A DNA stretch of 64,000 nt, taken from Candidatus Centipeda massiliensis (GTDB lineage Bacteria; Bacillota; Negativicutes; Selenomonadales; Selenomonadaceae). Below are positions 1 to 64,000 of this stretch, one piece after another. The position numbers were made by a program, and so were the translations under genes. Position 1 is the stretch's first letter. The number at the start of each line of letters is the position of its first letter. The stretch is taken from assembly GCF_900290285.1 (NCBI RefSeq), contig NZ_LT985756.1:88390-152389 (forward strand), read 5' to 3'. The notes beneath the pieces are model-generated. The model was given only the letters and a program-made list of their open reading frames with translations, was not told the origin of the DNA and ran no database searches.

Positions 1-1394
1 TTAATAGAATTAAAATTCCATATCCCAACCGCGAACAACAACAGCCCATATATCACGCCCCCCTTGAAGGCGTCCAAATTAACAACAATAATATAATACA
101 GTATCACAATCATAAATGTAATACCTTCTGCCCCCATTGAATACCGTTCTATACAAAGCGCCCTCTTAATTATTTTCATCCCCATAATATGTTTACAGAC
201 AAAAATAGAAACAAGGCACATCATAACATTTATTACAGAGCACATATCCAACCAAATGATTACCCCAAAAAGCACGCTTACAAGCAGGCTCACGACATTT
301 GTATATAAAATTTGTTTTTCTTGTCTTATCACCTTTAATATTGTCGATTCCAATGATGTCCATTTTATATCATATATGCACATAGGGAACAAAAGCCCCA
401 TATATATAAAGCTGTCTACATAATTGGGAAGCCATATTGTCAATAAAACACATAACGGGAAATATAGCCATTGCAAACATAAACCAAAATAGCATAACAG
501 ATCATTCGTAAGCACAAAACTATCCTTTATATATTTTTCATTGATCCGCCTCATTGCCGGGAACAACGCCAAACTAGCTGCATTTGATAGTACAACAAAA
601 GCTCCAACAGCACTAATTGCCAAAGATACCTTACCGAAGGTAATTATATCCCACTTGTTTTCAATCAAAAATCTAAAAATACCTATTGATAACATACTGG
701 AAAAATTAGAAAAATATAAATTCACCCCACAAGACCAGTTTTCTACAATCTCAGAAACAGCTTTTTTAAGGTTTGCGACGCCGCTGCTTCGGAGCTCCGG
801 CATAATTCTTCTGACATATAAGTATGAACAGCCTCTTGCCAGCAAGTCTATAAAGCATATTACTTCAAAGGAATTTTGCTTATGAAAAATAAAGTAGATT
901 ATACTCAATGATATAAATACTATTCTTTCTAAGAGCATCACCTTGGCATATTCCGCCATTCTCGCCGTGGTGAGCAAAAGTTGTGAGTAAAATATCCTAA
1001 TACCGGCTAAAACAAATGCTATGGCACAAATCATAAATACAATACCTTTTTCGGTATCCGGTTCGAACCCGCCTATAGCAAATATGATGGTTGCCATGAG
1101 AACTTCTATAATCGTTAAAAACTTGAATTGAGCATACAGCAGCGGGAACTCCAATTCCTTATAACGGACTCCGCCATACCTCAAATAAATTCCGTCAATG
1201 ATTCCAAGATGTCCAAAAATGACAAAAGACGAATAAAACAAATATAACTGAAAATAAGAATAATCCACTTCCGATAGCACTTTAGGGAAAATCAGTGTAA
1301 TAGATACAGAAATAAGCAGGGACAAAAAATTCGAACTAAACACCGCAAAAAAACCATACAAAAACTTCAATTTACCTTTTTTCATACCCAGCAT
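1..1394 (-). CDS. Wzx-like polysaccharide flippase, partial (runs off the left edge)
   Basis: The reverse strand is open from position 1394 to the window edge, about 464 codons, with no stop, so the C-terminus lies outside. The protein is a chain of hydrophobic helices beginning MLGMKKGKLKFLYGFF, in the manner of MATE/PST-type flippases (Wzx) that move undecaprenyl-linked repeat units across the inner membrane. Two in-frame ATGs (1394 and 1385) are possible; the first lies 2 bases after the wzy stop, with GG-rich bases upstream, suggesting translational coupling. Flippase identity is inferred from topology and from the neighbouring Wzy-like gene rather than from a catalytic motif. The gene is strongly AT-rich compared with the chromosome to its right, as is usual for exchanged surface-polysaccharide genes. 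Confidence 0.75.
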   Translation of the reverse strand, partial: MLGMKKGKLKFLYGFFAVFSSNFLSLLISVSITLIFPKVLSEVDYSYFQLYLFYSSFVIFGHLGIIDGIYLRYGGVRYKELEFPLLYAQFKFLTIIEVLMATIIFAIGGFEPDTEKGIVFMICAIAFVLAGIRIFYSQLLLTTARMAEYAKVMLLERIVFISLSIIYFIFHKQNSFEVICFIDLLARGCSYLYVRRIMPELRSSGVANLKKAVSEIVENWSCGVNLYFSNFSSMLSIGIFRFLIENKWDIITFGKVSLAISAVGAFVVLSNAASLALFPAMRRINEKYIKDSFVLTNDLLCYFGLCLQWLYFPLCVLLTIWLPNYVDSFIYMGLLFPMCIYDIKWTSLESTILKVIRQEKQILYTNVVSLLVSVLFGVIIWLDMCSVINVMMCLVSIFVCKHIMGMKIIKRALCIERYSMGAEGITFMIVILYYIIVVNLDAFKGGVIYGLLLFAVGIWNFNSI

Positions 1395-1396
1395 TC

Positions 1397-2503
1397 TTAC
1401 CTGTCGTCACCAAAGCTCAAATTAGCTTTATATGTAATATTCCCTGCCGACGCTCTCAAATCAGTATCATGCCCTGTCTGAGCCGCATTGATTCCGTACA
1501 AAAAGGTCACACTATACACGAAGACAATCGACGTAATCAATAAAGCTTTTTGTCTTATTTTATTTTTACACAACAGTATAATCCACGCTATAATAAATAC
1601 GGCTGAAAAAAACGCCACTATCCTTGAATAAGGTCTTACTAGCATAAATTTCATCATCGTACATAGCGAGAGCAGAACTCCTATCACATATTCATCCCTA
1701 ATATTCCAATCGAGTTGTTTAATCAAAAAGAGAAATTGAAAGAGAAAAAACCATGCACTTAGACCTAAACCAACATCCGTATCCAAGGGGACAAAATCTA
1801 TATAGTTCTCATAAATTCCAAGTTGCGATATTGTCCAGGAAGCCCAAATATACTTAAATGAAGTAAATGATAATACAATTGCAATACAAGTAAGAATTAC
1901 ATATTTCCCCTTGCTTATATGCATCTTAAGTACAAGCGGCAGAACAAGCATCGCCAATGCGCTTATATGTATAAATGCAGCGATTAGACACCATATAATA
2001 TATTTTTTATTGTTATTTTCTATTAAATATCTATATGCATACAACAATATCGCAATCGCTAAATACTGTCTCACCACATTCATCGAGAACCACCAGCCCA
2101 TATCAAAAGCCGATATGATCCACAAAGATATGAATAGCAGAATATAGCGCCTATCTTTTACATACACTTTTGCTGATTTCCATATAAATACGGCTATAGC
2201 GACACTGTAAAAAGCAAACACACATTGGTAGCCTAATTCTGCTTTTTGAATTATCGTGGATAATATTTGAAACGATATCTCCGGATAAGGTAAAATTTCA
2301 TCCATCACATCACATAAAAAAAACAGTTCTATATAGCTTGAATAATCTTCTCCAATATTGTTTCTTACGGCGGACATAATGGTTACGATCACCAATAGAA
2401 ACCATGCCAGTATCGGTACTTCCTTCTTTATCATAAATAAGGAAACTATATTTATTCCAATAACCAGAAGAACGATCCCAACCCACGTCTCCAATATATT
2501 CAC
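1397..2503 (-). CDS. EpsG/Wzy-family polysaccharide polymerase
   Basis: This 368-residue polytopic membrane protein has about ten hydrophobic helices. Near residues 45-57 it carries RNNIGEDYSSY, matching the conserved R-x-N-x-G-x-D-Y signature of the EpsG family. EpsG/Wzy proteins join lipid-linked repeat units at the periplasmic face of the inner membrane. The start appears to be GTG, with no strong Shine-Dalgarno sequence, so the exact N-terminus is uncertain. It lies 2 bases upstream of the flippase gene and follows the SDR enzyme by about 80 bases. Base composition is markedly AT-rich. Alternative: an O-antigen ligase-type protein, which is less likely because the EpsG signature is clear. 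Confidence 0.82.
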   Translation of the reverse strand: MNILETWVGIVLLVIGINIVSLFMIKKEVPILAWFLLVIVTIMSAVRNNIGEDYSSYIELFFLCDVMDEILPYPEISFQILSTIIQKAELGYQCVFAFYSVAIAVFIWKSAKVYVKDRRYILLFISLWIISAFDMGWWFSMNVVRQYLAIAILLYAYRYLIENNNKKYIIWCLIAAFIHISALAMLVLPLVLKMHISKGKYVILTCIAIVLSFTSFKYIWASWTISQLGIYENYIDFVPLDTDVGLGLSAWFFLFQFLFLIKQLDWNIRDEYVIGVLLSLCTMMKFMLVRPYSRIVAFFSAVFIIAWIILLCKNKIRQKALLITSIVFVYSVTFLYGINAAQTGHDTDLRASAGNITYKANLSFGDDR

Positions 2504-2584
2504 CCACCAATATTATTAAAAGGAAGCGCCGACAAAACAAACCTTCGGATTGGTACAGTTTTTCTATCAATGAATTGAATGGTG

Positions 2585-3655
2585 CTAATAATCACATATC
2601 GCTATCATGCGCTCATACATATCCTTCAAATCCCGGCAAGGCTGCCATCCAAGCTGCCGGATTTTTTTCGTATCAAGATTCATATAGAGTTCCGGCGGAT
2701 AAACGGAGGCACTTTTTTCATCTTCACGAATAACAACACCTACAGGCGATCCATATTTTTCCAAAACAACGGGAAGATTAGCTACACATTCCGCCATCTC
2801 ACGAATCGAGCAGTAGGAATCTTCATTCGCAGCATTATACGCCTCGCCATTCTTTCCGCAGAGAAGCACAGAAAGCATAGCGGTAACCGCATCTGCAGTA
2901 TATAGGTATGAGTGTTCTGTTCCCCCCTTCGTCTTTAGTACAAGATCTTCTCCCCGCAGAGCCGACCGCATGAGCTGAGCGAACACGCGGTTGTCATTTC
3001 GAGGTACACCGGCACCAAAGGTTTGTGTGAGTCGAATAACCTTTGCAGGCACCCCATACTCGGCAGCGTATGCGCAACAAAGAGCTTCTACCATACGCTT
3101 TACCTCAGGATAGGAGTTGCGTGGTTGCATCGTATCAACAAAGCTCTCATGGGCTTCCTCCACTTTTTCTCTGCGGTGAAGTGCACCATAGACCTCCATA
3201 CTGGATAGGAAGAGAAATGATTGGATGCGCTTCTTACGGGCAAACTCAAGAAGCGAAATGGAACCCGTGAGATTTTCACGAATGGTCTCCACGGGATGCT
3301 CGGCAAAATAACGGCTCGCAGTCGGACTGGCTCCATGGATAATGTAGTCAACTTTTTCTCCAATGACAGGGATATGCATCAGATCTCCACACAGAAAGGA
3401 GAGGGGAGCTCCTGCTGCCAAAAGCTCGCAAAACCGTCCTTTTGCACGTTCTTCGTTTCGAATCAATGCAAGAATACGCAACGGAATCGCCCGATACAGA
3501 GCAGCATAGGAAAGTGCGGAGATGAGATTAAATCCGAGGAGTCCTGTGCCACCTGTAATAAGTACGGTCTTCCCCTTTAGATCCCCCCAAGGCAGAAACG
3601 AGGCATTTGCAATATACTCCATATCCTCACGAAATATATCATTTTCAATCCACAT
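2585..3655 (-). CDS. NAD-dependent epimerase/dehydratase (extended SDR)
   Basis: A 356-residue extended short-chain dehydrogenase. The Rossmann nucleotide-binding loop GGTGLLG is at residues 35-41, followed by an SSMEVYG segment and the catalytic YPEVK (Y-x3-K) near residue 180. This family modifies nucleotide-activated sugars or polyols. It directly follows an IspD/TarI-type cytidylyltransferase, so a CDP-linked sugar or polyol is a reasonable substrate guess, but the sequence alone does not fix it. The ATG at 3655 has GAGGGG about six bases upstream. It is read in the same direction as, and within, the polysaccharide operon. Confidence 0.85.
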   Translation of the reverse strand: MWIENDIFREDMEYIANASFLPWGDLKGKTVLITGGTGLLGFNLISALSYAALYRAIPLRILALIRNEERAKGRFCELLAAGAPLSFLCGDLMHIPVIGEKVDYIIHGASPTASRYFAEHPVETIRENLTGSISLLEFARKKRIQSFLFLSSMEVYGALHRREKVEEAHESFVDTMQPRNSYPEVKRMVEALCCAYAAEYGVPAKVIRLTQTFGAGVPRNDNRVFAQLMRSALRGEDLVLKTKGGTEHSYLYTADAVTAMLSVLLCGKNGEAYNAANEDSYCSIREMAECVANLPVVLEKYGSPVGVVIREDEKSASVYPPELYMNLDTKKIRQLGWQPCRDLKDMYERMIAICDY

Positions 3656-3701
3656 AGGAATCCCCTCTCATGAAAATTACTTTTAGAGCGACCATTATGG
3701 C

Positions 3702-4424
3702 TCAAATCCCGGCAATCTGCATATTCTCGCGCGCATCCAACAGTGCACGGAAGAGATAAAAGTCCGTCGGCGTAGTAATCTTGATATTCTCAACGGATCC
3801 CGTCACCATATAAAGATGCGCGCCGTAATACTGCATCATCATTGCCGAGTCAATGAAATCGTTCCGCCCCTCAGCCTTTGCCTGTAAATGTGCTCGATAG
3901 AGCTCAGCAAGATAAAAACATTGCGGTGCACGCGCCATAGCGCAATGGGAACGATTGAAGATCTGTCCCACCTCATCCGCCTCGCTTTGAACAAAAATAG
4001 TTTCAATCGCAGGTGTCGTTGTTACTGCATTTCCATGAAGTTCCACAGACGTCAAACACATAGTAATCGTTTCTTCGTCGATGAGAGGCCGTACACCATC
4101 GTGTACTAAAACGACATCTTTTTCACTCTTTGAGATCTGTCGCGCACACGTAAGCCCTGCGAATATCGATTCCTGTCCCGTTTCTCCACCAGGTACAACA
4201 TCGACAACCTTTGGGAGATGATAGTCACGTATTAACTTGTTTGCATATTCGATCCACGATGCAATGCAAACAAGTACAATCGCATCAACTTGTGGATGAT
4301 TCTGAAAGTGCTCCAGCGTGTAGATAAGAACAGGTTTTCCGTGCATTTTCAAAAACTGCTTCGGTATTGCCTTTGTGTTCATACGCTTGCCTGCACCGCC
4401 GGCAAAGATCACCGCAATATTCAT
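3702..4424 (-). CDS. IspD/TarI-family cytidylyltransferase
   Basis: A 240-residue nucleotidyltransferase. The N-terminal AGGAGKRM and the IPKQFL motif a few residues later are typical of the IspD/TarI family, which forms CDP-methylerythritol (IspD) or CDP-ribitol (TarI/Bcs1). Later family segments VVPGGETGQES and VLVHDGVRPL are also present. Its place inside a capsule or O-antigen operon, next to an SDR enzyme, favours a polyol-phosphate role (TarI-like) over isoprenoid synthesis; that is inference. The ATG at 4424 has GAGGTA upstream. The gene begins just downstream of a short orphan reading frame that may be the end of a lost gene. Confidence 0.8.
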   Translation of the reverse strand: MNIAVIFAGGAGKRMNTKAIPKQFLKMHGKPVLIYTLEHFQNHPQVDAIVLVCIASWIEYANKLIRDYHLPKVVDVVPGGETGQESIFAGLTCARQISKSEKDVVLVHDGVRPLIDEETITMCLTSVELHGNAVTTTPAIETIFVQSEADEVGQIFNRSHCAMARAPQCFYLAELYRAHLQAKAEGRNDFIDSAMMMQYYGAHLYMVTGSVENIKITTPTDFYLFRALLDARENMQIAGI

Positions 4425-4427
4425 AGA

Positions 4428-4667
4428 CTATACCTCATACATTTCAAAAAATAGAAGTAACTCCTCTACAGCTGTTCCCCTTCTTGATTCATTGATAAAA
4501 TGAACTTTGTCAGATTTGCACTTTTCACCTGATTGAGAAGGATAACTAAATGTAGAGATATGTTCTGTTGAGAATTTTTCAAAAAACATGCTAAAATAAA
4601 GTACTGATTCTATATGTGTTCCATTCGCCCCTTTCGATGATTCCGGGCTTACGAAAACTACATCCCC
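4428..4667 (-). pseudogene. C-terminal remnant of an unrecognised gene
   Basis: Between the glycosyltransferase stop and the cytidylyltransferase start, one reverse-strand frame is open for 80 codons and reads like real protein (ending AVEELLLFFEMYEV). Its only ATG is internal, at 4589, and has no Shine-Dalgarno sequence; there is no start near the 5' end of the frame. The simplest reading is that the 5' part of a gene was deleted when the operon was rearranged, leaving a C-terminal tail. A functional 53-residue protein starting at 4589 is possible but less likely. I do not recognise the family. Confidence 0.35.
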
Positions 4668-5419
4668 CTATAGTGTTTATGTAGTCCCCGCGCGGCATAG
4701 AACATCAGATAATAGACGGATTTTAACCATGAGAGTCCTTGCGTCTTACGATACACCTGCCACGTCCACGCAAGGCTTTGTTGTTTGCTTGCAGTGAGCG
4801 AATCTGCACTCTTACGATAGCGTGCGAGATCCTCATGCAGGGCGTAGGCTCGCCCTCCTCCTTGATGCAACAGATTCAACCATGTCACATAGTCTTCATG
4901 ACGAACATGCGGCATTTCAATATGTGGAAATATCTTGCGATCAAGCATGACTGTCAGACAGCCGATATCATTCCCCTTCAGAAGCTCATGATAATCGACG
5001 CTATCATGTGTACGTATTAACTTTCCTGGCATCGCCGGATCTTTATAAAACTGTCGATATTCTGTATACGTAAACCCGCTGCCATTGCATTGCATAAACT
5101 CAAGCTGTCGTTTCAATTTATTGGGAAGCCAGAGATCATCACTGTCGAGAAAGGCCAGATAGCGACCTTCTGCAGTTCTAATAGCTCTGTTGCGGGCTTC
5201 TGCGACCCCCATGTTATACTCTTGACGATAATATTTTATGCGCGAGTCCGTATGCACATACTCTCGAACAGTCTCGGCAGTCATATCCGTTGATGCATCA
5301 TCTACCACAATCAATTCCCATTGTGTATGAGTTTGATCTAGAACAGACGAAATGGATCCGCCAATAAATGTCGCACTGTTGTAAGCAGGCATAATTACGG
5401 AAACAAGTTTATCCTGCAC
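4658..5419 (-). CDS. Family 2 glycosyltransferase
   Basis: A 253-residue GT-A glycosyltransferase. It shows VSVIMPAYNSATFI at the N-terminus, VVDDASTD near residue 40 and the metal-binding FLDSDDLW near residue 90, all GT2 hallmarks; the overall look is TuaG-like. It should transfer a sugar from a nucleotide donor onto the lipid-linked repeat unit at the cytoplasmic face of the inner membrane. The start is GTG and overlaps the stop of the upstream sugar-phosphate transferase by one base. It is the only recognisable glycosyltransferase apart from the initiating enzyme in this window, so either the repeat unit is short or further transferases lie to the left. Confidence 0.88.
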   Translation of the reverse strand: MQDKLVSVIMPAYNSATFIGGSISSVLDQTHTQWELIVVDDASTDMTAETVREYVHTDSRIKYYRQEYNMGVAEARNRAIRTAEGRYLAFLDSDDLWLPNKLKRQLEFMQCNGSGFTYTEYRQFYKDPAMPGKLIRTHDSVDYHELLKGNDIGCLTVMLDRKIFPHIEMPHVRHEDYVTWLNLLHQGGGRAYALHEDLARYRKSADSLTASKQQSLAWTWQVYRKTQGLSWLKSVYYLMFYAARGLHKHYRGM

Positions 5420-6810
5420 TAAAAATCACCATATATATCTTTCCGAATATCATATTTCGTCAAGTCAATCTCCTCTTGAAATTGAGCTGTACCTTCTGTT
5501 GCACTTTTCGTAAATAAGACCTTAACGGTCTGTATAATAATAGTCAAATCCGTCAAAATACTACAACGCTGAATATACATCAAATCATAAATCAATTTGT
5601 CAAACGGCGTGGTATTATATTTCCCATAGACCTGTGCAAGCCCTGTAATACCGGGCTTTACGTTATGGCGGTATGCGTATTCAGGCATCTCCTCAATGTA
5701 TTGTTCAACAAAAAAAGGACGCTCCGGACGTGGACCAACGATGCTCATATCTCCAACAAGAACATTCCAGATCTGAGGAAGTTCATCCAATCGAACAGCA
5801 CGCAAGAACCGTCCCAAGGCTGTAATACGCGGGTCATTTTCTTGTGCAAGCATCGGACCGCTATATTTCTCCGCATCCACACGCATGGTACGGAATTTAT
5901 AAACACAAAACTCTTTCCCGTTTCTGCCCGTCCGCACCTGACTATAGAAAATCGGTCCACGATCACTAAACTTAATCGCAAGAGCTGTGAGCAGCATAAG
6001 GGGAAGCGCGCAGGCAAAACCAATCGCCGCAACGCTCAGATCAAGCCCACGCTTAAGTGTCCGCACTTCAAGGGTGGGGCGCAGTACCGACGGGCGAAAC
6101 ACGGGGATGTCATCAATCTTGTCAAGTTCTGCACCGCTACAAAAAATCTCGAATGTATTCGGTATCAGCAAAGGACGTTTTCCGTGCTGATAGCAAAAGT
6201 TAATCACTTGAACTTTATGGCGATGCCGCATACCGGGGCACATAATGATGACATCCACAGAGGCGGCGGACTCTTTCCATAGAGAGTTTTGCATGTCAGT
6301 ACAGACATACTTCAGCTTCATATTGAGATGACGCTGTCGGGAAAGTCGGTTATAAACGTGGGTACATTCTTCCTCAGAACCAATGAGCAGCACATCTCTC
6401 ACGGCATAGACATGCCGCTCAACCCGCCATGCGAGATAACGCCAAATCGACAGAAGAAAAAACTGCAAAAAAACCGTCAGGAGCAACACCGAGCGAGAGC
6501 AGGATAGCTCCTGGATAAAGAAACTAAGCGCAAAAATAAGAATCAGCGCGCAAAGATTCGTCACTGCAACGCTAAGCAAAACCTCTGCGAACCTTTTTGT
6601 AGCAATGGAATACAGCCCGTTGATATTTAGAAGCAGCCCAGTTAAAACAATAAGCAGAGGGAACAAACTCCCATAAGAGTATAGATTGGCGGGCAGCATG
6701 TCGTCGTTTAAAATGATAGAAACCGAGATGAGATAGGATACGCCCATCAACAGAATATCTCCAACGAGCATAACCAACTTACGCGATTTTGGAAACTGTT
6801 GCAGGCGCAT
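5419..6810 (-). CDS. Polyprenyl-phosphate sugar-1-phosphate transferase (WbaP/EPS initiating enzyme)
   Basis: A 463-residue initiating glycosyltransferase. N-terminal transmembrane helices (about residues 10-130) are followed by a CoA-binding-like domain. A C-terminal bacterial sugar-transferase domain begins KRGLDL near residue 255 and contains VYKFRTMR, RLDELPQ and SIVGPRPERPFF. The enzyme links the first sugar phosphate to undecaprenyl phosphate, starting repeat-unit assembly. The ATG at 6810 has GGGGGGAGAAT directly upstream. It follows wzz by about 20 bases and overlaps the next glycosyltransferase by one base, so it is an operon member. The first sugar cannot be told from the sequence. 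Confidence 0.92.
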   Translation of the reverse strand: MRLQQFPKSRKLVMLVGDILLMGVSYLISVSIILNDDMLPANLYSYGSLFPLLIVLTGLLLNINGLYSIATKRFAEVLLSVAVTNLCALILIFALSFFIQELSCSRSVLLLTVFLQFFLLSIWRYLAWRVERHVYAVRDVLLIGSEEECTHVYNRLSRQRHLNMKLKYVCTDMQNSLWKESAASVDVIIMCPGMRHRHKVQVINFCYQHGKRPLLIPNTFEIFCSGAELDKIDDIPVFRPSVLRPTLEVRTLKRGLDLSVAAIGFACALPLMLLTALAIKFSDRGPIFYSQVRTGRNGKEFCVYKFRTMRVDAEKYSGPMLAQENDPRITALGRFLRAVRLDELPQIWNVLVGDMSIVGPRPERPFFVEQYIEEMPEYAYRHNVKPGITGLAQVYGKYNTTPFDKLIYDLMYIQRCSILTDLTIIIQTVKVLFTKSATEGTAQFQEEIDLTKYDIRKDIYGDF

Positions 6811-6828
6811 ATTCTCCCCCCATTTCTC

Positions 6829-8169
6829 TTATTGTTGTCTCTTGTATAGAATGACGCCGTACCCAAAAGCAAGGAAGCATCCAAGTAAAAAGCCCACTGC
6901 GGTAATCAGTGCCTTGCGCGGCGCTACCGGTTTCTCAATATCCGGCAGATCCGCAGGATCTACGATCTGGATGTCCATGCTCTCCATCGCCGCCTGGATC
7001 TTGTGCTGTTCACTCTGTTTGACCAGATTTAGATAGACTTCATTTTGAATGGTTACATTACGCTGAAGGCGAACATACTCAAGAACATCGTCCGGCAGCT
7101 TTCCGATCTCTTCTTCCTTTTTTCCCCACTCTTCTTCGACGGCTTTTTTGCTGGCTTTCGCGACAGAGAGTCCGACAGAAGCGAGTGCCTGCTGTTTTAG
7201 AAGTTCGGACTGGGTCGGATTCAGCGTCACGGCATTGGACTCCACAGAGGCAGTGACCTCGTTATGCAGACTCTTTTCAAGCTGCTGCAGTTCCTCCTCT
7301 GCACGTTGGATGCTAGGATGTTTGTCCGTATAATTCTGCCTGAGTCCGACAAGTTCGACCTGCTTTGCAACGATTTGGGAACGCAGTTCTTGTACGATTT
7401 TATTATCCGAGACACTATACACCCTACTGCTCATCTTTTGTTCCTCAAGCGCAGTATTTGCGGCATCTAGGGAGGCCTGTCCGGACTTGATGGAAACTTC
7501 GAAGTCCGCCATCGCCTTGTCAAACCCCAAGATTTGGCTGAGTGCATGCTTCACCTGATCATCGGGGCTGTATATTTTGTGCTCCTTGCTGAACGCTAGG
7601 AGTTTTGCCTCGGCATCCTCAGAGGCCTCTTTGCTCTCATCAATACGTTTTTCAAGGAATGTTACGAGTAGGGACTGCGTCTGCTGATTCATATCCGTCT
7701 GCATGAGAAGGAAGTTATCCACCACAGTCTGCGAGATGCGCTGCGCCTCTTCCGGTGACTCCCATCGCGCAGAAACTTCGATCAGATTTGTCCCCTTTGT
7801 ATTTTTGATATCAAGATATTTTTTTGCGAACGCCTTTGCGGTCGGTTTCTTTTCTTCCCCATCAAAGTCAAGGCTGTCAATAATCGGCTCAAGCACCGTC
7901 CGCGACTTCATCAACTCCATATAATTCATTGTCGGCGAGGATGCGCCGGACCCACCAAGCGCCGCAAGAGCCGCTGCCGTACCGGATGACGAAGCGTTTG
8001 CACTGCTCGTCTGTACCAATGTCGTGGACTCATACTGCTTCGGCAGGACAAACGCAATCACAAGAGCAACGAGCGTGCAAGCTCCAACGATGCCAAAAAT
8101 AACCGCCTTACGCTCACACATAACCCGAAACAGACGTCCGAGATCGATCGAATCTTCATTGCGTTCCAT
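6829..8169 (-). CDS. Wzz/GumC-type polysaccharide chain-length and export protein
   Basis: A 446-residue inner-membrane polysaccharide co-polymerase. It has an N-terminal Wzz domain with a membrane helix (about residues 30-50), a long periplasmic coiled-coil stretch (about 170-350) and a second helix near the C-terminus after the PRKALI segment. There is no C-terminal tyrosine-kinase domain, so it resembles Wzz or GumC rather than full-length Wzc. It sits directly after the Wza-like export gene, with GGAGGAG upstream of its ATG. The pair would form a trans-envelope export or length-control unit, as in diderm capsule and exopolysaccharide systems. Confidence 0.9.
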   Translation of the reverse strand: MERNEDSIDLGRLFRVMCERKAVIFGIVGACTLVALVIAFVLPKQYESTTLVQTSSANASSSGTAAALAALGGSGASSPTMNYMELMKSRTVLEPIIDSLDFDGEEKKPTAKAFAKKYLDIKNTKGTNLIEVSARWESPEEAQRISQTVVDNFLLMQTDMNQQTQSLLVTFLEKRIDESKEASEDAEAKLLAFSKEHKIYSPDDQVKHALSQILGFDKAMADFEVSIKSGQASLDAANTALEEQKMSSRVYSVSDNKIVQELRSQIVAKQVELVGLRQNYTDKHPSIQRAEEELQQLEKSLHNEVTASVESNAVTLNPTQSELLKQQALASVGLSVAKASKKAVEEEWGKKEEEIGKLPDDVLEYVRLQRNVTIQNEVYLNLVKQSEQHKIQAAMESMDIQIVDPADLPDIEKPVAPRKALITAVGFLLGCFLAFGYGVILYKRQQ

Positions 8170-8188
8170 TATTCAATCTCCTCCCGAC

Positions 8189-8947
8189 TTACTTCGTCAA
8201 AGCCTTATACATCGCCCACACGCTGACGTATGGCAGAACATCCTCGTCTAGCTTAATACCATTGGAACGCGGTACATAGATGATGTCTCCATCTTGAAGC
8301 ACGACGTTCTGTGTGAGATCATGTTTCTTGATGTAGTTTTTGATATTCAGCGTCTTATAGTACATGGTATCGCCCACAACGCGCAGCACCTGTACCTGTG
8401 TGCTGCGTCCACGACGTTTGATGCCGCCGGCAGAGGAGAGTGCTGCATAAGCGTTGAGATTATCAGCACCAAGCTCGTGAATTCCAGGTGCCCCCACTTC
8501 CCCCATGACATAGACCTTGCGGGGTCCGTAGGAACTCATGATCAGCGACATATCCGGGAAGCGCAGATACTGCCCCATGCGCTCCATCAGCACAGCCTTC
8601 GCCTCATCAAGAGTCAGTCCGGCAAGTTTCACGGAGCCGACATAAGGTAGCTGTGCATAGCCGTCGGGACCGATCATGATGTCGCTCATTCCGGCACCTT
8701 CAGGAAGTCCGATGACCTGGATATCAATGACATCATACTTCGTCAGGCGGTAGGTCTCAAGCAAACGATCCGGGCGAAGGGTAGCCGTCTTAAAGTCGCC
8801 GCCCTCGACAACACGATGCGGCATATCGCTCGCAATATCGGCATTGACAGAGGCATCCTCTGCCGCCTGTACGGACGGTGCCATGATGCCAACACATCCC
8901 GCAACAACAAGAGCGCCGAGTGCTGTGAGACCTTTCTTTCTTATCAT
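8189..8947 (-). CDS. Wza-like polysaccharide export protein (SLBB domain)
   Basis: A 252-residue periplasmic or outer-membrane export protein. A basic, hydrophobic signal sequence is followed by Poly_export and SLBB-type segments (YDVIDIQVIG, YAQLPYVGSVKLAGLTLDEA, VYVMGEVGAPG, LQDGDIIYVP). The signal peptide contains VAGC at residue 18, which could be a lipobox, but also a possible AxA signal-peptidase-I site after VQA; the anchoring mode is therefore open. It is shorter than E. coli Wza (about 380 residues) and lacks an obvious C-terminal membrane-spanning helix. It is the first gene of the operon, with AAGGAG before the ATG and a near-consensus promoter. Confidence 0.88.
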   Translation of the reverse strand: MIRKKGLTALGALVVAGCVGIMAPSVQAAEDASVNADIASDMPHRVVEGGDFKTATLRPDRLLETYRLTKYDVIDIQVIGLPEGAGMSDIMIGPDGYAQLPYVGSVKLAGLTLDEAKAVLMERMGQYLRFPDMSLIMSSYGPRKVYVMGEVGAPGIHELGADNLNAYAALSSAGGIKRRGRSTQVQVLRVVGDTMYYKTLNIKNYIKKHDLTQNVVLQDGDIIYVPRSNGIKLDEDVLPYVSVWAMYKALTK

Positions 8948-8985
8948 TTCAGACGGACTCCTTTTCTTATTACGACTTAGTCCTA

Positions 8986-9013
8986 AGTATACAAAATTTT
9001 GTTAGGTTGTCAA
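8986..9013 (-). promoter_or_regulatory. Sigma-A-type promoter of the polysaccharide operon
   Basis: On the reverse strand, a perfect -35 TTGACA (9008-9013) is followed after 16 bases by TATACT (8986-8991). Transcription would begin near 8979, leaving about 30 bases of leader before the wza ATG at 8947. No operator is obvious. It is the only strong promoter seen for the leftward operon. Confidence 0.8.
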
Positions 9014-9022
9014 CCTATTGTG

Positions 9023-9964
9023 TTAGAAAAAGCCCAATGTCTTGAGCAAAAAGACCCAGCCAAAGATCGTCAAGCAGGACAGCGCACTGCTGTATACGAC
9101 GCAGTTGCCCGCCAGCTCCGCATCCGCCTGCATCTGCTGTGCCATGGCAAAGCCGGCGACGGCGCAAGGTGTGGAAAAGATGGCGATGAGCGTGACGAGT
9201 TCAACGTCCCGAAAGCCAAGTGCAACTGCTAGTGGAAGTACGAGGGCGGGTACGATGATGAGACGAGCGGCAACCGAGAAGATCAGCTGGCGCAAGTGTG
9301 TGTGGTAGCTGCCGCCGTGGAACGATGCACCGAGGATGATGAGGGCGACAGGCGTGGTCGCCGCCGCAATCTGCGCGGCGGGTTTGAGGATAGGCGCAGG
9401 GATCGGCAGCTGCACGAGCCGGCACAATGCCCCCGCAATCGCACCGAGGATCATGGGATTCATGAGTACGCCACGCAGAATGTGCAGGAGATCAAATCGC
9501 CCGCCGCGAAAGGTCTCGAGGACAAATACGCCGAGAACGTTATAGAGAGGGACGATCGCCGCAATCATCATGGTTGGGATCGCAATCGCCGCATCCCCAA
9601 AGATATTTGCGACGAGCGGAATGCCCATCAGGACATAGTTGCCGCGAAAGGCAGCCTGAATCATCGGACCGCGCCGCGCGTTATCAGGCTCAATACGGCA
9701 GACGATGATACCGAAGACGAGAGCCGTGAGGAGCACTCCGCCCGCACCAAAGATCATGAGCAGTGGCTGAAACGCCGTCCCCGGATCGGAGATGTAGATG
9801 TTGTAGAACATCATGAAGAAGAAGAACACACGAAACACCATACGGTTGACATGCAGGAGTTCTTCCTCACTCAGAAAGCGAGATCGCTTCACAAAGACAC
9901 CGACCGCCATCAGACAGAAGAGAGGCACAACGCCGCCGAGCGCGACAAAAAAATTACTGAGCAC
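9023..9964 (-). CDS. AEC-family transporter (auxin efflux carrier type)
   Basis: A membrane protein of 313 residues with two groups of about five helices, as in the AEC family of organic-acid and amino-acid permeases. I place the start at the GTG at 9964 because GGGGAGG lies seven to eight bases upstream; an in-frame extension to 10057 would run through the promoter. The N-terminal half holds FLSEEELLHVNRMVF and the C-terminal half a glycine-rich LIILGASF segment, both common in this family. The substrate is unknown; bacterial members often move malate or other carboxylates. It is a single-gene unit ending close to the polysaccharide-operon promoter. Confidence 0.85.
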   Translation of the reverse strand: MLSNFFVALGGVVPLFCLMAVGVFVKRSRFLSEEELLHVNRMVFRVFFFFMMFYNIYISDPGTAFQPLLMIFGAGGVLLTALVFGIIVCRIEPDNARRGPMIQAAFRGNYVLMGIPLVANIFGDAAIAIPTMMIAAIVPLYNVLGVFVLETFRGGRFDLLHILRGVLMNPMILGAIAGALCRLVQLPIPAPILKPAAQIAAATTPVALIILGASFHGGSYHTHLRQLIFSVAARLIIVPALVLPLAVALGFRDVELVTLIAIFSTPCAVAGFAMAQQMQADAELAGNCVVYSSALSCLTIFGWVFLLKTLGFF

Positions 9965-9991
9965 AAAAACGCCTCCCCATCCATAGCCTGT

Positions 9992-10020
9992 ATTATAACA
10001 GGAAAGTGACGGAGAGGCAA
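9992..10020 (-). promoter_or_regulatory. Promoter of the AEC transporter gene
   Basis: Reverse strand: TTGCCT (10015-10020), a 17-base spacer and a consensus TATAAT (9992-9997). The predicted start, near 9985, leaves a leader of about 20 bases before the GTG at 9964. Confidence 0.7.
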
Positions 10021-10063
10021 CGGACAAAAAGTGTGCATACAAAGTAGATAAATGCACTGTATT

Positions 10064-10849
10064 CTACTCACAAAGCCGCATCTTACGTTCGCGGAATGTA
10101 ATGATCGTGAGATCAAACGCACGGGCGAGTTCACGCGCACGGTTATAGCAGCGACCGATGCCCTGCGGGACGTGGGCGTCGGAGCCGATGGTGACGTAAC
10201 GCCCACCGAGCTGACGATAGCGGCGGTAAATGGGCGCGAGTTCTTTGATGCCGCGCGGTACGGAGAGGCGGCGTGTGTTGATCTCGATGGCGGTGTCCGT
10301 CTCGACAAGGGCGCGCAGGACAGCGTCGATGTCCTCCGAAAACGCGCCATACGAAATCTCGGGATTGTCAAACGGCGCGTTGCGCGCGATGTAGTCGATG
10401 TGGGCGAGCGCGTTGATAAAGGGATGCGCATAGATCTCGTCGCGCATGACGGTGAAGTATTCGTGATACATCTCGCCCTTTTCGCGCCCCTCAAAGGTCT
10501 CGGGATAGTAGAGATCCTTCACATCCAGAAAATGAATCGATGCAAGCACAAAATCAAACGGGACACGCCGCAGGAATGCGGCGTTTTTTTCACGCGCACT
10601 TGCCATCATTCCCATCTCGACGCCAAGCGAGAGCATCCCGTCCGCGCGCAGGGGTTCATACTTTGCCCAATACGCCTCGGGATCAAAGATAAACTCCTCC
10701 GTGCCCGCCGAAGGATAGTCATAGTCCAGATGCTCGGTGAACACGAGCCCGAGTCCCTGTTTCTCTGCCTCGCGAAGTGCATCCGCCGCCTTCATCTCAG
10801 AATCAGCGGAGAACTCCGTATGAACATGGCTGTCAAAGTACATCGTCAT
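10064..10849 (-). CDS. PHP-domain phosphatase, histidinol-phosphatase (HisJ) family
   Basis: A 261-residue PHP-domain protein. The N-terminal metal-binding H-x-H (FDSHVHTEFS, residues 5-14), an internal FTEHLDYD and a late IGSDAHVP segment fit the HisJ/HisK histidinol-phosphatase group, which dephosphorylates histidinol phosphate in histidine synthesis. No other his genes are in view, so the substrate could differ. Its ATG overlaps the rsmA stop in an ATGA arrangement, so it is the last gene of the rnmV-rsmA operon. Assignment to the PHP family is firm; the specific substrate is not. Confidence 0.82.
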   Translation of the reverse strand: MTMYFDSHVHTEFSADSEMKAADALREAEKQGLGLVFTEHLDYDYPSAGTEEFIFDPEAYWAKYEPLRADGMLSLGVEMGMMASAREKNAAFLRRVPFDFVLASIHFLDVKDLYYPETFEGREKGEMYHEYFTVMRDEIYAHPFINALAHIDYIARNAPFDNPEISYGAFSEDIDAVLRALVETDTAIEINTRRLSVPRGIKELAPIYRRYRQLGGRYVTIGSDAHVPQGIGRCYNRARELARAFDLTIITFRERKMRLCE

Positions 10850-11718
10850 CCCTCCAAGCGCCCGACCGCATCGGACAGGCGTGCAAAATCCGCAAGGGAG
10901 AGCTGCTCCCCGCGCATATTCTCTGCAATGCCCGCCGCCGCGAGTCCCGCACGACTCATCTCCTTGGTCAATCCCGCACCTGTAAGCGCATTGAGGAGGG
11001 TCTTGCGCCGCTGGCCGAATGCGGCGCGAACAAGGCGGAAGAAGAGTTTTTCATCGTGCGGCTGAACTGTGGGCACGTCCTGCACATGACAGGCAATGAC
11101 GGCGCTCGTAACCTCGGGTGCGGGCAGGAAGGAGCGCGGCGACACGTCCATGACCATGCGCGGCACGGTAAAATACTGCACGGCGACGGAGAGTGCGCCA
11201 TAGTCCTTCGAGCCGGAGCGCGCCGTCATGCGGACGGCGACTTCCTTCTGCACCATGGTGACGAGGCGTTCGATGGGCAGTCGCTGTTCAAGAAGCGTCA
11301 TAATGATCGGTGTAGTGATGTAGTAGGGCAGATTCGCAACGACCTTGCATCGTTCCCCTGTGCGGAGTCCCAGAGTCTCAGGGATGTTCAGCTTTAGAAT
11401 ATCACCCGGCACAATAGTCACGTTGTCATAGCCCCTCAGCGTCTCCGCAAGTACGGCGGGAAGTTTTTTGTCCAGCTCGACAGCAACGACGCGCGCACCA
11501 CTCTCGGCGAGTCCCTGCGTGAGCGTACCGATGCCGGGGCCGATTTCAAGCACAATGTCCGCTGGGGAAAGTTCTGCCGCGTCGACAATGCCCTGCACGA
11601 CGCTCCGATCCACGAGGAAGTTCTGCCCAAGGCGTTTGCTCGCACGCAGGTGAAATGCACTGAGGATGTGGCGTGTGACCTTCGGGTCGGCGATCACGGG
11701 GATACTTGCGTTCATCAT
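10846..11718 (-). CDS. rsmA: 16S rRNA dimethyltransferase RsmA (KsgA)
   Basis: A 290-residue methyltransferase that dimethylates two adjacent adenines in the 3'-terminal hairpin of 16S rRNA late in small-subunit assembly. It has the N-terminal KRLGQNFLVDRSV motif, the SAM-binding EIGPGIGTLT near residue 60 and the catalytic NLPYYITTPI near residue 127. Length is normal. It overlaps rnmV upstream and the PHP phosphatase downstream, each by four bases, a tightly coupled operon common in Firmicutes. Confidence 0.97.
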   Translation of the reverse strand: MMNASIPVIADPKVTRHILSAFHLRASKRLGQNFLVDRSVVQGIVDAAELSPADIVLEIGPGIGTLTQGLAESGARVVAVELDKKLPAVLAETLRGYDNVTIVPGDILKLNIPETLGLRTGERCKVVANLPYYITTPIIMTLLEQRLPIERLVTMVQKEVAVRMTARSGSKDYGALSVAVQYFTVPRMVMDVSPRSFLPAPEVTSAVIACHVQDVPTVQPHDEKLFFRLVRAAFGQRRKTLLNALTGAGLTKEMSRAGLAAAGIAENMRGEQLSLADFARLSDAVGRLEG

Positions 11719-12251
11719 AGCTCCTCTATTGCTGTTATAAATTCCTCGCGGGTAATTCCGTACGTGTTGAGACGGCGGAGAAAGGTCTTCGCATTCGCAA
11801 AGCCAAGACCAAGATGGCGTCCAAGGCGTGCGCGGCGTACGGCGGCGTCGTCTGTGCCTGTCAATCCGTGCATCATCATGTCACTTATCGAAAAGATCTC
11901 TGCAGGGGCATCCATCGGTGTCCGCACCCTTTCGAGCGCCGCACGGATCGCGTCGGGACTCGCCTGCTCGACGCCGACATCGCCGTCGTTCAGATTCGTC
12001 GCATCCTCGACGGGAATGAAGGCATGACGTGCGCGTGGGAATATCTCCGTGAGACGCGCACGGATGCGCTCGCCGACGGTATCGGGATCGGTGAGGACGA
12101 TGATGCCGCGCTTCTCGTAGGCGGCGCGGATATTTTTGATGGCGGCGCTGCGCAGACGGAATCCATCCGTGATGATGCAGTCCGCCTCAACCGCACGCCG
12201 CACCGCCAATACATCCATCTTTCCCTCGACGATGATAACTTCTTTAATCAC
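11715..12251 (-). CDS. rnmV: Ribonuclease M5
   Basis: A 178-residue Toprim-domain nuclease that matures the 5S rRNA precursor in Firmicutes. The Toprim glutamate lies in VEGKMDVLAVR near residue 8, and the paired aspartates are in LTDPDTVGERIR near residue 55. The C-terminal segment, starting LMMHGLTG-like, carries the rRNA-recognition region. The gene overlaps rsmA by four bases, the usual rnmV-rsmA coupling. Confidence 0.95.
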   Translation of the reverse strand: MIKEVIIVEGKMDVLAVRRAVEADCIITDGFRLRSAAIKNIRAAYEKRGIIVLTDPDTVGERIRARLTEIFPRARHAFIPVEDATNLNDGDVGVEQASPDAIRAALERVRTPMDAPAEIFSISDMMMHGLTGTDDAAVRRARLGRHLGLGFANAKTFLRRLNTYGITREEFITAIEEL

Positions 12252-12291
12252 AATCGGCTCTTACGCTCCTTAGCCTGACACGCCACTGGAT

Positions 12292-12346
12292 TCGCCCCTT
12301 CCACCACGCTTCGCGTGGTTCCCCTCCCCCGTTGCGACGGGGGAGA
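12292..12346. repeat. GC-rich double-hairpin intergenic repeat
   Basis: Two perfect dyads lie side by side: ACCACGC/GCGTGGT (about 12303-12319), then CTCCCCCGT/ACGGGGGAG (about 12323-12344), the second followed by a T-run on the plus strand. A partly matching GC-rich hairpin occurs near 35003. The form suggests a REP-like dispersed element; it could also act as a terminator for plus-strand transcripts, though both flanking genes point left. Confidence 0.5.
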
Positions 12347-12390
12347 ATTTTTTACTGCTCCACCATAACACAAGACAGGCTTGTAGAGAA

Positions 12391-12699
12391 TTATGCAGAT
12401 TCCTCAAGCGGATCCTTTACTACAGGGGCTTCATAGAGGACAAAGGGATCGATGTCAATACATTTCGTCGCGTCGCGATTTCCTGTGAGATCCCATGCCA
12501 CAGAGCCATTCATGACGGTCATCGTATTCACAAAAACCTGCCGGTCACGCAGCTGTGCAAAAACGCCCGTCCCCATGACAAGCTCTGAAGCATCGTAGCA
12601 GTGTACCGTTCCGTCGTTGAAATAGGCATAGACGATATAGTTGTCACCAGGGACAACCTGCAGTACCTCCGGATAAAACCGTGAATCCATCGTACTCAT
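12391..12699 (-). CDS. DUF2442-type small protein
   Basis: A 102-residue protein starting at the ATG at 12699, two bases before the tmk stop, with GAGG about ten bases upstream. An apparent extension of the frame into tmk is only a shadow. The sequence (VLQVVPGDNYIVYAYFNDG near the start, GSVAWDLTGNRD later) matches the DUF2442 family, small proteins of unknown function often beside DUF4160 partners; no such partner is present here. It is probably the last gene of the decarboxylase-tmk transcript. Function unknown. Confidence 0.75.
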   Translation of the reverse strand: MSTMDSRFYPEVLQVVPGDNYIVYAYFNDGTVHCYDASELVMGTGVFAQLRDRQVFVNTMTVMNGSVAWDLTGNRDATKCIDIDPFVLYEAPVVKDPLEESA

Positions 12700-12700
12700 C

Positions 12701-13372
12701 TCACAGCCGCCTCGCAATTTCCCCATACAGGCTCTCATGGATCTCCGCGATCGGCAGCGGCTCCCCATCCGCGCTCGATGGAATTCGCACCCAGCCGTAG
12801 CGCTCGGCGAGGAGGACGTAGGCGTCGTGGGCGCGTTCGAGGTAGGCGGCGTCGCGCTCGTGGATGTCGGGCGCAGCCCCCTTTGCCTCTGCACGCATGG
12901 CGATGAGACGCTCCGCCGCGCGTGGCTCCATGTCGAGGAAGAATACGGCATCGGGTACAGGCAGTCCCATCTTGCGGAACTCGAGGTCGTAGAGCCAGTC
13001 AAGAAAAATGTCGCGCTCCGCCGCATCCCCGATCTTCACCGCCTGATACACCATGTTGGATGTGGTATAGCGATCAGCTAGGATGATGGCGCCCGCCTCA
13101 TAGTCCCGCCCCCACTTCATCCGATAGGAGGCATAGCGGTCGACGGCAAAGAAGGTCGACGCCGCATAAGCGTTCACATCGTCCGCATGCGCACCGAAGT
13201 CGCCGCGCAGATACATCCGCACGAGCACGGACGAGTCCGCCTCATAGTCGGGAAAGGTCACGGGCACGACGCGGTGTCCTTCACGCATAAGCCGCTCGGC
13301 TAAAAGCCGCGTCTGTGTCTCCTTGCCCGAGCCGTCCCCCGCCTCGATGATGAAGAGTTTTCCGTTTGCCAT
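12701..13372 (-). CDS. tmk: dTMP kinase
   Basis: A 223-residue thymidylate kinase that phosphorylates dTMP to dTDP. The P-loop reads EAGDGSGKETQ at about residues 9-19, with glutamate where many homologues have Thr or Ser after the lysine. The DRYTTSNMVYQ segment, which binds dTMP, and a DMEPRAAERL lid region follow. I choose the ATG at 13372 (MANGKLF), one base after the decarboxylase stop and with AAAGG upstream; an ATG five codons earlier overlaps that gene. Pairing of tmk with an Orn/Lys/Arg-type decarboxylase is common in Firmicutes. Confidence 0.9.
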   Translation of the reverse strand: MANGKLFIIEAGDGSGKETQTRLLAERLMREGHRVVPVTFPDYEADSSVLVRMYLRGDFGAHADDVNAYAASTFFAVDRYASYRMKWGRDYEAGAIILADRYTTSNMVYQAVKIGDAAERDIFLDWLYDLEFRKMGLPVPDAVFFLDMEPRAAERLIAMRAEAKGAAPDIHERDAAYLERAHDAYVLLAERYGWVRIPSSADGEPLPIAEIHESLYGEIARRL

Positions 13373-13373
13373 A

Positions 13374-14825
13374 TCAGCCTTTCGCAATCACCATGAGTGT
13401 TTCGAGCAACGCATCCGCCGCTCCCACGACGCGCGCCCCGATTGCCCTCATGGCACGCAGATACGTGAGTGTCTCCGCATCAATCCGATCGCCGGGCGCA
13501 AGTACGGGAATGCCCGGCGGATAGAACACAATCGTCTCCGCCGCAGTCCGCCCCTCGGCGTGCTCCACCGGAACACGCTCGCCGCGTGCAAAATACGCAG
13601 CGCGCGGCGAAAGCACCGTCTCTGGAATCGGCGGCAGCGCTAAAAACGACGCCGCCCCACGCGAGGTACACAGCGGTGCGCACGATGCCGCCATATCCCG
13701 CAGCGCCGCAAAAATCCGCTCCGCCTCACGCGCTCCGTCCGCATAGGAGAGGAGGAGCAGCACATTCCGCGCATCGGCAAGCTCGCACGCGATATTGCGC
13801 CGCCGCAACTCTGCCTCCGCCGCAAAGCCCGAGAGTCCGAGTCCCGTGACCTGCACCGTGATCTTCAGCGGATCAAGCGCAAGACGCCCTGCCCCGCCCA
13901 TATACTCCGCACCGAACGACCAAAGCCCCGGGATCTCGTTGATGCGGCAGCGCAGCTCATCTGCGCAGCGAATCGCGGCGGCAAGGCGTTCCCGCCCATC
14001 CGCCGCCATTTGCGCACGCGCGAGATCAAGCGAGGCGAGCAGGATCTCATTGGGGCTTGTCGACTGTACGATGCCCGATGCCGCCCGAATACGCTCCGCC
14101 GGCACACGCCCGCCGCGTGCGAGCAGCATCGATGTCTGCGTCAGCGAGCCGAGCAGCTTATGCGTGCTCTCCGCCGAGAGATCCGCCCCCGCCGCCATCG
14201 CAGACGGCGGCAGTTCATCGGAGAACGCGAAGTGCGCCCCATGCGCCGCATCCACAAGCAGCAGCATATCATGTGCGTGCAGGACATCCGCAATCGCGGA
14301 TAGTTCCGTCGCCACGCCGTAGTACGTCGGATAGACAAGGAGCACCGCACGCGCCTCGGGATGCGTGCGCACCGCCTCCTCCACCGCCTGCAGCGATACC
14401 CCCATCGCAATCCCGAGCCGCGTGTCGATCTCCGGCTGCAGGTACACAGGATGTACGCCCGTGAGGATCATCGCCCCCACGATGGAACGATGCACATTGC
14501 GCGGCACAAGCACAACATCACCGGGCGCGAGCGATGCCATCAGCATCGTATGGATCGCGCCCGTCGTCCCGTTCACCATAAAGTACGCCGCATCGGCTCC
14601 GTACGCCTCCGCCGCAAGCTCCTCCGCCGCACGGATACAGCCCGTCGGTGCATGGAGATCATCCAGCTCCGCCGAGAGCGAGACATCGGCACACAGCCCC
14701 TCCTCCGTAAAGAAGCGGCGCAGGAGCGGATGCGCCCCGCGCCCGCCCTTGTGTCCCGGCGTATGACAGGGCAGAACGCCGAGCCCCGCGTACCGGAGCA
14801 CAGCCTCCGCGAGAGGCGCGCTCAA
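13374..14825 (-). CDS. Orn/Lys/Arg decarboxylase-family PLP enzyme (short form)
   Basis: A 483-residue fold-type-I PLP enzyme. It has PCHTPGHKGG near the N-terminus, DAAHGAHFAF at 192-201 and the PLP lysine in STHKLLGSL (K223). It is much shorter than inducible CadA or SpeF enzymes (about 700 residues) and lacks their N-terminal wing domain, resembling the YaaO/SpeA-type group. Lysine, ornithine or arginine is the likely substrate, feeding cadaverine or polyamine synthesis; several Negativicutes use cadaverine in peptidoglycan, but this copy cannot be assigned. The start is TTG with GGAGGAG upstream, overlapping the kinase stop by four bases. Confidence 0.88.
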   Translation of the reverse strand: MSAPLAEAVLRYAGLGVLPCHTPGHKGGRGAHPLLRRFFTEEGLCADVSLSAELDDLHAPTGCIRAAEELAAEAYGADAAYFMVNGTTGAIHTMLMASLAPGDVVLVPRNVHRSIVGAMILTGVHPVYLQPEIDTRLGIAMGVSLQAVEEAVRTHPEARAVLLVYPTYYGVATELSAIADVLHAHDMLLLVDAAHGAHFAFSDELPPSAMAAGADLSAESTHKLLGSLTQTSMLLARGGRVPAERIRAASGIVQSTSPNEILLASLDLARAQMAADGRERLAAAIRCADELRCRINEIPGLWSFGAEYMGGAGRLALDPLKITVQVTGLGLSGFAAEAELRRRNIACELADARNVLLLLSYADGAREAERIFAALRDMAASCAPLCTSRGAASFLALPPIPETVLSPRAAYFARGERVPVEHAEGRTAAETIVFYPPGIPVLAPGDRIDAETLTYLRAMRAIGARVVGAADALLETLMVIAKG

Positions 14826-16075
14826 TTCTCCTCCACCATGCGGTTCTGCACGCGCAGGTGTACCTTCGTCCCCTTCCCCGGCTCAGACAGGATCTGGATC
14901 GCTGCGCCGATGATTTTCGCACGCTCCTCCATGCCGATCACGCCGAAGTGGCGCCCGCGCAGCCGGCGCTGTGTCTCCATGTCAAGCGCATCGTCCGATT
15001 CCTCCAGCTCCTCCGTCAGATGGCTGGGATCAAAGCCGACCCCGTCATCCGCAATCAGTACGGTAAGCGCCTGCGCCGTATAGTGCATGCGCACGCGCAC
15101 CTTGTTCGTCTTGGCATGATGGACGACATTGTTCAGCGCCTCCTGCACAATGCGGAAAATCGCGATCTCCACATGCTTGGGCAGCGTGTAATGCTCACCC
15201 TCCATGCTGAACGTCCCATGCAGCTTTCCGCGCTCGCCAAAGAGTTGAATGAGCTGTTCCACTGCCTGTGGCAGTCCCAGATCATCGAGCGCCATCGGAC
15301 GCATATCGAAGATGATCTGCCGTACGCCCGTAAGACATTTGCGAAGCTCCTCGCGCAGCTCTGCGAGCGTCTTCTTCGCCTCTGCCATATCCTTGTCCAT
15401 CAGGCGTTCCGTGATCGTCGTAGTGAAGAGGGCATTCGCGAGATCCTGCGCGGGTCCGTCGTGAATCTCGCGTGAGATGCGGTAGCGCTCCTCCTCCGTC
15501 GCCTTGATGATGCGCGCGCCGACGAATTTGTCCTTCTGCACCGCCTCGATCTTCCAGAGCACGCCGCTGACCTGCGTGCTGAGATAGCTGAGTACCGAGC
15601 CGATGGAGAGTGCCATGTGCTCCGCACGCGCCACGACGTTGTGCAGATAGCGCAGACGAATCTCAAGCTTGTCGCGCTCCACGCGCATCGTCTGCTCTTT
15701 CTCACGCTCAATCGCCAGATTGATCTGGATGATCGAGACCGCCTCGTACGTCTCGCGGATCTCATCCTCCGTATGCTCGGTGAAGTTCCGACTCACTGCG
15801 GCAAGTCGCTGCTTCGCCTTTTGCTCATCCGCCGCAAGCGCATCCACACGCTCGATGGACTCCGCAACGCGCTTCTTCAGCTCTGCCAGACGCGTGCGCG
15901 CATCATCCACCTCATTGCGCGTATTCTGATAGATGTCAAAGATCTGCGTCTTATTGTCCTCGATCGTGTCGATTGTACTCGTCAGCAGCCTGCGCAGCTG
16001 TCCCTCCTCAAGCCCCTCCACGACCTGCTCCGTCTCCAGCTCCGTGCTCATACGTCCCCGTTGCTTACTCGTCAT
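14822..16075 (-). CDS. DegS-like cytoplasmic sensor histidine kinase (orphan)
   Basis: A 417-residue histidine kinase without membrane helices. An N-terminal coiled-coil DegS sensor region (about 20-195) precedes the HisKA_3 phosphoacceptor REIHDGPAQDLAN (His205), and a HATPase_c domain with DDGVGFDP and GMEERAKIIGA follows. DegS kinases normally phosphorylate a NarL-type response regulator (DegU), but no response regulator is in this window, so the partner must be encoded elsewhere. The ATG at 16075 has AGGAGG six bases upstream; an earlier GTG is less likely. It is translationally coupled to the downstream PLP decarboxylase by a TTGA overlap, an unusual pairing. Confidence 0.9.
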   Translation of the reverse strand: MTSKQRGRMSTELETEQVVEGLEEGQLRRLLTSTIDTIEDNKTQIFDIYQNTRNEVDDARTRLAELKKRVAESIERVDALAADEQKAKQRLAAVSRNFTEHTEDEIRETYEAVSIIQINLAIEREKEQTMRVERDKLEIRLRYLHNVVARAEHMALSIGSVLSYLSTQVSGVLWKIEAVQKDKFVGARIIKATEEERYRISREIHDGPAQDLANALFTTTITERLMDKDMAEAKKTLAELREELRKCLTGVRQIIFDMRPMALDDLGLPQAVEQLIQLFGERGKLHGTFSMEGEHYTLPKHVEIAIFRIVQEALNNVVHHAKTNKVRVRMHYTAQALTVLIADDGVGFDPSHLTEELEESDDALDMETQRRLRGRHFGVIGMEERAKIIGAAIQILSEPGKGTKVHLRVQNRMVEEN

Positions 16076-16235
16076 CGTCCCCTCCTGCACACTGTCATGC
16101 GCCTATTGTACCCCATTTCCCCGTAAAAGTCACGCAGACTTCTCCCTTGCTTTTTCCTTAAAAAATCGGTAAAATGACGAAATGGAGAGAAAAGCGCACT
16201 GCGCCAAAATATAAACGAAAGCACAGGTGAACTCG

Positions 16236-16691
16236 ATGAGCATCTTTTCACGCTTCCTGCCGAAGCGCAAACCGCCCGAACTCAAGAACAACATTCCGAA
16301 GGAAAAGGAGAACATCCGCAAGACCTTCGGTGTCTACTGCAAGAAGCACCACAGCCCAAAGGAAGGAAAGCTGTGCCCCTCCTGCACCGCCCTCCTTGCG
16401 ACCGTCTTTACGAAGATGGATCGCTGTCCCTACGGCATCACAAAGCCGATCTGCGACCGCTGCGACCGCCCGTGCTTCGGCGCGAAGGCAACGCAGGAAT
16501 TCCTCACGATCATGAACTCTGCGCAGCGCGGCATGTTCCTGCGCCACCCGATCATGACGATCAAGCACAAGCTCGCGAGCATGGGGGTCGACTACGCCAA
16601 GTACCAGCAGGAGAAGAAGGTCAGCGACAAGGCAAAGGCAAAGGAGAAGTCAGCGAAGGCACGCGCGAAGGAAAAAGAGAAGAAGAAGTAA
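16236..16691 (+). CDS. YgbA-like (nitrous oxide-stimulated promoter family) protein
   Basis: A 151-residue cysteine-rich protein matching the family named nitrous oxide-stimulated promoter (E. coli YgbA). The core holds KENIRKTFGVYCKKHH, CPSC, CPYGITKPICDRCDRPC and a later HPIMTIKHK segment, suggesting a metal-binding centre; the tail is an extended Lys/Glu/Ala-rich region. In enterobacteria the gene is induced by nitric oxide through NsrR and linked to recovery from nitrosative stress; that is known of the family, not shown here. The ATG at 16236 has AGGTGA upstream. It is the only rightward gene in this section and ends in a strong bidirectional terminator. Confidence 0.82.
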   Translation: MSIFSRFLPKRKPPELKNNIPKEKENIRKTFGVYCKKHHSPKEGKLCPSCTALLATVFTKMDRCPYGITKPICDRCDRPCFGAKATQEFLTIMNSAQRGMFLRHPIMTIKHKLASMGVDYAKYQQEKKVSDKAKAKEKSAKARAKEKEKKK

Positions 16692-16740
16692 ACGGCATAC
16701 AAAAAATCCCGCGAAGTCGCGGGATTTTTTGTATGCCGTT
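16691..16740. terminator. Perfect-dyad bidirectional terminator
   Basis: Two perfect 24-base arms with a two-base loop, with A/T runs on both sides of the GC core (ATCCCGCGA/TCGCGGGAT). It separates the convergent YgbA-like gene and the mini chemoreceptor and can serve both strands. Confidence 0.9.
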
Positions 16741-16744
16741 ACGA

Positions 16745-17269
16745 TCAAGCAAGCTTCTTGATATAGTCCTTGAGCTCGTCCGCCGCACGCGTCACGCGCG
16801 AGAGGTTCGCGGTAATCTCCTGCGTCGATGCCGCCTGCTGCTCGCTGATGGAGCCGGTCGTCTCGATCGACTTCGAGATATCCTCCACGGCTCGGTTCAT
16901 CTCGTTCAGCGTCACCTGAATGCGCTCCGTGGCCTCACGCGACTGCTCGGCGAGCTTGCGTACCTCCTCGGCAACAACGGCGAAGCCACGCCCCTGCTCA
17001 CCGGCACGCGCCGCCTCAATGGCCGCATTCAGACCGAGCAGATTCGTCTGCCCCGCAATGTTCGTGATGAAGTCGATGACTTTAATCGTGTCTGCATTGC
17101 GCTCCTGCAGGAACTTCGCCTGCTTGACAGACTCCTGTCCTGCGCTCGCGAGCTCCGTCGCACTCTTTGCGACCTGCTCAATCGCCTCATAGACCGTCTG
17201 CGTCGAGGTCGCAATCTGCTCAATCGCAACAAGCAGACGCTCGTGATCAATCTTCGTCTCTTCTGCCAT
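16745..17269 (-). CDS. Mini soluble methyl-accepting chemotaxis protein
   Basis: A 174-residue protein that is almost entirely an MCP signalling domain, with no sensor domain and no membrane helix. The conserved hairpin tip is complete ([17 protein letters not shown], then [20 protein letters not shown]), flanked by short heptad arms. Such proteins (YfmS-like) can insert into chemoreceptor arrays and contact CheA/CheW from the cytoplasm. AAGGAAAAT precedes the ATG. The gene stands alone and converges on the YgbA-like gene. What it senses, if anything, is unknown. Confidence 0.87.
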
Positions 17270-17374
17270 ATTTTCCTTCCTCCCTGATCCACCCGGGTTT
17301 GAATGATTCCGTGTATTCTCTCACTATATTGCTAATTCAACGTATTTAATAAAAACCCTTCTTTGGATAAAAAT

Positions 17375-18604
17375 TTATCTCTCCGGCATCAAAATGATAT
17401 TCACCGGCAGATTGGATGCACCGGGCGGCGAGTACTCGAACTGCACGGGCGACGCACTCGAATATGTGCCGAGATCGGACAGCTCCGTATACTGCGTCAG
17501 GAAGAGCAATCCCTCCTCTCGCGCCTGTGCCACGTTCGGCGGCTCCGGCAGTGTCTGGTCGCCGAAATAGGGACGGGTCGCAGGTGTCTCAAGCATACGC
17601 CGCTGCGCCCCGCTTTCCGCACGCATCGCCCCCGCATACACGCCGCCGAGGGGACTCAGGAAGTAGCGCGTATTCTCGCGTCCCGTCGTCGGGATCTGGA
17701 TCTGATAGAGAATGCCGTAGTTGCCGTAGTTGACAACCGCCGACCCATCCGTCGCGTCAATCCCATGGCGATAGACATCGTGGATGTTGTCACCGATGGG
17801 GAAGTAGACCGCGCCGTCCATCGTCGGACGGTAGACCTTCTGTGATGTAATGACGCGGTTCATACCGCGAAATGTGCCGCGCAGTGCAATCTCATCGCGC
17901 GGCAGAACATGTGCCGTACGCAGAAATGCAAAGGGATCGACATCCGCTCCGTACATGATGACGGAGACGCGCACGGGCACATTCGTGTGGAAATCATAGA
18001 CGCCGTAGGTGAGCTGTCCCGGTGCAAGCACCGCCACATTCATCGCGGGGGTTAGGAGGCGCGGGCGCTCCTTCGTCACATAGATGCGCTCGTTCATCTC
18101 CCGTGTATCGAAATAGCCGATCTGCGTTTCCTTGCCGACGTGCAGATAGTCCGTGCTCGGCGCAGCCGCCGCTCCGCGTGTCACCGTGACCGTCGCAAGA
18201 TCCGCCTCCGTCTCAAGAATGACGGCGACCTTCTTCGGCTGCGGTGTATCGTTCAGATGATAGTAGAGAACGCGTGCATCCCCCGTTACGGTATCGCGGT
18301 AGAGGATCCCTGTCTCCTTGACATACTCCGGACTGTCCGAAAAGAGCAGCGTGCCGCCCGTATCGTAGGACTCCACCGGCCAGCGGTGCATGAGGCGCGA
18401 GGTGCCGGGGGAAAAGATACGGTTGCGTGGCTCCTCCGTCGAGCCAAGAATGCTCGCAACACGGTCACGGATATTCGCCTGTGCCGCTCCGCGCTCACGC
18501 ACAATCGTCGTCCCCGCTCCGCGCTGCGCCGCAGTCCCCGTCCCCGCCGTACAGAGGAGGGCGAGTGTCAGTGCCGCCATTTTTTGAAACAATCCCTTTT
18601 CCAT
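17375..18604 (-). CDS. Secreted protein of unknown function
   Basis: A 409-residue protein with an N-terminal signal peptide (hydrophobic residues 9-22, probable cleavage after GTAA). The mature part is rich in beta-type segments and holds no motif I recognise; repeated phrases such as YVKETGILYRD, FHTNVPVRVSVIMYGADVDP and GNYGILYQIQIPTTG suggest a large all-beta periplasmic or surface protein. It lies 29 bases downstream of a polysaccharide deacetylase in the whiA operon direction, so a cell-envelope role is possible but unproven. I do not recognise the family. Confidence 0.7.
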   Translation of the reverse strand: MEKGLFQKMAALTLALLCTAGTGTAAQRGAGTTIVRERGAAQANIRDRVASILGSTEEPRNRIFSPGTSRLMHRWPVESYDTGGTLLFSDSPEYVKETGILYRDTVTGDARVLYYHLNDTPQPKKVAVILETEADLATVTVTRGAAAAPSTDYLHVGKETQIGYFDTREMNERIYVTKERPRLLTPAMNVAVLAPGQLTYGVYDFHTNVPVRVSVIMYGADVDPFAFLRTAHVLPRDEIALRGTFRGMNRVITSQKVYRPTMDGAVYFPIGDNIHDVYRHGIDATDGSAVVNYGNYGILYQIQIPTTGRENTRYFLSPLGGVYAGAMRAESGAQRRMLETPATRPYFGDQTLPEPPNVAQAREEGLLFLTQYTELSDLGTYSSASPVQFEYSPPGASNLPVNIILMPER

Positions 18605-18633
18605 GCTTTCTCTCTTACATTCCCTTCCATTTC

Positions 18634-19497
18634 TCAGTGTACAGTGTGCATCTTCGCCCGCAGTCCTGCGACTGCCTCACGCAGCCCCTCGGGCAGCTGT
18701 TGGAGCCGTTCGTCCAGCCGCGCGGCGAGATCCGCCTTTAAGAGGCGCAGACGGAATTCCATCAGCCCGAAATGCGGCGGCGGAACATTGACACGGCGCA
18801 GGAGATACGGATTCGTCGTGAGCGTGTTCAACCCCGCCTCTCCTGTCACCGCCGTTAAATACTGCTCCTCCTCCAGCATGGCAACAATGCCGTCGTCATA
18901 AGCGCCGTTCGGATAGGAGAAGCTGTAGATCGTCTTCAGTCCGCGCCACTCAAGCATCAGCTTTGAGAGGCGCAGTTCATCGCGCTGCTGCTCGGGCGAA
19001 AGCGTTGTAAGCGGCAGATGGTTCGCTGTGTGACCGCCGATCTCCATGCCGTGCCGCTCCAGATCAAAGAGGTTGTCCCACGTCAGGTAGCCCGGCTGCC
19101 CGATCTTGTTCGTCACCATATAGAACGCCGCCTTCATTCCGCGCTCCTCAAGCATGGGCAGGACGACACGCCAGTTGTCCTCATATCCGTCATCAAAGGT
19201 GAGGATGATGGGCTTTTCTGGGAGCTGCTGCTTCCCCTTGCGCGCACGTGCGTAGTCCTGCGGTGTAATGGTCGTATACCCCTGTGCCGCAAGATCGTCG
19301 AGCTGTGCGGCAAAGTCCTCGGGCGGCACCACGTACGGCTTTGCATCGGGGGACGGATGCTCCGTCACCATGTGATACTCAAGAATGGGAAATCCCGTCG
19401 GCGGCTCTGCGGTCAGAACCCACGCCGCAAGAGCCATGAGTAGGAGCACGGGTATGGGCAGCCCCTTCGAAAGCAGCCGCACAATTCTTCTGGTCAA
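18634..19497 (-). CDS. Polysaccharide deacetylase (NodB domain), membrane-anchored
   Basis: A 287-residue protein with one N-terminal membrane anchor (about 12-30) and a NodB-type carbohydrate esterase 4 domain. Visible motifs are LEYHMV, LTFDDGYEDN (metal-binding Asp pair, near residue 95), GGHTANHLPLT (metal-binding His residues) and FSYPNGAYDD. Such enzymes remove acetyl groups from cell-wall or surface glycans, outside the cytoplasmic membrane. The ATG overlaps the whiA stop by four bases, so it is co-translated with whiA. The substrate, peptidoglycan or poly-GlcNAc, cannot be decided. Confidence 0.9.
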   Translation of the reverse strand: MTRRIVRLLSKGLPIPVLLLMALAAWVLTAEPPTGFPILEYHMVTEHPSPDAKPYVVPPEDFAAQLDDLAAQGYTTITPQDYARARKGKQQLPEKPIILTFDDGYEDNWRVVLPMLEERGMKAAFYMVTNKIGQPGYLTWDNLFDLERHGMEIGGHTANHLPLTTLSPEQQRDELRLSKLMLEWRGLKTIYSFSYPNGAYDDGIVAMLEEEQYLTAVTGEAGLNTLTTNPYLLRRVNVPPPHFGLMEFRLRLLKADLAARLDERLQQLPEGLREAVAGLRAKMHTVH

Positions 19498-20426
19498 ACT
19501 GATACCTCCTCCGCCGCCGCACGGATCTTCCGCAGGCGATGGCTCATTCCTGACTTACTGATGTGGCAGAGTGCCGCGAGCTCCGCCATGGTGATCTCCG
19601 GATGGGCGCGGCGCATCTCTGCTGTCTCGCGCAGATCCTCCGGCAGAGCTGCGAGCCGCCCTGCCGCCGCAAGGCGCTCGATTGCCGCCAGCTGATCCGC
19701 CGCTGCATCTACGGCACGCTGCAGATTTGCCGTCTCCACGTTGACGAGGCGGTTCACCTGCGCACGCACCTCTTTGAGGTTGCGCGCGACCTCGATCTCC
19801 TCCGCCGCCTCCTCCGCACCGATGAGCGCAAGGAAGTCCATGACCGCATCCCCCTCCTTGAGATAGACGACGTAGGCATCATGCCGGTCGGTCAGCCCCA
19901 CAGGAAAATGCAGACGGCGCAGGAGCGTATGCAGTGTCCGTCCCATCGCCGCACTCTTCGATGTGATTTCGAGATGACAGCTCGCCTCTGGGCGATTGAC
20001 ACTCCCTCCGCCGAGAAACGCGCCGCGCAGATACGCTGCACGACAGCATTTTCGGCGCAGGAGCAGCACATCCGTCCCCGCGCGCAGCGCCTCCCCGCCC
20101 GTGAGGAAGCCGAGCCGCGTGAGGAGCGGTGTGACACTCTCGCCCGCCGCGATATTGACGATGTATTTGCGGCGGCGCAGCTGCGGCGTACGCTCCATCG
20201 CAACCGAGGTCTCAATCGCCGCATCCATCGTGCGCAGAAGGCGGATCACGCGGCGCGCAACGGCAGCGCTCGCCGCCTCAAAGCGCAGCCCAAGCCCATG
20301 CGCGCCGTCCGTCACCATTGAGGCACCCATGCGCAGGAGCGCGGCGAGTTCCGCCGTCTGACAGCATTCGCGATCCGTATCCGTGCGCGAGAGCGCGTTC
20401 TTTACATCCGAGGCAAAGGACGGCAT
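19494..20426 (-). CDS. whiA: WhiA sporulation/cell-division regulator-like protein
   Basis: A 310-residue WhiA protein. The N-terminal LAGLIDADG-homing-endonuclease-like fold shows LRRKCCRAAYLRGAFLGGGS. The C-terminal helix-turn-helix domain reads HPEITMAELAALCHISKSG. In Firmicutes WhiA is nucleoid-associated and influences cell division and metabolism even in non-sporulating species. Gene order rapZ-yvcK-whiA, with one- to two-base gaps, is the conserved arrangement. Length is normal. Confidence 0.95.
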   Translation of the reverse strand: MPSFASDVKNALSRTDTDRECCQTAELAALLRMGASMVTDGAHGLGLRFEAASAAVARRVIRLLRTMDAAIETSVAMERTPQLRRRKYIVNIAAGESVTPLLTRLGFLTGGEALRAGTDVLLLRRKCCRAAYLRGAFLGGGSVNRPEASCHLEITSKSAAMGRTLHTLLRRLHFPVGLTDRHDAYVVYLKEGDAVMDFLALIGAEEAAEEIEVARNLKEVRAQVNRLVNVETANLQRAVDAAADQLAAIERLAAAGRLAALPEDLRETAEMRRAHPEITMAELAALCHISKSGMSHRLRKIRAAAEEVSV

Positions 20427-20427
20427 C

Positions 20428-21723
20428 TCAGCTCACCCGAAAATCGTAGATCATGCGCATGACATTGCGGCTGAGCTTGTCCGGATCATGGCGCACGGCA
20501 TCCGTCTGATTGATGATGTCTGCCGCAACAAAACCAATGCCGAGCGCATTGATCTGTGCCTCGTCCACCAAAACGGGTGCAATCCCCTCTGCCGCATATT
20601 TTTCACGCAGTTCTTCCGAGATCGGCGCATTGTTCACGAGCATAAAGTCGATGGCGCCGCGCCCCCCATGCTTGATGATTGCCTCTGCGTGCATGGACGC
20701 CGTATAGCCGTCCGTCTCACCTGGCTGCGTCATGACGTTGCATATATAGATCTTGAGCGCACGGCTCTTCCGAAGCGCCTCTGCCACCCCATTCACGAGC
20801 AGATTCGGCATAATGCTCGTATAGAGACTGCCGGGACCAAGGACAATCGCATCTGCCGTGTGAATCGCCTCAAGTGCAGCCGGTACTGGCGCAACATCCT
20901 GCGGATAGAGGCGCACACTGCGGATGCGCCCCGGTACCTCTGGGATGTGCGACTCCCCCTCAACGACGGTTCCGTCTTCCAGAATCGCGTCGAGGCGCAC
21001 GGACTCCTTCGACGCGGGGAGCACGCGCCCCTTGACCGCGAGAACCTTCGAGGACTCGCGCAGCGCCGTCTCCATATCGCCCGTTACCTCTGCCATTGCC
21101 GCGAGGAAGAGATTGCCGAAGCTGTGTCCTGCGAGATTGCTGTGTCCCTCGAACCGGTGCTGAAAGAGTTTTTCCATCAGCGGCTCGGTGTCGGCAAGTG
21201 CGACGAGACAGTTGCGCAGATCACCGGGCGGAATGATGCCCAGTTCCTCGCGCAGACGCCCCGAGGAGCCGCCGTCATCCGCGACGGTCACGACCGCCGT
21301 CACATTGCTCGTCAGTTCCTTGATCCCGCGCAGGAGTACGGAGAGTCCGTGCCCGCCGCCGATCACGGTGACCGCAGGACCGCGGCTGAGACGCGTCTTT
21401 TCATACACGAGATCCACCAGACGCGCCGACGTGCCCTCCGGCATCAGCGCCGTTATGACGGAGCGGATGATGTGCCGTGTCGCCACGAGCATGAGCGCCG
21501 CGCCGAGGAGCAGAATGAGTCCGCCTGCAATCGCCGTAAAGCCGTAGTCGTAGCTGCCCTGCCACGTATAGACGAAGCGGAAGATTGCCTCCTCGATGCT
21601 GTCGATGTATTTGTAGTTGAAAATGAGCGCGGCTCCAAGCCCCACCGCGAGCGTCCCGACGGCAAAGACGAAGAGCCATCGCTTGAACCCCATGCCGGGA
21701 TAGAGCCATTTTATGAGGTGCAT
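20428..21723 (-). CDS. yvcK: YvcK/CofD-like gluconeogenesis factor
   Basis: A 431-residue YvcK-family protein. Two N-terminal membrane helices (about 15-35 and 60-80) are followed by the nucleotide-sugar-binding CofD-like domain, with VIGGGHGLSVLLRG near residue 120 and TVADDGGSSGRLREELG. YvcK proteins bind UDP-GlcNAc-type metabolites and affect carbon use and cell shape. The membrane-anchored form is longer than B. subtilis YvcK (317 residues). It lies between rapZ and whiA with two-base or shorter spacing. Confidence 0.93.
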   Translation of the reverse strand: MHLIKWLYPGMGFKRWLFVFAVGTLAVGLGAALIFNYKYIDSIEEAIFRFVYTWQGSYDYGFTAIAGGLILLLGAALMLVATRHIIRSVITALMPEGTSARLVDLVYEKTRLSRGPAVTVIGGGHGLSVLLRGIKELTSNVTAVVTVADDGGSSGRLREELGIIPPGDLRNCLVALADTEPLMEKLFQHRFEGHSNLAGHSFGNLFLAAMAEVTGDMETALRESSKVLAVKGRVLPASKESVRLDAILEDGTVVEGESHIPEVPGRIRSVRLYPQDVAPVPAALEAIHTADAIVLGPGSLYTSIMPNLLVNGVAEALRKSRALKIYICNVMTQPGETDGYTASMHAEAIIKHGGRGAIDFMLVNNAPISEELREKYAAEGIAPVLVDEAQINALGIGFVAADIINQTDAVRHDPDKLSRNVMRMIYDFRVS

Positions 21724-21725
21724 AC

Positions 21726-22637
21726 TCAGCCCTCACTCACATGCTCATGCACTTCGTTCTTCATGAGATCGCGATGTTCGAGGCGCGCTGCATAGCTGCC
21801 TTTGATCCGATCATAGAGATGCTTGGCGATGAAGACGCTGCGGTGCATGCCGCCCGTGCAGCCAATGGCAATGACGAGCTGACTCTTGCCCTCCTTCACG
21901 TACTGCGGCAGGAGGAACGCAATCAGCCCATCAAGCTGCTGCTCAAACTTCTGTGTGACATCCCACGACTCGATGTAGGAGGCGACCTGCGGGACGGTGC
22001 CGCTCTTATTCCTCAGCGAATCAACGTAGAACGGATTCGGCAGGAAGCGCACATCAAAGACGAGGTCGGCATCGAGCGGAATGCCGTACTTAAACCCGAA
22101 CGAGAGGATATTTACGTTCATCTGGACATCTCTGCCGGGTGTATCGTAGTGCTGTCGAATGATGTCGCGCAGCTCGGCTTTGCGCAGGTGCGACGTATCG
22201 ATCAGCTGGGTTGCACGCGCACGGAGCGGGGCAAGCTGCCCGCGCTCACGCGTCACCCCCTCCGAGATCCGCGCCTCGGGAGCGAGCGGATGTGGGCGGC
22301 GGGTCTCCTTGTAGCGGCGTATGATCACGTCGTCGGACGCCTCCACAAAGAGCAGCTCGTAGGATACATCCCCCGCGTCGAGTTCGCTGAGGACGCGGAC
22401 AAAGTCGTCGAAGAACTCGCGGCTGCGCGTATCCACCACAATCGCCGCGCGGCTGATCTGGCCATGCGTCTCACGGCAGAGATCGATGAATTTCGGAATA
22501 AAGACCGGCGGCAGATTGTCCACGCAGAAATAGCCCAGATCCTCCATATAGCGGGCGGCGAGCGATTTCCCGCCGCCCGACAGTCCCGTCACGATCACAG
22601 GGCGGAATTTCTCCGCCGTGCGCTTCGTCTCTCCCAT
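21726..22637 (-). CDS. rapZ: RapZ-family nucleotide-binding protein (RNase adapter)
   Basis: A 303-residue P-loop protein. The Walker A motif GLSGGGKS is at about residues 18-25, followed by MEDLGYFCVDNLPP and, near the C-terminus, AIGCTGGMHRSVFIA, a combination diagnostic of RapZ/YvcJ. In Enterobacteria RapZ guides small-RNA decay that controls GlmS; in Firmicutes (YvcJ) it hydrolyses nucleotides and affects competence. It is the first gene of rapZ-yvcK-whiA-deacetylase-secreted protein, preceded after 11 bases by the HAD phosphatase genes. Confidence 0.95.
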   Translation of the reverse strand: MGETKRTAEKFRPVIVTGLSGGGKSLAARYMEDLGYFCVDNLPPVFIPKFIDLCRETHGQISRAAIVVDTRSREFFDDFVRVLSELDAGDVSYELLFVEASDDVIIRRYKETRRPHPLAPEARISEGVTRERGQLAPLRARATQLIDTSHLRKAELRDIIRQHYDTPGRDVQMNVNILSFGFKYGIPLDADLVFDVRFLPNPFYVDSLRNKSGTVPQVASYIESWDVTQKFEQQLDGLIAFLLPQYVKEGKSQLVIAIGCTGGMHRSVFIAKHLYDRIKGSYAARLEHRDLMKNEVHEHVSEG

Positions 22638-22648
22638 CGCAGATCACC

Positions 22649-23443
22649 TCACAGTACAAATTTCTCAATCGCGAGCGCAATCCCGTTCGCGTCGTTCGAT
22701 GCCGTCACATAGCTTGCGCGCTCCTTCGCCTCCGGCAGCCCATTCTCGGGAACGACGGAGAATGCGCCCATCTCAAGCATCTCATAGTCGTTGTCCGCGT
22801 CGCCCGCCACCATCACCTCATCGAGGCCGAGCCCCATGGCATCCGCGAGCGCCTTTACACCGACCGCCTTGTTCACTCCGGGGGGATTGATATCGACGCT
22901 TGTTCCCGTATTTTGCTGCGGCAGGAGCTGATTGCCGAAGTGCTCCCGTACCGTACGCACATAAGCGTCGATCCCCGCGTCGAGTTCGCGCAGGACGAAC
23001 TGCGGTACGTCCTCTGTATAGCGCAGATAGTCGTCGCCGACTTCGTGTACCACGAACCCTGCCGTTGTGCGGTAGGCAGTAAAATACTCCGCACGGTACT
23101 CCGGCGCGTAGATGTCCAGACCTCTGTACCAATTCACATACCAGCTGCGCTCGTATGCAAAGGTCAGGAACTCCCGCGTGAGTGCAGGGTCAAAATAACG
23201 TGCAAAGACCGGTGCTCCCTCCGCGCGTCCGACGTAGCCGCCGTTGCAGCATACAACAGGTGCATCGGAGGCGAGGAGGCGCGTGAAATAGAGTGCCGAG
23301 CGCAGCATGCGCCCCGTTGCGATTGTCACCGTCACGCCGCGCGCCATGGCGCGTGCGATGATATCCTTCGTGCGCGTCGTGATTTTCTTGTCCGATGTGA
23401 GCAGCGTCCCATCCAGATCGAGCGCGATGAGTTTGATTGCCAT
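22649..23443 (-). CDS. Cof-type HAD-IIB phosphatase (copy 2)
   Basis: A 264-residue HAD-superfamily hydrolase. Motif I DLDGTLL is at residues 9-15, motif II around TIATGRML, and motif IV VAGDADNDYEML near residue 215; the C2-type cap lies between motifs II and III. Cof-type enzymes dephosphorylate small sugar phosphates or cofactors such as FMN and PLP. It is a paralogue of the adjacent upstream gene, four bases away. Substrate unknown. Confidence 0.9.
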   Translation of the reverse strand: MAIKLIALDLDGTLLTSDKKITTRTKDIIARAMARGVTVTIATGRMLRSALYFTRLLASDAPVVCCNGGYVGRAEGAPVFARYFDPALTREFLTFAYERSWYVNWYRGLDIYAPEYRAEYFTAYRTTAGFVVHEVGDDYLRYTEDVPQFVLRELDAGIDAYVRTVREHFGNQLLPQQNTGTSVDINPPGVNKAVGVKALADAMGLGLDEVMVAGDADNDYEMLEMGAFSVVPENGLPEAKERASYVTASNDANGIALAIEKFVL

Positions 23444-23446
23444 GAT

Positions 23447-24283
23447 TCACCCCCTCGCAATCGGCACAGGTGCATCTGCCCCCATGCCGAGTACATAGTG
23501 ATAGATTGCCGCTGCAAGCCCGTTCTCCGTGCAGGTGAGCGTCTCGTAGTCCGTCACCTCTTTGACCTCGGGGAATGCGTTGCCCATTGCAATGCTCTTG
23601 CCCGCCGCCTTCAGCATCGGCAGATCGTTGTAGGCATCGCCGATTGCCATTGTCTCCTCAATGGCGATGCCGAGCTTTGCTGCAAGCGACGTGAGCGCCG
23701 ATGCCTTCGAGACCCCCTTCGGCACGATCTCGATGAGGCAGTCCGCCGAGCGCGTCACATCCACATGGGCACCGAATGCGGCAAGCACAGCCTCCGCACG
23801 CGCAAGCGTCACGGAAAGCTCCTTCGTCACAAGCAGCAGCTTGCAGTTGCCCGCCGCATGAGCAAACAGCCCATCCCAGCCGACCGCCTTGCCCGTAACC
23901 TGCTGCGCCTTCTCGTAGAAGCGCGACTCATCGCACGCCTCTACATAGCGCAGAACCCCGCCGCTGTAGCATTGAATGTACCAGCCGCGCTCCTTGCAGA
24001 ACGCGATGATGTCGCGCGCAAGGGCTGGCTCTATCGTATGCTCTTCGTAGACGCGTCCGCTCGGGCTCTTGATGAGTCCGCCGTTGTACGAGATGATCGG
24101 TACATCCACGCCAAGTGCCTCCGCAATGGGCAGTGCCGCCTCGAACATGCGCCCCGTCGCGATTGTCACCGTGACACCTGCCTCCACTGCACGGCGCCCC
24201 GCCGCGATATTCTCCGCCGATACGACATTGCCGTCCGGCAGCATCGTCCCATCCAAATCCGATACGAACAGTTTTACCGCCAT
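23447..24283 (-). CDS. Cof-type HAD-IIB phosphatase (copy 1)
   Basis: A 278-residue HAD-superfamily hydrolase with DLDGTMLPDG near the N-terminus, TIATGRMFEAALP and MAIGDAYNDLPMLKAAG. It is clearly related to the downstream gene (shared TVTIATGRM and cap pattern), indicating an old tandem duplication. It is the first gene of a leftward unit that may continue into rapZ. A long nested dyad lies upstream, at 24325-24395. Substrate unknown. Confidence 0.9.
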   Translation of the reverse strand: MAVKLFVSDLDGTMLPDGNVVSAENIAAGRRAVEAGVTVTIATGRMFEAALPIAEALGVDVPIISYNGGLIKSPSGRVYEEHTIEPALARDIIAFCKERGWYIQCYSGGVLRYVEACDESRFYEKAQQVTGKAVGWDGLFAHAAGNCKLLLVTKELSVTLARAEAVLAAFGAHVDVTRSADCLIEIVPKGVSKASALTSLAAKLGIAIEETMAIGDAYNDLPMLKAAGKSIAMGNAFPEVKEVTDYETLTCTENGLAAAIYHYVLGMGADAPVPIARG

Positions 24284-24324
24284 TCCATCCCCTCCTGTAT
24301 CCCATTTCTAGGCACTATGATAAA

Positions 24325-24395
24325 TGTTACGGACAAAAGCAAATGCAGTACTCCTAAGCAAACCCTAGTGGAGTACGCAGCGCGCATCCGTAACA
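24325..24395. repeat. Nested inverted repeat between divergent genes
   Basis: The outer arms TGTTACGGA (24325-24333) and TCCGTAACA (24387-24395) are perfect; inside them GTACTCC (about 24348-24354) pairs with GGAGTAC. The roughly 71-base element could fold as a cruciform or, if transcribed leftward, as a leader structure for the HAD genes. No family is recognised. Confidence 0.5.
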
Positions 24396-24424
24396 GTTGC
24401 CATAGCCCCCATTTCCATCAACTG

Positions 24425-24454
24425 CTGACAAAACGCTTTCCCTTATGTTATAAT
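24425..24454 (+). promoter_or_regulatory. Promoter of the 24492 gene group
   Basis: CTGACA (24425-24430), an 18-base spacer and TATAAT (24449-24454), with a TGn extension before the -10. Transcription would start near 24461, about 30 bases before the first ATG. Confidence 0.65.
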
Positions 24455-24491
24455 ACCCCGAAACAACGAGCACACGGAAAGGAGGAGCACG

Positions 24492-24980
24492 ATGCAGAAT
24501 TTACTTCGGAAACTCCTCGTCCTCGTCGGTATGCTCCTCATCCTCGTCGGCATCTTCGGACTCTCCTACACCTACCAAATCGACCACCGCAGTGCGCGCA
24601 GCCTCTCTGCTTATGCACGCATCGACTTTCAAGCATCCTACACGGGCGAGGGACGGCTGGAGGGCGCGACCCTCGCGCTCTGGGACTATCGCTTCGATGA
24701 AGCAAAGCTCCTGCCCGACGTCGTTCTCTATACAGACGGTACCGCATGGGAGATGAAGGCGACGACCAAGTACACGCCGCATCCCGTCCACGATGCACCC
24801 AGCCCCTACAAAAACGAAAATAAATTTTTCGTGGAGCTCCCCCGCGCCAGCCTCCCCACCGTCCGCAAGGCAACAAGCATCCGCGTCCGCTTCTACTACG
24901 ACAACGGACAGACCATTGACCTGCCGCTGAACGAGCCCGATCTTGCCTATTGGCAGCGCGAACTCGGAAAAGGCATCTAA
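24492..24980 (+). CDS. Small membrane-anchored protein of unknown function
   Basis: A 162-residue protein with one N-terminal hydrophobic helix (about residues 7-27) and a roughly 130-residue extracytoplasmic part with no motif I recognise; it reads as a compact beta-rich domain. GGAGGAG precedes the ATG. It begins a rightward group with a NusG-II-domain protein and a Gx transporter, genes that in many Firmicutes travel with flavin-transfer or isoprenoid functions. No function can be assigned. Confidence 0.65.
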   Translation: MQNLLRKLLVLVGMLLILVGIFGLSYTYQIDHRSARSLSAYARIDFQASYTGEGRLEGATLALWDYRFDEAKLLPDVVLYTDGTAWEMKATTKYTPHPVHDAPSPYKNENKFFVELPRASLPTVRKATSIRVRFYYDNGQTIDLPLNEPDLAYWQRELGKGI

Positions 24981-25027
24981 CGTTTATTGTACTGTGATTG
25001 AAAACATTCGTCAAGGCAGGGAACCGT

Positions 25028-25366
25028 ATGAAGAAAAACGACCTCGCTCTCATCGGCACACTTCTCCTCATCTGCGGGATCGGTGCCGTATTTTTTTTCA
25101 CACATACAGAGAACGGTGTGCGTCATGCCATCATCACACAGGACAATGTGCAGATCTATGACATTTCACTCACGGGACACACGGGCACAGAGGAAATCGT
25201 CCTTGCGGACGAGGACGGCACGAACACAATCCGTATCGAGGGGGAAACAATCGCCGTGGTCGACGCCGACTGTCCCGACCATGTCTGCGTAAAGACGGGC
25301 AAGGCGTCGCAAAAGGGCGACGTAATCGCCTGTCTGCCGCACAAGCTGCTGATCGAAGTGAAGTAG
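25028..25366 (+). CDS. NusG domain II-containing exported protein
   Basis: A 112-residue protein with an N-terminal membrane helix and a small NusG-II-like domain marked by DADCPDHVCVKTGKASQKG and CLPHKLLIEVK, including the paired cysteines typical of this family. Despite the name it is not a transcription factor but an extracytoplasmic domain often found near RnfG- or ApbE-type or Gx transporter genes. I choose the ATG at 25028 because GGCAGGGA lies upstream; a TTG at 24998 is the alternative. It ends one base before the Gx transporter gene. Role unknown. Confidence 0.85.
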   Translation: MKKNDLALIGTLLLICGIGAVFFFTHTENGVRHAIITQDNVQIYDISLTGHTGTEEIVLADEDGTNTIRIEGETIAVVDADCPDHVCVKTGKASQKGDVIACLPHKLLIEVK

Positions 25367-25367
25367 T

Positions 25368-25853
25368 ATGCAGCTGCACCGCATGACGCGCATTGCGTTT
25401 CTCACCGCACTTTCGCTCATCCTCTTTGTCCTCGAAGGATTGCTGCCCCTCCCGCTGCCCGTGCCGGGGGCAAAGCTCGGACTTGCTGCCATCATCACGC
25501 TGCTTGCACTATATACACTGCCGATGCACGACGCAGCGCTGATGCTCCTGCTGCGCATCCTGCTCGCCTCCGCGCTTGGCGGCGGCTTCGTGCCGATGCT
25601 CTACAGCCTCGCGGGCGGCGCGGCAAGCTTTGCGGCAATGGCACTGCTGAAAAGACACGGGACACTCTCCATTCTTGGCATCAGCGCGGCGGGCGGCTTC
25701 CTGCACAATATGGCGCAGCTCCTCACCGCTGCCGCCGTGATGCAGACCACGGCACTCTTTTCCTACGCGCCCGTGCTCGGCTGCGTCGGCGTTTTGACCG
25801 GCATCCTGATCGGCGTCACCGCACGATCAATTTTACAGAAAATATCAAGATAA
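25368..25853 (+). CDS. Gx transporter family protein (annotated as heptaprenyl diphosphate synthase component I)
   Basis: A 161-residue integral membrane protein with about five helices and many Gly/Ala residues (PVPGAKLGLA, AGGAASFAAMALLKRHG, AAGGFLHNMAQLL). It matches the Hpre_diP_synt_I/Gx family, now regarded as small ECF-S-like transporters rather than a synthase. It almost always follows a NusG-II-domain gene, as here, with start and stop nearly touching. Substrate unknown; no Rnf, ApbE or prenyl synthase gene is adjacent in this window. Confidence 0.85.
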   Translation: MQLHRMTRIAFLTALSLILFVLEGLLPLPLPVPGAKLGLAAIITLLALYTLPMHDAALMLLLRILLASALGGGFVPMLYSLAGGAASFAAMALLKRHGTLSILGISAAGGFLHNMAQLLTAAAVMQTTALFSYAPVLGCVGVLTGILIGVTARSILQKISR

Positions 25854-25876
25854 ATATTCTCAATTTTATATTTTTG

Positions 25877-25885
25877 TGCTATACT
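25877..25885 (+). promoter_or_regulatory. Extended -10 promoter of fumC
   Basis: TGC followed by TATACT (25880-25885) forms an extended -10; the -35 region is weak. The predicted start, near 25892, leaves about 45 bases before the fumC ATG, which has an ideal AAGGAGG site. Confidence 0.55.
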
Positions 25886-25938
25886 CTTATTAGCAGATTT
25901 TTCTCTCTACTATTACAATTTTAAGGAGGACAATCCAA

Positions 25939-27303
25939 ATGGAGTATCGTATCGAACACGATTCCCTCGGCGAAGTCAAGGTTCCGGCAGACAAGTATTG
26001 GGCGGCGCAGACAGAGCGCAGCTTCGAGAACTTTCCCATCGGCATTGAGAAGATGCCCGCCGAGATCATCCATGCGTTCGGCATTCTGAAGAAATCCGCC
26101 GCGATTGCAAACAACAAGCTCGGCAAACTCGACGAGAAGCGCCTCTCTGCGATTAAGGCAGCGTGCGACGAAATCATCGCGGGCAAGCTGGCGGAGCACT
26201 TCCCGCTCGCCGTCTGGCAGACGGGCAGCGGCACGCAGTCCAACATGAACGTCAATGAGGTCATCGCAAACCGCGGCAACGAGATCGCGGGGGAGAAGAT
26301 CCTCCATCCGAACGATCACTCCAATATGTCGCAGAGTTCAAACGACACCTTCCCGACAGCGATGCACATTGCCGCCGTCATTGCGATTGAGGACGGGCTG
26401 TTCCCGAGCATCGACCTCCTCGCAAGCACATTCCGCCGCCTGATGAAGGAGAACGAAGGCATCGTCAAGACGGGGCGCACCCATCTGCAGGATGCCGTGC
26501 CCATCTCCTTTTCGCAGGAGATCAGCGGCTGGCTCGCGATGCTCGAACAGTCGAAGAAGCAGCTGCAGGCGGCGCTCCCCTTCCTCCACGAACTTGCGCT
26601 CGGCGGCACCGCCGTCGGCACGGGGCTGAACACGCCGAAGGGCTTTGATGTCGCCGTTGCACAGGCGGCAAGCGAGCTGACGGGCAAGAACTTTGTCACC
26701 GCACCAAACAAGTTCCACGCGCTCACGAGCAAGGACGCCATTGTCTTTGCACACGGCGGTCTCAAGGGACTCGCCGCGAACATGATGAAGATCGCGAACG
26801 ACATCCGCTGGCTTGCGTCGGGACCGCGCTGCGGACTCGGCGAGATCACGATCCCCGCGAACGAGCCGGGCAGCTCCATCATGCCGGGCAAGGTCAACCC
26901 GACGCAGTGCGAGTCCGTCACGATGGTCGCCGTACAGGTCATGGGCAACGATGCCGCCATCGGCTTTGCCGCCTCGCAGGGCAACTTCGAGCTGAACGTG
27001 TTCATGCCCGTCATGATCTTTGACTTCCTCCAGTCCGCACGCCTCCTCACGGACTCCCTCAAGTCCTTCAACGACCGCTGCGTCGCGGGGATCACGGCGA
27101 ACCGCGAGAAGATGCACGAGAACCTCCACCGCTCACTGATGCTCGTCACGGCGCTGAACCCGTACATCGGCTACGAGAATGCGGCGAAGACGGCACACAA
27201 GGCGTTCGACGAGAACATCAGCCTCAAGGAGGCATGCGTCGCCCTCGGCTTCCTCACCGCCGAGAAATTCGATGAGGTCTTCCATCCCGAAGAGATGGTG
27301 TAA
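25939..27303 (+). CDS. fumC: Class II fumarate hydratase
   Basis: A 454-residue iron-independent fumarase that interconverts fumarate and malate. Family signatures are GSGTQSNMNVNEVIANR near residue 97, the histidine-bearing HPNDHSNMSQSSNDTFPTA, TGRTHLQDAVP and the superfamily signature GSSIMPGKVNPTQCE near residue 315. Length is normal. It has its own promoter and a rho-independent terminator, so it is monocistronic. It complements the tartrate-dehydratase-type enzymes at 51.8-53.3 kb. Confidence 0.97.
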   Translation: MEYRIEHDSLGEVKVPADKYWAAQTERSFENFPIGIEKMPAEIIHAFGILKKSAAIANNKLGKLDEKRLSAIKAACDEIIAGKLAEHFPLAVWQTGSGTQSNMNVNEVIANRGNEIAGEKILHPNDHSNMSQSSNDTFPTAMHIAAVIAIEDGLFPSIDLLASTFRRLMKENEGIVKTGRTHLQDAVPISFSQEISGWLAMLEQSKKQLQAALPFLHELALGGTAVGTGLNTPKGFDVAVAQAASELTGKNFVTAPNKFHALTSKDAIVFAHGGLKGLAANMMKIANDIRWLASGPRCGLGEITIPANEPGSSIMPGKVNPTQCESVTMVAVQVMGNDAAIGFAASQGNFELNVFMPVMIFDFLQSARLLTDSLKSFNDRCVAGITANREKMHENLHRSLMLVTALNPYIGYENAAKTAHKAFDENISLKEACVALGFLTAEKFDEVFHPEEMV

Positions 27304-27320
27304 GATTTACGTTTCATGAG

Positions 27321-27355
27321 AAAAGACCTGCTGCAAAAAAGCATCAGGTCTTTTT
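27321..27355 (+). terminator. Terminator of fumC
   Basis: AAAAGACCTG and CAGGTCTTTT pair around an A-rich loop and are followed by T residues, 18 bases after the fumC stop. It also separates fumC from the convergent AT-rich cassette. Confidence 0.85.
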
Positions 27356-27391
27356 GTTTACAAAAACTGAATGAACATTTCCGCAAAGACG

Positions 27392-27802
27392 TTATTCGCT
27401 ATACGATTCATTCTGTTTATCTATCATTTTATTAATATTGAATACAGGTAGAACAACAGGGGTCAAGTTCGGTTGTGCGGTCAAAAGTGAAATTTGACTG
27501 CGCATATATGGCATCAAGATAGCAACGGCGTTTCTTGAAAGCAACACTCGTTTCGTTGTATCCTCCATATCGGTAGAATTAAATTCAAAAAAACCAATAA
27601 GGCTCATAGAAAAAAAGTATTCGTCTTCTTTTTCTCCTTCGATCTTAAGGTTTACAATGTAAGGAGCATTTTTCTTTTCTCCGATCTTGATTCGGATATG
27701 CGTTTTCAGTTCATGGTCACTTTGATCTCCTCGTCTTTCAAAGTGAATTTGATCGAACATCAATTTAACCAACCGCATAGGGCTTAATACATCTGTTGGC
27801 AT
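27392..27802 (-). CDS. SecB-like chaperone of a toxin-antitoxin-chaperone cassette (CmdC-like)
   Basis: A 136-residue protein with the SecB fold signature: N-terminal strands, then NAVAILMPYMRSQISLLTAQ and PVVLPVFNINKMI, equivalent to the helix and C-terminal proline-rich segment of SecB. The ATG at 27802 is chosen because AAGGAGA lies just upstream. In toxin-antitoxin-chaperone systems a SecB-like protein protects an unstable antitoxin. As the third gene after an ADP-ribosyltransferase-like toxin and a small protein, it matches CmdC of the CmdTAC phage-defence system. The cassette is AT-rich and lies between fumC and a Crp-type regulator. A general export SecB is the alternative, less likely from context. 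Confidence 0.75.
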   Translation of the reverse strand: MPTDVLSPMRLVKLMFDQIHFERRGDQSDHELKTHIRIKIGEKKNAPYIVNLKIEGEKEDEYFFSMSLIGFFEFNSTDMEDTTKRVLLSRNAVAILMPYMRSQISLLTAQPNLTPVVLPVFNINKMIDKQNESYSE

Positions 27803-27812
27803 AACATTCTCC

Positions 27813-28058
27813 TTATGCAGCACAGATCACTAAATCAAACGACTCTGCGGCTTCCACTTTAGGTACTTCCTCCCACGAAAACTCTGCAAAATCTATTGCC
27901 AGTGTCTTATGTTCGTTTTTCACCTCAATTTGATAGCAATAGCTTTCCATAAATTCAATTGCAAAGATTCGTTCAAAGCTCTCTGGAGTATCACTCGATT
28001 CCATCTCTACATCAAGACCATATTTCTCTTTTGCATATTTTATAAATTCTTTCATCAT
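27813..28058 (-). CDS. Small putative antitoxin (CmdA-like position)
   Basis: An 81-residue acidic protein beginning MMKEFIKYAKEKYGLDVEM, with no motif I recognise. Its ATG overlaps the stop of the toxin-like gene (ATGA), and it ends 10 bases before the SecB-like gene. Small size, acidity, coupling to an upstream ADP-ribosyltransferase-like gene and a following chaperone gene are the features expected of the antitoxin in a CmdTAC-type cassette. There is no recognisable DNA-binding domain, so autoregulation, if any, may need another factor. Function is inferred from context only. Confidence 0.6.
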   Translation of the reverse strand: MMKEFIKYAKEKYGLDVEMESSDTPESFERIFAIEFMESYCYQIEVKNEHKTLAIDFAEFSWEEVPKVEAAESFDLVICAA

Positions 28059-28609
28059 GAGGACACTCCCTTTCTAACATTGCCTATGATACTTGTATCC
28101 TTGATACAAAATATTTCTTCTTTACGATTGATAATATGAAGGTCTTGTGCAAACCGATCATATTCATCTTGTTCTCTTTCCTGCTCAAAATCTCCAACAA
28201 TCAACTTCTTGTTATGTTTATAGGCATAAAAAGAAATTAAAGCCGCCCGAATTTGACGTAACGTCTCATTATCCCCTCTAATCTTAGCTTTCACTTCATC
28301 AAACATATCCTGAACAAAATCCTTAAATGACTTAAAATCCTTTTGTTTTCTTAAATCTAGAATATTATTTACAGGCAGTTCACAAATATCGGCAAATAGA
28401 ATTATAGCTTTAACTTTTCTCCCTCGCCCCTTTTTTAGCTGATGACACTTTCTTTTTGCGGCCCACCACGCCTTATCTTTATCCCGATAAAAATATACAC
28501 CTTCCCCACACCAGCTACTCAAATTCCCTCGCAGTTCGAACCCTTGTGCTAGTATATTTTCAGCAGACTCCATATCCGTCCCGTGTACGAGGTCTCTATA
28601 CGTCGACAT
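28055..28609 (-). CDS. ADP-ribosyltransferase-like toxin (CmdT-like)
   Basis: A 184-residue protein with the layout of a small H-Y-E-type ADP-ribosyltransferase. VHGTD (His9) lies near the N-terminus, followed by SAENILAQGF, the tyrosine-rich CGEGVYFYRD (Tyr39/41), AWWAAKRKC and a late acidic KEEIFCIKD (Glu164/165). I place the start at the ATG at 28609, with TAGGAGGG upstream. Together with the small protein and SecB-like chaperone it reproduces CmdTAC gene order; CmdT modifies mRNA during phage infection. Identity as an ART fold is inference from motif spacing, not a structure. It is AT-rich and has its own promoter. Confidence 0.68.
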   Translation of the reverse strand: MSTYRDLVHGTDMESAENILAQGFELRGNLSSWCGEGVYFYRDKDKAWWAAKRKCHQLKKGRGRKVKAIILFADICELPVNNILDLRKQKDFKSFKDFVQDMFDEVKAKIRGDNETLRQIRAALISFYAYKHNKKLIVGDFEQEREQDEYDRFAQDLHIINRKEEIFCIKDTSIIGNVRKGVSS

Positions 28610-28653
28610 AATCCCTCCTATATGATATGACATGAAGGGAACTCTTTATTAAG

Positions 28654-28683
28654 ATTATATCACACTGAAGTGCAATTTTTCAA
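28654..28683 (-). promoter_or_regulatory. Promoter with internal dyad upstream of the CmdTAC-like cassette
   Basis: Reverse strand: TTGAAA (28678-28683), an 18-base spacer and consensus TATAAT (28654-28659), starting transcription near 28647. The spacer contains the palindrome CACTGAAGTG (28663-28672), placed where a bound repressor would block RNA polymerase; its role is inferred. Confidence 0.7.
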
Positions 28684-28701
28684 TTCACAATCTACGTGAC
28701 A

Positions 28702-29397
28702 TCAGATTGCCAAAAAATCCGGATTGAGCACGCGCAGCGTCTTGCGGTCATAGTCAATGATCCCCTCGTCGCGCAGATGGCTCATCTCGCGGCTGAGTGC
28801 GCTGCGCTCCACGCCGAGGTAGCGCGCGAGCTGCGTCTGGTTCAGATCACGCACAGCGGTACCGCCCTCCTCCACGGGGATCGCCTGCAGATAGACGCTG
28901 AGCTTTGCGCGGATGCTCTTCTGCCCCATGATGCGAATCTTGTGCTGATAGAATATACCCTTCTGCGAAATTCTGCGCAGCATATTCAGCGTGAAGCGCC
29001 AGAGATGCGGATCGCTGCACGCGGTACGCTCATAGAGCTGTCGGAACTGCAGCCGCAGGATCAACGTATCATGGAGTGCCTTGACAAACATCCGGCTTGC
29101 TGCGAGATTCGCTCCCTCCATTGTCTCGCCAAAACTCTTGCCAGCCTCGAAGATGTTCATGTCGATCTGGTCAGCGTTCTCGTTGAGAAAGGATACCTCG
29201 ACCGCACCCGTGAGAATGATGCCCGTCACAATCGGCGCACGTCCCATGCGCATGATGTTCTCTCCCGCCGCATAGTGCTTCAGCTCACCGCCAAGTGCAT
29301 TCACGAGATCCAGCAGCCCCTCCTCCGGGATTCCATCGAACAGGTCGTGCCGCAGCAGCAACGTTGTATGCGGCACCAGCATTTCATGCGTCAGCAT
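28702..29397 (-). CDS. Crp/Fnr-family transcription regulator
   Basis: A 231-residue regulator. An N-terminal cyclic-nucleotide-binding-type beta barrel (about 20-115) is followed by a dimer helix and a winged helix-turn-helix with LNQTQLARYLGVERSALSREMSHL. It has only one cysteine, so it is not a typical Fnr iron-sulfur sensor, and the cAMP-contact residues are not conserved; the signal is unknown. AAGGAG precedes the ATG. It is transcribed away from the RclA-like reductase, with a palindrome at its own start point, suggesting autoregulation and control of the divergent gene. Confidence 0.88.
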   Translation of the reverse strand: MLTHEMLVPHTTLLLRHDLFDGIPEEGLLDLVNALGGELKHYAAGENIMRMGRAPIVTGIILTGAVEVSFLNENADQIDMNIFEAGKSFGETMEGANLAASRMFVKALHDTLILRLQFRQLYERTACSDPHLWRFTLNMLRRISQKGIFYQHKIRIMGQKSIRAKLSVYLQAIPVEEGGTAVRDLNQTQLARYLGVERSALSREMSHLRDEGIIDYDRKTLRVLNPDFLAI

Positions 29398-29418
29398 AGC
29401 CCGCTCCTTTCCGTTGAC

Positions 29419-29465
29419 AGAGAATAATTCTCTATCATTATAAGGGGGATCCTATACTTTGTAAA
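29419..29465 (-). promoter_or_regulatory. Promoter and palindromic operator of the Crp/Fnr gene
   Basis: Reverse strand: TTTACA (29460-29465), a 17-base spacer and TATAAT (29437-29442). The perfect 7-1-7 palindrome AGAGAATAATTCTCT (29419-29433) spans the expected start point near 29430, ideal for autorepression. It does not match the TTGAT-N4-ATCAA Fnr site. Confidence 0.72.
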
Positions 29466-29497
29466 TGAGGCGCACATTTTTTCCACGATATTTCTCT

Positions 29498-29522
29498 GCA
29501 TTTTGTCAAAAAATGCTATAAT
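29498..29522 (+). promoter_or_regulatory. Promoter and dyad upstream of the RclA-like gene
   Basis: An extended -10, TGC plus TATAAT (29517-29522), lies 40 bases before the ATG. The -35 is poor, but the dyad GCATTTT/AAAATGC (29498-29504 and 29510-29516) covers the spacer region, so activation or repression by a bound factor is plausible. Confidence 0.55.
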
Positions 29523-29562
29523 AACAGCAGTCATACAAATTTCAACAGAAATGGAGCATACC

Positions 29563-30927
29563 ATGCAGAACACATCATATCAGAATCTCATCATCGGATT
29601 TGGCAAGGCGGGCAAGACACTCGCGGGCTTCCTCGCGAAGAAGGGGGAGACGGTCGTCCTCGTCGAGCGGTCAAAGGAGCGCTACGGCGGCACCTGCATC
29701 AACGTTGCCTGCATCCCATCGAAGTCCCTTGAGTACAGTGCGCGGCTCTCGGCAGCGGCGGGCGGAGACTTCGCGGCAAAGGCAGAGCGCTATCGTGCGG
29801 CGATTGCAGAGAAACGCCGCCTGACTGCAATGCTGCGCGAAAAGAACTACGCGAAGGTGACGGGCACAGGTGCCGTCGTGATCGACGGCGAGGCATCGTT
29901 TGTCGATGCACATACGGTACGCATTGTCGGTGCAGACGGAGAGCAGACCGTCACGGCGGAGCACATTTTCATCAACACGGGCGCACTCCCCTTCGTCCCG
30001 CCAATCGAGGGCGCGGCAGAGAGTACCCATGTCTACACGAGTGAGACGATGATGGAGCTGGACGCGCTGCCCGAAAAGCTTGTCATCATCGGCGGCGGCT
30101 ACATTGGTCTCGAGTTCGCATCGTACTACGCCAACTTCGGCTCGTCCGTCGCCGTCGTGCAGGACGGCGATGCCTTCATTCCGCGGGAGGACAGAGAAAT
30201 CGCCGAGCGCGTCCGCACACAGATGGAGGGGCGCGGCATTCATATCCTTACGGGTGCAAAGATTCTGCGCATCGAGGACGGCGCGGCCGGTGCAAACGTC
30301 ATTGTGCAGACATCGGAAGGGGAGAAAGTACTTGCGGCAAACGCCATCCTCATCGCCACGGGGCGCCGTCCGAACATCGCCGCACTGAACCTTGCGGCGG
30401 CAGGCATCACTGTGACGGAACGCGGTGCGGTCGCCGTTGACGAACATCTGCGCACGAACGTCCCGCATATCTGGGCGATGGGCGACGTTACGGGCGGGAT
30501 GCAGTTCACCTACATCTCCCTCGACGATTTCCGCATCGTCAAGGATCAGCTCGCGGGCAGCGGAACACGCACAGCGGCAAATCGCGGAGCCGTCCCCTAC
30601 GCCGTCTTCCTTGACCCGCCGCTCGCACGCGTCGGCATGACCGAGGAACAGGCAAAAGCCGCAGGATTTGATGTGCGTATCGCACGGCTTGAGGTCGCCG
30701 CCATCCCAAAGGCGCAGGTCTACAAGAAGCCTGCCGGCATCCTCAAGGCAATCATCGACGCGAAGACCGACACGATCCTTGGTGCGCATTTCTTCTGCCC
30801 CGAGTCGCAGGAGATGATAAATCTGATGAAAATGGCGATCGACCACGGTATCACCGCCGCCGCACTCGGCTCTGCCATCTACACACATCCGACCATGACC
30901 GAGGCGCTGAATGATCTGTTCGCATGA
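29563..30927 (+). CDS. RclA-like flavin disulfide reductase (probable hypothiocyanous acid reductase)
   Basis: A 454-residue pyridine-nucleotide-disulfide oxidoreductase. The FAD-binding IIGFGKAGKTL is at residues 10-20, the redox-active pair is in GGTCINVACIPSK (Cys45 and Cys50), the NADH-binding region is IIGGGYIGLEFA, and the C-terminal dimerisation domain is complete, with HPTMTEAL near the end. The N-terminal GFGKAGKTLA phrasing is characteristic of RclA. RclA and its streptococcal relative reduce hypothiocyanous acid, an oxidant made by salivary and phagocyte peroxidases, which fits an oral host; the substrate is inferred from family resemblance. The ATG at 29563 follows GGAG. A Crp/Fnr regulator is divergent. 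Confidence 0.85.
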   Translation: MQNTSYQNLIIGFGKAGKTLAGFLAKKGETVVLVERSKERYGGTCINVACIPSKSLEYSARLSAAAGGDFAAKAERYRAAIAEKRRLTAMLREKNYAKVTGTGAVVIDGEASFVDAHTVRIVGADGEQTVTAEHIFINTGALPFVPPIEGAAESTHVYTSETMMELDALPEKLVIIGGGYIGLEFASYYANFGSSVAVVQDGDAFIPREDREIAERVRTQMEGRGIHILTGAKILRIEDGAAGANVIVQTSEGEKVLAANAILIATGRRPNIAALNLAAAGITVTERGAVAVDEHLRTNVPHIWAMGDVTGGMQFTYISLDDFRIVKDQLAGSGTRTAANRGAVPYAVFLDPPLARVGMTEEQAKAAGFDVRIARLEVAAIPKAQVYKKPAGILKAIIDAKTDTILGAHFFCPESQEMINLMKMAIDHGITAAALGSAIYTHPTMTEALNDLFA

Positions 30928-30940
30928 AAAGGAGCCGATG

Positions 30941-31597
30941 ATGAGATTCGCACGAAAACGCCTGCTTTGCTTGCTCGTAGCCGTGTGCGTCCCGCTGCTC
31001 TTCCTCGGCGCGGGGTGTCCTGCTGCGTCTGCGGAAGTTCCCTCGCACGAAACCGCAAAGACCGGCGTTTCTGACGCAGCAGGTGAAATCAAACTCTTTG
31101 TGATGGAGTTCCGCCATCCCGTCGCGGACGGCACGCTGATGCGCATGATCTGGCAGGTCGACGCCCCCATCAGGCGCGTGTTCTCTGCCGAGGAGATTGC
31201 AGCGCAGGGACGCGACCCGAACGGCTTTATCACCTGTCTCAACGAACTCGTCGGCAAGGAGTACACAAACGGACGCCATCAGGACATCCGCGAACGCTAT
31301 GTCCCGTGGACACCCGAGCTGGAGGCAAGTCTTCATGCCGTTATCACCGCACAGAATCTCGCCGCCGAGAACGACTACGGCGCACGCGCGGAGGCGGTGA
31401 CGAATCCCGCCTACAACATCCTCATTGCATACGCGGATGGTCGCAGTCTTCACATCACCAGTGCGGGACAGACCGTAGATGCACACGAAGCACACATCGA
31501 GGATGCCCTGCTCACATGGTGCGACGAAGCCTTTGCTGCAGGAGGAAGCCAGACGCCATGCACACATGGAAGAGATATATCGGCGGCATCGCCCTGA
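30941..31597 (+). CDS. Secreted protein of unknown function downstream of the RclA-like gene
   Basis: A 218-residue protein with a basic, hydrophobic signal sequence ending GAGCPAASA, which allows either lipoprotein processing or an AxA cleavage. The mature part is soluble, acidic and has no motif I recognise. AAAGGAG precedes two adjacent ATGs; I use the second. It begins 13 bases after the RclA-like gene, and its 3' end overlaps the esterase gene by 40 bases, so the three are likely co-transcribed. Function unknown. Confidence 0.7.
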   Translation: MRFARKRLLCLLVAVCVPLLFLGAGCPAASAEVPSHETAKTGVSDAAGEIKLFVMEFRHPVADGTLMRMIWQVDAPIRRVFSAEEIAAQGRDPNGFITCLNELVGKEYTNGRHQDIRERYVPWTPELEASLHAVITAQNLAAENDYGARAEAVTNPAYNILIAYADGRSLHITSAGQTVDAHEAHIEDALLTWCDEAFAAGGSQTPCTHGRDISAASP

Positions 31598-32556
31598 TCC
31601 TGGGGCTTGCCGTCCTTCCGCACTGTGGATTTGGCGAAACATCTGCCGTCCCCGAAGTGCGTGGGATCGTTCTCACAGGCGAAGCGAAACAGGCGTACAT
31701 CAAGACGCAGATGGACGCACTCTACGCCCCGCCCGAGGACAAAAAACCTGCGCCGTTCACCGCCCCCGAGGGCTGGGTGTATGAAAAGACTGCCATCGGA
31801 AACGTTCCGATCGAGCGCCTTGTGCCACCGAACTCATCTTCTAAGAGCGTCGTACTGCAGCTGCACGGCGGTGCTTATATGAGCGGACTCACCGATCTCT
31901 ACCGCACATTTGCCGTACGTCAGGCGGAGTATACGAACGCACGCGAAATCTACTGTGTGGAATACCGACACGCACCGCTCCATCGCTATCCGGCGGCACT
32001 TGAGGATGCGGCAACGGTCTATCAAGGACTCCTTGCGCGCGGAACAAAACCATCGGACATCATCATCTATGGAGATTCGGCGGGCGGGAACCTCGCCGTG
32101 GAGCTTGCGGTCTATCTGCGCGACGAGGGATTGCCGCAGCCTGCCGCACTCATCCTCCTTTCGCCGTGGGCAGACTTCGCGCACAAGGACGGCACATCGC
32201 GTACGGAGAACTTCACGAAGGACAAAGTGCTCGGCAAGGGTACGCCCTTCGCTCCCCATCTGCGCAGCATTCCGCCCTATGCGGGTGGTCTTCCGCTCGA
32301 CGATCCGCGCCTCTCCCCGATCCACGCTGATCTCAGCAATCTGCCGCCCATGCTCATCCAGACAGGCGGCTACGATCTCCTGCTGACAGAGGACGAACAG
32401 CTTGCGGAAAAAGCAAAAGCAGACGGCACAAACGTGACCTTCACCGTCTACCCCGAAATGCCTCACGTCTTCCCGCTCGTTCTGCCCGAACTCGCGGAAA
32501 GTTTCGCTGCATGCGAGGAGGTACGGGAGTTTGTGAGTCAATATATGACACCATAA
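31558..32556 (+). CDS. Exported alpha/beta-hydrolase (HSL-type esterase)
   Basis: A 332-residue esterase of the hormone-sensitive lipase group with an N-terminal signal or anchor (about 5-22). It has the oxyanion-hole motif LHGGAYMSG, the nucleophile serine in YGDSAGGNLA, an acidic residue in the GGYDLLLTED region and the catalytic histidine in MPHVFP. The ATG at 31558 has AGGAGG 11 bases upstream, inside the end of the preceding gene in another frame. It probably hydrolyses short acyl esters outside the cytoplasm; substrate unknown. A strong terminator follows. Confidence 0.88.
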   Translation: MHTWKRYIGGIALILGLAVLPHCGFGETSAVPEVRGIVLTGEAKQAYIKTQMDALYAPPEDKKPAPFTAPEGWVYEKTAIGNVPIERLVPPNSSSKSVVLQLHGGAYMSGLTDLYRTFAVRQAEYTNAREIYCVEYRHAPLHRYPAALEDAATVYQGLLARGTKPSDIIIYGDSAGGNLAVELAVYLRDEGLPQPAALILLSPWADFAHKDGTSRTENFTKDKVLGKGTPFAPHLRSIPPYAGGLPLDDPRLSPIHADLSNLPPMLIQTGGYDLLLTEDEQLAEKAKADGTNVTFTVYPEMPHVFPLVLPELAESFAACEEVREFVSQYMTP

Positions 32557-32561
32557 TACAC

Positions 32562-32604
32562 AAAGAGCACAAAGCAACTGAAAAATGGTTGCTTTGTGCT
32601 CTTT
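32562..32604 (+). terminator. Terminator after the esterase gene
   Basis: Perfect 17-base arms AAAGAGCACAAAGCAAC and its complement around a short A-rich loop, then T/A-rich bases. It ends the rclA-secreted protein-esterase unit and lies 30 bases before hicA. Confidence 0.88.
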
Positions 32605-32635
32605 ATTATGTTACGATTCAGGTGAGGTGATCCCA

Positions 32636-32893
32636 ATGCCGACAAAAGAAACGCTGCTCCAAAAGATCACACGAACACCTTCGCCGACAAATTTTACGGT
32701 ACGCGAACTCGATGCCTTGATGAAAAAGTGTGGCTGTGAAAAGTTTCAAGGAGGGAGAGGCTCAGGAATTGGATATTTTCATCCGGCGACAAAGCGCATC
32801 CTGCAATTTGATGGTCCACACCCCGGAAAAGAATTATATCGTTATCAGATCAAGAAAGTTCTCCAATTTTTGAAGGAACTTGGAGCATGTTAA
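32636..32893 (+). CDS. hicA: HicA-type mRNA interferase toxin
   Basis: An 85-residue HicA toxin with a small dsRBD-like fold: TNFTVRELDALMKKCGCEK, a glycine-rich GGRGSGIGYFHP and QFDGPHPGKELYRYQ carrying the conserved catalytic-type histidine. HicA cleaves mRNA when free of HicB. GAGGTGA precedes the ATG at 32636; an upstream in-frame ATG lies within the terminator hairpin and is unlikely. It is followed after 12 bases by hicB, the usual toxin-first order. Confidence 0.9.
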   Translation: MPTKETLLQKITRTPSPTNFTVRELDALMKKCGCEKFQGGRGSGIGYFHPATKRILQFDGPHPGKELYRYQIKKVLQFLKELGAC

Positions 32894-32905
32894 GGAGGGA
32901 CGGAT

Positions 32906-33244
32906 ATGTTGGAATACAAGGGATATCACGCGAAAGTCTCATTTGACGAGGAGGATGGTCTCTTTATCGGAGAGGTGTTCGGGATCAATGACTCTCTGAA
33001 CTTTCACGGCAGGAGCGTCGATGAGCTGACGGAGGCTTTTCACAACAGCATTGATAATTATTTAGATGCCTGTGCAAAATTTCATCGAAGTCCTGACAAA
33101 GAGTTTAAGGGCAGCTTCAATATCCGCATCCCGAGTGACCTCCATCGACGACTGGCACTGGAAGCCGCGAAAGAGAATCTGTCACTCAATCAATTTATCA
33201 AGAACACATTGACACAAGCTGTTCCAGAAACGGCAGAGGTATAA
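32906..33244 (+). CDS. hicB: HicB-type antitoxin
   Basis: A 112-residue HicB antitoxin. A partial RNase H-like N-terminal domain (SFDEEDGLFIGEVFGIND, HGRSVDELTEAF) is followed by a C-terminal ribbon-helix-helix DNA-binding segment (IRIPSDLHRRLALEAAKENLSL). It neutralises HicA and should repress the pair's own promoter. AAGGAGGG precedes the ATG. A strong bidirectional terminator lies just downstream. Confidence 0.92.
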   Translation: MLEYKGYHAKVSFDEEDGLFIGEVFGINDSLNFHGRSVDELTEAFHNSIDNYLDACAKFHRSPDKEFKGSFNIRIPSDLHRRLALEAAKENLSLNQFIKNTLTQAVPETAEV

Positions 33245-33256
33245 CTCCATAAATAC

Positions 33257-33306
33257 AAAAGGGGCTGTTGCACGAAGCTATAAAACTTCGTGCAACAGCC
33301 CCTTTT
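33257..33306. terminator. Bidirectional terminator between hicB and prfC
   Basis: 21-base arms with the core GGGGCTGTTGCACGAAG and its complement, flanked by A and T runs on both sides, serving the convergent hicB and prfC genes. The GGGGCTG-CGAAG design recurs at 63240-63287. Confidence 0.9.
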
Positions 33307-33316
33307 CATTTCTCTA

Positions 33317-34942
33317 TTATGCCTCTCTGCGGTCGAACGGTACCTGTCCAAGCTGCAGATCGGGGTTGTTTTCACGGATCCAGCCGAGCGCCCACTCGTT
33401 GCTGACGAGGAGGACGGGGTTGCCGTTCCTGTCGTGGACGAACATGCCGCGATCCGCGCCGCGCAGATCGGCAGGCGTGATCGTACGCCCGTCGGGGAAC
33501 GCGAGCCAGCGTGCCGTTTCGAACGGCTGCATCTGCATCGTGATCTCCGTGTTGTACTCGCTTTTCAGGCGGTACTCGAGCACCTCAAACTGCAGCGTGC
33601 CGACGGTGCCGACGATATAGCTGTCCAGACCCGCACCAACCTGCTCGAAGAGCTGAATCGCGCCCTCCTGCGTCAGCTGCTCGATGCCCTTGACGAACTG
33701 CTTGCGCTTCATCGTGTCCTTTGCCGCGACACGCGCGAACCGCTCGGGCGGGAACACGGGGAAGTCCTCGAATTTGAACTTGTGTGAGGAGTCACAGAGC
33801 GTGTCCCCAATGCCGAATACACCGGGGTCAAAGAGTCCCACGATGTCGCCGGGATATGCCGTGTCGATGATCTGGCGATCCTGCGCAAGGAACTGCTGCG
33901 GCTGCGCGAGCTTGATGAGCTTGCCCGAGGGCGCGTGCCAGACGCTCATATTGCGGTCAAACTTGCCGGACGAAATACGGATGAACGCAAGACGGTCGCG
34001 GTGCGCCGGATTCATATTCGCCTGAATCTTGAATACGAAGCCCGAGAACTTCTCATCATCCGGCTCGATGACACCATCCGAGGACATACGCGGCGCCGGT
34101 GTTGGTGCGAGCCGAATGTACTCCTCAAGGAAGTTCTGCACACCGAAGTTCGTCATCGCCGAGCCGAAGAACATGGGCGTCAGTTCGCCCGCATCCACCG
34201 CCGCACGGTCGAACTCCTCACCCGCGTCGCGCAGCAGCTCAATGTCGTCAAAGAGCGCGGCGGCAGTCTCCTCCCCGACGCGTTCCTTCCACGCGGGGTC
34301 GTCCATCTCGAACACCTCGGAGACGCGCGTCTCCTGCCCGTGTGTCACGTCCTCGGCAAAGAGTTCGATGCGGTTTTTCTCGCGGTCATAGACACCGCGA
34401 TACGTCCCGTCCGTGCCGATCGGCCAGTTCATCGGATAGGAGCGGATGCCCAGAACATTTTCCAGCTCGTCCATCAGATCGAGCGGCGCCTTGCCGAAGC
34501 GGTCAAGCTTGTTGACAAAGGTAAAGATGGGGATGCCGCGCTGACGGCAGACGCGGAAGAGCTTGCGCGTCTGCGCCTCAACGCCCTTCGCCGCGTCGAT
34601 AATCATGACGGCGCTGTCCACCGCCATCAGCGTACGATATGTATCCTCGCTAAAGTCCTGATGCCCCGGCGTATCGAGGATGTTGATGCGATAGCCGTCG
34701 TAGTCGAACTGGAGGACGGACGACGTGACGGAGATGCCGCGCTGCTTTTCGATCTCCATCCAGTCAGAGACGGCATGGCGCTGCGTCTTGCGCGACTTGA
34801 TCGAGCCGGCGAGATGGATCGCGCCTCCGTAGAGGAGCAGCTTCTCGGTGAGCGTCGTCTTGCCCGCGTCCGGATGCGAGATGATGGCAAAGGTACGGCG
34901 CTTCTCGATCTCACGCGCGAGTTCTTCTTTCAAATCTGCCAT
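33317..34942 (-). CDS. prfC: Peptide chain release factor 3
   Basis: A 541-residue translational GTPase that recycles RF1/RF2 from the ribosome. G1 is SHPDAGKTTLTE near residue 22, followed by the RGISVTSSV switch region, DTPGHQDFSED (G3) and VNKLDRFG (G4); the RF3-specific C-terminal domain (PFETARWLAFPDG) is intact. Length matches E. coli PrfC (529). It lies about 100 bases downstream of xth, with a GC-rich hairpin repeat between them. Confidence 0.97.
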   Translation of the reverse strand: MADLKEELAREIEKRRTFAIISHPDAGKTTLTEKLLLYGGAIHLAGSIKSRKTQRHAVSDWMEIEKQRGISVTSSVLQFDYDGYRINILDTPGHQDFSEDTYRTLMAVDSAVMIIDAAKGVEAQTRKLFRVCRQRGIPIFTFVNKLDRFGKAPLDLMDELENVLGIRSYPMNWPIGTDGTYRGVYDREKNRIELFAEDVTHGQETRVSEVFEMDDPAWKERVGEETAAALFDDIELLRDAGEEFDRAAVDAGELTPMFFGSAMTNFGVQNFLEEYIRLAPTPAPRMSSDGVIEPDDEKFSGFVFKIQANMNPAHRDRLAFIRISSGKFDRNMSVWHAPSGKLIKLAQPQQFLAQDRQIIDTAYPGDIVGLFDPGVFGIGDTLCDSSHKFKFEDFPVFPPERFARVAAKDTMKRKQFVKGIEQLTQEGAIQLFEQVGAGLDSYIVGTVGTLQFEVLEYRLKSEYNTEITMQMQPFETARWLAFPDGRTITPADLRGADRGMFVHDRNGNPVLLVSNEWALGWIRENNPDLQLGQVPFDRREA

Positions 34943-35002
34943 AAATCTCCTTACGATTGTTCAATAATCATAGGAACTGCACTGCTGCAGCCTATCTTTT
35001 TG

Positions 35003-35022
35003 CCCCTCCCCCGCAAGCGGGG
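35003..35022. repeat. Short GC-rich hairpin repeat between xth and prfC
   Basis: CCCC-rich and GGGG-rich arms (CCCCGC and GCGGGG) pair around AA; the CCCCTCCCCCG beginning also occurs in the repeat at 12292-12346. There is no T-run on the minus strand, so it is unlikely to terminate the leftward transcript. Confidence 0.4.
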
Positions 35023-35039
35023 CAGGCTTTGAGGGATGC

Positions 35040-35792
35040 CTATTTCAAATTCAACGATACGGGGCAGTGATCGCTCCCGAATATGTCTGCATGGATCTCT
35101 GCCGCCGCAATGCGGTCACGCAGCTCCTCCGAGACGAGGAAGTAGTCGATGCGCCATCCCGCGTTCGTCTCGCGCGCATGGCGCAGATACGACCACCACG
35201 TATAGGCTCCCGTCTTGTCCGGGTACAGGGCGCGGAAGGTATCGACAAATCCCGAGGCAAGGAGCTCCGTGAATTTGCCGCGCTCCTCATCCGTGAAGCC
35301 CGCATTGCGGCGGTTGCTCTTCGGGTTCTTGAGGTCGATCTCCGCGTGCGCGACGTTGAGATCGCCGCAGACGACGACGGGCTTTTTCGCACGCAGATCA
35401 AGCAGGAACGCGCGAAACGCGTCCTCCCAGACCATGCGGTAGTCGAGGCGTGCGAGCGCATTCTTCGAGTTCGGCGTGTAGACGGTGACGAGGTACACAT
35501 CCTCGTACTCCATCGTGATGACGCGCCCCTCGTGGTCGTGCTCCTCGATCCCAATCCCGTAATTGACGGAAAGAGGCTTGACCCGCGTAAAGATCGCCGT
35601 GCCGGAGTAGCCCTTTTTCTCGGCGCTGTAAAAATACTGCTCGTAGCCCGGCAGATCGAGGATCGCCTGCCCCTCCTGCATCTTTGTCTCCTGCAGGCAG
35701 AAGGCGTCGGCGTCAAGTTCCTTGAAGGACTCCATAAAGCCCTTTTTCAGCGCGGCGCGCAGCCCGTTGACGTTCCATGATACAAAGCGCAT
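35040..35792 (-). CDS. xth: Exodeoxyribonuclease III (AP endonuclease)
   Basis: A 250-residue ExoIII/APE1-type enzyme that nicks at abasic sites during base-excision repair. Visible motifs are FVSWNVNGLRAA, LQETKMQ (metal-binding Glu near residue 32), YVDVYTPNS-like VYTPNSKNALAR, CGDLNVAHAEIDL and SDHCPVSLNL at the C-terminus with the catalytic His. I take the second of two adjacent ATGs, at 35792, seven bases after GGAGGG. It follows lepB by about 15 bases. Confidence 0.95.
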   Translation of the reverse strand: MRFVSWNVNGLRAALKKGFMESFKELDADAFCLQETKMQEGQAILDLPGYEQYFYSAEKKGYSGTAIFTRVKPLSVNYGIGIEEHDHEGRVITMEYEDVYLVTVYTPNSKNALARLDYRMVWEDAFRAFLLDLRAKKPVVVCGDLNVAHAEIDLKNPKSNRRNAGFTDEERGKFTELLASGFVDTFRALYPDKTGAYTWWSYLRHARETNAGWRIDYFLVSEELRDRIAAAEIHADIFGSDHCPVSLNLK

Positions 35793-35806
35793 CATGCTTC
35801 CCTCCA

Positions 35807-36334
35807 TCAGAGTGTCTTATACTGCGAAATCGGCCAGAACACGAGGATCGCCTTGCCCTTGATGAGATCGTACGGCACAAAGCCGACATCGGCGAAGCGG
35901 CTGTCCTCGGAGTTGTTGCGGTTGTCACCCATGACGAAGATGCGCCCCTCGGGCACGGTCGACTTCGGATACTCGCTGCGCGTCTTTTCGAGGATGTAGT
36001 CCTCGGTCAGCAGCTGATCGTTGACGAGCACGCGCCCCTCGCGGATCTCAATCGTATCCCCGGGTGTCGCGATCACGCGCTTGATGAAGTCGCGGCTCGG
36101 GTCGCGCGGGTACTGAAAGACGAGGACTTCGCCCTTCTCCGGCGTGCGGAACCGGTAGATGAATTTATTGACGACGAGGCGCTCCTCCGACTCAAGCGTC
36201 GGGCGCATCGACGGACCGTCGACGACATAGAGCTCCACGATGAATGTACGGATGAACATGGCAAGCGCGACGGCTATGACGATGGATACAATCCAGTCCT
36301 TGATCTCCGACGCGGTTGACGTTTCTTTTTCCAT
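35807..36334 (-). CDS. lepB: Signal peptidase I
   Basis: A 175-residue type I signal peptidase with one N-terminal membrane helix (about 13-33). The catalytic serine is in DGPSMRPT (Ser42) and the lysine in DFIKRVIA (Lys85); box E MGDNRNNSEDSRFADVG is complete. It cleaves signal peptides at the outer face of the cytoplasmic membrane and is of the short, single-anchor Firmicute type. It follows rplS after a terminator and precedes xth. Confidence 0.96.
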   Translation of the reverse strand: MEKETSTASEIKDWIVSIVIAVALAMFIRTFIVELYVVDGPSMRPTLESEERLVVNKFIYRFRTPEKGEVLVFQYPRDPSRDFIKRVIATPGDTIEIREGRVLVNDQLLTEDYILEKTRSEYPKSTVPEGRIFVMGDNRNNSEDSRFADVGFVPYDLIKGKAILVFWPISQYKTL

Positions 36335-36368
36335 AAAAACCTCCTCTCATACGGCGAATACAGCAAAA

Positions 36369-36394
36369 ATAGGGACTGCCGCAGCAGTCCCTAT
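36369..36394 (-). terminator. Terminator of rplS
   Basis: Reverse strand: ATAGGGACTGC and GCAGTCCCTAT pair around a four-base loop and are followed by a T-run. It lies 12 bases after the rplS stop; lepB begins just beyond, so it may only partly stop read-through. Confidence 0.88.
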
Positions 36395-36405
36395 CCATCG
36401 TACAA

Positions 36406-36747
36406 TTAGCGCTTTTCCCGAATACGAGCCGCCTTGCCCGTGAGTCCGCGCAGATAGTAGAGCTTCGCACGGCGGACGATACCGCGGCGCGTCACCTCGA
36501 TCTTGGCGATACGCGGGGAGTGCACGGGGAAGAGACGCTCCACGCCGACGCCTGATGCGATGCGGCGCACGGTGAAGGTCTCACGGACACCCGAACCCTG
36601 ACGCGCGATGACAACGCCCTCGAACACCTGAATGCGCTCGCGCGTGCCCTCGACGATACGCGCATGGACGCGAACCGTATCGCCCGGTGCAAACTTCGGG
36701 ATGTCGGAGCGAAGCTGCTCCTTCTCAAGGATCTCGATAATATTCAT
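36406..36747 (-). CDS. rplS: Large ribosomal subunit protein bL19
   Basis: A 113-residue L19 protein located at the interface of the ribosomal subunits. It has the family start [37 protein letters not shown] and the closing segment [30 protein letters not shown] precedes the ATG. It has its own promoter with a leader of about 70 bases and a terminator. The usual trmD/rimM neighbours are absent. Confidence 0.97.
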
Positions 36748-36822
36748 AGTTTTTCCTCCTTCGCTCGGACGTTCATAGCCGGCTCATGCCGCCCAGCGGA
36801 CCATCCACACACATACCCAGTG

Positions 36823-36851
36823 ACTATAGCATAAGACGGCACTCTATGCAA
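36823..36851 (-). promoter_or_regulatory. Promoter of rplS
   Basis: Reverse strand: TTGCAT (36846-36851), a 17-base spacer and TATAGT (36823-36828) with a TGC extension. The leader (about 36748-36816) is GC-rich and may fold; an L19-type autoregulatory leader is possible but I could not confirm its motifs. Confidence 0.7.
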
Positions 36852-36861
36852 GAAAAATTTT

Positions 36862-38664
36862 TCAGCGATTCCAGAGCCCGCTGATGCCGTTTTCCACCCG
36901 CACCGTTTCAGCGGGCTTTTCCACCGTCTTCTGCCGTGGACGGCGCGGCGGCATATTCTTTTTCCAGTCCGGCTCACAGGTGATCTGATTGCGCCCGTTC
37001 TCCTTCGACTGATAGAGCGCCGTATCCGCGCGCTTCACCACGCGCTCCACCGTATCCTTTTCCGTTCCGTACCAGATCGCCACACCGCCGCTGCACGTCA
37101 CGTGCGTCGACGGATGGATGTGTGCCTCGGCGACTGCCTCACGGATCGTATTTGCAAACGCCTCTGCCTCCGCTCCGTCGTAGTGGAGGCAGAGCAGGAT
37201 GAACTCCTCGCCGCCCCAGCGGATGAGGATATGGCGGCGATCCAAAAAGCTGCTGATCGTCTGCGCAAATCCGACAAGCACCACATCGCCCACATCGTGT
37301 CCGTAGGTATCGTTGATGTTCTTGAAGTGGTCAATATCAAACATGATGAGCGCAAACGGTTCCTTGATCTCAAGCGAAATGCGCATAAAGTCACGCGTTG
37401 CCGACGGGAATTTATTGCGGTTGAACACGCCCGTGAGCGGATCAACCTCCATGCGCCGCGTCACTACAGAGACCTCGTTCTCAAGGCTTGCGGAAAGCTC
37501 TGCAAGATAGCGCTCATGCGCTGCGCGTTCCAGAATCAGCTGCACGATAAAGAAGCTGATCGTGTAGATACCAAACGGAACCAGATACGTGTGCCAGCTG
37601 AAGATGCGGTACTGGAACGCAAGACCGTCGATCACGGCAAGCCCCGAGAGCGTGCCAAATGCGATGAGCAGCGAGCGGCAGCGCAGATTTCCGCGCTCGT
37701 AGCACGACCAGAGCCAAGATGCGGTCACAAGCCCGCAGACGAAAAGAGCGGGATAGTAGAAGAACCGCATGAGATACAGCCCGTTCTGCCCTGCAATTTC
37801 AAGCAGAACAGCAAGGGCAATGATGAGTATGTATACGGAGGATATCCGAAGAATTTTCTTTTTATACGACTCATCGATCACACTATAGATCAATAGGTTT
37901 GCGGCAAGTGGGATCAGATAGGCAGAGATGATTTCCAGATTCCACCAGAACGCAGGAAAGTCCAGCCAGAGCTGGACGAGACTCGCCGCACTGAACATCC
38001 ACACAAAGAATACCGCAAGGACAACAATCAGCCGCAGATAGATATCGCGCAGATCCTTCTCTGTAAAAAAGTAGACGCCAAGCAGCATGATGAAGATGAT
38101 GAGTGCTGTAATGCCGCTGACATAGGGGAAATCATAGAGAAAGAGATCCTCGATCTGATGTGCCGGACGACTCAGCTGTATGCGGTCGAACTGCCCAAGC
38201 ACCCAGATATTGTCCGAATGCAGCTGAATGTAAAGCTGCCGCCCGACCGCCCACGCGGGCAGATCAATGAGATGCCACTTCCGCCCGTAGGAGGCGGTAT
38301 GCTGGTTGAGATCGCCATAGTGATAGATGGAGACACCGTCGAGGAAGATCTGCAGCGCTTGATCCCTCGTGAAGAAGAAGAGACTCTCGTCTACGCCCGT
38401 ATCGGGCGGAATGTAGACGCGCACCCAGACATAGTGCGTTCCCTCGGGAACGGCGATGCCAAACTGGGGGTTGAACCGCCGCCATTGCCCCTCGTCCTTT
38501 GGAAAGGAGGGTACACTTTTTGCCGCCGATTCGGCGGAATCATACGTATTGGGCTTCCAATATTCCCATGTGAGCTGCGAGGTCTCAGCAAAAACTGGAT
38601 GCCCCATGCAGACAAGCAAAGCGAACAGAAGTACCTGCACGAATGCGCACCGTCTGCAGTTCAT
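36862..38664 (-). CDS. 7TMR-DISM diguanylate cyclase
   Basis: A 600-residue membrane sensor. A signal peptide (1-26), an extracytoplasmic 7TMR-DISM extracellular 2-type domain (about 30-175), seven predicted membrane helices (about 180-400) and a GGDEF domain with DPLTGVFNRNKF, DIDHFKNINDTYGHDVGD and the active-site GGEEF occur in order. It should make cyclic di-GMP in response to a periplasmic ligand, possibly a carbohydrate. No RxxD inhibitory site is obvious upstream of GGEEF. The proline- and lysine-rich tail is unusual. It stands alone between aroB and the rplS promoter. Confidence 0.93.
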   Translation of the reverse strand: MNCRRCAFVQVLLFALLVCMGHPVFAETSQLTWEYWKPNTYDSAESAAKSVPSFPKDEGQWRRFNPQFGIAVPEGTHYVWVRVYIPPDTGVDESLFFFTRDQALQIFLDGVSIYHYGDLNQHTASYGRKWHLIDLPAWAVGRQLYIQLHSDNIWVLGQFDRIQLSRPAHQIEDLFLYDFPYVSGITALIIFIMLLGVYFFTEKDLRDIYLRLIVVLAVFFVWMFSAASLVQLWLDFPAFWWNLEIISAYLIPLAANLLIYSVIDESYKKKILRISSVYILIIALAVLLEIAGQNGLYLMRFFYYPALFVCGLVTASWLWSCYERGNLRCRSLLIAFGTLSGLAVIDGLAFQYRIFSWHTYLVPFGIYTISFFIVQLILERAAHERYLAELSASLENEVSVVTRRMEVDPLTGVFNRNKFPSATRDFMRISLEIKEPFALIMFDIDHFKNINDTYGHDVGDVVLVGFAQTISSFLDRRHILIRWGGEEFILLCLHYDGAEAEAFANTIREAVAEAHIHPSTHVTCSGGVAIWYGTEKDTVERVVKRADTALYQSKENGRNQITCEPDWKKNMPPRRPRQKTVEKPAETVRVENGISGLWNR

Positions 38665-38721
38665 GCACCACCACCTCCTCTCAAAATTATTCGTTGAAAA
38701 ATGAAGTATTCTTAAATAGAT

Positions 38722-39810
38722 TTAGGAGGAAAGACCCAACAATGTTTGACGTACAATCTCCTCCGGCACGTCGCTGCACACCGTAACACGACCAATCGCC
38801 TGAGCAAGCACCCAATGAATGCGACCGCCCACGGTTTTCTTATCATGAAAGAGATCCTCGTACATGGCATCCGCCGTCACACCCTTGGCAGAAAGAGGCA
38901 GCCCCATCGCGCGGATGAGTTCCTTCGTACGCACGCACTCCGTCTCCGCGAGCAGCCCCAGCCGCACACTGATGTCTGCAGCCCCTGCCATGCCGATTGC
39001 GACCGCCTCGCCGTGGCGATAGCGCTCATAGTGCGTTTCCTTTTCAATCGCATGCGCAATCGTATGACCAAAGTTCAGGATGCGGCGCAGCCCACCCTCA
39101 CGCTCGTCCTGCCGCACAACATCCGCCTTGATCTCGCAGGAGCGTGCAATCGTGTGCGCCGTCGCAGCGGGTTCCAGTGCGAGCACATCCATGCGGTGCT
39201 CTTCGAGCCATGCAAAAAAATCCGCATCGTAGATGATGCCATACTTGATGATCTCTCCAAGTCCTGTGGCGATCTCACGCGCCGGTAATGTCTTTAGAAC
39301 ATCCAGCTCCATAAAGACGGCGTCGGGCTGATAGAAGGCACCGATGAGATTCTTCCCGAGCGGATGATTGACCGCAACCTTCCCGCCGACGCTCGAGTCC
39401 ACCTGCGCAAGGAGGCTCGTCGGCAGCTGGATGAAGGGGACGCCGCGCATATAGGTCGCCGCAGCGAATCCGGCAAGATCGCCCACCACGCCGCCGCCGA
39501 GTGCAAAGATCGGCGAGCGCCGATCCAGCCCCAGCTCAATCGCGCGTGTGTAGATAACATTCGCCTGCGCAAGGCTCTTGGAACGCTCCCCTGCCGGAAC
39601 CTGCACGATCTCTGTCTGCACGCCCGCACGGTCAAGGATCTCTGCAATCCGCACCGCACAGAGCGGTCCAACATTCGTATCGGTAACAATCATGCCACGT
39701 GCGGAATATCCTGCCGCACGCACAAACGAAGTGATCTCCTCCGCAAGTCCGCTGCCAATCGTGATCGTATAGCTGCGTGCCCCGAGATCAACGTTCACCC
39801 TCTGCATCAT
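38722..39810 (-). CDS. aroB: 3-Dehydroquinate synthase
   Basis: A 362-residue enzyme converting DAHP to 3-dehydroquinate in the shikimate pathway. It has the NAD-binding GGGVVGDLAGFAA near residue 103, PTSLLAQVDSSVGGKVAVNHPLGKN (shown in two overlapping family blocks), and metal-binding HTIAHAIE with HGEAVAIGM. I place the start at the ATG at 39810, eight bases after GGAG, just after the aroK stop. Last gene of aroC-aroK-aroB. Confidence 0.96.
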   Translation of the reverse strand: MMQRVNVDLGARSYTITIGSGLAEEITSFVRAAGYSARGMIVTDTNVGPLCAVRIAEILDRAGVQTEIVQVPAGERSKSLAQANVIYTRAIELGLDRRSPIFALGGGVVGDLAGFAAATYMRGVPFIQLPTSLLAQVDSSVGGKVAVNHPLGKNLIGAFYQPDAVFMELDVLKTLPAREIATGLGEIIKYGIIYDADFFAWLEEHRMDVLALEPAATAHTIARSCEIKADVVRQDEREGGLRRILNFGHTIAHAIEKETHYERYRHGEAVAIGMAGAADISVRLGLLAETECVRTKELIRAMGLPLSAKGVTADAMYEDLFHDKKTVGGRIHWVLAQAIGRVTVCSDVPEEIVRQTLLGLSS

Positions 39811-39811
39811 A

Positions 39812-40333
39812 TTACTTTCTCCAAATCCGCGTTGCCTGTACGATATACTCCGCGATCTCAAGCGGGGATCGTCCCGTCGTATCGACGGTGAGATCCGCCC
39901 CCTCGTAGAGACCGCTCCGCTCCTTCAGCAGCTGCGCAATCGCTGCACGGCGGTCGCCCGCGTCAGCATTGTCGAGAACGGGACGTGCTCCGTACGCAGC
40001 GGTGCGCGCAAGGATGGTATCAATGTCAGCGATAAGTGCCACGAGGATCCCATTTTGCCGCAGCAGTGCCACGTTCTCCGGATCTTTGACCGTGCCGCCG
40101 CCCGTTGCGATGACGAGACGCGTACGCCCTGCCGCATCGTGCACGGCTTCCTTTTCCCGTGCGCGAAAGTACGGCTCACCGTGTTTCGCAAACATTGCAG
40201 GGATGCTCATACCGCAGCGTTCCTCGATCTTCTTGTCGAGATCGTGAAACGAACAGCCAAGACGCGCGGCAAGCAGACGGCCGACACTCGTCTTGCCCGT
40301 CCCCATAAAGCCGATCAGCACCACATTTTTCAT
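39812..40333 (-). CDS. aroK: Shikimate kinase
   Basis: A 173-residue kinase that phosphorylates shikimate. The P-loop GFMGTGKTSVG is at residues 7-17, the shikimate-binding segment FHDLDKKIEE follows, and ATGGGTVKDPEN lies near residue 78. The ATG at 40333 overlaps the aroC stop (ATGA); the longer in-frame form would extend 30 residues into aroC and is unlikely. Length is normal. Confidence 0.95.
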   Translation of the reverse strand: MKNVVLIGFMGTGKTSVGRLLAARLGCSFHDLDKKIEERCGMSIPAMFAKHGEPYFRAREKEAVHDAAGRTRLVIATGGGTVKDPENVALLRQNGILVALIADIDTILARTAAYGARPVLDNADAGDRRAAIAQLLKERSGLYEGADLTVDTTGRSPLEIAEYIVQATRIWRK

Positions 40334-41499
40334 GGCGTACCCCAGCGCTGTTCGAGGCGTGCACGGTAGACAGCAAGCGACGCCCTCAGATCTGTCATCG
40401 AATCCGCGTGGAACTGGCTGCAAAGTGCATCTGCAAGGACGTAGGAGACCATTGCTTCCCCGACAACAGAGGCAGCGGGTACGGCGCAGACATCACTGCG
40501 CTCCTTGCTTGCCGAGACCTCCTTGCCCGTGGCAAGGTCAACGGTCTTCAGCGGTGCCATCAGCGTCGGAATGGGCTTCATTGCCGCACGCACGACGAGC
40601 GGCTCACCATTGGTCATGCCGCCCTCAAGTCCGCCCGCACGATTCGTCCTGCGATAGGGCTGTCCGTCCTCACCCATATAGATCTCATCGTGTATCGCGC
40701 TGCCCGGCAGATGCGCACACGCAAAGCCGGCGCCGATCTCCACGCCCTTGATCGCCTGAATGGACATGAGCGCCCCCGCGAGTTTTCCATCGAGGCGGCG
40801 ATCCCACTGCGTATGGGAGCCAAGTCCAATGGGCAGACCGCGCACGACAATCTCGAAAACGCCGCCAAGCGTATCGCCCGCCGCCTTTGCCTCGTCAATA
40901 CGCGCCTTGATGCGCTCCTCTGCGCTCGGATCGCAGCAGTTCAGATCACTGCTGTTCGTCACGCCGATGGCCTCCGCGCGGATTGCCGCAGGATCAACAC
41001 CCACGCCGCCGATCTCCGTCACATGGGAGGCGACAGTCACACCGACGGCGGCAAGCAGCTGACGGCAGACAGCCCCCACCGCAACGCGCATCGTCGTCTC
41101 TCGCGCGCTTGAGCGCTCAAGAATATCGCGCGCGTCCTGCCGGTCATATTTGAGGACACCCGTGAGATCGGCGTGCCCCGGCCGTACGGCCGTCACCTTC
41201 GATCCCGACGGGCTGCCAAAGGGATCCATGCGATCCGTCCAGCTCACAAAGTCACGGTTGACGACCTGCAGTGTGATGGGGGAGCCCAGCGTCTCACCAA
41301 ACCGCATTCCCGACAGCACAAGGGCACGATCCGTCTCGATCTTCATGCGGTCACCGCGCCCATAGCCGCACTGACGGCGTGCAAGCTGTGCATCAATCAT
41401 CTCACGCGTGAGCCGCAGCCCTGCAGGAACTCCGTCGAGAATCGCCGTCAATGCTGCACCGTGCGACTCTCCGCCCGTAACAAAACGCAGCCCACTCAT
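40330..41499 (-). CDS. aroC: Chorismate synthase
   Basis: A 389-residue enzyme forming chorismate from EPSP with reduced FMN. Family signatures are FVTGGESHGAAL near residue 6, RPGHADLTGVLKYD and EGGMTNGEPLVVRAAMKPI. GGGGAGGAA precedes the ATG at 41499. It begins about 170 bases after pilO, with no obvious promoter, so it may be read with the pilus genes. It is translationally coupled to aroK. Confidence 0.96.
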   Translation of the reverse strand: MSGLRFVTGGESHGAALTAILDGVPAGLRLTREMIDAQLARRQCGYGRGDRMKIETDRALVLSGMRFGETLGSPITLQVVNRDFVSWTDRMDPFGSPSGSKVTAVRPGHADLTGVLKYDRQDARDILERSSARETTMRVAVGAVCRQLLAAVGVTVASHVTEIGGVGVDPAAIRAEAIGVTNSSDLNCCDPSAEERIKARIDEAKAAGDTLGGVFEIVVRGLPIGLGSHTQWDRRLDGKLAGALMSIQAIKGVEIGAGFACAHLPGSAIHDEIYMGEDGQPYRRTNRAGGLEGGMTNGEPLVVRAAMKPIPTLMAPLKTVDLATGKEVSASKERSDVCAVPAASVVGEAMVSYVLADALCSQFHADSMTDLRASLAVYRARLEQRWGTP

Positions 41500-41666
41500 G
41501 TAATTTCCTCCCCATAGCACACGCATAATGATTTCAAAAAGATAGGAACCACGGATCCTTTGCTTTCGTCCCCGCGCACATATCTTACCAGCTTAATTCG
41601 CTGTATACGCATCTTTTCCTGCAAACCATTTCCGATTACGCCTCCAATCGTTCAGCGGATCGGACC

Positions 41667-42209
41667 TCATTCCGCTCCATCCGCCGCGCGTGCCGCGATT
41701 TTGACGAGAAGCACGCACTGCAGCGCATCGCCCTCTGCTTCGAACGAAAAATTGCCAAATGCTACGCAGCGCTCCCCTTCCTGCACAGCATGCAGAAAGG
41801 ACAGAACGTCGAAGTAATTGCCGCGAAAGCGCAGTTCAATCGGCTGAATCAGCGTTCCGTTTACCATTTCCGCCGCACGCGGAGCAAAGCCCTCCATGAC
41901 CAAGCCGCTGCGCACGGCAAGACGCTCCATGGCATACATGAATGCGCCCTGTTCAACGTCCTCCGGCAGCGCCTCCATGAGGTGTGCATGCCGCGCACGC
42001 AGCTTTTCCTCTGCATGCGCATCTCTCAGCAAGAGCTGCTGATATTCTGCAATGCGCGCATTCTGCGCCAGCAGTGCGCCCCGCTCCGCCGATGCCGCCA
42101 TCCGCTCCGCCGCAAAAAGCGGCGCGAGCACAAGGACATAGAGGAGAAGCAGCCCCAGTGCCCAGAGCAGGGCGAGTTCCATGCGTTCCCGCTGTGAAAG
42201 CTGTCGCAT
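41667..42209 (-). CDS. PilO-like type IV pilus alignment protein
   Basis: A 180-residue protein with a short cytoplasmic start, one membrane helix (about 12-32), a coiled-coil stretch (about 35-80) and a C-terminal ferredoxin-like domain that includes IELRFRGNYFDVLSFLHAV, the most PilO-like part. PilO pairs with PilN to align the inner-membrane pilus platform with the outer secretin. The ATG at 42209 has TAGGAGG upstream; it begins nine bases after the PilM/N-like gene's stop. Identity rests on architecture and gene order. Confidence 0.78.
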   Translation of the reverse strand: MRQLSQRERMELALLWALGLLLLYVLVLAPLFAAERMAASAERGALLAQNARIAEYQQLLLRDAHAEEKLRARHAHLMEALPEDVEQGAFMYAMERLAVRSGLVMEGFAPRAAEMVNGTLIQPIELRFRGNYFDVLSFLHAVQEGERCVAFGNFSFEAEGDALQCVLLVKIAARAADGAE

Positions 42210-42217
42210 CACGCCTC

Positions 42218-43396
42218 CTACCATGTACTGTGCAGGGTAAACCGTATCTGCTTCCGTCCATTCACAGACACTTGCTCCGCGTGTTCCAGCGTCACCTCTG
42301 ACGGAAAAAACGAGTCCGCCTCCAACGCCCCTATGAGCCCCGCAAGCACCTCATAGTTTATGGCTTCCCCCTCAATGCGGAGGTCATGCTCCTCTGCCCG
42401 CAGTCCCGAGATACGCACGCCCTCCGCCGTCATGGCGCCGAGGTGAACAAGCAGTGCACGCAGAGGGTGCGACTCCGTCATAAATTCCGCCAAAGCCTGC
42501 TCGCGCTGCGACGCATCACTGCCCAGCAGGGAGAATGCCTCCATGCGCACCCGCTCGGATTCCCGTTGTGCCAACTCCTCTGCCGCATGATCGCGTGCCT
42601 CACAGGCGATCCAGCAGGCCGTGAGATCAGCGGACACCCCCGCCAGAAAGAGTGCTGTTGCGAGTACACCAATGCACATTGCCGCATGCGAGCGCATCCG
42701 TACAAGGAGGGGTTGATCTGCGCTCCAGTAGAGATGCACAGGTGCCGATGGACGCACGAGCAACCCTGCGTAGACGGCGGAAAGAACTCCGCCTGCATCG
42801 GGCTCCTCCGTCTCCCACGATGCGAATGGATCGTGCGCCGCCTCGATCTCTGCCGCGAGTATACCGCCATGCGGCGGACAGACCGTTAGTCTGCGCAGGT
42901 GCAGCGCCTGCGCGGCAAAGGCAGAAAAATATGCCCGTATCCGCTCCTCCTCCATGCGCGCCGTCCAATAGCGCTGCGGTACCGTGTGGGGCAGAGCCGT
43001 GCAGCAGAGCCGCATGGTGTCGGAGAGCACCTCCCCCGCTTCATCCGCCTCCGCACGCAGACTCCAAAGCAGGGCACCGCGCAGCTCCTCCCCCGCAAGC
43101 AGAACCGGAAGTTCCCGTTCGCAAATCTCCGCCTCGGTCACAGGGAGCGCCAGCGCGAGCGGCAGCCTCTCCCAGTCCGCCCGCACGAGCTGCGTTCGTA
43201 CAAAGGAGGCGAAGGCAGACGCATCCGCACAGTCCGGACAGGATTCCTCCGCAGTATGCAGCTCCACCGTCTTCCATGCGCCGCCCGCTTCCTCATCGGC
43301 GCACATACGCACAAGGACAAGTCCCTGCGCAGAGGGACTGAGTCCGACTGCCTCACGCACCGCCCACGGCACGCTAAAACCAGCGCCGCCAAACAT
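42218..43396 (-). CDS. PilM/PilN-like fusion protein (GspL-like architecture)
   Basis: A 392-residue protein. The N-terminal part (about 1-235) has the strand-helix look of a degenerate PilM/GspL actin-like domain. One membrane helix follows (about 240-262), then a coiled coil and a C-terminal PilN-like ferredoxin domain ending VSLEHAE-like EVTLEHAEQVSVNGRKQIRF. Separate pilM and pilN are absent, so one protein seems to do both jobs, as GspL does in type II secretion. ATP-site motifs are not evident. The ATG at 43396 follows GGGAG and overlaps the upstream gene by 23 bases. Confidence 0.65.
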   Translation of the reverse strand: MFGGAGFSVPWAVREAVGLSPSAQGLVLVRMCADEEAGGAWKTVELHTAEESCPDCADASAFASFVRTQLVRADWERLPLALALPVTEAEICERELPVLLAGEELRGALLWSLRAEADEAGEVLSDTMRLCCTALPHTVPQRYWTARMEEERIRAYFSAFAAQALHLRRLTVCPPHGGILAAEIEAAHDPFASWETEEPDAGGVLSAVYAGLLVRPSAPVHLYWSADQPLLVRMRSHAAMCIGVLATALFLAGVSADLTACWIACEARDHAAEELAQRESERVRMEAFSLLGSDASQREQALAEFMTESHPLRALLVHLGAMTAEGVRISGLRAEEHDLRIEGEAINYEVLAGLIGALEADSFFPSEVTLEHAEQVSVNGRKQIRFTLHSTW

Positions 43397-43862
43397 AGCG
43401 GTCTCCCTTCTTCTGCATGCGGGCACGAACCGTCTTTGCCCGCATCCACGGCTCTCCGTCCGAAACGCGCGGCGAGCCCTCCTCGATCGAATCATACGCA
43501 ACGGCAACTAATTCAATCGTATCCTTGGGCGGCTCCTCTTCCCTCGGCGTATGAACAAAAACATGGAGTTCGATGTCCTCGCCCACAGGAATCATATCCA
43601 CGCCAGCCTCTCGATCGACATTCTTATACACATCCGGCTTCGGCAGCGAACCAAAGGCATCGGCAGACTGCTCAATCCTTGCAGCTGCTGTCTCAACGCC
43701 ACTCTCGGCAGCGAGACGCAGCTGCATTTCACGCTCATACTCTGCGGCAACACTGCCGCCGCTGCGGACGAGCTGTGCCGCAGAAAGCCCCAGCAGCAGC
43801 ACGGCCGTCAGCACACAAAGACCGACCGCAGAGATGGAACCGCGCTCATCATTACGTGCCAT
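43374..43862 (-). CDS. PilX/GspK-like minor pseudopilin
   Basis: A 162-residue protein with an N-terminal pilin-like helix. The leader ends NDERG, and the mature helix begins SISAVGLCVL with valine rather than glutamate at position 5, as in GspK/PilX-type tip pseudopilins, which often lack Glu5. The soluble C-terminal part has no recognised motif. I use the ATG at 43862, preceded by GGGAGG; its start lies within the end of the upstream pilin gene. Its place before PilM/N-PilO fits a minor-pilin operon. Confidence 0.68.
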   Translation of the reverse strand: MARNDERGSISAVGLCVLTAVLLLGLSAAQLVRSGGSVAAEYEREMQLRLAAESGVETAAARIEQSADAFGSLPKPDVYKNVDREAGVDMIPVGEDIELHVFVHTPREEEPPKDTIELVAVAYDSIEEGSPRVSDGEPWMRAKTVRARMQKKGDRYVWRRWF

Positions 43863-44382
43863 CCATATCCTCCCGCAGATAGACGGCGGTTGCAAGATGA
43901 TACGTACGCCCCGTCACCATGCTGACCCCCGACATCTCGACATGATAGAGACGCGGTGCACGCGGGTCGGGCTGCACAGAGAACGACGTGATATGCACGC
44001 CCGCTCCCGAAAAGGCACCCGTCATTGGAAACGAAGCATTATTATAGACCAACTGTCCCCCCGTGAGCCAGTATTTGTCGCGTGGTTGCCCGCTGTCCGC
44101 AGAGCCTGTATTGGCGTTTTGCGCCATTTCATAAATACCCCGCTGACGCTCTCGGATCTGATCGGACAACAGCGCTGACTCTACAATGCGTGCCGCCGCA
44201 ATCTGCATCTCCTGACACAGTTCGGCATCCGCAATCTCATGCTGATAACTGCGCCACCCCCACGCAAAGACAAAGGCAAGAACGGTCAGCAGCAGCACGA
44301 AGATCGGCAAACTGACGGCGAGCTCCGTCAACAGGAGCCCACGCTCATCAAGGTGTACTTGTCGGTTCCACCGTGCGCACAT
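43852..44382 (-). CDS. PilW/PulJ-like minor pseudopilin
   Basis: A 176-residue prepilin. The processing site DERG/LLLTE is followed by a hydrophobic helix; mature residue 5 is glutamate, as required for assembly into the filament. The C-terminal region ends in a beta-rich module. It overlaps both neighbours, by 11 bases downstream and 35 upstream, indicating tight packing. Likely a minor tip-complex pilin. Confidence 0.75.
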   Translation of the reverse strand: MCARWNRQVHLDERGLLLTELAVSLPIFVLLLTVLAFVFAWGWRSYQHEIADAELCQEMQIAAARIVESALLSDQIRERQRGIYEMAQNANTGSADSGQPRDKYWLTGGQLVYNNASFPMTGAFSGAGVHITSFSVQPDPRAPRLYHVEMSGVSMVTGRTYHLATAVYLREDMDGT

Positions 44383-44740
44383 GCTGTCTCAGCCTCCGTA
44401 CGTATTCCGTCTGCGCCCTGCGTCCCAGAATCTGCCACGAAATACGCATGCGTACATCGTAAAACTCTGCTGCACGTACAACCTCCGTCTCAACGTGATA
44501 GGAGATACGGTTCGAGGAAACCTCTGCCGTCCCCCCCGCAGGCGGAGTCCCTTGATCCAGCGCCGCCTCCATCGCAGAAAGCTGCGCCCGTGCAAGCAGG
44601 GCGGCCTCCATACGTGCTGCCGCGTGTTCTCTCAGCAGCGCAGTCCGCGCAAAGATACCGACGGCGGCAACCGTCGCGAGAACGATCATGCCGAGTGCGA
44701 CGGCCTCAAGGAGAACCCAGCCCGCCTCATCACTCCTCAT
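44348..44740 (-). CDS. PilV-like minor pseudopilin
   Basis: A 130-residue prepilin-like protein. The leader is short (MRSDEAG), and the mature sequence begins WVLLEAVALGMIV, with glutamate at position 5 but an unusual tryptophan at position 1 where Phe or Met is typical. The rest is short, with HVETEVVRAAEF in the globular part. It overlaps the next pilin by 35 bases and the upstream GspH-like gene by 11. Confidence 0.7.
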   Translation of the reverse strand: MRSDEAGWVLLEAVALGMIVLATVAAVGIFARTALLREHAAARMEAALLARAQLSAMEAALDQGTPPAGGTAEVSSNRISYHVETEVVRAAEFYDVRMRISWQILGRRAQTEYVRRLRQHVRTVEPTSTP

Positions 44741-45239
44741 GTTTTACGCCTCGCTGCAGACGAATCCGCGCCGCGCGGTCGATCACGACGCGCAGTGCAT
44801 CCTCCTTATACCCCTCGGCATAGACAAGGATCGTCATATTGTGGCTCCACTTCTCCGAGAGTTCTCCATTGCGATGAAAGACCACGCGCGTATTTTTCAG
44901 TGTCATCTGCTCAAAGCGCACGAGCGGCAGCGGATGGTGTATGTGCAGCGTCTCCCCAAAGGGGCGGTTCAGAACATAGCCTCCATCTTCGAAGCGGAGG
45001 CGCGGCACACGTTCCCACCCACGGCGATCCTGATACATATTGAGCGGCATTGCCGTCGTGCGGCTGATCGCCTGGATCCGCCGCAGCTCTCCAATGAGGC
45101 ACATCGCCTCATACTGCGTTGCCGCGCGCGCATACAGAGAAATTGCGTGCGGAAGCCCCACAGCGAGCAGAACCGCAAGTGCGGAGATGGCAAGCAGTAC
45201 ATTCAACAGTGCAAGCCCGCGCATCCCGACGGTACGCAT
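44730..45239 (-). CDS. GspH/FimT-like pseudopilin
   Basis: A 169-residue protein with a short leader (MRTVGMRG) and a hydrophobic helix starting LALLNVLLAISAL. Position 5 of the predicted mature protein is asparagine instead of glutamate. The C-terminal half (RVVFHRNGELSEKW, a GspH-like strand pair) supports FimT/GspH membership. It starts directly at the end of the prepilin peptidase gene (TGATG overlap) with GGGGGA upstream. Confidence 0.72.
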   Translation of the reverse strand: MRTVGMRGLALLNVLLAISALAVLLAVGLPHAISLYARAATQYEAMCLIGELRRIQAISRTTAMPLNMYQDRRGWERVPRLRFEDGGYVLNRPFGETLHIHHPLPLVRFEQMTLKNTRVVFHRNGELSEKWSHNMTILVYAEGYKEDALRVVIDRAARIRLQRGVKHEE

Positions 45240-45802
45240 CAAAATGTCCCCCAGTAGAGCTGCCAGAGCCGCGCTCCTGCCACGAATCCGACATAGCCCC
45301 CCACAGCGAGAAATGGGCCGAACGGGAGTGCATCCTGCCGCCTCCTGCGCCGTGTGATGAGCAGCAGAGCCGCTGCCATACCGCCCAGCAGAAACGCGAT
45401 CCAAACGGCGATGATGGCAGCTTCCCACCCAAGCCATAGACCGAGTCCTGCGGCAAGCTTCACATCACCGCCGCCAAGCCCGCCGCGCGCAGCGATATAC
45501 AGGCAATAAAATAAGACGCCGCAAAGCGTCCCGCCAATGAGCGCATCCTCCACAGGCATCAAAAATCCGAGCAGAGAGAACAAGGCACCCGCTGCCGCGA
45601 ACGGCAGGGTAATCACGTCGTAGAGAAAACCATCCCGCAGGTCAAGATATGAGAGCCACAGAAGAACCGCTGCAAAGATGCTGCCGCAGAAGCTGCGCGG
45701 ATTGATACCGACGAGAGCGAGCAGCCCCGCCACAGCCATGATCCATAACAGCACAAGCAGAATGAGGAAACGGCGTGCGGGAAAAAGCGCCGCCTCCTGC
45801 AT
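45239..45802 (-). CDS. Prepilin peptidase (A24 family, single-domain)
   Basis: A 187-residue polytopic protein with about six helices. The two catalytic aspartates of A24 peptidases are seen in SYLDLRDG and GGGDVKLA. It lacks the N-terminal cytoplasmic methyltransferase domain (no CxxC pairs) of full PilD, so it may cleave leader peptides without N-methylating the product. It lies between the ComGC-like pilin and the GspH-like gene, matching its substrate set. Confidence 0.88.
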   Translation of the reverse strand: MQEAALFPARRFLILLVLLWIMAVAGLLALVGINPRSFCGSIFAAVLLWLSYLDLRDGFLYDVITLPFAAAGALFSLLGFLMPVEDALIGGTLCGVLFYCLYIAARGGLGGGDVKLAAGLGLWLGWEAAIIAVWIAFLLGGMAAALLLITRRRRRQDALPFGPFLAVGGYVGFVAGARLWQLYWGTF

Positions 45803-45816
45803 AATGCGTTCCTCCC

Positions 45817-46263
45817 CTACTTTGCGGACTGCTTGGTACGAAAATCCTCTGCCGTATGCCCATCACAGGTGGCACGTACCGTCTTGGCTGTCCCCTCGCC
45901 TTTTTCCTGGATCTCATAGGACTTACCGTCCATGGGTATTTCCTGATCACCAACACGAACATTGCCCGATGGGGGCTTGAGCTTTGTGACATCGGTTACA
46001 TATTCCGCCAAATCCTCAAGCTTCGTTGGTTTCTGTCCCTTTGCCGTCTGATAGAGGACAATCGCCGTATCGAGCGCCGTAAGATCCGCCTGTACTTTCA
46101 CCGTATTCGCCGTTGTAATGGCAGATGTAAAGCGCGGCACGGCAATCGAGAGGATCACCGCGAGGATCATTACGGCAAGCAGCGTAGAGAGCAGGGAAAA
46201 GCCCCGTTGGCTGCGCCTGCTGCGGCGCAGAGATGTGCATTTACTTAAAGTCGACAAACTCAT
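45817..46263 (-). CDS. Type IV pilin-like protein (ComGC/GspG-like)
   Basis: A 148-residue prepilin. The leader ends SQRG, and the mature N-terminus reads FSLLSTLLAVMILAVILSIA, with serine at position 5 rather than the almost universal glutamate. The globular part (about 100 residues) resembles a GspG/ComGC major pseudopilin (ALDTAIVLYQTAKGQKPTKLEDL). The first usable ATG, at 46263, overlaps the end of ilvB by 23 bases, which makes translation after ilvB likely. It is the probable main subunit of the adjacent pilus-like system. Confidence 0.78.
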   Translation of the reverse strand: MSLSTLSKCTSLRRSRRSQRGFSLLSTLLAVMILAVILSIAVPRFTSAITTANTVKVQADLTALDTAIVLYQTAKGQKPTKLEDLAEYVTDVTKLKPPSGNVRVGDQEIPMDGKSYEIQEKGEGTAKTVRATCDGHTAEDFRTKQSAK

Positions 46264-47905
46264 CAATGCGCGCACCGCCCTTTGCCATCGGCTCCACGAA
46301 ACTGCGCCACACATCCATCACAATGACACGCGGGTGCGTGCGATCCTCCAGCGCATTTTTGAATGCCGCCGCGAACTCCTCCTGCGTTGAGACACGCACC
46401 GCCTTGATGCCAAAGCACTCCACATATTTCACATAATCCATCTCGTGATCGAGTTCACAGGCGATGTAGCGCTCATCGTAGAGCACCTTCTGCAGCTGAC
46501 GGATCATGCCAAGACTGCGATTGTTCACAAGAATCGAGATAACGGGCAGCCCGAGACGCGCAATCGTGTAGAACTCATTGCCCGTCATCTTGATGCCGCC
46601 ATCCCCCGCAATGTGAATCACACGGCGGCGGTCGCCCCATGCTACCTGTGCCCCCATCGCCGCCGGCAGCCCGTAGCCCATCGTGCCGAGACCGCCTGAG
46701 GTCAGCCACGTCCGGGGCTCCTCGACGCGCAGGTGGAGCGCCGCCCACATCTGGTGCTGTCCGACATCCGTCGCATAAGCATACGCCTTCCCCGTCGTAC
46801 TCTGCGCCACCTGATGCAGCGCCCAAGGCACCGTCAGACGACCGACGTGGTAGTCGTAGTCATACTCCTCCTGCCACGAGCGGATCTGCTCCCACCATGC
46901 GGCAAGATCCCCCTTGGGTGACTGGCGCATGAGAAGCCCCAGAATCGTCCGCATATCGCCGGCAAGACCGAGACTGTTCTCAATGTTCTTATCGATCTCA
47001 GCTGGATCGATGTCAATGTGGATGAACTTGCGGTTCGCCGTGTACTTGCTGAGATTGCCCGTCTGGCGGTCAGCAAAACGACTGCCGAGCGCAATGACGA
47101 GGTCGGCAGCGCCAATGGCATAGTTCGCCGCCTTTTCCCCGTGCATCCCCGCAAACCCAAGCATCTGCGGATGCGTACTCGGCACAGCGCCCATGCCCAT
47201 GAGCGTATGCACCACGGGCAGATGATATTTTTCGATGAACGCCGTGACCTCGGCCGACGTACCCGCCGAAATCACGCCGCCGCCCACAATGACGAGCGGA
47301 CGCTCTGCGGATACGATCTCCGCCGCCGCCTCTGCCGCACAGATCATGAAGTCCGCATCGGGCTTGCCCGGTGTGCGCACCTGCGGCTCCTCACGCGTAT
47401 AAGAAATCTCCTCGAAGAAGAGATTGCGCGGCACATCAAGGAGTACAGGACCCGGACGGCCGCTGCGTGCAAGATCGAACGCCTCACGGATCGTCGGTAC
47501 AAGATCCGCCGCATTCTTTACCTTATAGTTGTGCTTTGTCACGGGCATCGTCACGTCAAGGATGTCCGTCTCCTGAAAGGCGTCACGGCCGAGCATGGCG
47601 ATATCCACCTGCCCCGTGATCGCGACCATTGGAATCGAGTCCATATACGCCGTCGCAAGCCCCGTCACGAGATTCGTCGCGCCCGGTCCCGACGTAGCGA
47701 TGCAGACACCGACACGCCCCGTCGCCCGCGCATAGCCGTCCGCCGCATGCGCGGCATTCTGCTCATGCGTCACGAGAATCTGATGCACAGCATCTTGCCC
47801 ATAGAGTGCATCATAAAGAGGCAGGATCATCCCGCCGGGGTAGCCGAACAAAGTATCAACGCCCTGCTCCTGCAGACACGCCAGAACAGCTTCCGCACCT
47901 CTCAT
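46241..47905 (-). CDS. ilvB: Acetolactate synthase, large subunit
   Basis: A 554-residue thiamine-diphosphate enzyme for branched-chain amino-acid synthesis. The N-terminal FGYPGGMILPLYDALY and HEQNAAHAADGYARATG carry the catalytic glutamate, the FAD-binding middle region is present, and the ThDP motif GDGGIKMTGNEF lies near residue 430. TGAGGAG precedes the ATG at 47905. No ilvN regulatory subunit follows; pilus genes come next. Promoter at 47944-47973 with a short leader and no T-box. Confidence 0.95.
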   Translation of the reverse strand: MRGAEAVLACLQEQGVDTLFGYPGGMILPLYDALYGQDAVHQILVTHEQNAAHAADGYARATGRVGVCIATSGPGATNLVTGLATAYMDSIPMVAITGQVDIAMLGRDAFQETDILDVTMPVTKHNYKVKNAADLVPTIREAFDLARSGRPGPVLLDVPRNLFFEEISYTREEPQVRTPGKPDADFMICAAEAAAEIVSAERPLVIVGGGVISAGTSAEVTAFIEKYHLPVVHTLMGMGAVPSTHPQMLGFAGMHGEKAANYAIGAADLVIALGSRFADRQTGNLSKYTANRKFIHIDIDPAEIDKNIENSLGLAGDMRTILGLLMRQSPKGDLAAWWEQIRSWQEEYDYDYHVGRLTVPWALHQVAQSTTGKAYAYATDVGQHQMWAALHLRVEEPRTWLTSGGLGTMGYGLPAAMGAQVAWGDRRRVIHIAGDGGIKMTGNEFYTIARLGLPVISILVNNRSLGMIRQLQKVLYDERYIACELDHEMDYVKYVECFGIKAVRVSTQEEFAAAFKNALEDRTHPRVIVMDVWRSFVEPMAKGGARIDEFVDFK

Positions 47906-47943
47906 ACACACACTCCTCAACTTCACGAAACAATGATAGAAAT

Positions 47944-47973
47944 ATTATAGCATACGTAAGACAACTATAGCAA
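47944..47973 (-). promoter_or_regulatory. Promoter of ilvB and possibly the pilus-aro run
   Basis: Reverse strand: TTGCTA (47968-47973), an 18-base spacer and TATAAT (47944-47949) with a TGC extension. The leader is about 30 bases, too short for a T-box or attenuator. No other clear promoter was seen between here and aroB. Confidence 0.7.
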
Positions 47974-47982
47974 GCTGTGTAC

Positions 47983-48145
47983 TTTGCCAATTTCCCGATT
48001 TTTTCGACCGACATCTCCGACACGGTGCGGTCACAGCGAGCGGAAGTTTTTCCTTCAGCACATTGAGAATGATTTTTTCGCATGCCTGCTCATAGCCTTC
48101 TTCGATTTTTGCTTTTTCAACAAGTTGCTGAACAGATCTTATTTT
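47983..48145 (-). pseudogene. Decayed C-terminal fragment of an Rpn/YhgA-like transposase-nuclease
   Basis: Two overlapping reverse-strand frames can be joined by one frameshift near 48035. The first reads VEKAKIEEGYEQACEKII and continues to KEKLPLAV; the second resumes with TVSEMSVEKIGKLAK. This acidic, helical ending, with a final short helix-turn-helix-like SVEKI motif, resembles the C-termini of Rpn (YhgA-like) recombination-promoting nucleases. No N-terminal part is present, so this is a relic, lying just upstream of the ilvB promoter. Confidence 0.4.
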
Positions 48146-48163
48146 TCACAGACCATTCTCCCC

Positions 48164-48193
48164 TTTACACCCCATCCCCATCTAATGTATAAT
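48164..48193 (+). promoter_or_regulatory. Promoter of the PTS permease gene
   Basis: TTTACA (48164-48169), an 18-base spacer and consensus TATAAT (48188-48193). The leader, about 138 bases, contains a short GCATC/GATGC dyad followed by a T-run near 48270-48280; this could be a weak terminator or attenuator, but no antiterminator (RAT) site was recognised. Confidence 0.65.
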
Positions 48194-48338
48194 TATCGTG
48201 TATGATTTTATAGTTTCCGCACTTTATCACGACAGGCATCGGCAAGAGTTTCACCGGCACTTTCGGATGCTTTTTCTGCATCGCCCAAAGGGGAGGGCGG
48301 ACGGCGCGATGAAGGCGGAGGGGGAAAGGGGTTACGTT

Positions 48339-50498
48339 ATGAAAGATGAAATCTTTAGTGTGCTCCAACGCGTCGGGCGCAGCTTCATGCTGCCGGTCGC
48401 GATCCTGCCGATTGCAGGTATCCTGCTCGGCATCGGCGCGTCGTTCACGAACCCGACGACGATCGAGACGTACGGTCTCGGCGGTGTCCTCGGTGCGGGC
48501 ACTGCGCTGCACTCACTGCTCTCGATCATGGCGAGTGCAGGCAGCACGATCTTCGGCAATCTGCCGATCATCTTCGCGGTCGGTGTCGCCATCGGCATGG
48601 CAAAGGCAGAGAAGGAGGTCGCGGCACTCTCGGCGATGATCGCCTTCTTCGTCATGCACACCGCCTGCAACGCGATGCTGAAAATCGGCGGACAGATCCT
48701 GCCGGACGGTTCGATTGCACCGACGGTCCTCGAAGGCACGATTGCCGCCTCCTGCGGCATCATGTCATTCCAGATGGGCGTGTTCGGCGGCATCATCGTC
48801 GGTATCGGCGTGGCGTGGCTGCACAACAAGTATCATAAGATCGTTCTGCCGAATGCACTCTCCTTCTTCGGCGGTTCGCGCTTCGTCCCCATCATCTCGA
48901 CGATTGTCTTCCTCTTTGTCGGCATCGCGATGTACTTCCTCTGGCCGCTTGCACAGCAGGGCATCTTCGCTCTCGGCGGACTTGTCACGGGTACGGGCTA
49001 CATTGGCACGCTGATCTTTGGCATCGTCAAGCGTGCGCTCATCCCGTTCGGTCTGCACCACGTCTTCTACCTGCCGTTCTGGCAGACGGGCGTCGGCGGC
49101 TCAATGATGATCGACGGTCAGCTCATCCAGGGCGGTCAGAACATCTTCTTTGCACAGCTCGCCTCCCCGAACGTCGCACATTTCAGTGCGGACGCGACGC
49201 GGTATTTCTCGGGCGAGTTCATCTTTATGATCTTCGGTCTGCCGGGTGCGGCACTCGCAATGTACCACTGCGCACGTCCTGAGAAAAAGGCGGTCGCGCG
49301 CGGACTTCTGCTCTCGGCGGCGCTCACCTGTATGCTCACGGGCATCACGGAGCCGATCGAGTTCTCGTTCCTCTTCGTGGCTCCCGCACTCTTTGCGGTG
49401 CAGGTCGCACTTGCGGGCGCGGCATACATGATCGCGCACATGCTGAACATCGCCGTAGGCCTCACGTTCTCGGGCGGTCTGCTGGACTTCTTTATCTTTG
49501 GTATCCTTCAGGGTGAGGCAAAGACAAGCTGGATGTATGTCATCCCCGTCGGCGTAATCTACTTCTTCCTCTACTATTTCATCTTCCGCTGGATGATTCA
49601 GCACTTCAACTTCAAGACGCCGGGGCGCGAGGATGATGACGAGGAAACGAAGCTCTACACCAAGGCAGACTACAAGGCGCGCGAGGGTGCGGGCGGCGCT
49701 TCCTCTGACGGGGCTTCAGGCGACGCAAAGAGTGCGGCGATTGCGCGCGGGCTTGGCAGCAAGCGCAACATCACGTCCGTCGACTGCTGTGCAACGCGTC
49801 TGCGCTGCTCCGTGGCGGACTCCTCACTCGTGAATGAAAAGCTGCTCAAGGCAACGGGCGCGGTCGGCGTGATCGTCAAGGGTACGGGCGTGCAGGTCAT
49901 CTACGGACCGCAGGTCGCCGTTATCAAGTCGAATCTCGAAACCTATCTGGAGACGGCTCCTGATGTCGAGCCGGAGGACGATGCGCCTGCCACAGCGCCT
50001 ACCGAGGAAAAACCGGCAGCGGAGGCAAAGACAGCAGCTCCCACAGGCGAGGGACGCACACTTTGCAGCCCCGTCACGGGCACGGTGCATCCGATTACGG
50101 AGGCGCCCGATGAGGCGTTTGCGAGCAAGATGATGGGCGACGGCTTCTTCATCTACCCGAGCAAAGGCGAGGTGCTGGCGCCCGACGATGGCGAGGTGGT
50201 CTTTGTCTTTGACACGAAGCACGCCATCGGCATGAAGAGCGCGGACGGCACAGAGTACCTGCTCCACATTGGCGTGGACACGGTCGCGCTCGGCGGCAAG
50301 GGCTTCAACGTCTTTGTCGAGTCGGGGCAGCAGGTCAAGAAGGGCGACAAGCTCATGGAGTTCGACATCGACTACATTCGTGAGAATGCGAAATCCGATG
50401 CCTGCCTTGTGATCTTCACAGGACTGCCCGAGGGCACGAGCATCAAGATGACCGCCACGGGCGAGGTCACGGCGCTCGATCCGGTCGCGAAGGTCTGA
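48339..50498 (+). CDS. PTS glucose/GlcNAc-family permease, fused IICBA
   Basis: A 719-residue phosphotransferase permease. The IIC membrane domain (about 1-430) shows GRSFMLPVAILPIAG and GLHHVFYLPFWQ; IIB (about 460-560) holds the phospho-cysteine region ITSVDCCATRLR; a Pro/Ala/Glu linker precedes IIA (about 590-719), with LLHIGVDTV containing the active-site histidine. The glucose superfamily includes glucose, GlcNAc and maltose permeases; GITEPIEFSFLFVAP fits all, so the sugar is undecided. The ATG at 48339 follows GGGGAAAGGGG. It stands alone, followed by a strong terminator. Confidence 0.92.
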   Translation: MKDEIFSVLQRVGRSFMLPVAILPIAGILLGIGASFTNPTTIETYGLGGVLGAGTALHSLLSIMASAGSTIFGNLPIIFAVGVAIGMAKAEKEVAALSAMIAFFVMHTACNAMLKIGGQILPDGSIAPTVLEGTIAASCGIMSFQMGVFGGIIVGIGVAWLHNKYHKIVLPNALSFFGGSRFVPIISTIVFLFVGIAMYFLWPLAQQGIFALGGLVTGTGYIGTLIFGIVKRALIPFGLHHVFYLPFWQTGVGGSMMIDGQLIQGGQNIFFAQLASPNVAHFSADATRYFSGEFIFMIFGLPGAALAMYHCARPEKKAVARGLLLSAALTCMLTGITEPIEFSFLFVAPALFAVQVALAGAAYMIAHMLNIAVGLTFSGGLLDFFIFGILQGEAKTSWMYVIPVGVIYFFLYYFIFRWMIQHFNFKTPGREDDDEETKLYTKADYKAREGAGGASSDGASGDAKSAAIARGLGSKRNITSVDCCATRLRCSVADSSLVNEKLLKATGAVGVIVKGTGVQVIYGPQVAVIKSNLETYLETAPDVEPEDDAPATAPTEEKPAAEAKTAAPTGEGRTLCSPVTGTVHPITEAPDEAFASKMMGDGFFIYPSKGEVLAPDDGEVVFVFDTKHAIGMKSADGTEYLLHIGVDTVALGGKGFNVFVESGQQVKKGDKLMEFDIDYIRENAKSDACLVIFTGLPEGTSIKMTATGEVTALDPVAKV

Positions 50499-50509
50499 TA
50501 TCTAAATTT

Positions 50510-50553
50510 CCACCAAAAAGCAGCTTGTTTTCGGGCAAGCTGCTTTTTGGTGG
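50510..50553 (+). terminator. Terminator of the PTS gene
   Basis: Perfect 18-base arms (CCACCAAAAAGCAGCTTG and its complement) around an eight-base loop. The 3' arm carries the T-run. Confidence 0.88.
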
Positions 50554-50636
50554 TATTTGTGACTTGAGAAACATTTCCAAAGCGGAATTCTGTGTTATAA
50601 TAACGCAAATACAATGACACAATAGGAGGTTTTTCA

Positions 50637-51749
50637 ATGAATAATACAAAGGCACCGTTCCGCTATGATATTGTCGGGAGTTTCCTGCGCCCCGCCGCGC
50701 TCATGAAGATGCGCGAAGCATTTGCAAGCGGGAATGCCACAGCTGAGGAACTGCGCCAGGCAGGGGACGCAGCGATCCGCGACCTCGTCGCAAAGGAGAA
50801 TGAGGTCGGGCTCTGTGCGGTCACGGACGGGGAGTTCCGTCGCCGCTACTGGCACCTCGACTTTCTCGCGGCACTCGGCGGCGTGGAGGAGGTCGGCGCT
50901 GCGCATTGGTCGGTCGCATTCAAGGGCGCACAGCCAAAGGCGGCGACGGTAAAAATCGTGGACAAGGTGGACTTCGGCTCGCATCCGTTCCTCGATCACT
51001 TCCGGTTTTTGAAGGATTGCGCGGGAGATGCCATCGCAAAGATGACGATCCCCTCGCCCAGTATGCTGCACCTCATCTGCTGCGTGCGCGCGACGGACTA
51101 CGCGCCGATTGCGCGCTACGAGAATGAAGATGCGCTCTTTGAGGACATTGCACGCGCCTATCAGAAGGCAATCCGGGCTTTCTACGAGGCGGGCTGCCGC
51201 TATCTGCAGCTCGACGACACGTCCTGGGGTGAGTTCTGCGATCCGGAGAAGCGTGCGGCATACGAGGCGCGCGGCTTCGACCTCGACCGCATCGAACGTG
51301 CCTATGTTGCGATGATCAACCGCGCACTGGAGGCAAAGCCCGCGGACATGACGATCACCATGCATATCTGCCGCGGCAATTTCCGCTCGACATGGTTCTC
51401 CTCCGGCGGCTATGAGCCCGTCGCAGAGATTCTCTTCGGCGGCTGCAAGGTTGACGGCTTCTTTCTCGAATACGACTCTGACCGCGCGGGTGGATTCGCA
51501 CCGCTCGATCACATCAAGGATCAGCGTGTCGTGCTCGGACTTGTCACCTCGAAGTCGGGCGCACTCGAAAAGAGGGAGGATATCATCGCACGCATCCATG
51601 AGGCGGAAAAGCACGTTCCGCTCGATCAGCTCTGCCTCAGCCCGCAGTGCGGTTTCTCCTCAACCGAGGAGGGCAACATCCTGACGGAGGAGGAGCAGTG
51701 GAACAAGCTGCGCTTCATCAAAGAGGTCGCGGAATCGGTTTGGAAATAG
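50637..51749 (+). CDS. MetE C-terminal-like cobalamin-independent methyltransferase (YxjG/YxjH type)
   Basis: A 370-residue protein corresponding to the catalytic, C-terminal half of MetE. The zinc-binding set is visible as HICRGN (His and Cys) and SPQCGFSS (Cys), with TDGEFRR near residue 60 and DDTSW preceding. Such short enzymes use simple methyl donors rather than polyglutamyl folate and are often involved in methionine salvage. GGAGG precedes the ATG; a consensus TATAAT is at 50596-50601. No S-box leader is present. It is monocistronic, with a terminator after it. Confidence 0.9.
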   Translation: MNNTKAPFRYDIVGSFLRPAALMKMREAFASGNATAEELRQAGDAAIRDLVAKENEVGLCAVTDGEFRRRYWHLDFLAALGGVEEVGAAHWSVAFKGAQPKAATVKIVDKVDFGSHPFLDHFRFLKDCAGDAIAKMTIPSPSMLHLICCVRATDYAPIARYENEDALFEDIARAYQKAIRAFYEAGCRYLQLDDTSWGEFCDPEKRAAYEARGFDLDRIERAYVAMINRALEAKPADMTITMHICRGNFRSTWFSSGGYEPVAEILFGGCKVDGFFLEYDSDRAGGFAPLDHIKDQRVVLGLVTSKSGALEKREDIIARIHEAEKHVPLDQLCLSPQCGFSSTEEGNILTEEEQWNKLRFIKEVAESVWK

Positions 51750-51771
51750 AAACCTTCATCGTGTAAAGTGC

Positions 51772-51816
51772 AAAACGGCGACGCATCAGTCATCTCGACC
51801 GATGCGTCGCTGTTTT
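51772..51816 (+). terminator. Terminator after the MetE-like gene
   Basis: GCGACGCATC and GATGCGTCGC pair around a 13-base loop and are followed by a T-run. It sits between convergent genes. Confidence 0.85.
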
Positions 51817-51828
51817 TTCTATGCGTAT

Positions 51829-52440
51829 TTACTTGATAAACCCAACCTGCTTGCAGATCTCCGCGCACGCTTTTTCCTTGCGTTCGTTGAAGATCACCTT
51901 GTTCTCCTCGAAGATGTTGCGCCCGTGACTGTCGATGGAGACGATGAGGGGACCAAACTCCTTCACCTTGCATGTCCAGAGAGTCTCCGGCATGCCGAGG
52001 TCGAGCCAATTCGCAGCGACAATCTCCTCGACGCATTCGGCGGCGACAACGGCGCAGCCCGCCGGGAATACACAGTGGAGCGCCTTGTGGTCGCGGCACC
52101 CGCGCATCGTGCCGTCCTTCATGCCGCCCTTGCCGATGATCAGGCGCACGCCCGTTTCCGCGATGAACGCCTCCTCAAATTTCTCCATACGCATACTGGT
52201 CGTGGGACCGACCGTGACCATCTCATACTTTCCCTCGCTATGCTTGCGGATGATCGGTCCTGCGTGGAGAATCGCGCCGTCCTTTACGTCGACGGGGAGT
52301 TTTCGTCCCTCCTCAATGACGCGGCGATGCGCCACGTCGCGGCAGGTTGTAAGGTATCCCGTGAGGTAGATCACGTCACCGACGTTGATGTCCGCGAGAT
52401 CTTCGGGCTGAATCGGGGTTGTCAGAACTTTCTTCTCCAT
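51829..52440 (-). CDS. ttdB: L-tartrate dehydratase/class I fumarase-type beta subunit
   Basis: A 203-residue beta subunit of the iron-sulfur tartrate/fumarate hydratase family. It has [20 protein letters not shown] near residue 25, [18 protein letters not shown] and [10 protein letters not shown], typical of TtdB and of the C-terminal half of class I fumarase. With TtdA it dehydrates L-tartrate to oxaloacetate, or hydrates fumarate. It overlaps the alpha-subunit gene by one base. Presence of a DASS transporter and divergent LysR gene, as in E. coli ttd, favours the tartrate role. Confidence 0.88.
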
Positions 52441-53339
52441 CAGAAATCCACCTCCGCGTGTGAGAGAATCCTATAGTCGAGGTTCCTGTCAAAGACGATG
52501 TGTCCGCGCCTGTGTGACCAGCAGCCGACGTTCACGGCGACGCCGATCACAGACGGATGGCGCGCGCTGTTCTCGATGTTGACACCGAGCACGGAGTGCT
52601 TCCCCATCAGTCCCTGCGGTCCGAGGCCGATGGCGTTGATGCCGTCCTCGAGCAGCTGCTCCATCTTGGCGGCGCGCGGGTTCGGATTATGCGAGCCGAT
52701 CGGGCGCATGAGCGCCTTCTTCGAATGGAGTGCCGCGACCTCGACCGATGTGCCGACACCGACGCCGACGAGGAGCGGCGGGCAGGCGTTCAACCCGTAG
52801 CTCGTCATGACATCGAGAACGAAGCGCGTCACGCCCTCGTAGCCCTCGCCCGGCATGAGCACCATCGCCTTGCCCGGCAGCGTACAACCGCCGCCCGCCA
52901 TGTACGTATGGATCTCGATGTCGTCACGCTCGGGCACGATCTCCCAGAAAATCGAGGGAATCTGCTTGCCGACGTTCTTGCCTGTGTTGAACTCGTCAAA
53001 CGTCTCCACGGCGTTGTGACGCAACGGTGCATCCACCGTCGCCTGCACGACCGCTGCGTGCAGGATCTCCTCCATCTCAGCCATGTACGGAAAGTTCGAC
53101 CCGCATTTGAGAAAGAATTGCGCTGCACCCGTGTCCTGACAGCTCGGGCGGTTCAGCTTCACCGCAAGTTCCTGATTCCTTTCCATCGTTTCATAGATGG
53201 ACTTTGCAAGAGGAGCGTCCTCCTGCGCGGCGAGTTCCGCGATCTTTGCGCGCACATCGTCCGGCAGACGCTTGCCCGTGTACGCCACGAACTTTGCGAG
53301 CACATCCGTCATGCGCGCAGAGGCTTCCGCTTTCGTCAT
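52440..53339 (-). CDS. ttdA: L-tartrate dehydratase/class I fumarase-type alpha subunit
   Basis: A 299-residue alpha subunit (E. coli TtdA has 303). It contains [15 protein letters not shown], with a cluster cysteine near residue 68, and the later [16 protein letters not shown] and [21 protein letters not shown] blocks. It holds the [4Fe-4S] cluster that activates substrate water loss. The gene follows the DASS transporter by about 35 bases. A fumarase role cannot be excluded, but fumC is already present at 25.9 kb. Confidence 0.88.
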
Positions 53340-53374
53340 AGAAATCTCTCCTTTATCCTAATATCAATACACAG

Positions 53375-54775
53375 TTACCAAATCCCGAGGATCTTCCACC
53401 AGACGGAGCCGATGCCGATCCATATAATGATGTTGATGACGGAGCAGACGAAGCCCAGCTTCCACCACTGCCCCTGCGTCACATAGCCCGCACCGAAGTA
53501 GATGGGTGCTGAACCCGTGGAGTAGTGTGTCAGCCCCGCCATGAGGTTCGAGAGGAAGGCGAGCCCAAGTGCCGCAAGATAGGGAGGTGCGCCCGCCGCA
53601 ACGGCAACGGCGAGAAATGCCGCGTACATCGCCGTCGCATGCCCCGACAGACTCGCAAAGCCATAGTGACTGTAGAGATAGACAAGGAAGAGAATGCCGA
53701 GAGTCAGCCCCCATGAGACGCCCGTCATCGCCCCCGTAACGCTTGCTGCGAACCACGGGATGAAGCCGATCTTGTTCAGTGCACCCGCGAGGCTCACAAT
53801 GCCGCCCATCCACATCATACCGTCCCACGCGCCCTTTTCCCCCAGCACATCCTCCCATGTGAGGACATCCGTGAGGAGCATCGCCGTCACACCGAGGAGG
53901 GCGGCAATGGTCGCGTTCACGCCCGTGTAGCCCGACGTACTCCAGAGGAGGAGCGCACCGACAAAGATGCCGCAGATGATTTTCTCATCCCGCGTCATTG
54001 CGCCCATCTCCGTGAGTTTTTCGCGCGCAAGTGACTGTGCCTCGGGCGTCCTCTGAATCTCGGGCGGATAGAGCTTGTAGAGCACATAGGGCAGAACGAT
54101 CATCGAGAGCAGGACGGGCACGATGCCCGCCATCGCCCAGAGCCCCCACGAGATCTCAAGCCCTGCCGTATCCCGTGCGAGCTCCGCCATCAGAGGATTC
54201 GGTGCGCACGCCGTCAGAAAGGCGGCGGCGATCGGCGCATCCACTTGAAACGACACGACGAGGAGGAATGCGCCGATCTTGCGTGCCGTCGCCCCCGGCT
54301 CCGAGCCGAAGACCGAAGCGAGGCTGCGCACAATGGGAAAGAGAATCCCGCCCGAACGTGCCGTGTTCGACGGCGTTGCAGGCGCGATAATAAAATCACT
54401 CAGAACGAGGGTGTAGGCAAGTTTCAGGCTGCTCGACCCGAATTTCAAAATGAGATAATATGCTATCCGCCGCCCCAGCCCCGTCTTGATAAAGCCCTGC
54501 GCGAACAAAAACGCCGACACGATCAGCCAGATCACCGTATTGCTGAAGCCCGCCAGCGCCTCTGCCGGCTTGATCGTATTCGTCAGTGCTGCAAACGTGA
54601 TTGCCGCGAGCGCGACCGTCCCGAGCGGGAATGGCTGTAAAATAAAGCCGAGGATTGTGCCCGCGAAGATTGCGAACAGATGCCAAGCTGCCGGTGTCAG
54701 CCCCTCGGGCACTGGCAGGAACCAGAGGACGGCGATTAGTCCCGCCGTCAGAAAACATCGTACTCCCTTGCTCAA
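53375..54775 (-). CDS. DASS-family dicarboxylate/tartrate transporter (TtdT/CitT-like)
   Basis: A 466-residue membrane protein with about 12 helices of the divalent anion:sodium symporter family. It carries ATPSNTARSGGILFP (SNT motif near residue 150) and THYSTGSAPIYFGAGYV (second STG motif). Relatives exchange tartrate or citrate for succinate. I take the TTG at 54775 as the start because GGGAGGGG lies just upstream; a longer frame would begin inside the upstream repeat element. First gene of a DASS-ttdA-ttdB operon. Confidence 0.87.
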   Translation of the reverse strand: MSKGVRCFLTAGLIAVLWFLPVPEGLTPAAWHLFAIFAGTILGFILQPFPLGTVALAAITFAALTNTIKPAEALAGFSNTVIWLIVSAFLFAQGFIKTGLGRRIAYYLILKFGSSSLKLAYTLVLSDFIIAPATPSNTARSGGILFPIVRSLASVFGSEPGATARKIGAFLLVVSFQVDAPIAAAFLTACAPNPLMAELARDTAGLEISWGLWAMAGIVPVLLSMIVLPYVLYKLYPPEIQRTPEAQSLAREKLTEMGAMTRDEKIICGIFVGALLLWSTSGYTGVNATIAALLGVTAMLLTDVLTWEDVLGEKGAWDGMMWMGGIVSLAGALNKIGFIPWFAASVTGAMTGVSWGLTLGILFLVYLYSHYGFASLSGHATAMYAAFLAVAVAAGAPPYLAALGLAFLSNLMAGLTHYSTGSAPIYFGAGYVTQGQWWKLGFVCSVINIIIWIGIGSVWWKILGIW

Positions 54776-54810
54776 AAGAGTCCCCTCCCGTGATGATAAT
54801 ACACATTGTT

Positions 54811-54980
54811 TTAAGGAAGCACTGATAAATTCAGCACCGCCATCTTGACGTATCTTTTTTGCCCGCACTTCGTCGGCAAATCCTCCACATAGCTTTAGCT
54901 ATGCGTCCGGTTTGCCTCCTTGTTCGGACGAAAAAATCTGCGCCAATCTGACGGACTTCATTTTATCAGCGATTCCTTAA
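54811..54980. mobile_element. MITE-like element with 19-base terminal inverted repeats
   Basis: The 170-bp element starts TTAAGGAAGCACTGATAAA and ends with its near-complement (17 of 19 bases match). It contains internal dyads, notably CATAGCT/AGCTATG and a GGCAAA/TTTGCC pair, but no open frame of its own. TIR ends with TTAA suggest a TTAA-target insertion. It lies about 35 bases upstream of the DASS start, in the divergent intergenic region. Confidence 0.7.
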
Positions 54981-55032
54981 GCGTTTATGCGCCCATTCAT
55001 CCGAGAGAGTCTGCGCAGACCCTTTACTTATT

Positions 55033-55095
55033 TTGCATTATACGCTATCCTTCCTTATAAGTCGAATACGTAAATTCCTATTCTCTCTATAGGAA
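55033..55095 (+). promoter_or_regulatory. LysR-gene promoter and LysR-type dyad
   Basis: TTGCAT (55033-55038), a 17-base spacer and TATAAG (55056-55061). Downstream lies the dyad TTCCTAT-N7-ATAGGAA (55075-55081 and 55089-55095), a symmetrical T-N11-A-type LysR box placed between the start point and the ATG, so autorepression is likely. Confidence 0.65.
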
Positions 55096-55118
55096 AATAG
55101 TTATAAGGAGATAGCTTT

Positions 55119-56036
55119 ATGGAGTTCCGACAGTTTCGCTACATTTTGAAAATCGCCGAGGAGGGTACGCTCTCGCTCGCCGCGAAAAAACTCTACATCT
55201 CACAGCCGTCGCTCTCGCAGTTGCTCGCCGCGCAGGAGAAGAAGATCGGTGCGCCTCTCTTTGACCGCGGCGGCGCACGCCTCACGCCGACCGCCGTCGG
55301 CAGGCTCTACCTCGAAACGGCGCGCTCCATCATCGCGCTCGACGAGGCGTTTCATCAGCAGGTGGATGACTGCGTGCACGGCGCGGCGGGCGACGTGACA
55401 CTCGGACTCACTCAGTTTCGCAGCACACATCTCCTCGCGCCCATGCTCCCCGCCTTTCGCGCGAAGTATCCGAAGATCACACTGCATCTGCGCGAGAACA
55501 CAACCTATCGCCTCGAAGAACTTGCCGAGGCTGGAGAAACGGACTGCATCATCTCGTTGCTGCCGATCAATGAGCACCGCTTTGACTATGATGTACTCTT
55601 CGAGGAGCGGCTCCTGCTCGCTCTCCCGCCCGCGCATCCCATGTGCACGACACTCGGACTTGTCCCCGGTGCGCGCAAAAACATGCCCAAGGTGTCGCTC
55701 GACGCGCTCCGCGAAACACCATTTCTACTGATGCACCGTGAGCAGAAACTCCACGATACGCTCTTCTCTCTCTGCGAGGCGGCGGGCTTCCTGCCTCAGA
55801 TCACGCTCGAAACGCGCAGCATGAACACGGCGCACGCACTTGCGGGTGCGGGACTGGGTGCAGCGATCCTTCCCGAGACGCTGATTGCCGCCGCGCCGCC
55901 CGCGCATCCCCCCTGCTACGCCGCCATCGAGGGGGAGCCGCACCGCACAATCATCCTCGCCCGCGCAAAGAAGCGTTACCTGCCGCGCGCTGTCAATATT
56001 TTCCGCGAGGAGCTGCAGGCGTTCTGTGCGAAGTGA
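55119..56036 (+). CDS. LysR-family regulator (likely of the tartrate locus)
   Basis: A 305-residue LysR-type regulator. An N-terminal winged helix-turn-helix (LSLAAKKLYISQPSLSQLLAAQEKKIG) is followed by a two-lobed substrate-binding domain with a late GAGLGAAILPETL. It is divergent from the DASS-ttdA-ttdB operon, as ttdR is from ttdABT in E. coli, so tartrate-responsive activation is the best guess. AAGGAGA precedes the ATG. Effector not determinable. Confidence 0.9.
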   Translation: MEFRQFRYILKIAEEGTLSLAAKKLYISQPSLSQLLAAQEKKIGAPLFDRGGARLTPTAVGRLYLETARSIIALDEAFHQQVDDCVHGAAGDVTLGLTQFRSTHLLAPMLPAFRAKYPKITLHLRENTTYRLEELAEAGETDCIISLLPINEHRFDYDVLFEERLLLALPPAHPMCTTLGLVPGARKNMPKVSLDALRETPFLLMHREQKLHDTLFSLCEAAGFLPQITLETRSMNTAHALAGAGLGAAILPETLIAAAPPAHPPCYAAIEGEPHRTIILARAKKRYLPRAVNIFREELQAFCAK

Positions 56037-56045
56037 ACACGAAAA

Positions 56046-56086
56046 AAGATTGCTGCAGGAAGCTTTTTACTTCGTACAACAATCTT
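56046..56086 (+). terminator. Imperfect terminator hairpin after the LysR gene
   Basis: AAGATTG and CAATCTT form the outer arms, with GGAAG/CTTC inside; the 3' side is only moderately T-rich. It lies between convergent genes. Confidence 0.45.
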
Positions 56087-56102
56087 CATTTATCGGTAGT
56101 GA

Positions 56103-56522
56103 TTATTTCACGACATCTCCGTGCCAGTCCTTGATGCCGCCCATCTCGACGATGTTCGTGTAGCCCATGTCGGCGAGTTTCTGCGCCGCCTGCTGGCTGC
56201 GTGCACCGCTGCGGCAGTAGACGAAGATCTTCTGCGCCTTGTCGGGCAGCTCCTTCGGCGGTGTGGTGTTGATCGACTCATTCGGGATATTGATCGCGTG
56301 CGGGATGTGACCGCCCGCGAACTCTCCCGATGTCCGCACATCGACGATCAGATAGCCCTGCTCCGCCGCCATCATCTTTGCCGCCTCATCCGAGGTCACG
56401 CGCTGAAATGCTGCCATACTCTGCTCCTTTCCTCCGTTTGTCTCGGAAGACTGTGCACTGCCGCAGCCGCAGAGTCCCAATGTTAAAACGCTCAAACAAA
56501 GAAATATAAATAATTTACGCAT
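56103..56522 (-). CDS. Rhodanese-domain lipoprotein (copy 2)
   Basis: A 139-residue exported protein. The signal sequence ends at the lipobox LCGC (about residues 17-20), and a single rhodanese domain follows, with the active-site loop YCRSGARSQQAA (Cys near residue 103). Rhodaneses carry a persulfide on this cysteine for sulfur transfer. It is a close paralogue of the neighbouring gene (shared GYTNIVEMGGIKDWHG-type ending). Surface or periplasmic location follows from the lipobox. Confidence 0.9.
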   Translation of the reverse strand: MRKLFIFLCLSVLTLGLCGCGSAQSSETNGGKEQSMAAFQRVTSDEAAKMMAAEQGYLIVDVRTSGEFAGGHIPHAINIPNESINTTPPKELPDKAQKIFVYCRSGARSQQAAQKLADMGYTNIVEMGGIKDWHGDVVK

Positions 56523-56543
56523 AGATTCACCTCATCAAACAAA

Positions 56544-56948
56544 TTACTTCACAACCTCCCCATGCCAGTCCTGAATCCCGCCCATTTCCACGATGTTCTT
56601 ATAGCCCATGTGGGCAAGGCGGTTGGCGACGTTCATACTACGAACCCCCTTGACACAGTAGACGAAGATCATCTGGTTTCGGTCGAGCAGTTCTTGGGGA
56701 GGACTCTCCCCGATGCTGTCCATCGGTATGTTGATCGCGTTTGGGATATGCCCCTTGGCGAACTCCTCCGGGCTGCGCACGTCGAGAATCAAATAGTTCT
56801 GTTCGCGCTGCATGAGCACCTGCGCCTCATCGGCGGTAATGCGCCGATACTTCGCCTGATCCTTTCGTTCCTCCACGGTATCCCCCGCACAGCCGGCGAT
56901 GGTAAAGCCCATCACAATGAGCAGCAGCATCGCCAAGATCTTCCCCAT
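56544..56948 (-). CDS. Rhodanese-domain lipoprotein (copy 1)
   Basis: A 134-residue lipoprotein with lipobox IAGC at residues 17-20 and a rhodanese domain; the active-site loop is YCVKGVRSMNVA. The loop differs from copy 2 (charged Lys replaces Arg-Ser), hinting at different acceptors. It lies between a TauE/SafE exporter and the second rhodanese, with spacing of 21 to 39 bases, suggesting one sulfur-handling operon. Confidence 0.9.
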   Translation of the reverse strand: MGKILAMLLLIVMGFTIAGCAGDTVEERKDQAKYRRITADEAQVLMQREQNYLILDVRSPEEFAKGHIPNAINIPMDSIGESPPQELLDRNQMIFVYCVKGVRSMNVANRLAHMGYKNIVEMGGIQDWHGEVVK

Positions 56949-56987
56949 AAAAATTCCCCCAAACTCTCTCTGCCGCGCAGCAGCAAT

Positions 56988-57758
56988 CTATCGAAAGAAC
57001 ACCATAATCATACCACCGATCGTCGGCAGCGCGACAATCCAGAAACGCAGCACAGGGAGCGGCGCAAGATGCGTCAGCTTCGCTCCGAAGAATGACCCAA
57101 CGGAAAGCGCGACAAGTGTCTGAATAAAGAGCCACGGCTCGAGCTGCCCGTAGAGAATGTAGCCGATTCCGCCGCTGATCGAGATCGGCACAATGATCAT
57201 CATCGTCGTTCCGATTGCCTGTAGAAGCGGCACGCCGAATACGACCATGAGCGCGATCTGAATGTACGCTGCAGAACCGATGCCGAACGCTCCCGAGAGG
57301 ACGCCGCAGAGGAAGCCGACAGGCAGCCCGTAGAGGTAGAGCCGCCGCCCCGTCAAGAGTTCCTCCCGCACAGAAATCTGCCGCCCGAGCCACTCCGCCT
57401 GATAGATGCGCAGGTAGAGGAGAGAGGCACTTGAGAGCAGCATGATCCCTGTAAAGAGGCTCAGATGCGGCGCCTCAATGTGGTTCGAGAGAACGGCACC
57501 AATGAGTGCTCCAACGAGTCCGCCCGTACCGAGCACCGTACCCGTCAGCGGAACGACCTCGCGCTCACGGTAGTGACTGATCGCGCCCGAAAGCGTGGTG
57601 AACGCCATCGAGCCGAGCGCGACGGCAAGCGCCTGATGGATCGGAACGCCAAAGCCCACGACGAGCAGCGTGATGATAACGCCGCTGCCGCCCGCCCCGA
57701 CAAAGCCAATGAGCCCTCCCATAAACAGCATAGACAGAAACAGCATCGCAATCTCCAA
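56988..57758 (-). CDS. TauE/SafE (TSUP) family sulfur-compound permease
   Basis: A 256-residue membrane protein of about eight helices with the duplicated family pattern GFVGAGGSGVIITLLVVGFG near the start and GAFGIGSAAYIQIALMVVFG midway. TSUP members transport thiosulfate, sulfite or sulfonates, and pairing with rhodanese lipoproteins suggests thiosulfate or persulfide traffic. It is the first gene of the unit. Substrate is inferred from context only. Confidence 0.86.
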   Translation of the reverse strand: MEIAMLFLSMLFMGGLIGFVGAGGSGVIITLLVVGFGVPIHQALAVALGSMAFTTLSGAISHYREREVVPLTGTVLGTGGLVGALIGAVLSNHIEAPHLSLFTGIMLLSSASLLYLRIYQAEWLGRQISVREELLTGRRLYLYGLPVGFLCGVLSGAFGIGSAAYIQIALMVVFGVPLLQAIGTTMMIIVPISISGGIGYILYGQLEPWLFIQTLVALSVGSFFGAKLTHLAPLPVLRFWIVALPTIGGMIMVFFR

Positions 57759-57790
57759 ACAAGGAGGACAGTCCCCGCCTCCATAAACAC

Positions 57791-57813
57791 AAAAGGAGCT
57801 GCATAGCAGCCCC
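57791..57813 (-). terminator. Terminator of the tRNA-Glu pair
   Basis: Reverse strand: GGGGCTGC and GCAGCTCC pair around a three-base loop and are followed by TTTT. It lies 12 bases beyond the 3' end of the second-read tRNA. Confidence 0.75.
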
Positions 57814-57825
57814 TATCTATTACGA

Positions 57826-57900
57826 TGGTGACGCCTATGGGATTCGAACCCATGAACCCGCCGTGAGAGGGCGGTGTCTTAACCACTTGACGAAGGCGCC
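57826..57900 (-). tRNA. tRNA-Glu(CTC), second in transcription order
   Basis: A 75-base cloverleaf including an encoded CCA. The acceptor arm GGCGCCT pairs with AGGCGTC (one G-U), and the anticodon stem CCGCC/GGCGG encloses loop CTCTCAC, giving anticodon CTC, which reads GAG. The T-arm GGGTTCGAATCCC is standard. It is identical to the upstream copy. Confidence 0.96.
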
Positions 57901-57908
57901 GATGAAAT

Positions 57909-57983
57909 TGGTGACGCCTATGGGATTCGAACCCATGAACCCGCCGTGAGAGGGCGGTGTCTTAACCACTTGACGAAGGCGCC
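57909..57983 (-). tRNA. tRNA-Glu(CTC), first in transcription order
   Basis: Identical in all 75 bases, including CCA, to the copy at 57826-57900, with eight bases between them. Anticodon CTC. A promoter at 58002-58030 precedes it, and gltX lies just upstream on the same strand. Confidence 0.96.
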
Positions 57984-58001
57984 ACTATGTCAACAGGAGA
58001 T

Positions 58002-58030
58002 ACTATATCATGGAATTCAAAAAAACGCAA
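58002..58030 (-). promoter_or_regulatory. Promoter of the tRNA-Glu pair
   Basis: Reverse strand: TTGCGT (58025-58030), a 17-base spacer and TATAGT (58002-58007). The start would be about 12 bases before the tRNA 5' end. It suggests the tRNAs are not wholly dependent on gltX transcription. Confidence 0.6.
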
Positions 58031-58051
58031 GTATTTTTTTGCAGGACATTC

Positions 58052-59524
58052 CTACGCCGATAGCTGTGCAAGCGCTTCCTTAAGACGCGCGAGTCCAGCC
58101 TCCCTGCCAAGGATGGCAAGGATCTCCGTCGCACCGCCCGGCGTCACTGCCTGCCCCGCCGCAGCGATGCGCAGGATCCACATGACGGTGCCCTTCTTCC
58201 ACCCCTCGCGCTCAATGCACTCTTCGAGCAGCGCATAGAGAAGATCGTTCTCCCAGCGCTCTGCGGGCAGTGCCGCGAGGATCGTGATGAGTTCGGGCAG
58301 AAGCTGCTTTGCCGCCTCCGGCGTGACCTTGTTGCGCTTATTCTCATAAAGCGCGGCGTCAAATGGCGGCGGCTCAATGAGAAATGCAATCGCCGGCCGC
58401 ACATCGGAGAGCTTGGTGACGCGCGTGCGCAGGAGGCGCGCAATCGTCGCCCACTGCTCCTCGATGTGTGCGGGCAGTTCCCCCGCATAGGGGCGTGCGG
58501 CGGCAGCAAAATCCGCATCCGACATCGCCTTGAAATACTCCCCGCACATCCAGCCGAGCTTGTCGTAGTCGAAAACGGCGGGCGACTTCGAGAGCCCCTC
58601 AAGCGAGAACGATTCGATCAGCTCGTCCATCGAGAATATTTCCTGATTCGTCGTCTTCGGGTTCCAGCCGAGAAGTGCCACATAGTTGACAATCGCCTCG
58701 GCGGGATAGCCCATCTTCACGAGATCGTCAAAGCTCGTTGCCCCGTGCCGCTTGGAGAGTTTGCTCGTTTTGCCCGTCGCGTCATCACGTCCCATGACAG
58801 GAGCGAGATGGACGAACACAGGTGCCTCCCAGCCGAACGCCTCATAGAGAAGGACGTGCTTCGGCGTCGATGTGATGAACTCCGTCCCTCGGATGATGTG
58901 GGATACCTTCATGAGGTGATCGTCAACGACATTTGCAAAGTTATACGTCGGCATGCCGTCGCGCTTCAAAAGAACCTGATCCTCAAGCTCCGTATTCGGG
59001 ATCGTGACATTTCCATGAAGAACATCGTAGAACGTCGTCTCGCCGACAAGCGGCATCTTCTGACGGATGACATACGCCTCGCCGCGCGCAAGATGTTCCT
59101 CCACCTCAGCGGCGCTAAGCTCACGGCACGTGCGCGGGTAGCCTCCGAACGACTTCTCCGCGTCCGTCTCCGGCTCCTCCGTATGGCTGCAGAAGCAGCG
59201 ATAGGCGTGCCCGCTCGCAACAAGCTGCTCTGCGTATTTCTTATAGATATCCATACGCTCGCTTTGGACGTATGGTCCATAGTCGCCGCCAATATCATCC
59301 GGTCCCTCGTCCGGCACAATGCCCGCCGCATCGAGCGTACGGCGGATAAAGTCCACCGCATCCGCGACGTAGCGATTGCGGTCGGTATCCTCAATCCGCA
59401 GGATGAACGTCCCATCATTGGCACGCGCAAACAGATAGGCATAGAGTGCCGTGCGCAGGTTGCCGATGTGCATATAGCCCGTCGGACTCGGTGCAAAACG
59501 TGTGCGAATCTCCGTAGTTGTCAA
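58052..59524 (-). CDS. gltX: Glutamate-tRNA ligase
   Basis: A 490-residue class I aminoacyl-tRNA synthetase. The HIGH motif is in APSPTGYMHIGNLRTALY, the KMSKS loop is present as SKLSKRHG near residue 248, and FILRIEDTDRNR binds the substrate. I place the start at the TTG at 59524, seven bases after GGGGGA; a TTG five codons earlier is possible. It lies directly upstream of two of its cognate tRNA genes. Whether it also charges tRNA-Gln cannot be told here. Confidence 0.95.
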   Translation of the reverse strand: MTTTEIRTRFAPSPTGYMHIGNLRTALYAYLFARANDGTFILRIEDTDRNRYVADAVDFIRRTLDAAGIVPDEGPDDIGGDYGPYVQSERMDIYKKYAEQLVASGHAYRCFCSHTEEPETDAEKSFGGYPRTCRELSAAEVEEHLARGEAYVIRQKMPLVGETTFYDVLHGNVTIPNTELEDQVLLKRDGMPTYNFANVVDDHLMKVSHIIRGTEFITSTPKHVLLYEAFGWEAPVFVHLAPVMGRDDATGKTSKLSKRHGATSFDDLVKMGYPAEAIVNYVALLGWNPKTTNQEIFSMDELIESFSLEGLSKSPAVFDYDKLGWMCGEYFKAMSDADFAAAARPYAGELPAHIEEQWATIARLLRTRVTKLSDVRPAIAFLIEPPPFDAALYENKRNKVTPEAAKQLLPELITILAALPAERWENDLLYALLEECIEREGWKKGTVMWILRIAAAGQAVTPGGATEILAILGREAGLARLKEALAQLSA

Positions 59525-59552
59525 CGTTGTTTCCCCCAAACTCCAAGTTGTC

Positions 59553-60176
59553 TCAGCCGCGCAGATAGCTGCAGAGTGCGCGGAACATGATGAGCGAGCT
59601 CATCGCGCCCGGATCCTCGATGCCGATGCTGCGCGCTCCAATGAGCGCCGCTCTCCCCCGCCGCGCTGCAATCGTCTTTGTGTACTCTGCGCCCGCACGC
59701 CCCGCATTCAGTGCATCCTCAAGGCATTCGCGCAGACTCTTGCCGTCCGCATTCTCTGCACGGAACGCATCGCGAATCGGAATGAGGGTATCCAGCATTG
59801 TCTTGTCGCCGCGCACGGCACGCCCGCGCCGCTGAATCGCGTCGATCCCCGCCGTGAAGAGTTTCTCGAAGCTGTATACATCGAGCCGTGTCTTGTCATT
59901 GACCGCCTCGCCCGCACGCACAAAGGCGATCCCGTAGAGAGGACCTGCCGCACCGCCGACATTCTCGATGAATGCGCGTCCAATGTGGTGGAGCACTTCC
60001 CCGACGGGCGCGTCCGCAGGCAGCTCGGCGAGGCGTTCCTCTGCCGCCGTAAACCCACGCGCCATGTTCAGACCGTGATCCCCATCTCCGGTCTTTGCGT
60101 CCACCGCTGTAAGGTAGTCCTTCTGCGCCATAATTGCGGTGATGACCGCATTCACCGCATCCCGAACATTTGCCAT
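59553..60176 (-). CDS. DhaL subunit of dihydroxyacetone kinase (no DhaK alongside)
   Basis: A 207-residue DhaL-type ATP-binding subunit. The nucleotide/metal-binding DAKTGDGDHGLNMARG is near residue 30, FIENVGGAAGPLYG follows, and GARSIGIEDPGA is near the C-terminus. DhaL normally works with DhaK and the PTS-linked DhaM; neither is in view. The start is uncertain: the ATG at 60176 gives the normal family length, with no strong ribosome-binding site. It might serve another kinase partner. Confidence 0.85.
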   Translation of the reverse strand: MANVRDAVNAVITAIMAQKDYLTAVDAKTGDGDHGLNMARGFTAAEERLAELPADAPVGEVLHHIGRAFIENVGGAAGPLYGIAFVRAGEAVNDKTRLDVYSFEKLFTAGIDAIQRRGRAVRGDKTMLDTLIPIRDAFRAENADGKSLRECLEDALNAGRAGAEYTKTIAARRGRAALIGARSIGIEDPGAMSSLIMFRALCSYLRG

Positions 60177-60410
60177 CTCATCGCACCAACTTTCCATGTA
60201 ATTGAATAATTCCGTATTCTCATGGATATTATAGCACGGCTTTTTCCAGAGGAAAAGAGGCTTCCTATATTTCTGATGAAGTTTTCCGAAAAGACAGATT
60301 TCAAGAGGGTTGCTGAATGTATTCGTACTTCCTCCAATCGTTTGAACAAATTTCGTTTCCATTGTTTGTCAAGTCTTGCGGTGTATTTTTTTTTATGATA
60401 TCATAATGGA

Positions 60411-60646
60411 CAAGAAGGTGAGCCTTAGGTGTGCGTATGCCTTAGCAATGTCTAACCTACAGATCTTTTAGGGAATCCGAATTGATTCCGGTGAAAGCGA
60501 TGCACCTCGGTGAACGCGGCAGCCGGACTTAGGGTACCCACCTGCTTTACGCAGGTATAGACATATAAGTCATACGGCATTTCAGACCCCTCTCTTGTGG
60601 TCAGAGTGAAACTGCCCGCGCGGCGGCTTTGTTCTGACCTTTTTTG
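60411..60646 (+). ncRNA. Structured small RNA locus, 6S RNA-like
   Basis: About 235 bases without coding frame. Long-range pairs run along its length: ACAAGA (60410-60415) with TCTTGT (60593-60598), ATGCC (60437-60441) with GGCAT (60576-60580), and TGTCTA-ACCT (60449-60458) with AGGT-A-TAGACA (60553-60563), giving one long irregular hairpin with internal bubbles. A local hairpin CCTGC/GCAGG sits on the 3' strand, as in 6S RNA. It ends in a GGTCAGA/TCTGACC terminator with six Ts (60599-60646). A weak promoter (TTGCGG-17-TATCAT) precedes it. Identity as 6S RNA is inference; that it is a stable RNA is more secure. Confidence 0.55.
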
Positions 60647-60681
60647 TGTGCAGTTCATAGCGCCGCGGCGGCAGGATTTTC

Positions 60682-60711
60682 TTGAAAAGAAACGAAATAA
60701 TATAATATTAT
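60682..60711 (+). promoter_or_regulatory. Promoter of the FtsA-like gene
   Basis: TTGAAA (60682-60687), an 18-base spacer and TATTAT (60706-60711) in a very AT-rich stretch, about 30 bases before the ATG. The surrounding A/T run could be a site for the AT-hook protein itself, which is speculative. Confidence 0.6.
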
Positions 60712-60744
60712 ACTTTAGTTGACACAAGATCGAGGGAGATCGAA

Positions 60745-63225
60745 ATGCCGGATCTGGATAAAACGAACGAAGAGATGAATACAGACGCGTCTGCTAAAAG
60801 GCGTGGTCGTCCCAAAAAACGCATACAGGAAGAGCCGGAAGATGGCGCGACCAAAAGGCGCGGTCGCCCAAAGAAGGGAGAGGCCGCCGCAGCCCATGCC
60901 ACGGTGCGGCGTGAGCGCCCCACGGAACTGGTCTTTGCGCTCGACATCGGCACGCGCAGTGTCATCGGCATCGTCGCCGAACAGCGTGACGGGCAACTCC
61001 ATATCCTTGCCACCGAGCGGCTGGAGCACAAGACGCGCGCCATGCTTGACGGGCAGATTCACGATGTGCCGCAGGTTGCCGCCATCATTCGCGAGGTCAA
61101 ACGCCACCTCACCGAGCGTACGGGAGCACTGAGCAGTGCCGCCGTGGCTGCCGCAGGACGCGCACTCTACACGATGACTGCCGAGGCGGAGCAGGATATC
61201 ACGGGCACGATCACACCGGCGCAGCAGCGCGACCTCGACTTTGCGGGCGTACAGGCGGCGCAGAAGAAGCTCGCCCACTCACATACGGTCGATGATCCGA
61301 CGCGTTACTACTGCGTCGGCTACAGCACGATCCGCTATATGCTCGACGGCAACGAGCTCAAGACGCTCGTCGGACAGCGCGGCAGACACGCACAGGCGAC
61401 GGTCATCGCCACATTTCTCCCGCGTCAGGTGGTCGACTCCATGCAGTCGGCACTGCGTGAGACACACCTTGAGATGCGTGCGCTCACCCTCGAACCAATC
61501 GCGGGGATCAACGTGCTCATTCCGCCGACGATGCGCCACCTGAACCTCGTCCTCGTGGACATCGGCGCGGGCACCTCCGACGTTGCCATTACGCGCGGCG
61601 GATCGGTCATTGCCTACGGTATGGTTCCGATGGCGGGCGATGAGATCACGGAGGCAATCTCCCGCGAGTATCTCCTCGACTTCAACATCGCCGAGGACAT
61701 CAAGCGCAAGGCTGCGGAGGGACAGGATGTCTCGTTCACGGATATTCTCGGCATGAAGCTTTCGCTCACAGCCGATCAGGTCATTGCCGCAATCAAGCCC
61801 GGGGTGGAAAATCTTGCAAACGCGATTGCAAAGCAGATCCTTGAGCTGAACGGCGAGCCGCCGCAGGCGGTCATGCTCGTCGGCGGCGGTGCGCTCACGC
61901 CCATGATGCCCGAGCTCGTAGCAGCGGCGCTGGGGATTCCCGAGGCGCGCGTCGCCGTACGGCAGCCCGACGAGGTGGACGGCGTTGCAGACCTGCCGGA
62001 GGAGCTGCACGCCCCCGATGCCGTCACGCCGCTTGGCATTCTAAAAATTGCCTCGATCAACACCCTGCACTTTCTCGCTGTCTGGATCAACGACATCGAG
62101 TACAGCCTCTTCAACTTCCGCGAACTGAACGTCTCCGACGCCCTGCTCGCTGCGGGCATCAGTCTGCGCAAGTACAATGGCCGCCCCGGCATGGGACTCA
62201 TGATTACCGTGAACGGCGAGCGCCGCAGTTTTCCGGGCACAATGGGCACGCTCGCACAGATCACCATTGACGGCAAGAGCGCGAGCCTCGACTCCCCCAT
62301 CCGCGACGACTGCCGCATCAATCTCGTCGCCGGTGAAAACGGCACGCAGCCCGAGGTTCGCCTCAGCGACATTATCGGTACAATCGACAGCTATCAAGTC
62401 TCTCTCAACGGAGAGGAACGGGTCGTAACGGCGAGCATCCTCGTCAACGACAGCCCCCCTGAGGGCGATCCCATTCTGCGTGACGGTGATGTGATCATCT
62501 CGCGGCGTGAGCGCACGCTTGGCGAGGTGCTGCGCGCCGCAAACCTCCCGCCCACGGGACGGCGCATTTCCTACACGCTGAACGGAGAAGCGCGCCGCTT
62601 CTCCACTCAGCCGAGGATCACGCTGAACGATGCGCCCGCTCCGCTCTCCACGATGCTCCATGAAGGCGATGTGATCGAGTACGAGGAGACCGCGATCCCA
62701 ACCGTCGAATCCGTCCTGAATCTCTCCGCTGCCGCCTCATTCGCAACGATTACCTACGAGGGCAGAGAGCACCAGATTCCCGCTGCGGGGTTCACCCTGA
62801 CGATCAACGGACGTGAGGCGTCCCCCGGTACAGTGGTCGAGGACGGCGCCGTGATCGCCTATCAAAAGGGCACGGGCAGTGCCAACGTCAGCGAAGCCCT
62901 GCTCGCCGTCGGCTTCACGCCGCCGCCCGCGACGAGCCGCGTCACCTTCACCATTCTCGTGAACGGCGTCAAGGCGGACTTTACCAGCCCCATCCGCACG
63001 GGCGATACCCTCGAAGTCGTATTTGTGCCGCTGGAGTCGTTGAACACAGCTGCCGAAAAATCCGAGGAGAATCGTCCCGCAGCAAGCGCCATTCTTTCCG
63101 GTATTGCAGCGCGTGCAGGGCTTGGACAGGACATTGCAAATCCCCTCGACCGATCGGAACGAATGGGGACGGGAAAGCCCGCATCGGGCGCAGTCACACT
63201 TGACTCGCTCATGCGTTACGACTGA
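60745..63225 (+). CDS. FtsA/PilM-like cell-division ATPase with AT-hooks and repeated C-terminal domains
   Basis: An 826-residue protein, twice the length of E. coli FtsA. Residues 1-55 are basic and hold two AT-hook cores, RRGRPKK at 19-25 and 38-44. An actin-like FtsA/PilM ATPase follows (FALDIGTRSVIG near 63, LVDIGAGTSDVAI near 272, VMLVGGGALTP near 378). From about 470 onward there are four or five repeats of a strand-rich unit with the pattern x-x-V-N-G-x-R, then an I-x-D-G-D-x-I turn, reminiscent of beta-grasp modules. Clostridia and Negativicutes have such long FtsA-like proteins; function unproven. GGGAG precedes the ATG. DNA binding by the N-terminus is inferred. Confidence 0.85.
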   Translation: MPDLDKTNEEMNTDASAKRRGRPKKRIQEEPEDGATKRRGRPKKGEAAAAHATVRRERPTELVFALDIGTRSVIGIVAEQRDGQLHILATERLEHKTRAMLDGQIHDVPQVAAIIREVKRHLTERTGALSSAAVAAAGRALYTMTAEAEQDITGTITPAQQRDLDFAGVQAAQKKLAHSHTVDDPTRYYCVGYSTIRYMLDGNELKTLVGQRGRHAQATVIATFLPRQVVDSMQSALRETHLEMRALTLEPIAGINVLIPPTMRHLNLVLVDIGAGTSDVAITRGGSVIAYGMVPMAGDEITEAISREYLLDFNIAEDIKRKAAEGQDVSFTDILGMKLSLTADQVIAAIKPGVENLANAIAKQILELNGEPPQAVMLVGGGALTPMMPELVAAALGIPEARVAVRQPDEVDGVADLPEELHAPDAVTPLGILKIASINTLHFLAVWINDIEYSLFNFRELNVSDALLAAGISLRKYNGRPGMGLMITVNGERRSFPGTMGTLAQITIDGKSASLDSPIRDDCRINLVAGENGTQPEVRLSDIIGTIDSYQVSLNGEERVVTASILVNDSPPEGDPILRDGDVIISRRERTLGEVLRAANLPPTGRRISYTLNGEARRFSTQPRITLNDAPAPLSTMLHEGDVIEYEETAIPTVESVLNLSAAASFATITYEGREHQIPAAGFTLTINGREASPGTVVEDGAVIAYQKGTGSANVSEALLAVGFTPPPATSRVTFTILVNGVKADFTSPIRTGDTLEVVFVPLESLNTAAEKSEENRPAASAILSGIAARAGLGQDIANPLDRSERMGTGKPASGAVTLDSLMRYD

Positions 63226-63239
63226 TTCCTTCATCACAC

Positions 63240-63287
63240 AAAGGGGGCTGCGCTCCGAAGTTTTAGCTTCGGAGCGCAGCCCCCTTT
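63240..63287. terminator. Bidirectional terminator between convergent genes
   Basis: Perfect 21-base arms with the core GGGGGCTGCGCTCCGAAG and its complement around TTTTAG, with A and T runs on both sides. It serves the FtsA-like gene and the convergent acyltransferase. Confidence 0.92.
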
Positions 63288-63288
63288 T

Positions 63289-64000
63289 TCATTCCTCCCG
63301 CAGCGATTTCCAGCGGTCGTGCAGCCAGAACCACTCCTCTGGATATTTGCGCACCCACGCCTCGATGCGCGTGTTGATCATCTGCGTCACACGCAGGACA
63401 TCCGCCGCACGATCATCCGTCTTTTCGACCATGATTCCCTTTTCGACGGTGAGAACATGGTGCCCGTCCGCCTCACGGTGAATAAAGACGGGAAAGATCG
63501 GTACCGCACAGCGGCGCGCAATCGCCGCTGCTCCCGTGAACGCATTTGTCGGTTGTCCGAAAAAGTCGATGATGACACCGTCGCGCAGACTCGGATCCTG
63601 ATCACTGATGAGTCCGATGATCCAGCCCGCATCAATCATGCGGAACATCTCGCGCACGCCCGTCTGATAGGTGATGTGCATACCGACAAGCGCGCGGTAC
63701 TCGTTGATGAAGCGATCCATGCCCGCTGCACTCTGCCGTTTTGCCACGCCGACGATGGGAAGCCCCGCGCACGCAAATGCGCCGCCCATGAGTTCCCAGT
63801 TGCCGCTGTGCGAGGTGGCAAAGATCGCCCCCTTGCCCGCAGCGACCGCCGCACGCACCTCGTTCATTGCGCCCGTGATCGTCACATAGTCCGCCATGCA
63901 ATCCTTCATGACGGGAAAGCGCAGCACCTCCATCAGCATGGGTCCAAAGCGCAGGCTGCTCGCGCGCGCAATGCGCTCCGCCTCCGCCGCAGGGACAGAG
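63289..64000 (-). CDS. LpxL/HtrB-type lipid A acyltransferase, partial (runs off the right edge)
   Basis: The reverse frame stays open to the window edge, so the N-terminus is missing; 236 codons are visible. The acyltransferase catalytic motif HSGNWELMG (H-x4-E type) is present, followed by VAKRQS, ISDQDPSLRDGVIIDFFG and a final EWFWLHDRWK, all typical of LpxL/LpxM enzymes that add secondary acyl chains to lipid A in the inner membrane. It supports a lipopolysaccharide-bearing diderm host. An apparent ATG at 63939 is internal. Confidence 0.92.
   Translation of the reverse strand, partial: SVPAAEAERIARASSLRFGPMLMEVLRFPVMKDCMADYVTITGAMNEVRAAVAAGKGAIFATSHSGNWELMGGAFACAGLPIVGVAKRQSAAGMDRFINEYRALVGMHITYQTGVREMFRMIDAGWIIGLISDQDPSLRDGVIIDFFGQPTNAFTGAAAIARRCAVPIFPVFIHREADGHHVLTVEKGIMVEKTDDRAADVLRVTQMINTRIEAWVRKYPEEWFWLHDRWKSLREE

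Follow-up and report, generated by a model that had tools for sequence, protein, structure and literature searches.

A family of FtsA paralogues with tandem beta-grasp modules that tracks flagella in Negativicutes and carries a basic N-terminal tail in Selenomonadaceae

Within the window, the stretch of 64,000 nucleotides of the Candidatus Centipeda massiliensis genome that we analysed, lies a gene for an 826-residue FtsA-like protein (60745..63225 including the stop codon, + strand) that, judging from profile scores and phylogeny, belongs to a separate clade of FtsA paralogues and is not an FtsA ortholog. The family is present in 141 of the 249 genomes of our Bacillota sample, Bacilli and Clostridia included; in Negativicutes, it tracks the flagellar export gene flhA, and in Bacillota at large, the association is one-directional. 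We are nearly certain that the window protein is the Selenomonadaceae version of this family, in which an ATP-binding FtsA-fold domain is followed by tandem beta-grasp modules. A literature search found no paper on the family and no described function. Tentatively, we infer an ATP-dependent actin-like scaffold of flagellated Bacillota that is tethered to DNA in Selenomonadaceae.

Domain layout and terminal tails

The open reading frame is intact and starts with an ATG preceded by GAGG. A basic tail that is predicted to be disordered (residues 1-60; 60745..60924, + strand; pLDDT below 50 at residues 3-55) precedes the FtsA-fold actin-like ATPase core (residues 61-440; 60925..62064, + strand), which was delineated from Pfam, a predicted model, structure comparison and conserved ATP motifs. 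These motifs are phosphate-1 (DIGTR, residues 67-71), phosphate-2 (DIGAGTSD, 272-279) and adenosine (GGG, 380-382), and their key residues are invariant across the paralogue family. The actin-like ATPase named in the original prediction is borne out by a Pfam FtsA match to the whole protein (47.7 bits) and by comparison of the core model with known structures, where Vibrio FtsA (7q6f) is the top-ranked fold (Z 40.0, 2.5 Å, 360 residues), followed by PilM (Z 32.8), MreB (Z about 25) and Hsp70 (Z 23).

C-terminal to the core, residues 442-763 form five strand-rich modules, where four or five repeats had originally been counted, and structure prediction and Pfam assign to them the beta-grasp (ThiS/ubiquitin-like) fold. 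All on the + strand, these are module 1 (residues 442-529; 62068..62331), module 2 (538-588; 62356..62508), module 3 (590-648; 62512..62688), module 4 (652-709; 62698..62871) and module 5 (713-763; 62881..63033), the last with the signature NG..A.F......GD; the C-terminal part of the protein passes the Pfam ThiS cut-off (27.0 bits against 22.5). In Foldseek searches, a separate model of the array (pLDDT 88, 86 sequences) best matched multi-ubiquitin proteins (E 1e-5), and single modules matched ThiS (3cwi) and TGS (3hvz) with TM scores of 0.65-0.69 of the target. The fold is thus shared with ThiS, MoaD, TGS and the multi-ubiquitin (Bub-type) proteins, and the tandem order with the latter; unlike these, the window protein lacks a C-terminal Gly-Gly (it ends in SLMRYD) and has its modules fused to an actin-like ATPase.

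The basic N-terminal tail contains, as originally noticed, two copies of the AT-hook motif KRRGRPKK, at residues 18-25 (60796..60819, + strand) and 37-44 (60853..60876, + strand), and Pfam AT_hook (PF02178) matches residues 1-62 in two stretches with 17.8 bits, above its cut-off of 17.4. The original prediction was to stand or fall with the retention of R-G-R-P in close relatives. No such loss was seen within the genus: 13 of the 14 proteins, the window's included, keep both hooks, and the remaining one (L011) keeps a single hook. In the 13 two-hook proteins, the R-G-R-P core is invariant in both motifs and its codons differ synonymously, and the adjoining Lys/Arg positions show only Lys/Arg swaps. 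Because R-G-R-P is unchanged while its codons vary, conservation of the hooks reflects selection and not chance; on this comparison of sequences, the AT-hooks in this genus are under purifying selection.

Across Selenomonadaceae, we counted 62 distinct N-terminal tails, nearly all of them net positive; their median length is 62.5 amino acids, compared to extensions of 6-7 amino acids outside this family. At least one GRP is present in 22 of them and at least two in 15. In many genera, the tails are, instead, Lys/Ala-rich, resemble histone H1 and contain no hooks, so that the conserved property is a polycationic tail; the Pectinatus-like members (L050 and L102) have almost no tail. The N-terminal tail is thus an invention of Selenomonadaceae that is maintained as a polycation, with AT-hooks being its form in the genus of the window and a few others. 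AT-hooks are established DNA binders, and DNA binding by the tail is therefore predicted, with moderate confidence on our part. Two RGRP cores with basic flanks in a disordered tail are also what characterizes AT-hook proteins of the HMGA type (PF02178). The differences are that here the tail is appended to an actin-like ATPase and that most genera of the family carry H1-like tails instead.

Alternatively, the basic tail might bind RNA, polyphosphate or an anionic membrane lipid, and so act as a membrane anchor at the end opposite to that of the FtsA helix. Such a role would be compatible with the general net positive charge, given that hooks are found in just 22 of the 62 distinct tails, and with the divergent neighbour that most relatives have, the fatty-acid kinase pair FakA/DegV. 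Within the genus, however, the R-G-R-P core itself is conserved, beyond mere charge, and the tails are Ala/Pro-rich, with no hydrophobic anchors; we consider this alternative unlikely.

The protein ends in a second disordered tail (residues 764-826; 63034..63222, + strand; pLDDT below 50), which is present in Selenomonadaceae and missing from the shorter members of the family elsewhere. Its last residues, VTLDSLMRYD (63193..63222, + strand), are conserved in the form [TS]I.[DS][FL][IM]R.D. This end motif of about nine residues (for example, TIADFIRKD or TIDSLMRYD), which follows hypervariable linkers, was found in 38 of 59 distinct Selenomonadaceae tails compared to 2 of 867 background C-termini, with the pattern picked post hoc. 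We regard it as a conserved, putative docking motif. By eye, TIADFIRKD resembles the FtsZ C-terminal peptide DIPEWMRKR (VIDIPEWMRKR in the genome's own FtsZ). Mimicry of this peptide was not supported by a profile built from 21 local FtsZ tails, under which the best motif tails fell within about the top 3-25% of the background and none exceeded the 99th percentile. Like the basic N-terminal tail, the end motif is restricted to Selenomonadaceae. The original prediction had covered neither the C-terminal tail with this motif nor the other members of the family.

Canonical FtsA and the division genes

Against the equivalog model for FtsA (TIGR01174), the window protein reaches 87.9 bits, below the cut-off of 175.85 that canonical FtsAs from 33 genomes of the class exceed, and none of the curated NCBIfam models claims the paralogue family. 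In a tree of the ATPase domains (28 versus 20 sequences), the family is separated from canonical FtsA with support of 99/96. In many other families of Negativicutes, a canonical FtsA with a length of about 400 amino acids, the gene of which adjoins ftsZ wherever both positions are listed, is accompanied by the long paralogue, encoded elsewhere in the genome. Canonical FtsAs of this class end in an amphipathic helix (hydrophobic moment mostly 0.5-0.86). In the C-terminal tails of the paralogue family, no amphipathic membrane helix of the FtsA type was found (moments of 0.13-0.58, net charge of at most +2), in agreement with the original prediction; with moments mostly too low, the C-terminal tail as an FtsA membrane helix was ruled out. 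Altogether, the family shares with FtsA (TIGR01174, PF14450) the actin fold of the FtsA type and the ATP motifs, but differs from it in lacking the membrane helix, in having five beta-grasp modules, in its location outside the dcw cluster, in its sub-cut-off score and own clade, and in co-occurring with true FtsA in other families.

The original prediction had further suggested that the protein links chromosome and division and had asked for an ordinary ftsA elsewhere in the genome. None exists: no open reading frame of the window's genome passes the FtsA cut-off, and the next two matches are of the MreB type. Likewise, in our survey of 250 genomes of the class, neither the Selenomonadaceae nor many other families had a canonical FtsA above the cut-off. 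The window's genome encodes two copies each of FtsZ and SepF. SepF, a known membrane anchor of FtsZ, was found in 249 of the 250 Negativicutes genomes, often in two copies, the exception being G170 of family f6.

Together, these observations raise the possibility that the paralogue replaces the lost canonical FtsA in the Selenomonadaceae divisome, with the AT-hooks coupling division to the nucleoid. This scenario fits the lack of canonical FtsA above the cut-off in any Selenomonadaceae genome, the window's included, the FtsA fold of the window protein, the second FtsZ of Selenomonadaceae and the restriction of the tails to the family that lost FtsA. It is weakened by the missing membrane helix, by the coexistence of the paralogue with canonical FtsA in other families, by genera g8, g10 and g22, which have neither FtsA nor the paralogue and yet keep FtsZ, by the near-ubiquity of SepF and by the distance of the gene from ftsZ. 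We therefore consider such a replacement improbable, and an origin of the family as a replacement of canonical FtsA is rejected given that both coexist. With regard to the suggested link between chromosome and division, the tail is, indeed, of a DNA-binding type, whereas the part played in division was not supported for a paralogue that is well separated in the tree, coexists with FtsA and is encoded far from ftsZ. A division role is unsupported because many relatives that retain FtsZ and SepF divide without the gene, and the lack of a membrane helix, the near-universal SepF, the coexistence with FtsA and this dispensability all weaken a divisome reading.

The second FtsZ of the window's genome (L039/L043; C2:411634-412593, - strand) is a paralogue that is 38% identical to the main FtsZ, has GGGFGTGAAP in place of GGGTGTGAAP and lacks a C-terminal peptide; nearly all Selenomonadaceae genomes have at least two FtsZ matches, compared to usually one elsewhere in the class. 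A link between the FtsA-like gene and the second FtsZ was rejected because the genera that lost the gene still hold two FtsZ.

Distribution of the family and of flagella

Among the 250 Negativicutes genomes, the family was found in 150 and FlhA in 147; both are present in 147 genomes, the family alone in 3, FlhA alone in none and neither in 100, counts that ignore phylogeny and do not represent independent events, so that their Fisher statistics are descriptive only. The three genomes with the family and no FlhA are G062 and G071 (each 91% complete) and G093 (99% complete). In the Bacillota sample, for which the same reservation applies, 134 genomes have both, 7 the family only, 72 FlhA only and 36 neither. 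Thus, FlhA is present in 134 of the 141 carriers, and likewise in all 34 carriers tested from Bacilli and other groups, whereas the family is missing from 72 of the 206 flagellated Bacillota and, for this reason, cannot be part of the flagellum.

Within Selenomonadaceae, genera g8, g10 and g22 have neither FlhA nor the paralogue. In a six-gene tree, g8 groups with g6 (support 100) and g10 with g4 and g14 (support 89), and in g6, g4 and g14 both flagella and the gene are present; the position of g22, away from these groups, is weakly supported. Because the genera without flagella do not form one clade, flagella and the gene were jointly lost at least twice, and probably three times. Families f3, f6, f13, f21, f24 and f30 also lack both. 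The Negativicutes genomes without flagella retain FtsZ, SepF (except for G170) and, mostly, MreB-type proteins, and genome sizes in g8, g10 and g22 are normal; the joint absence is thus explained neither by loss of division genes nor by general genome reduction. The occurrence of the family alongside flagella, its strongest correlate, suggests a job in motile cells that differs from the usual job of FtsA. We put the chances of a functional tie to flagellated life at about even.

The correlation might, instead, reflect a shared lifestyle, with the protein being a reactivase or chaperone of the Hsp70/actin superfamily that is equipped with an adaptor array and has no connection with either division or motility. 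In line with such a function are the weak matches to DDR, EutJ and DnaK-type folds and the lack of a link to flagellar operons. The clear advantage of FtsA over Hsp70 in the structure comparison and the joint losses, which occurred in distinct lineages with genomes of similar size, argue against it, and we give it little credence.

Genome neighbourhood and proposed role

Directly upstream of the FtsA-like gene lies a 6S RNA (60418-60592, + strand; RF00013, 47.7 bits against a gathering threshold of 46.4) and, beyond it, a divergent DAK2-domain gene. In most Negativicutes, the divergent gene beside the FtsA-like gene is FakA-like (DAK2), often accompanied by DegV (L045, L060-L079); in the window's genus, a different, DhaL-type DAK2 gene occupies this position. 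Downstream, a long, strong GC-rich hairpin (63240-63289) flanked on both sides by T/A runs, likely a bidirectional terminator, lies between the gene and its convergent neighbour, which encodes a lipid A acyltransferase. Farther away, at 56103-56948 (- strand), the window encodes a pair of small lipoproteins that are paralogous, adjacent to one another and rhodanese-like in sequence. In Bacilli, the corresponding neighbours are aroA/ccpA versus ytxJ-ytxG-murC. None of the neighbours of the window's gene (6S RNA, DAK2, lipid A acyltransferase) explains its function.

That the protein is a PilM-like cytoplasmic ring component of a pilus or secretion machine, as might be surmised from PilM being the second-nearest fold, from 55.3 bits against TIGR01175 and from a Bacilli homologue in PLSDB (hit H1, NZ_CP015439.1) annotated 'pilus assembly protein PilM', is very unlikely given that this score is far below the curated cut-off of 133 bits, that FtsA scores higher in both sequence and structure and that the inspected conserved neighbour clusters, in which annotation is partial, contain no recurrent pilus genes. 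PilM also differs in that the C-terminal modules are absent from it.

The explanation that we favor, if tentatively, is that the protein functions as a cytoplasmic, ATP-dependent actin-like scaffold in flagellated cells rather than as an FtsZ tether. The ATP-binding core and the FtsA fold lead us to infer nucleotide-dependent assembly, and the string of beta-grasp modules would most plausibly be a protein-docking or adaptor arm. The scaffold would probably tie the placement or timing of an envelope structure (flagella or an assembly associated with them) to the cell cycle; the client in motile cells might be flagellar placement, number or cell-cycle timing, or else an envelope process that flagellated cells need. 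The basic tail of the Selenomonadaceae members, whether of the AT-hook or the H1-like kind, would attach them to AT-rich nucleoid DNA, and a partner would bind to the C-terminal motif on its long linker; the protein could thereby connect the chromosome with the envelope. A more specific version, in which an ATP-dependent polymer anchored to the nucleoid by its AT-hooks uses the ubiquitin-like arm and the tail to position flagella, and possibly also the division site, with respect to the chromosome, strikes us as a long shot. Several observations fit the scaffold explanation poorly. No flagellar operon neighbourhood was found in the Negativicutes or Clostridia samples, and in the compared neighbourhoods the only flagellar genes are those for MotA/MotB-like stators, close to some of the copies in Bacilli. 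A sigma-28 promoter upstream of the gene was rejected, with no signal above that in shuffled sequences. Furthermore, the almost complete genome G093 has the gene without flhA, and more than a third of flagellated Bacillota lack the family.

These findings delineate a bacterial actin family that more than half of the Bacillota genomes in our sample encode and whose members have been labelled FtsA or PilM on the basis of similarity. The near-perfect match with flagella in Negativicutes makes its role directly testable. To our knowledge, no other actin-like protein has an AT-hook tail built in, which would make the version found in Selenomonadaceae, a group of bacteria that divide without canonical FtsA, the first of its kind.
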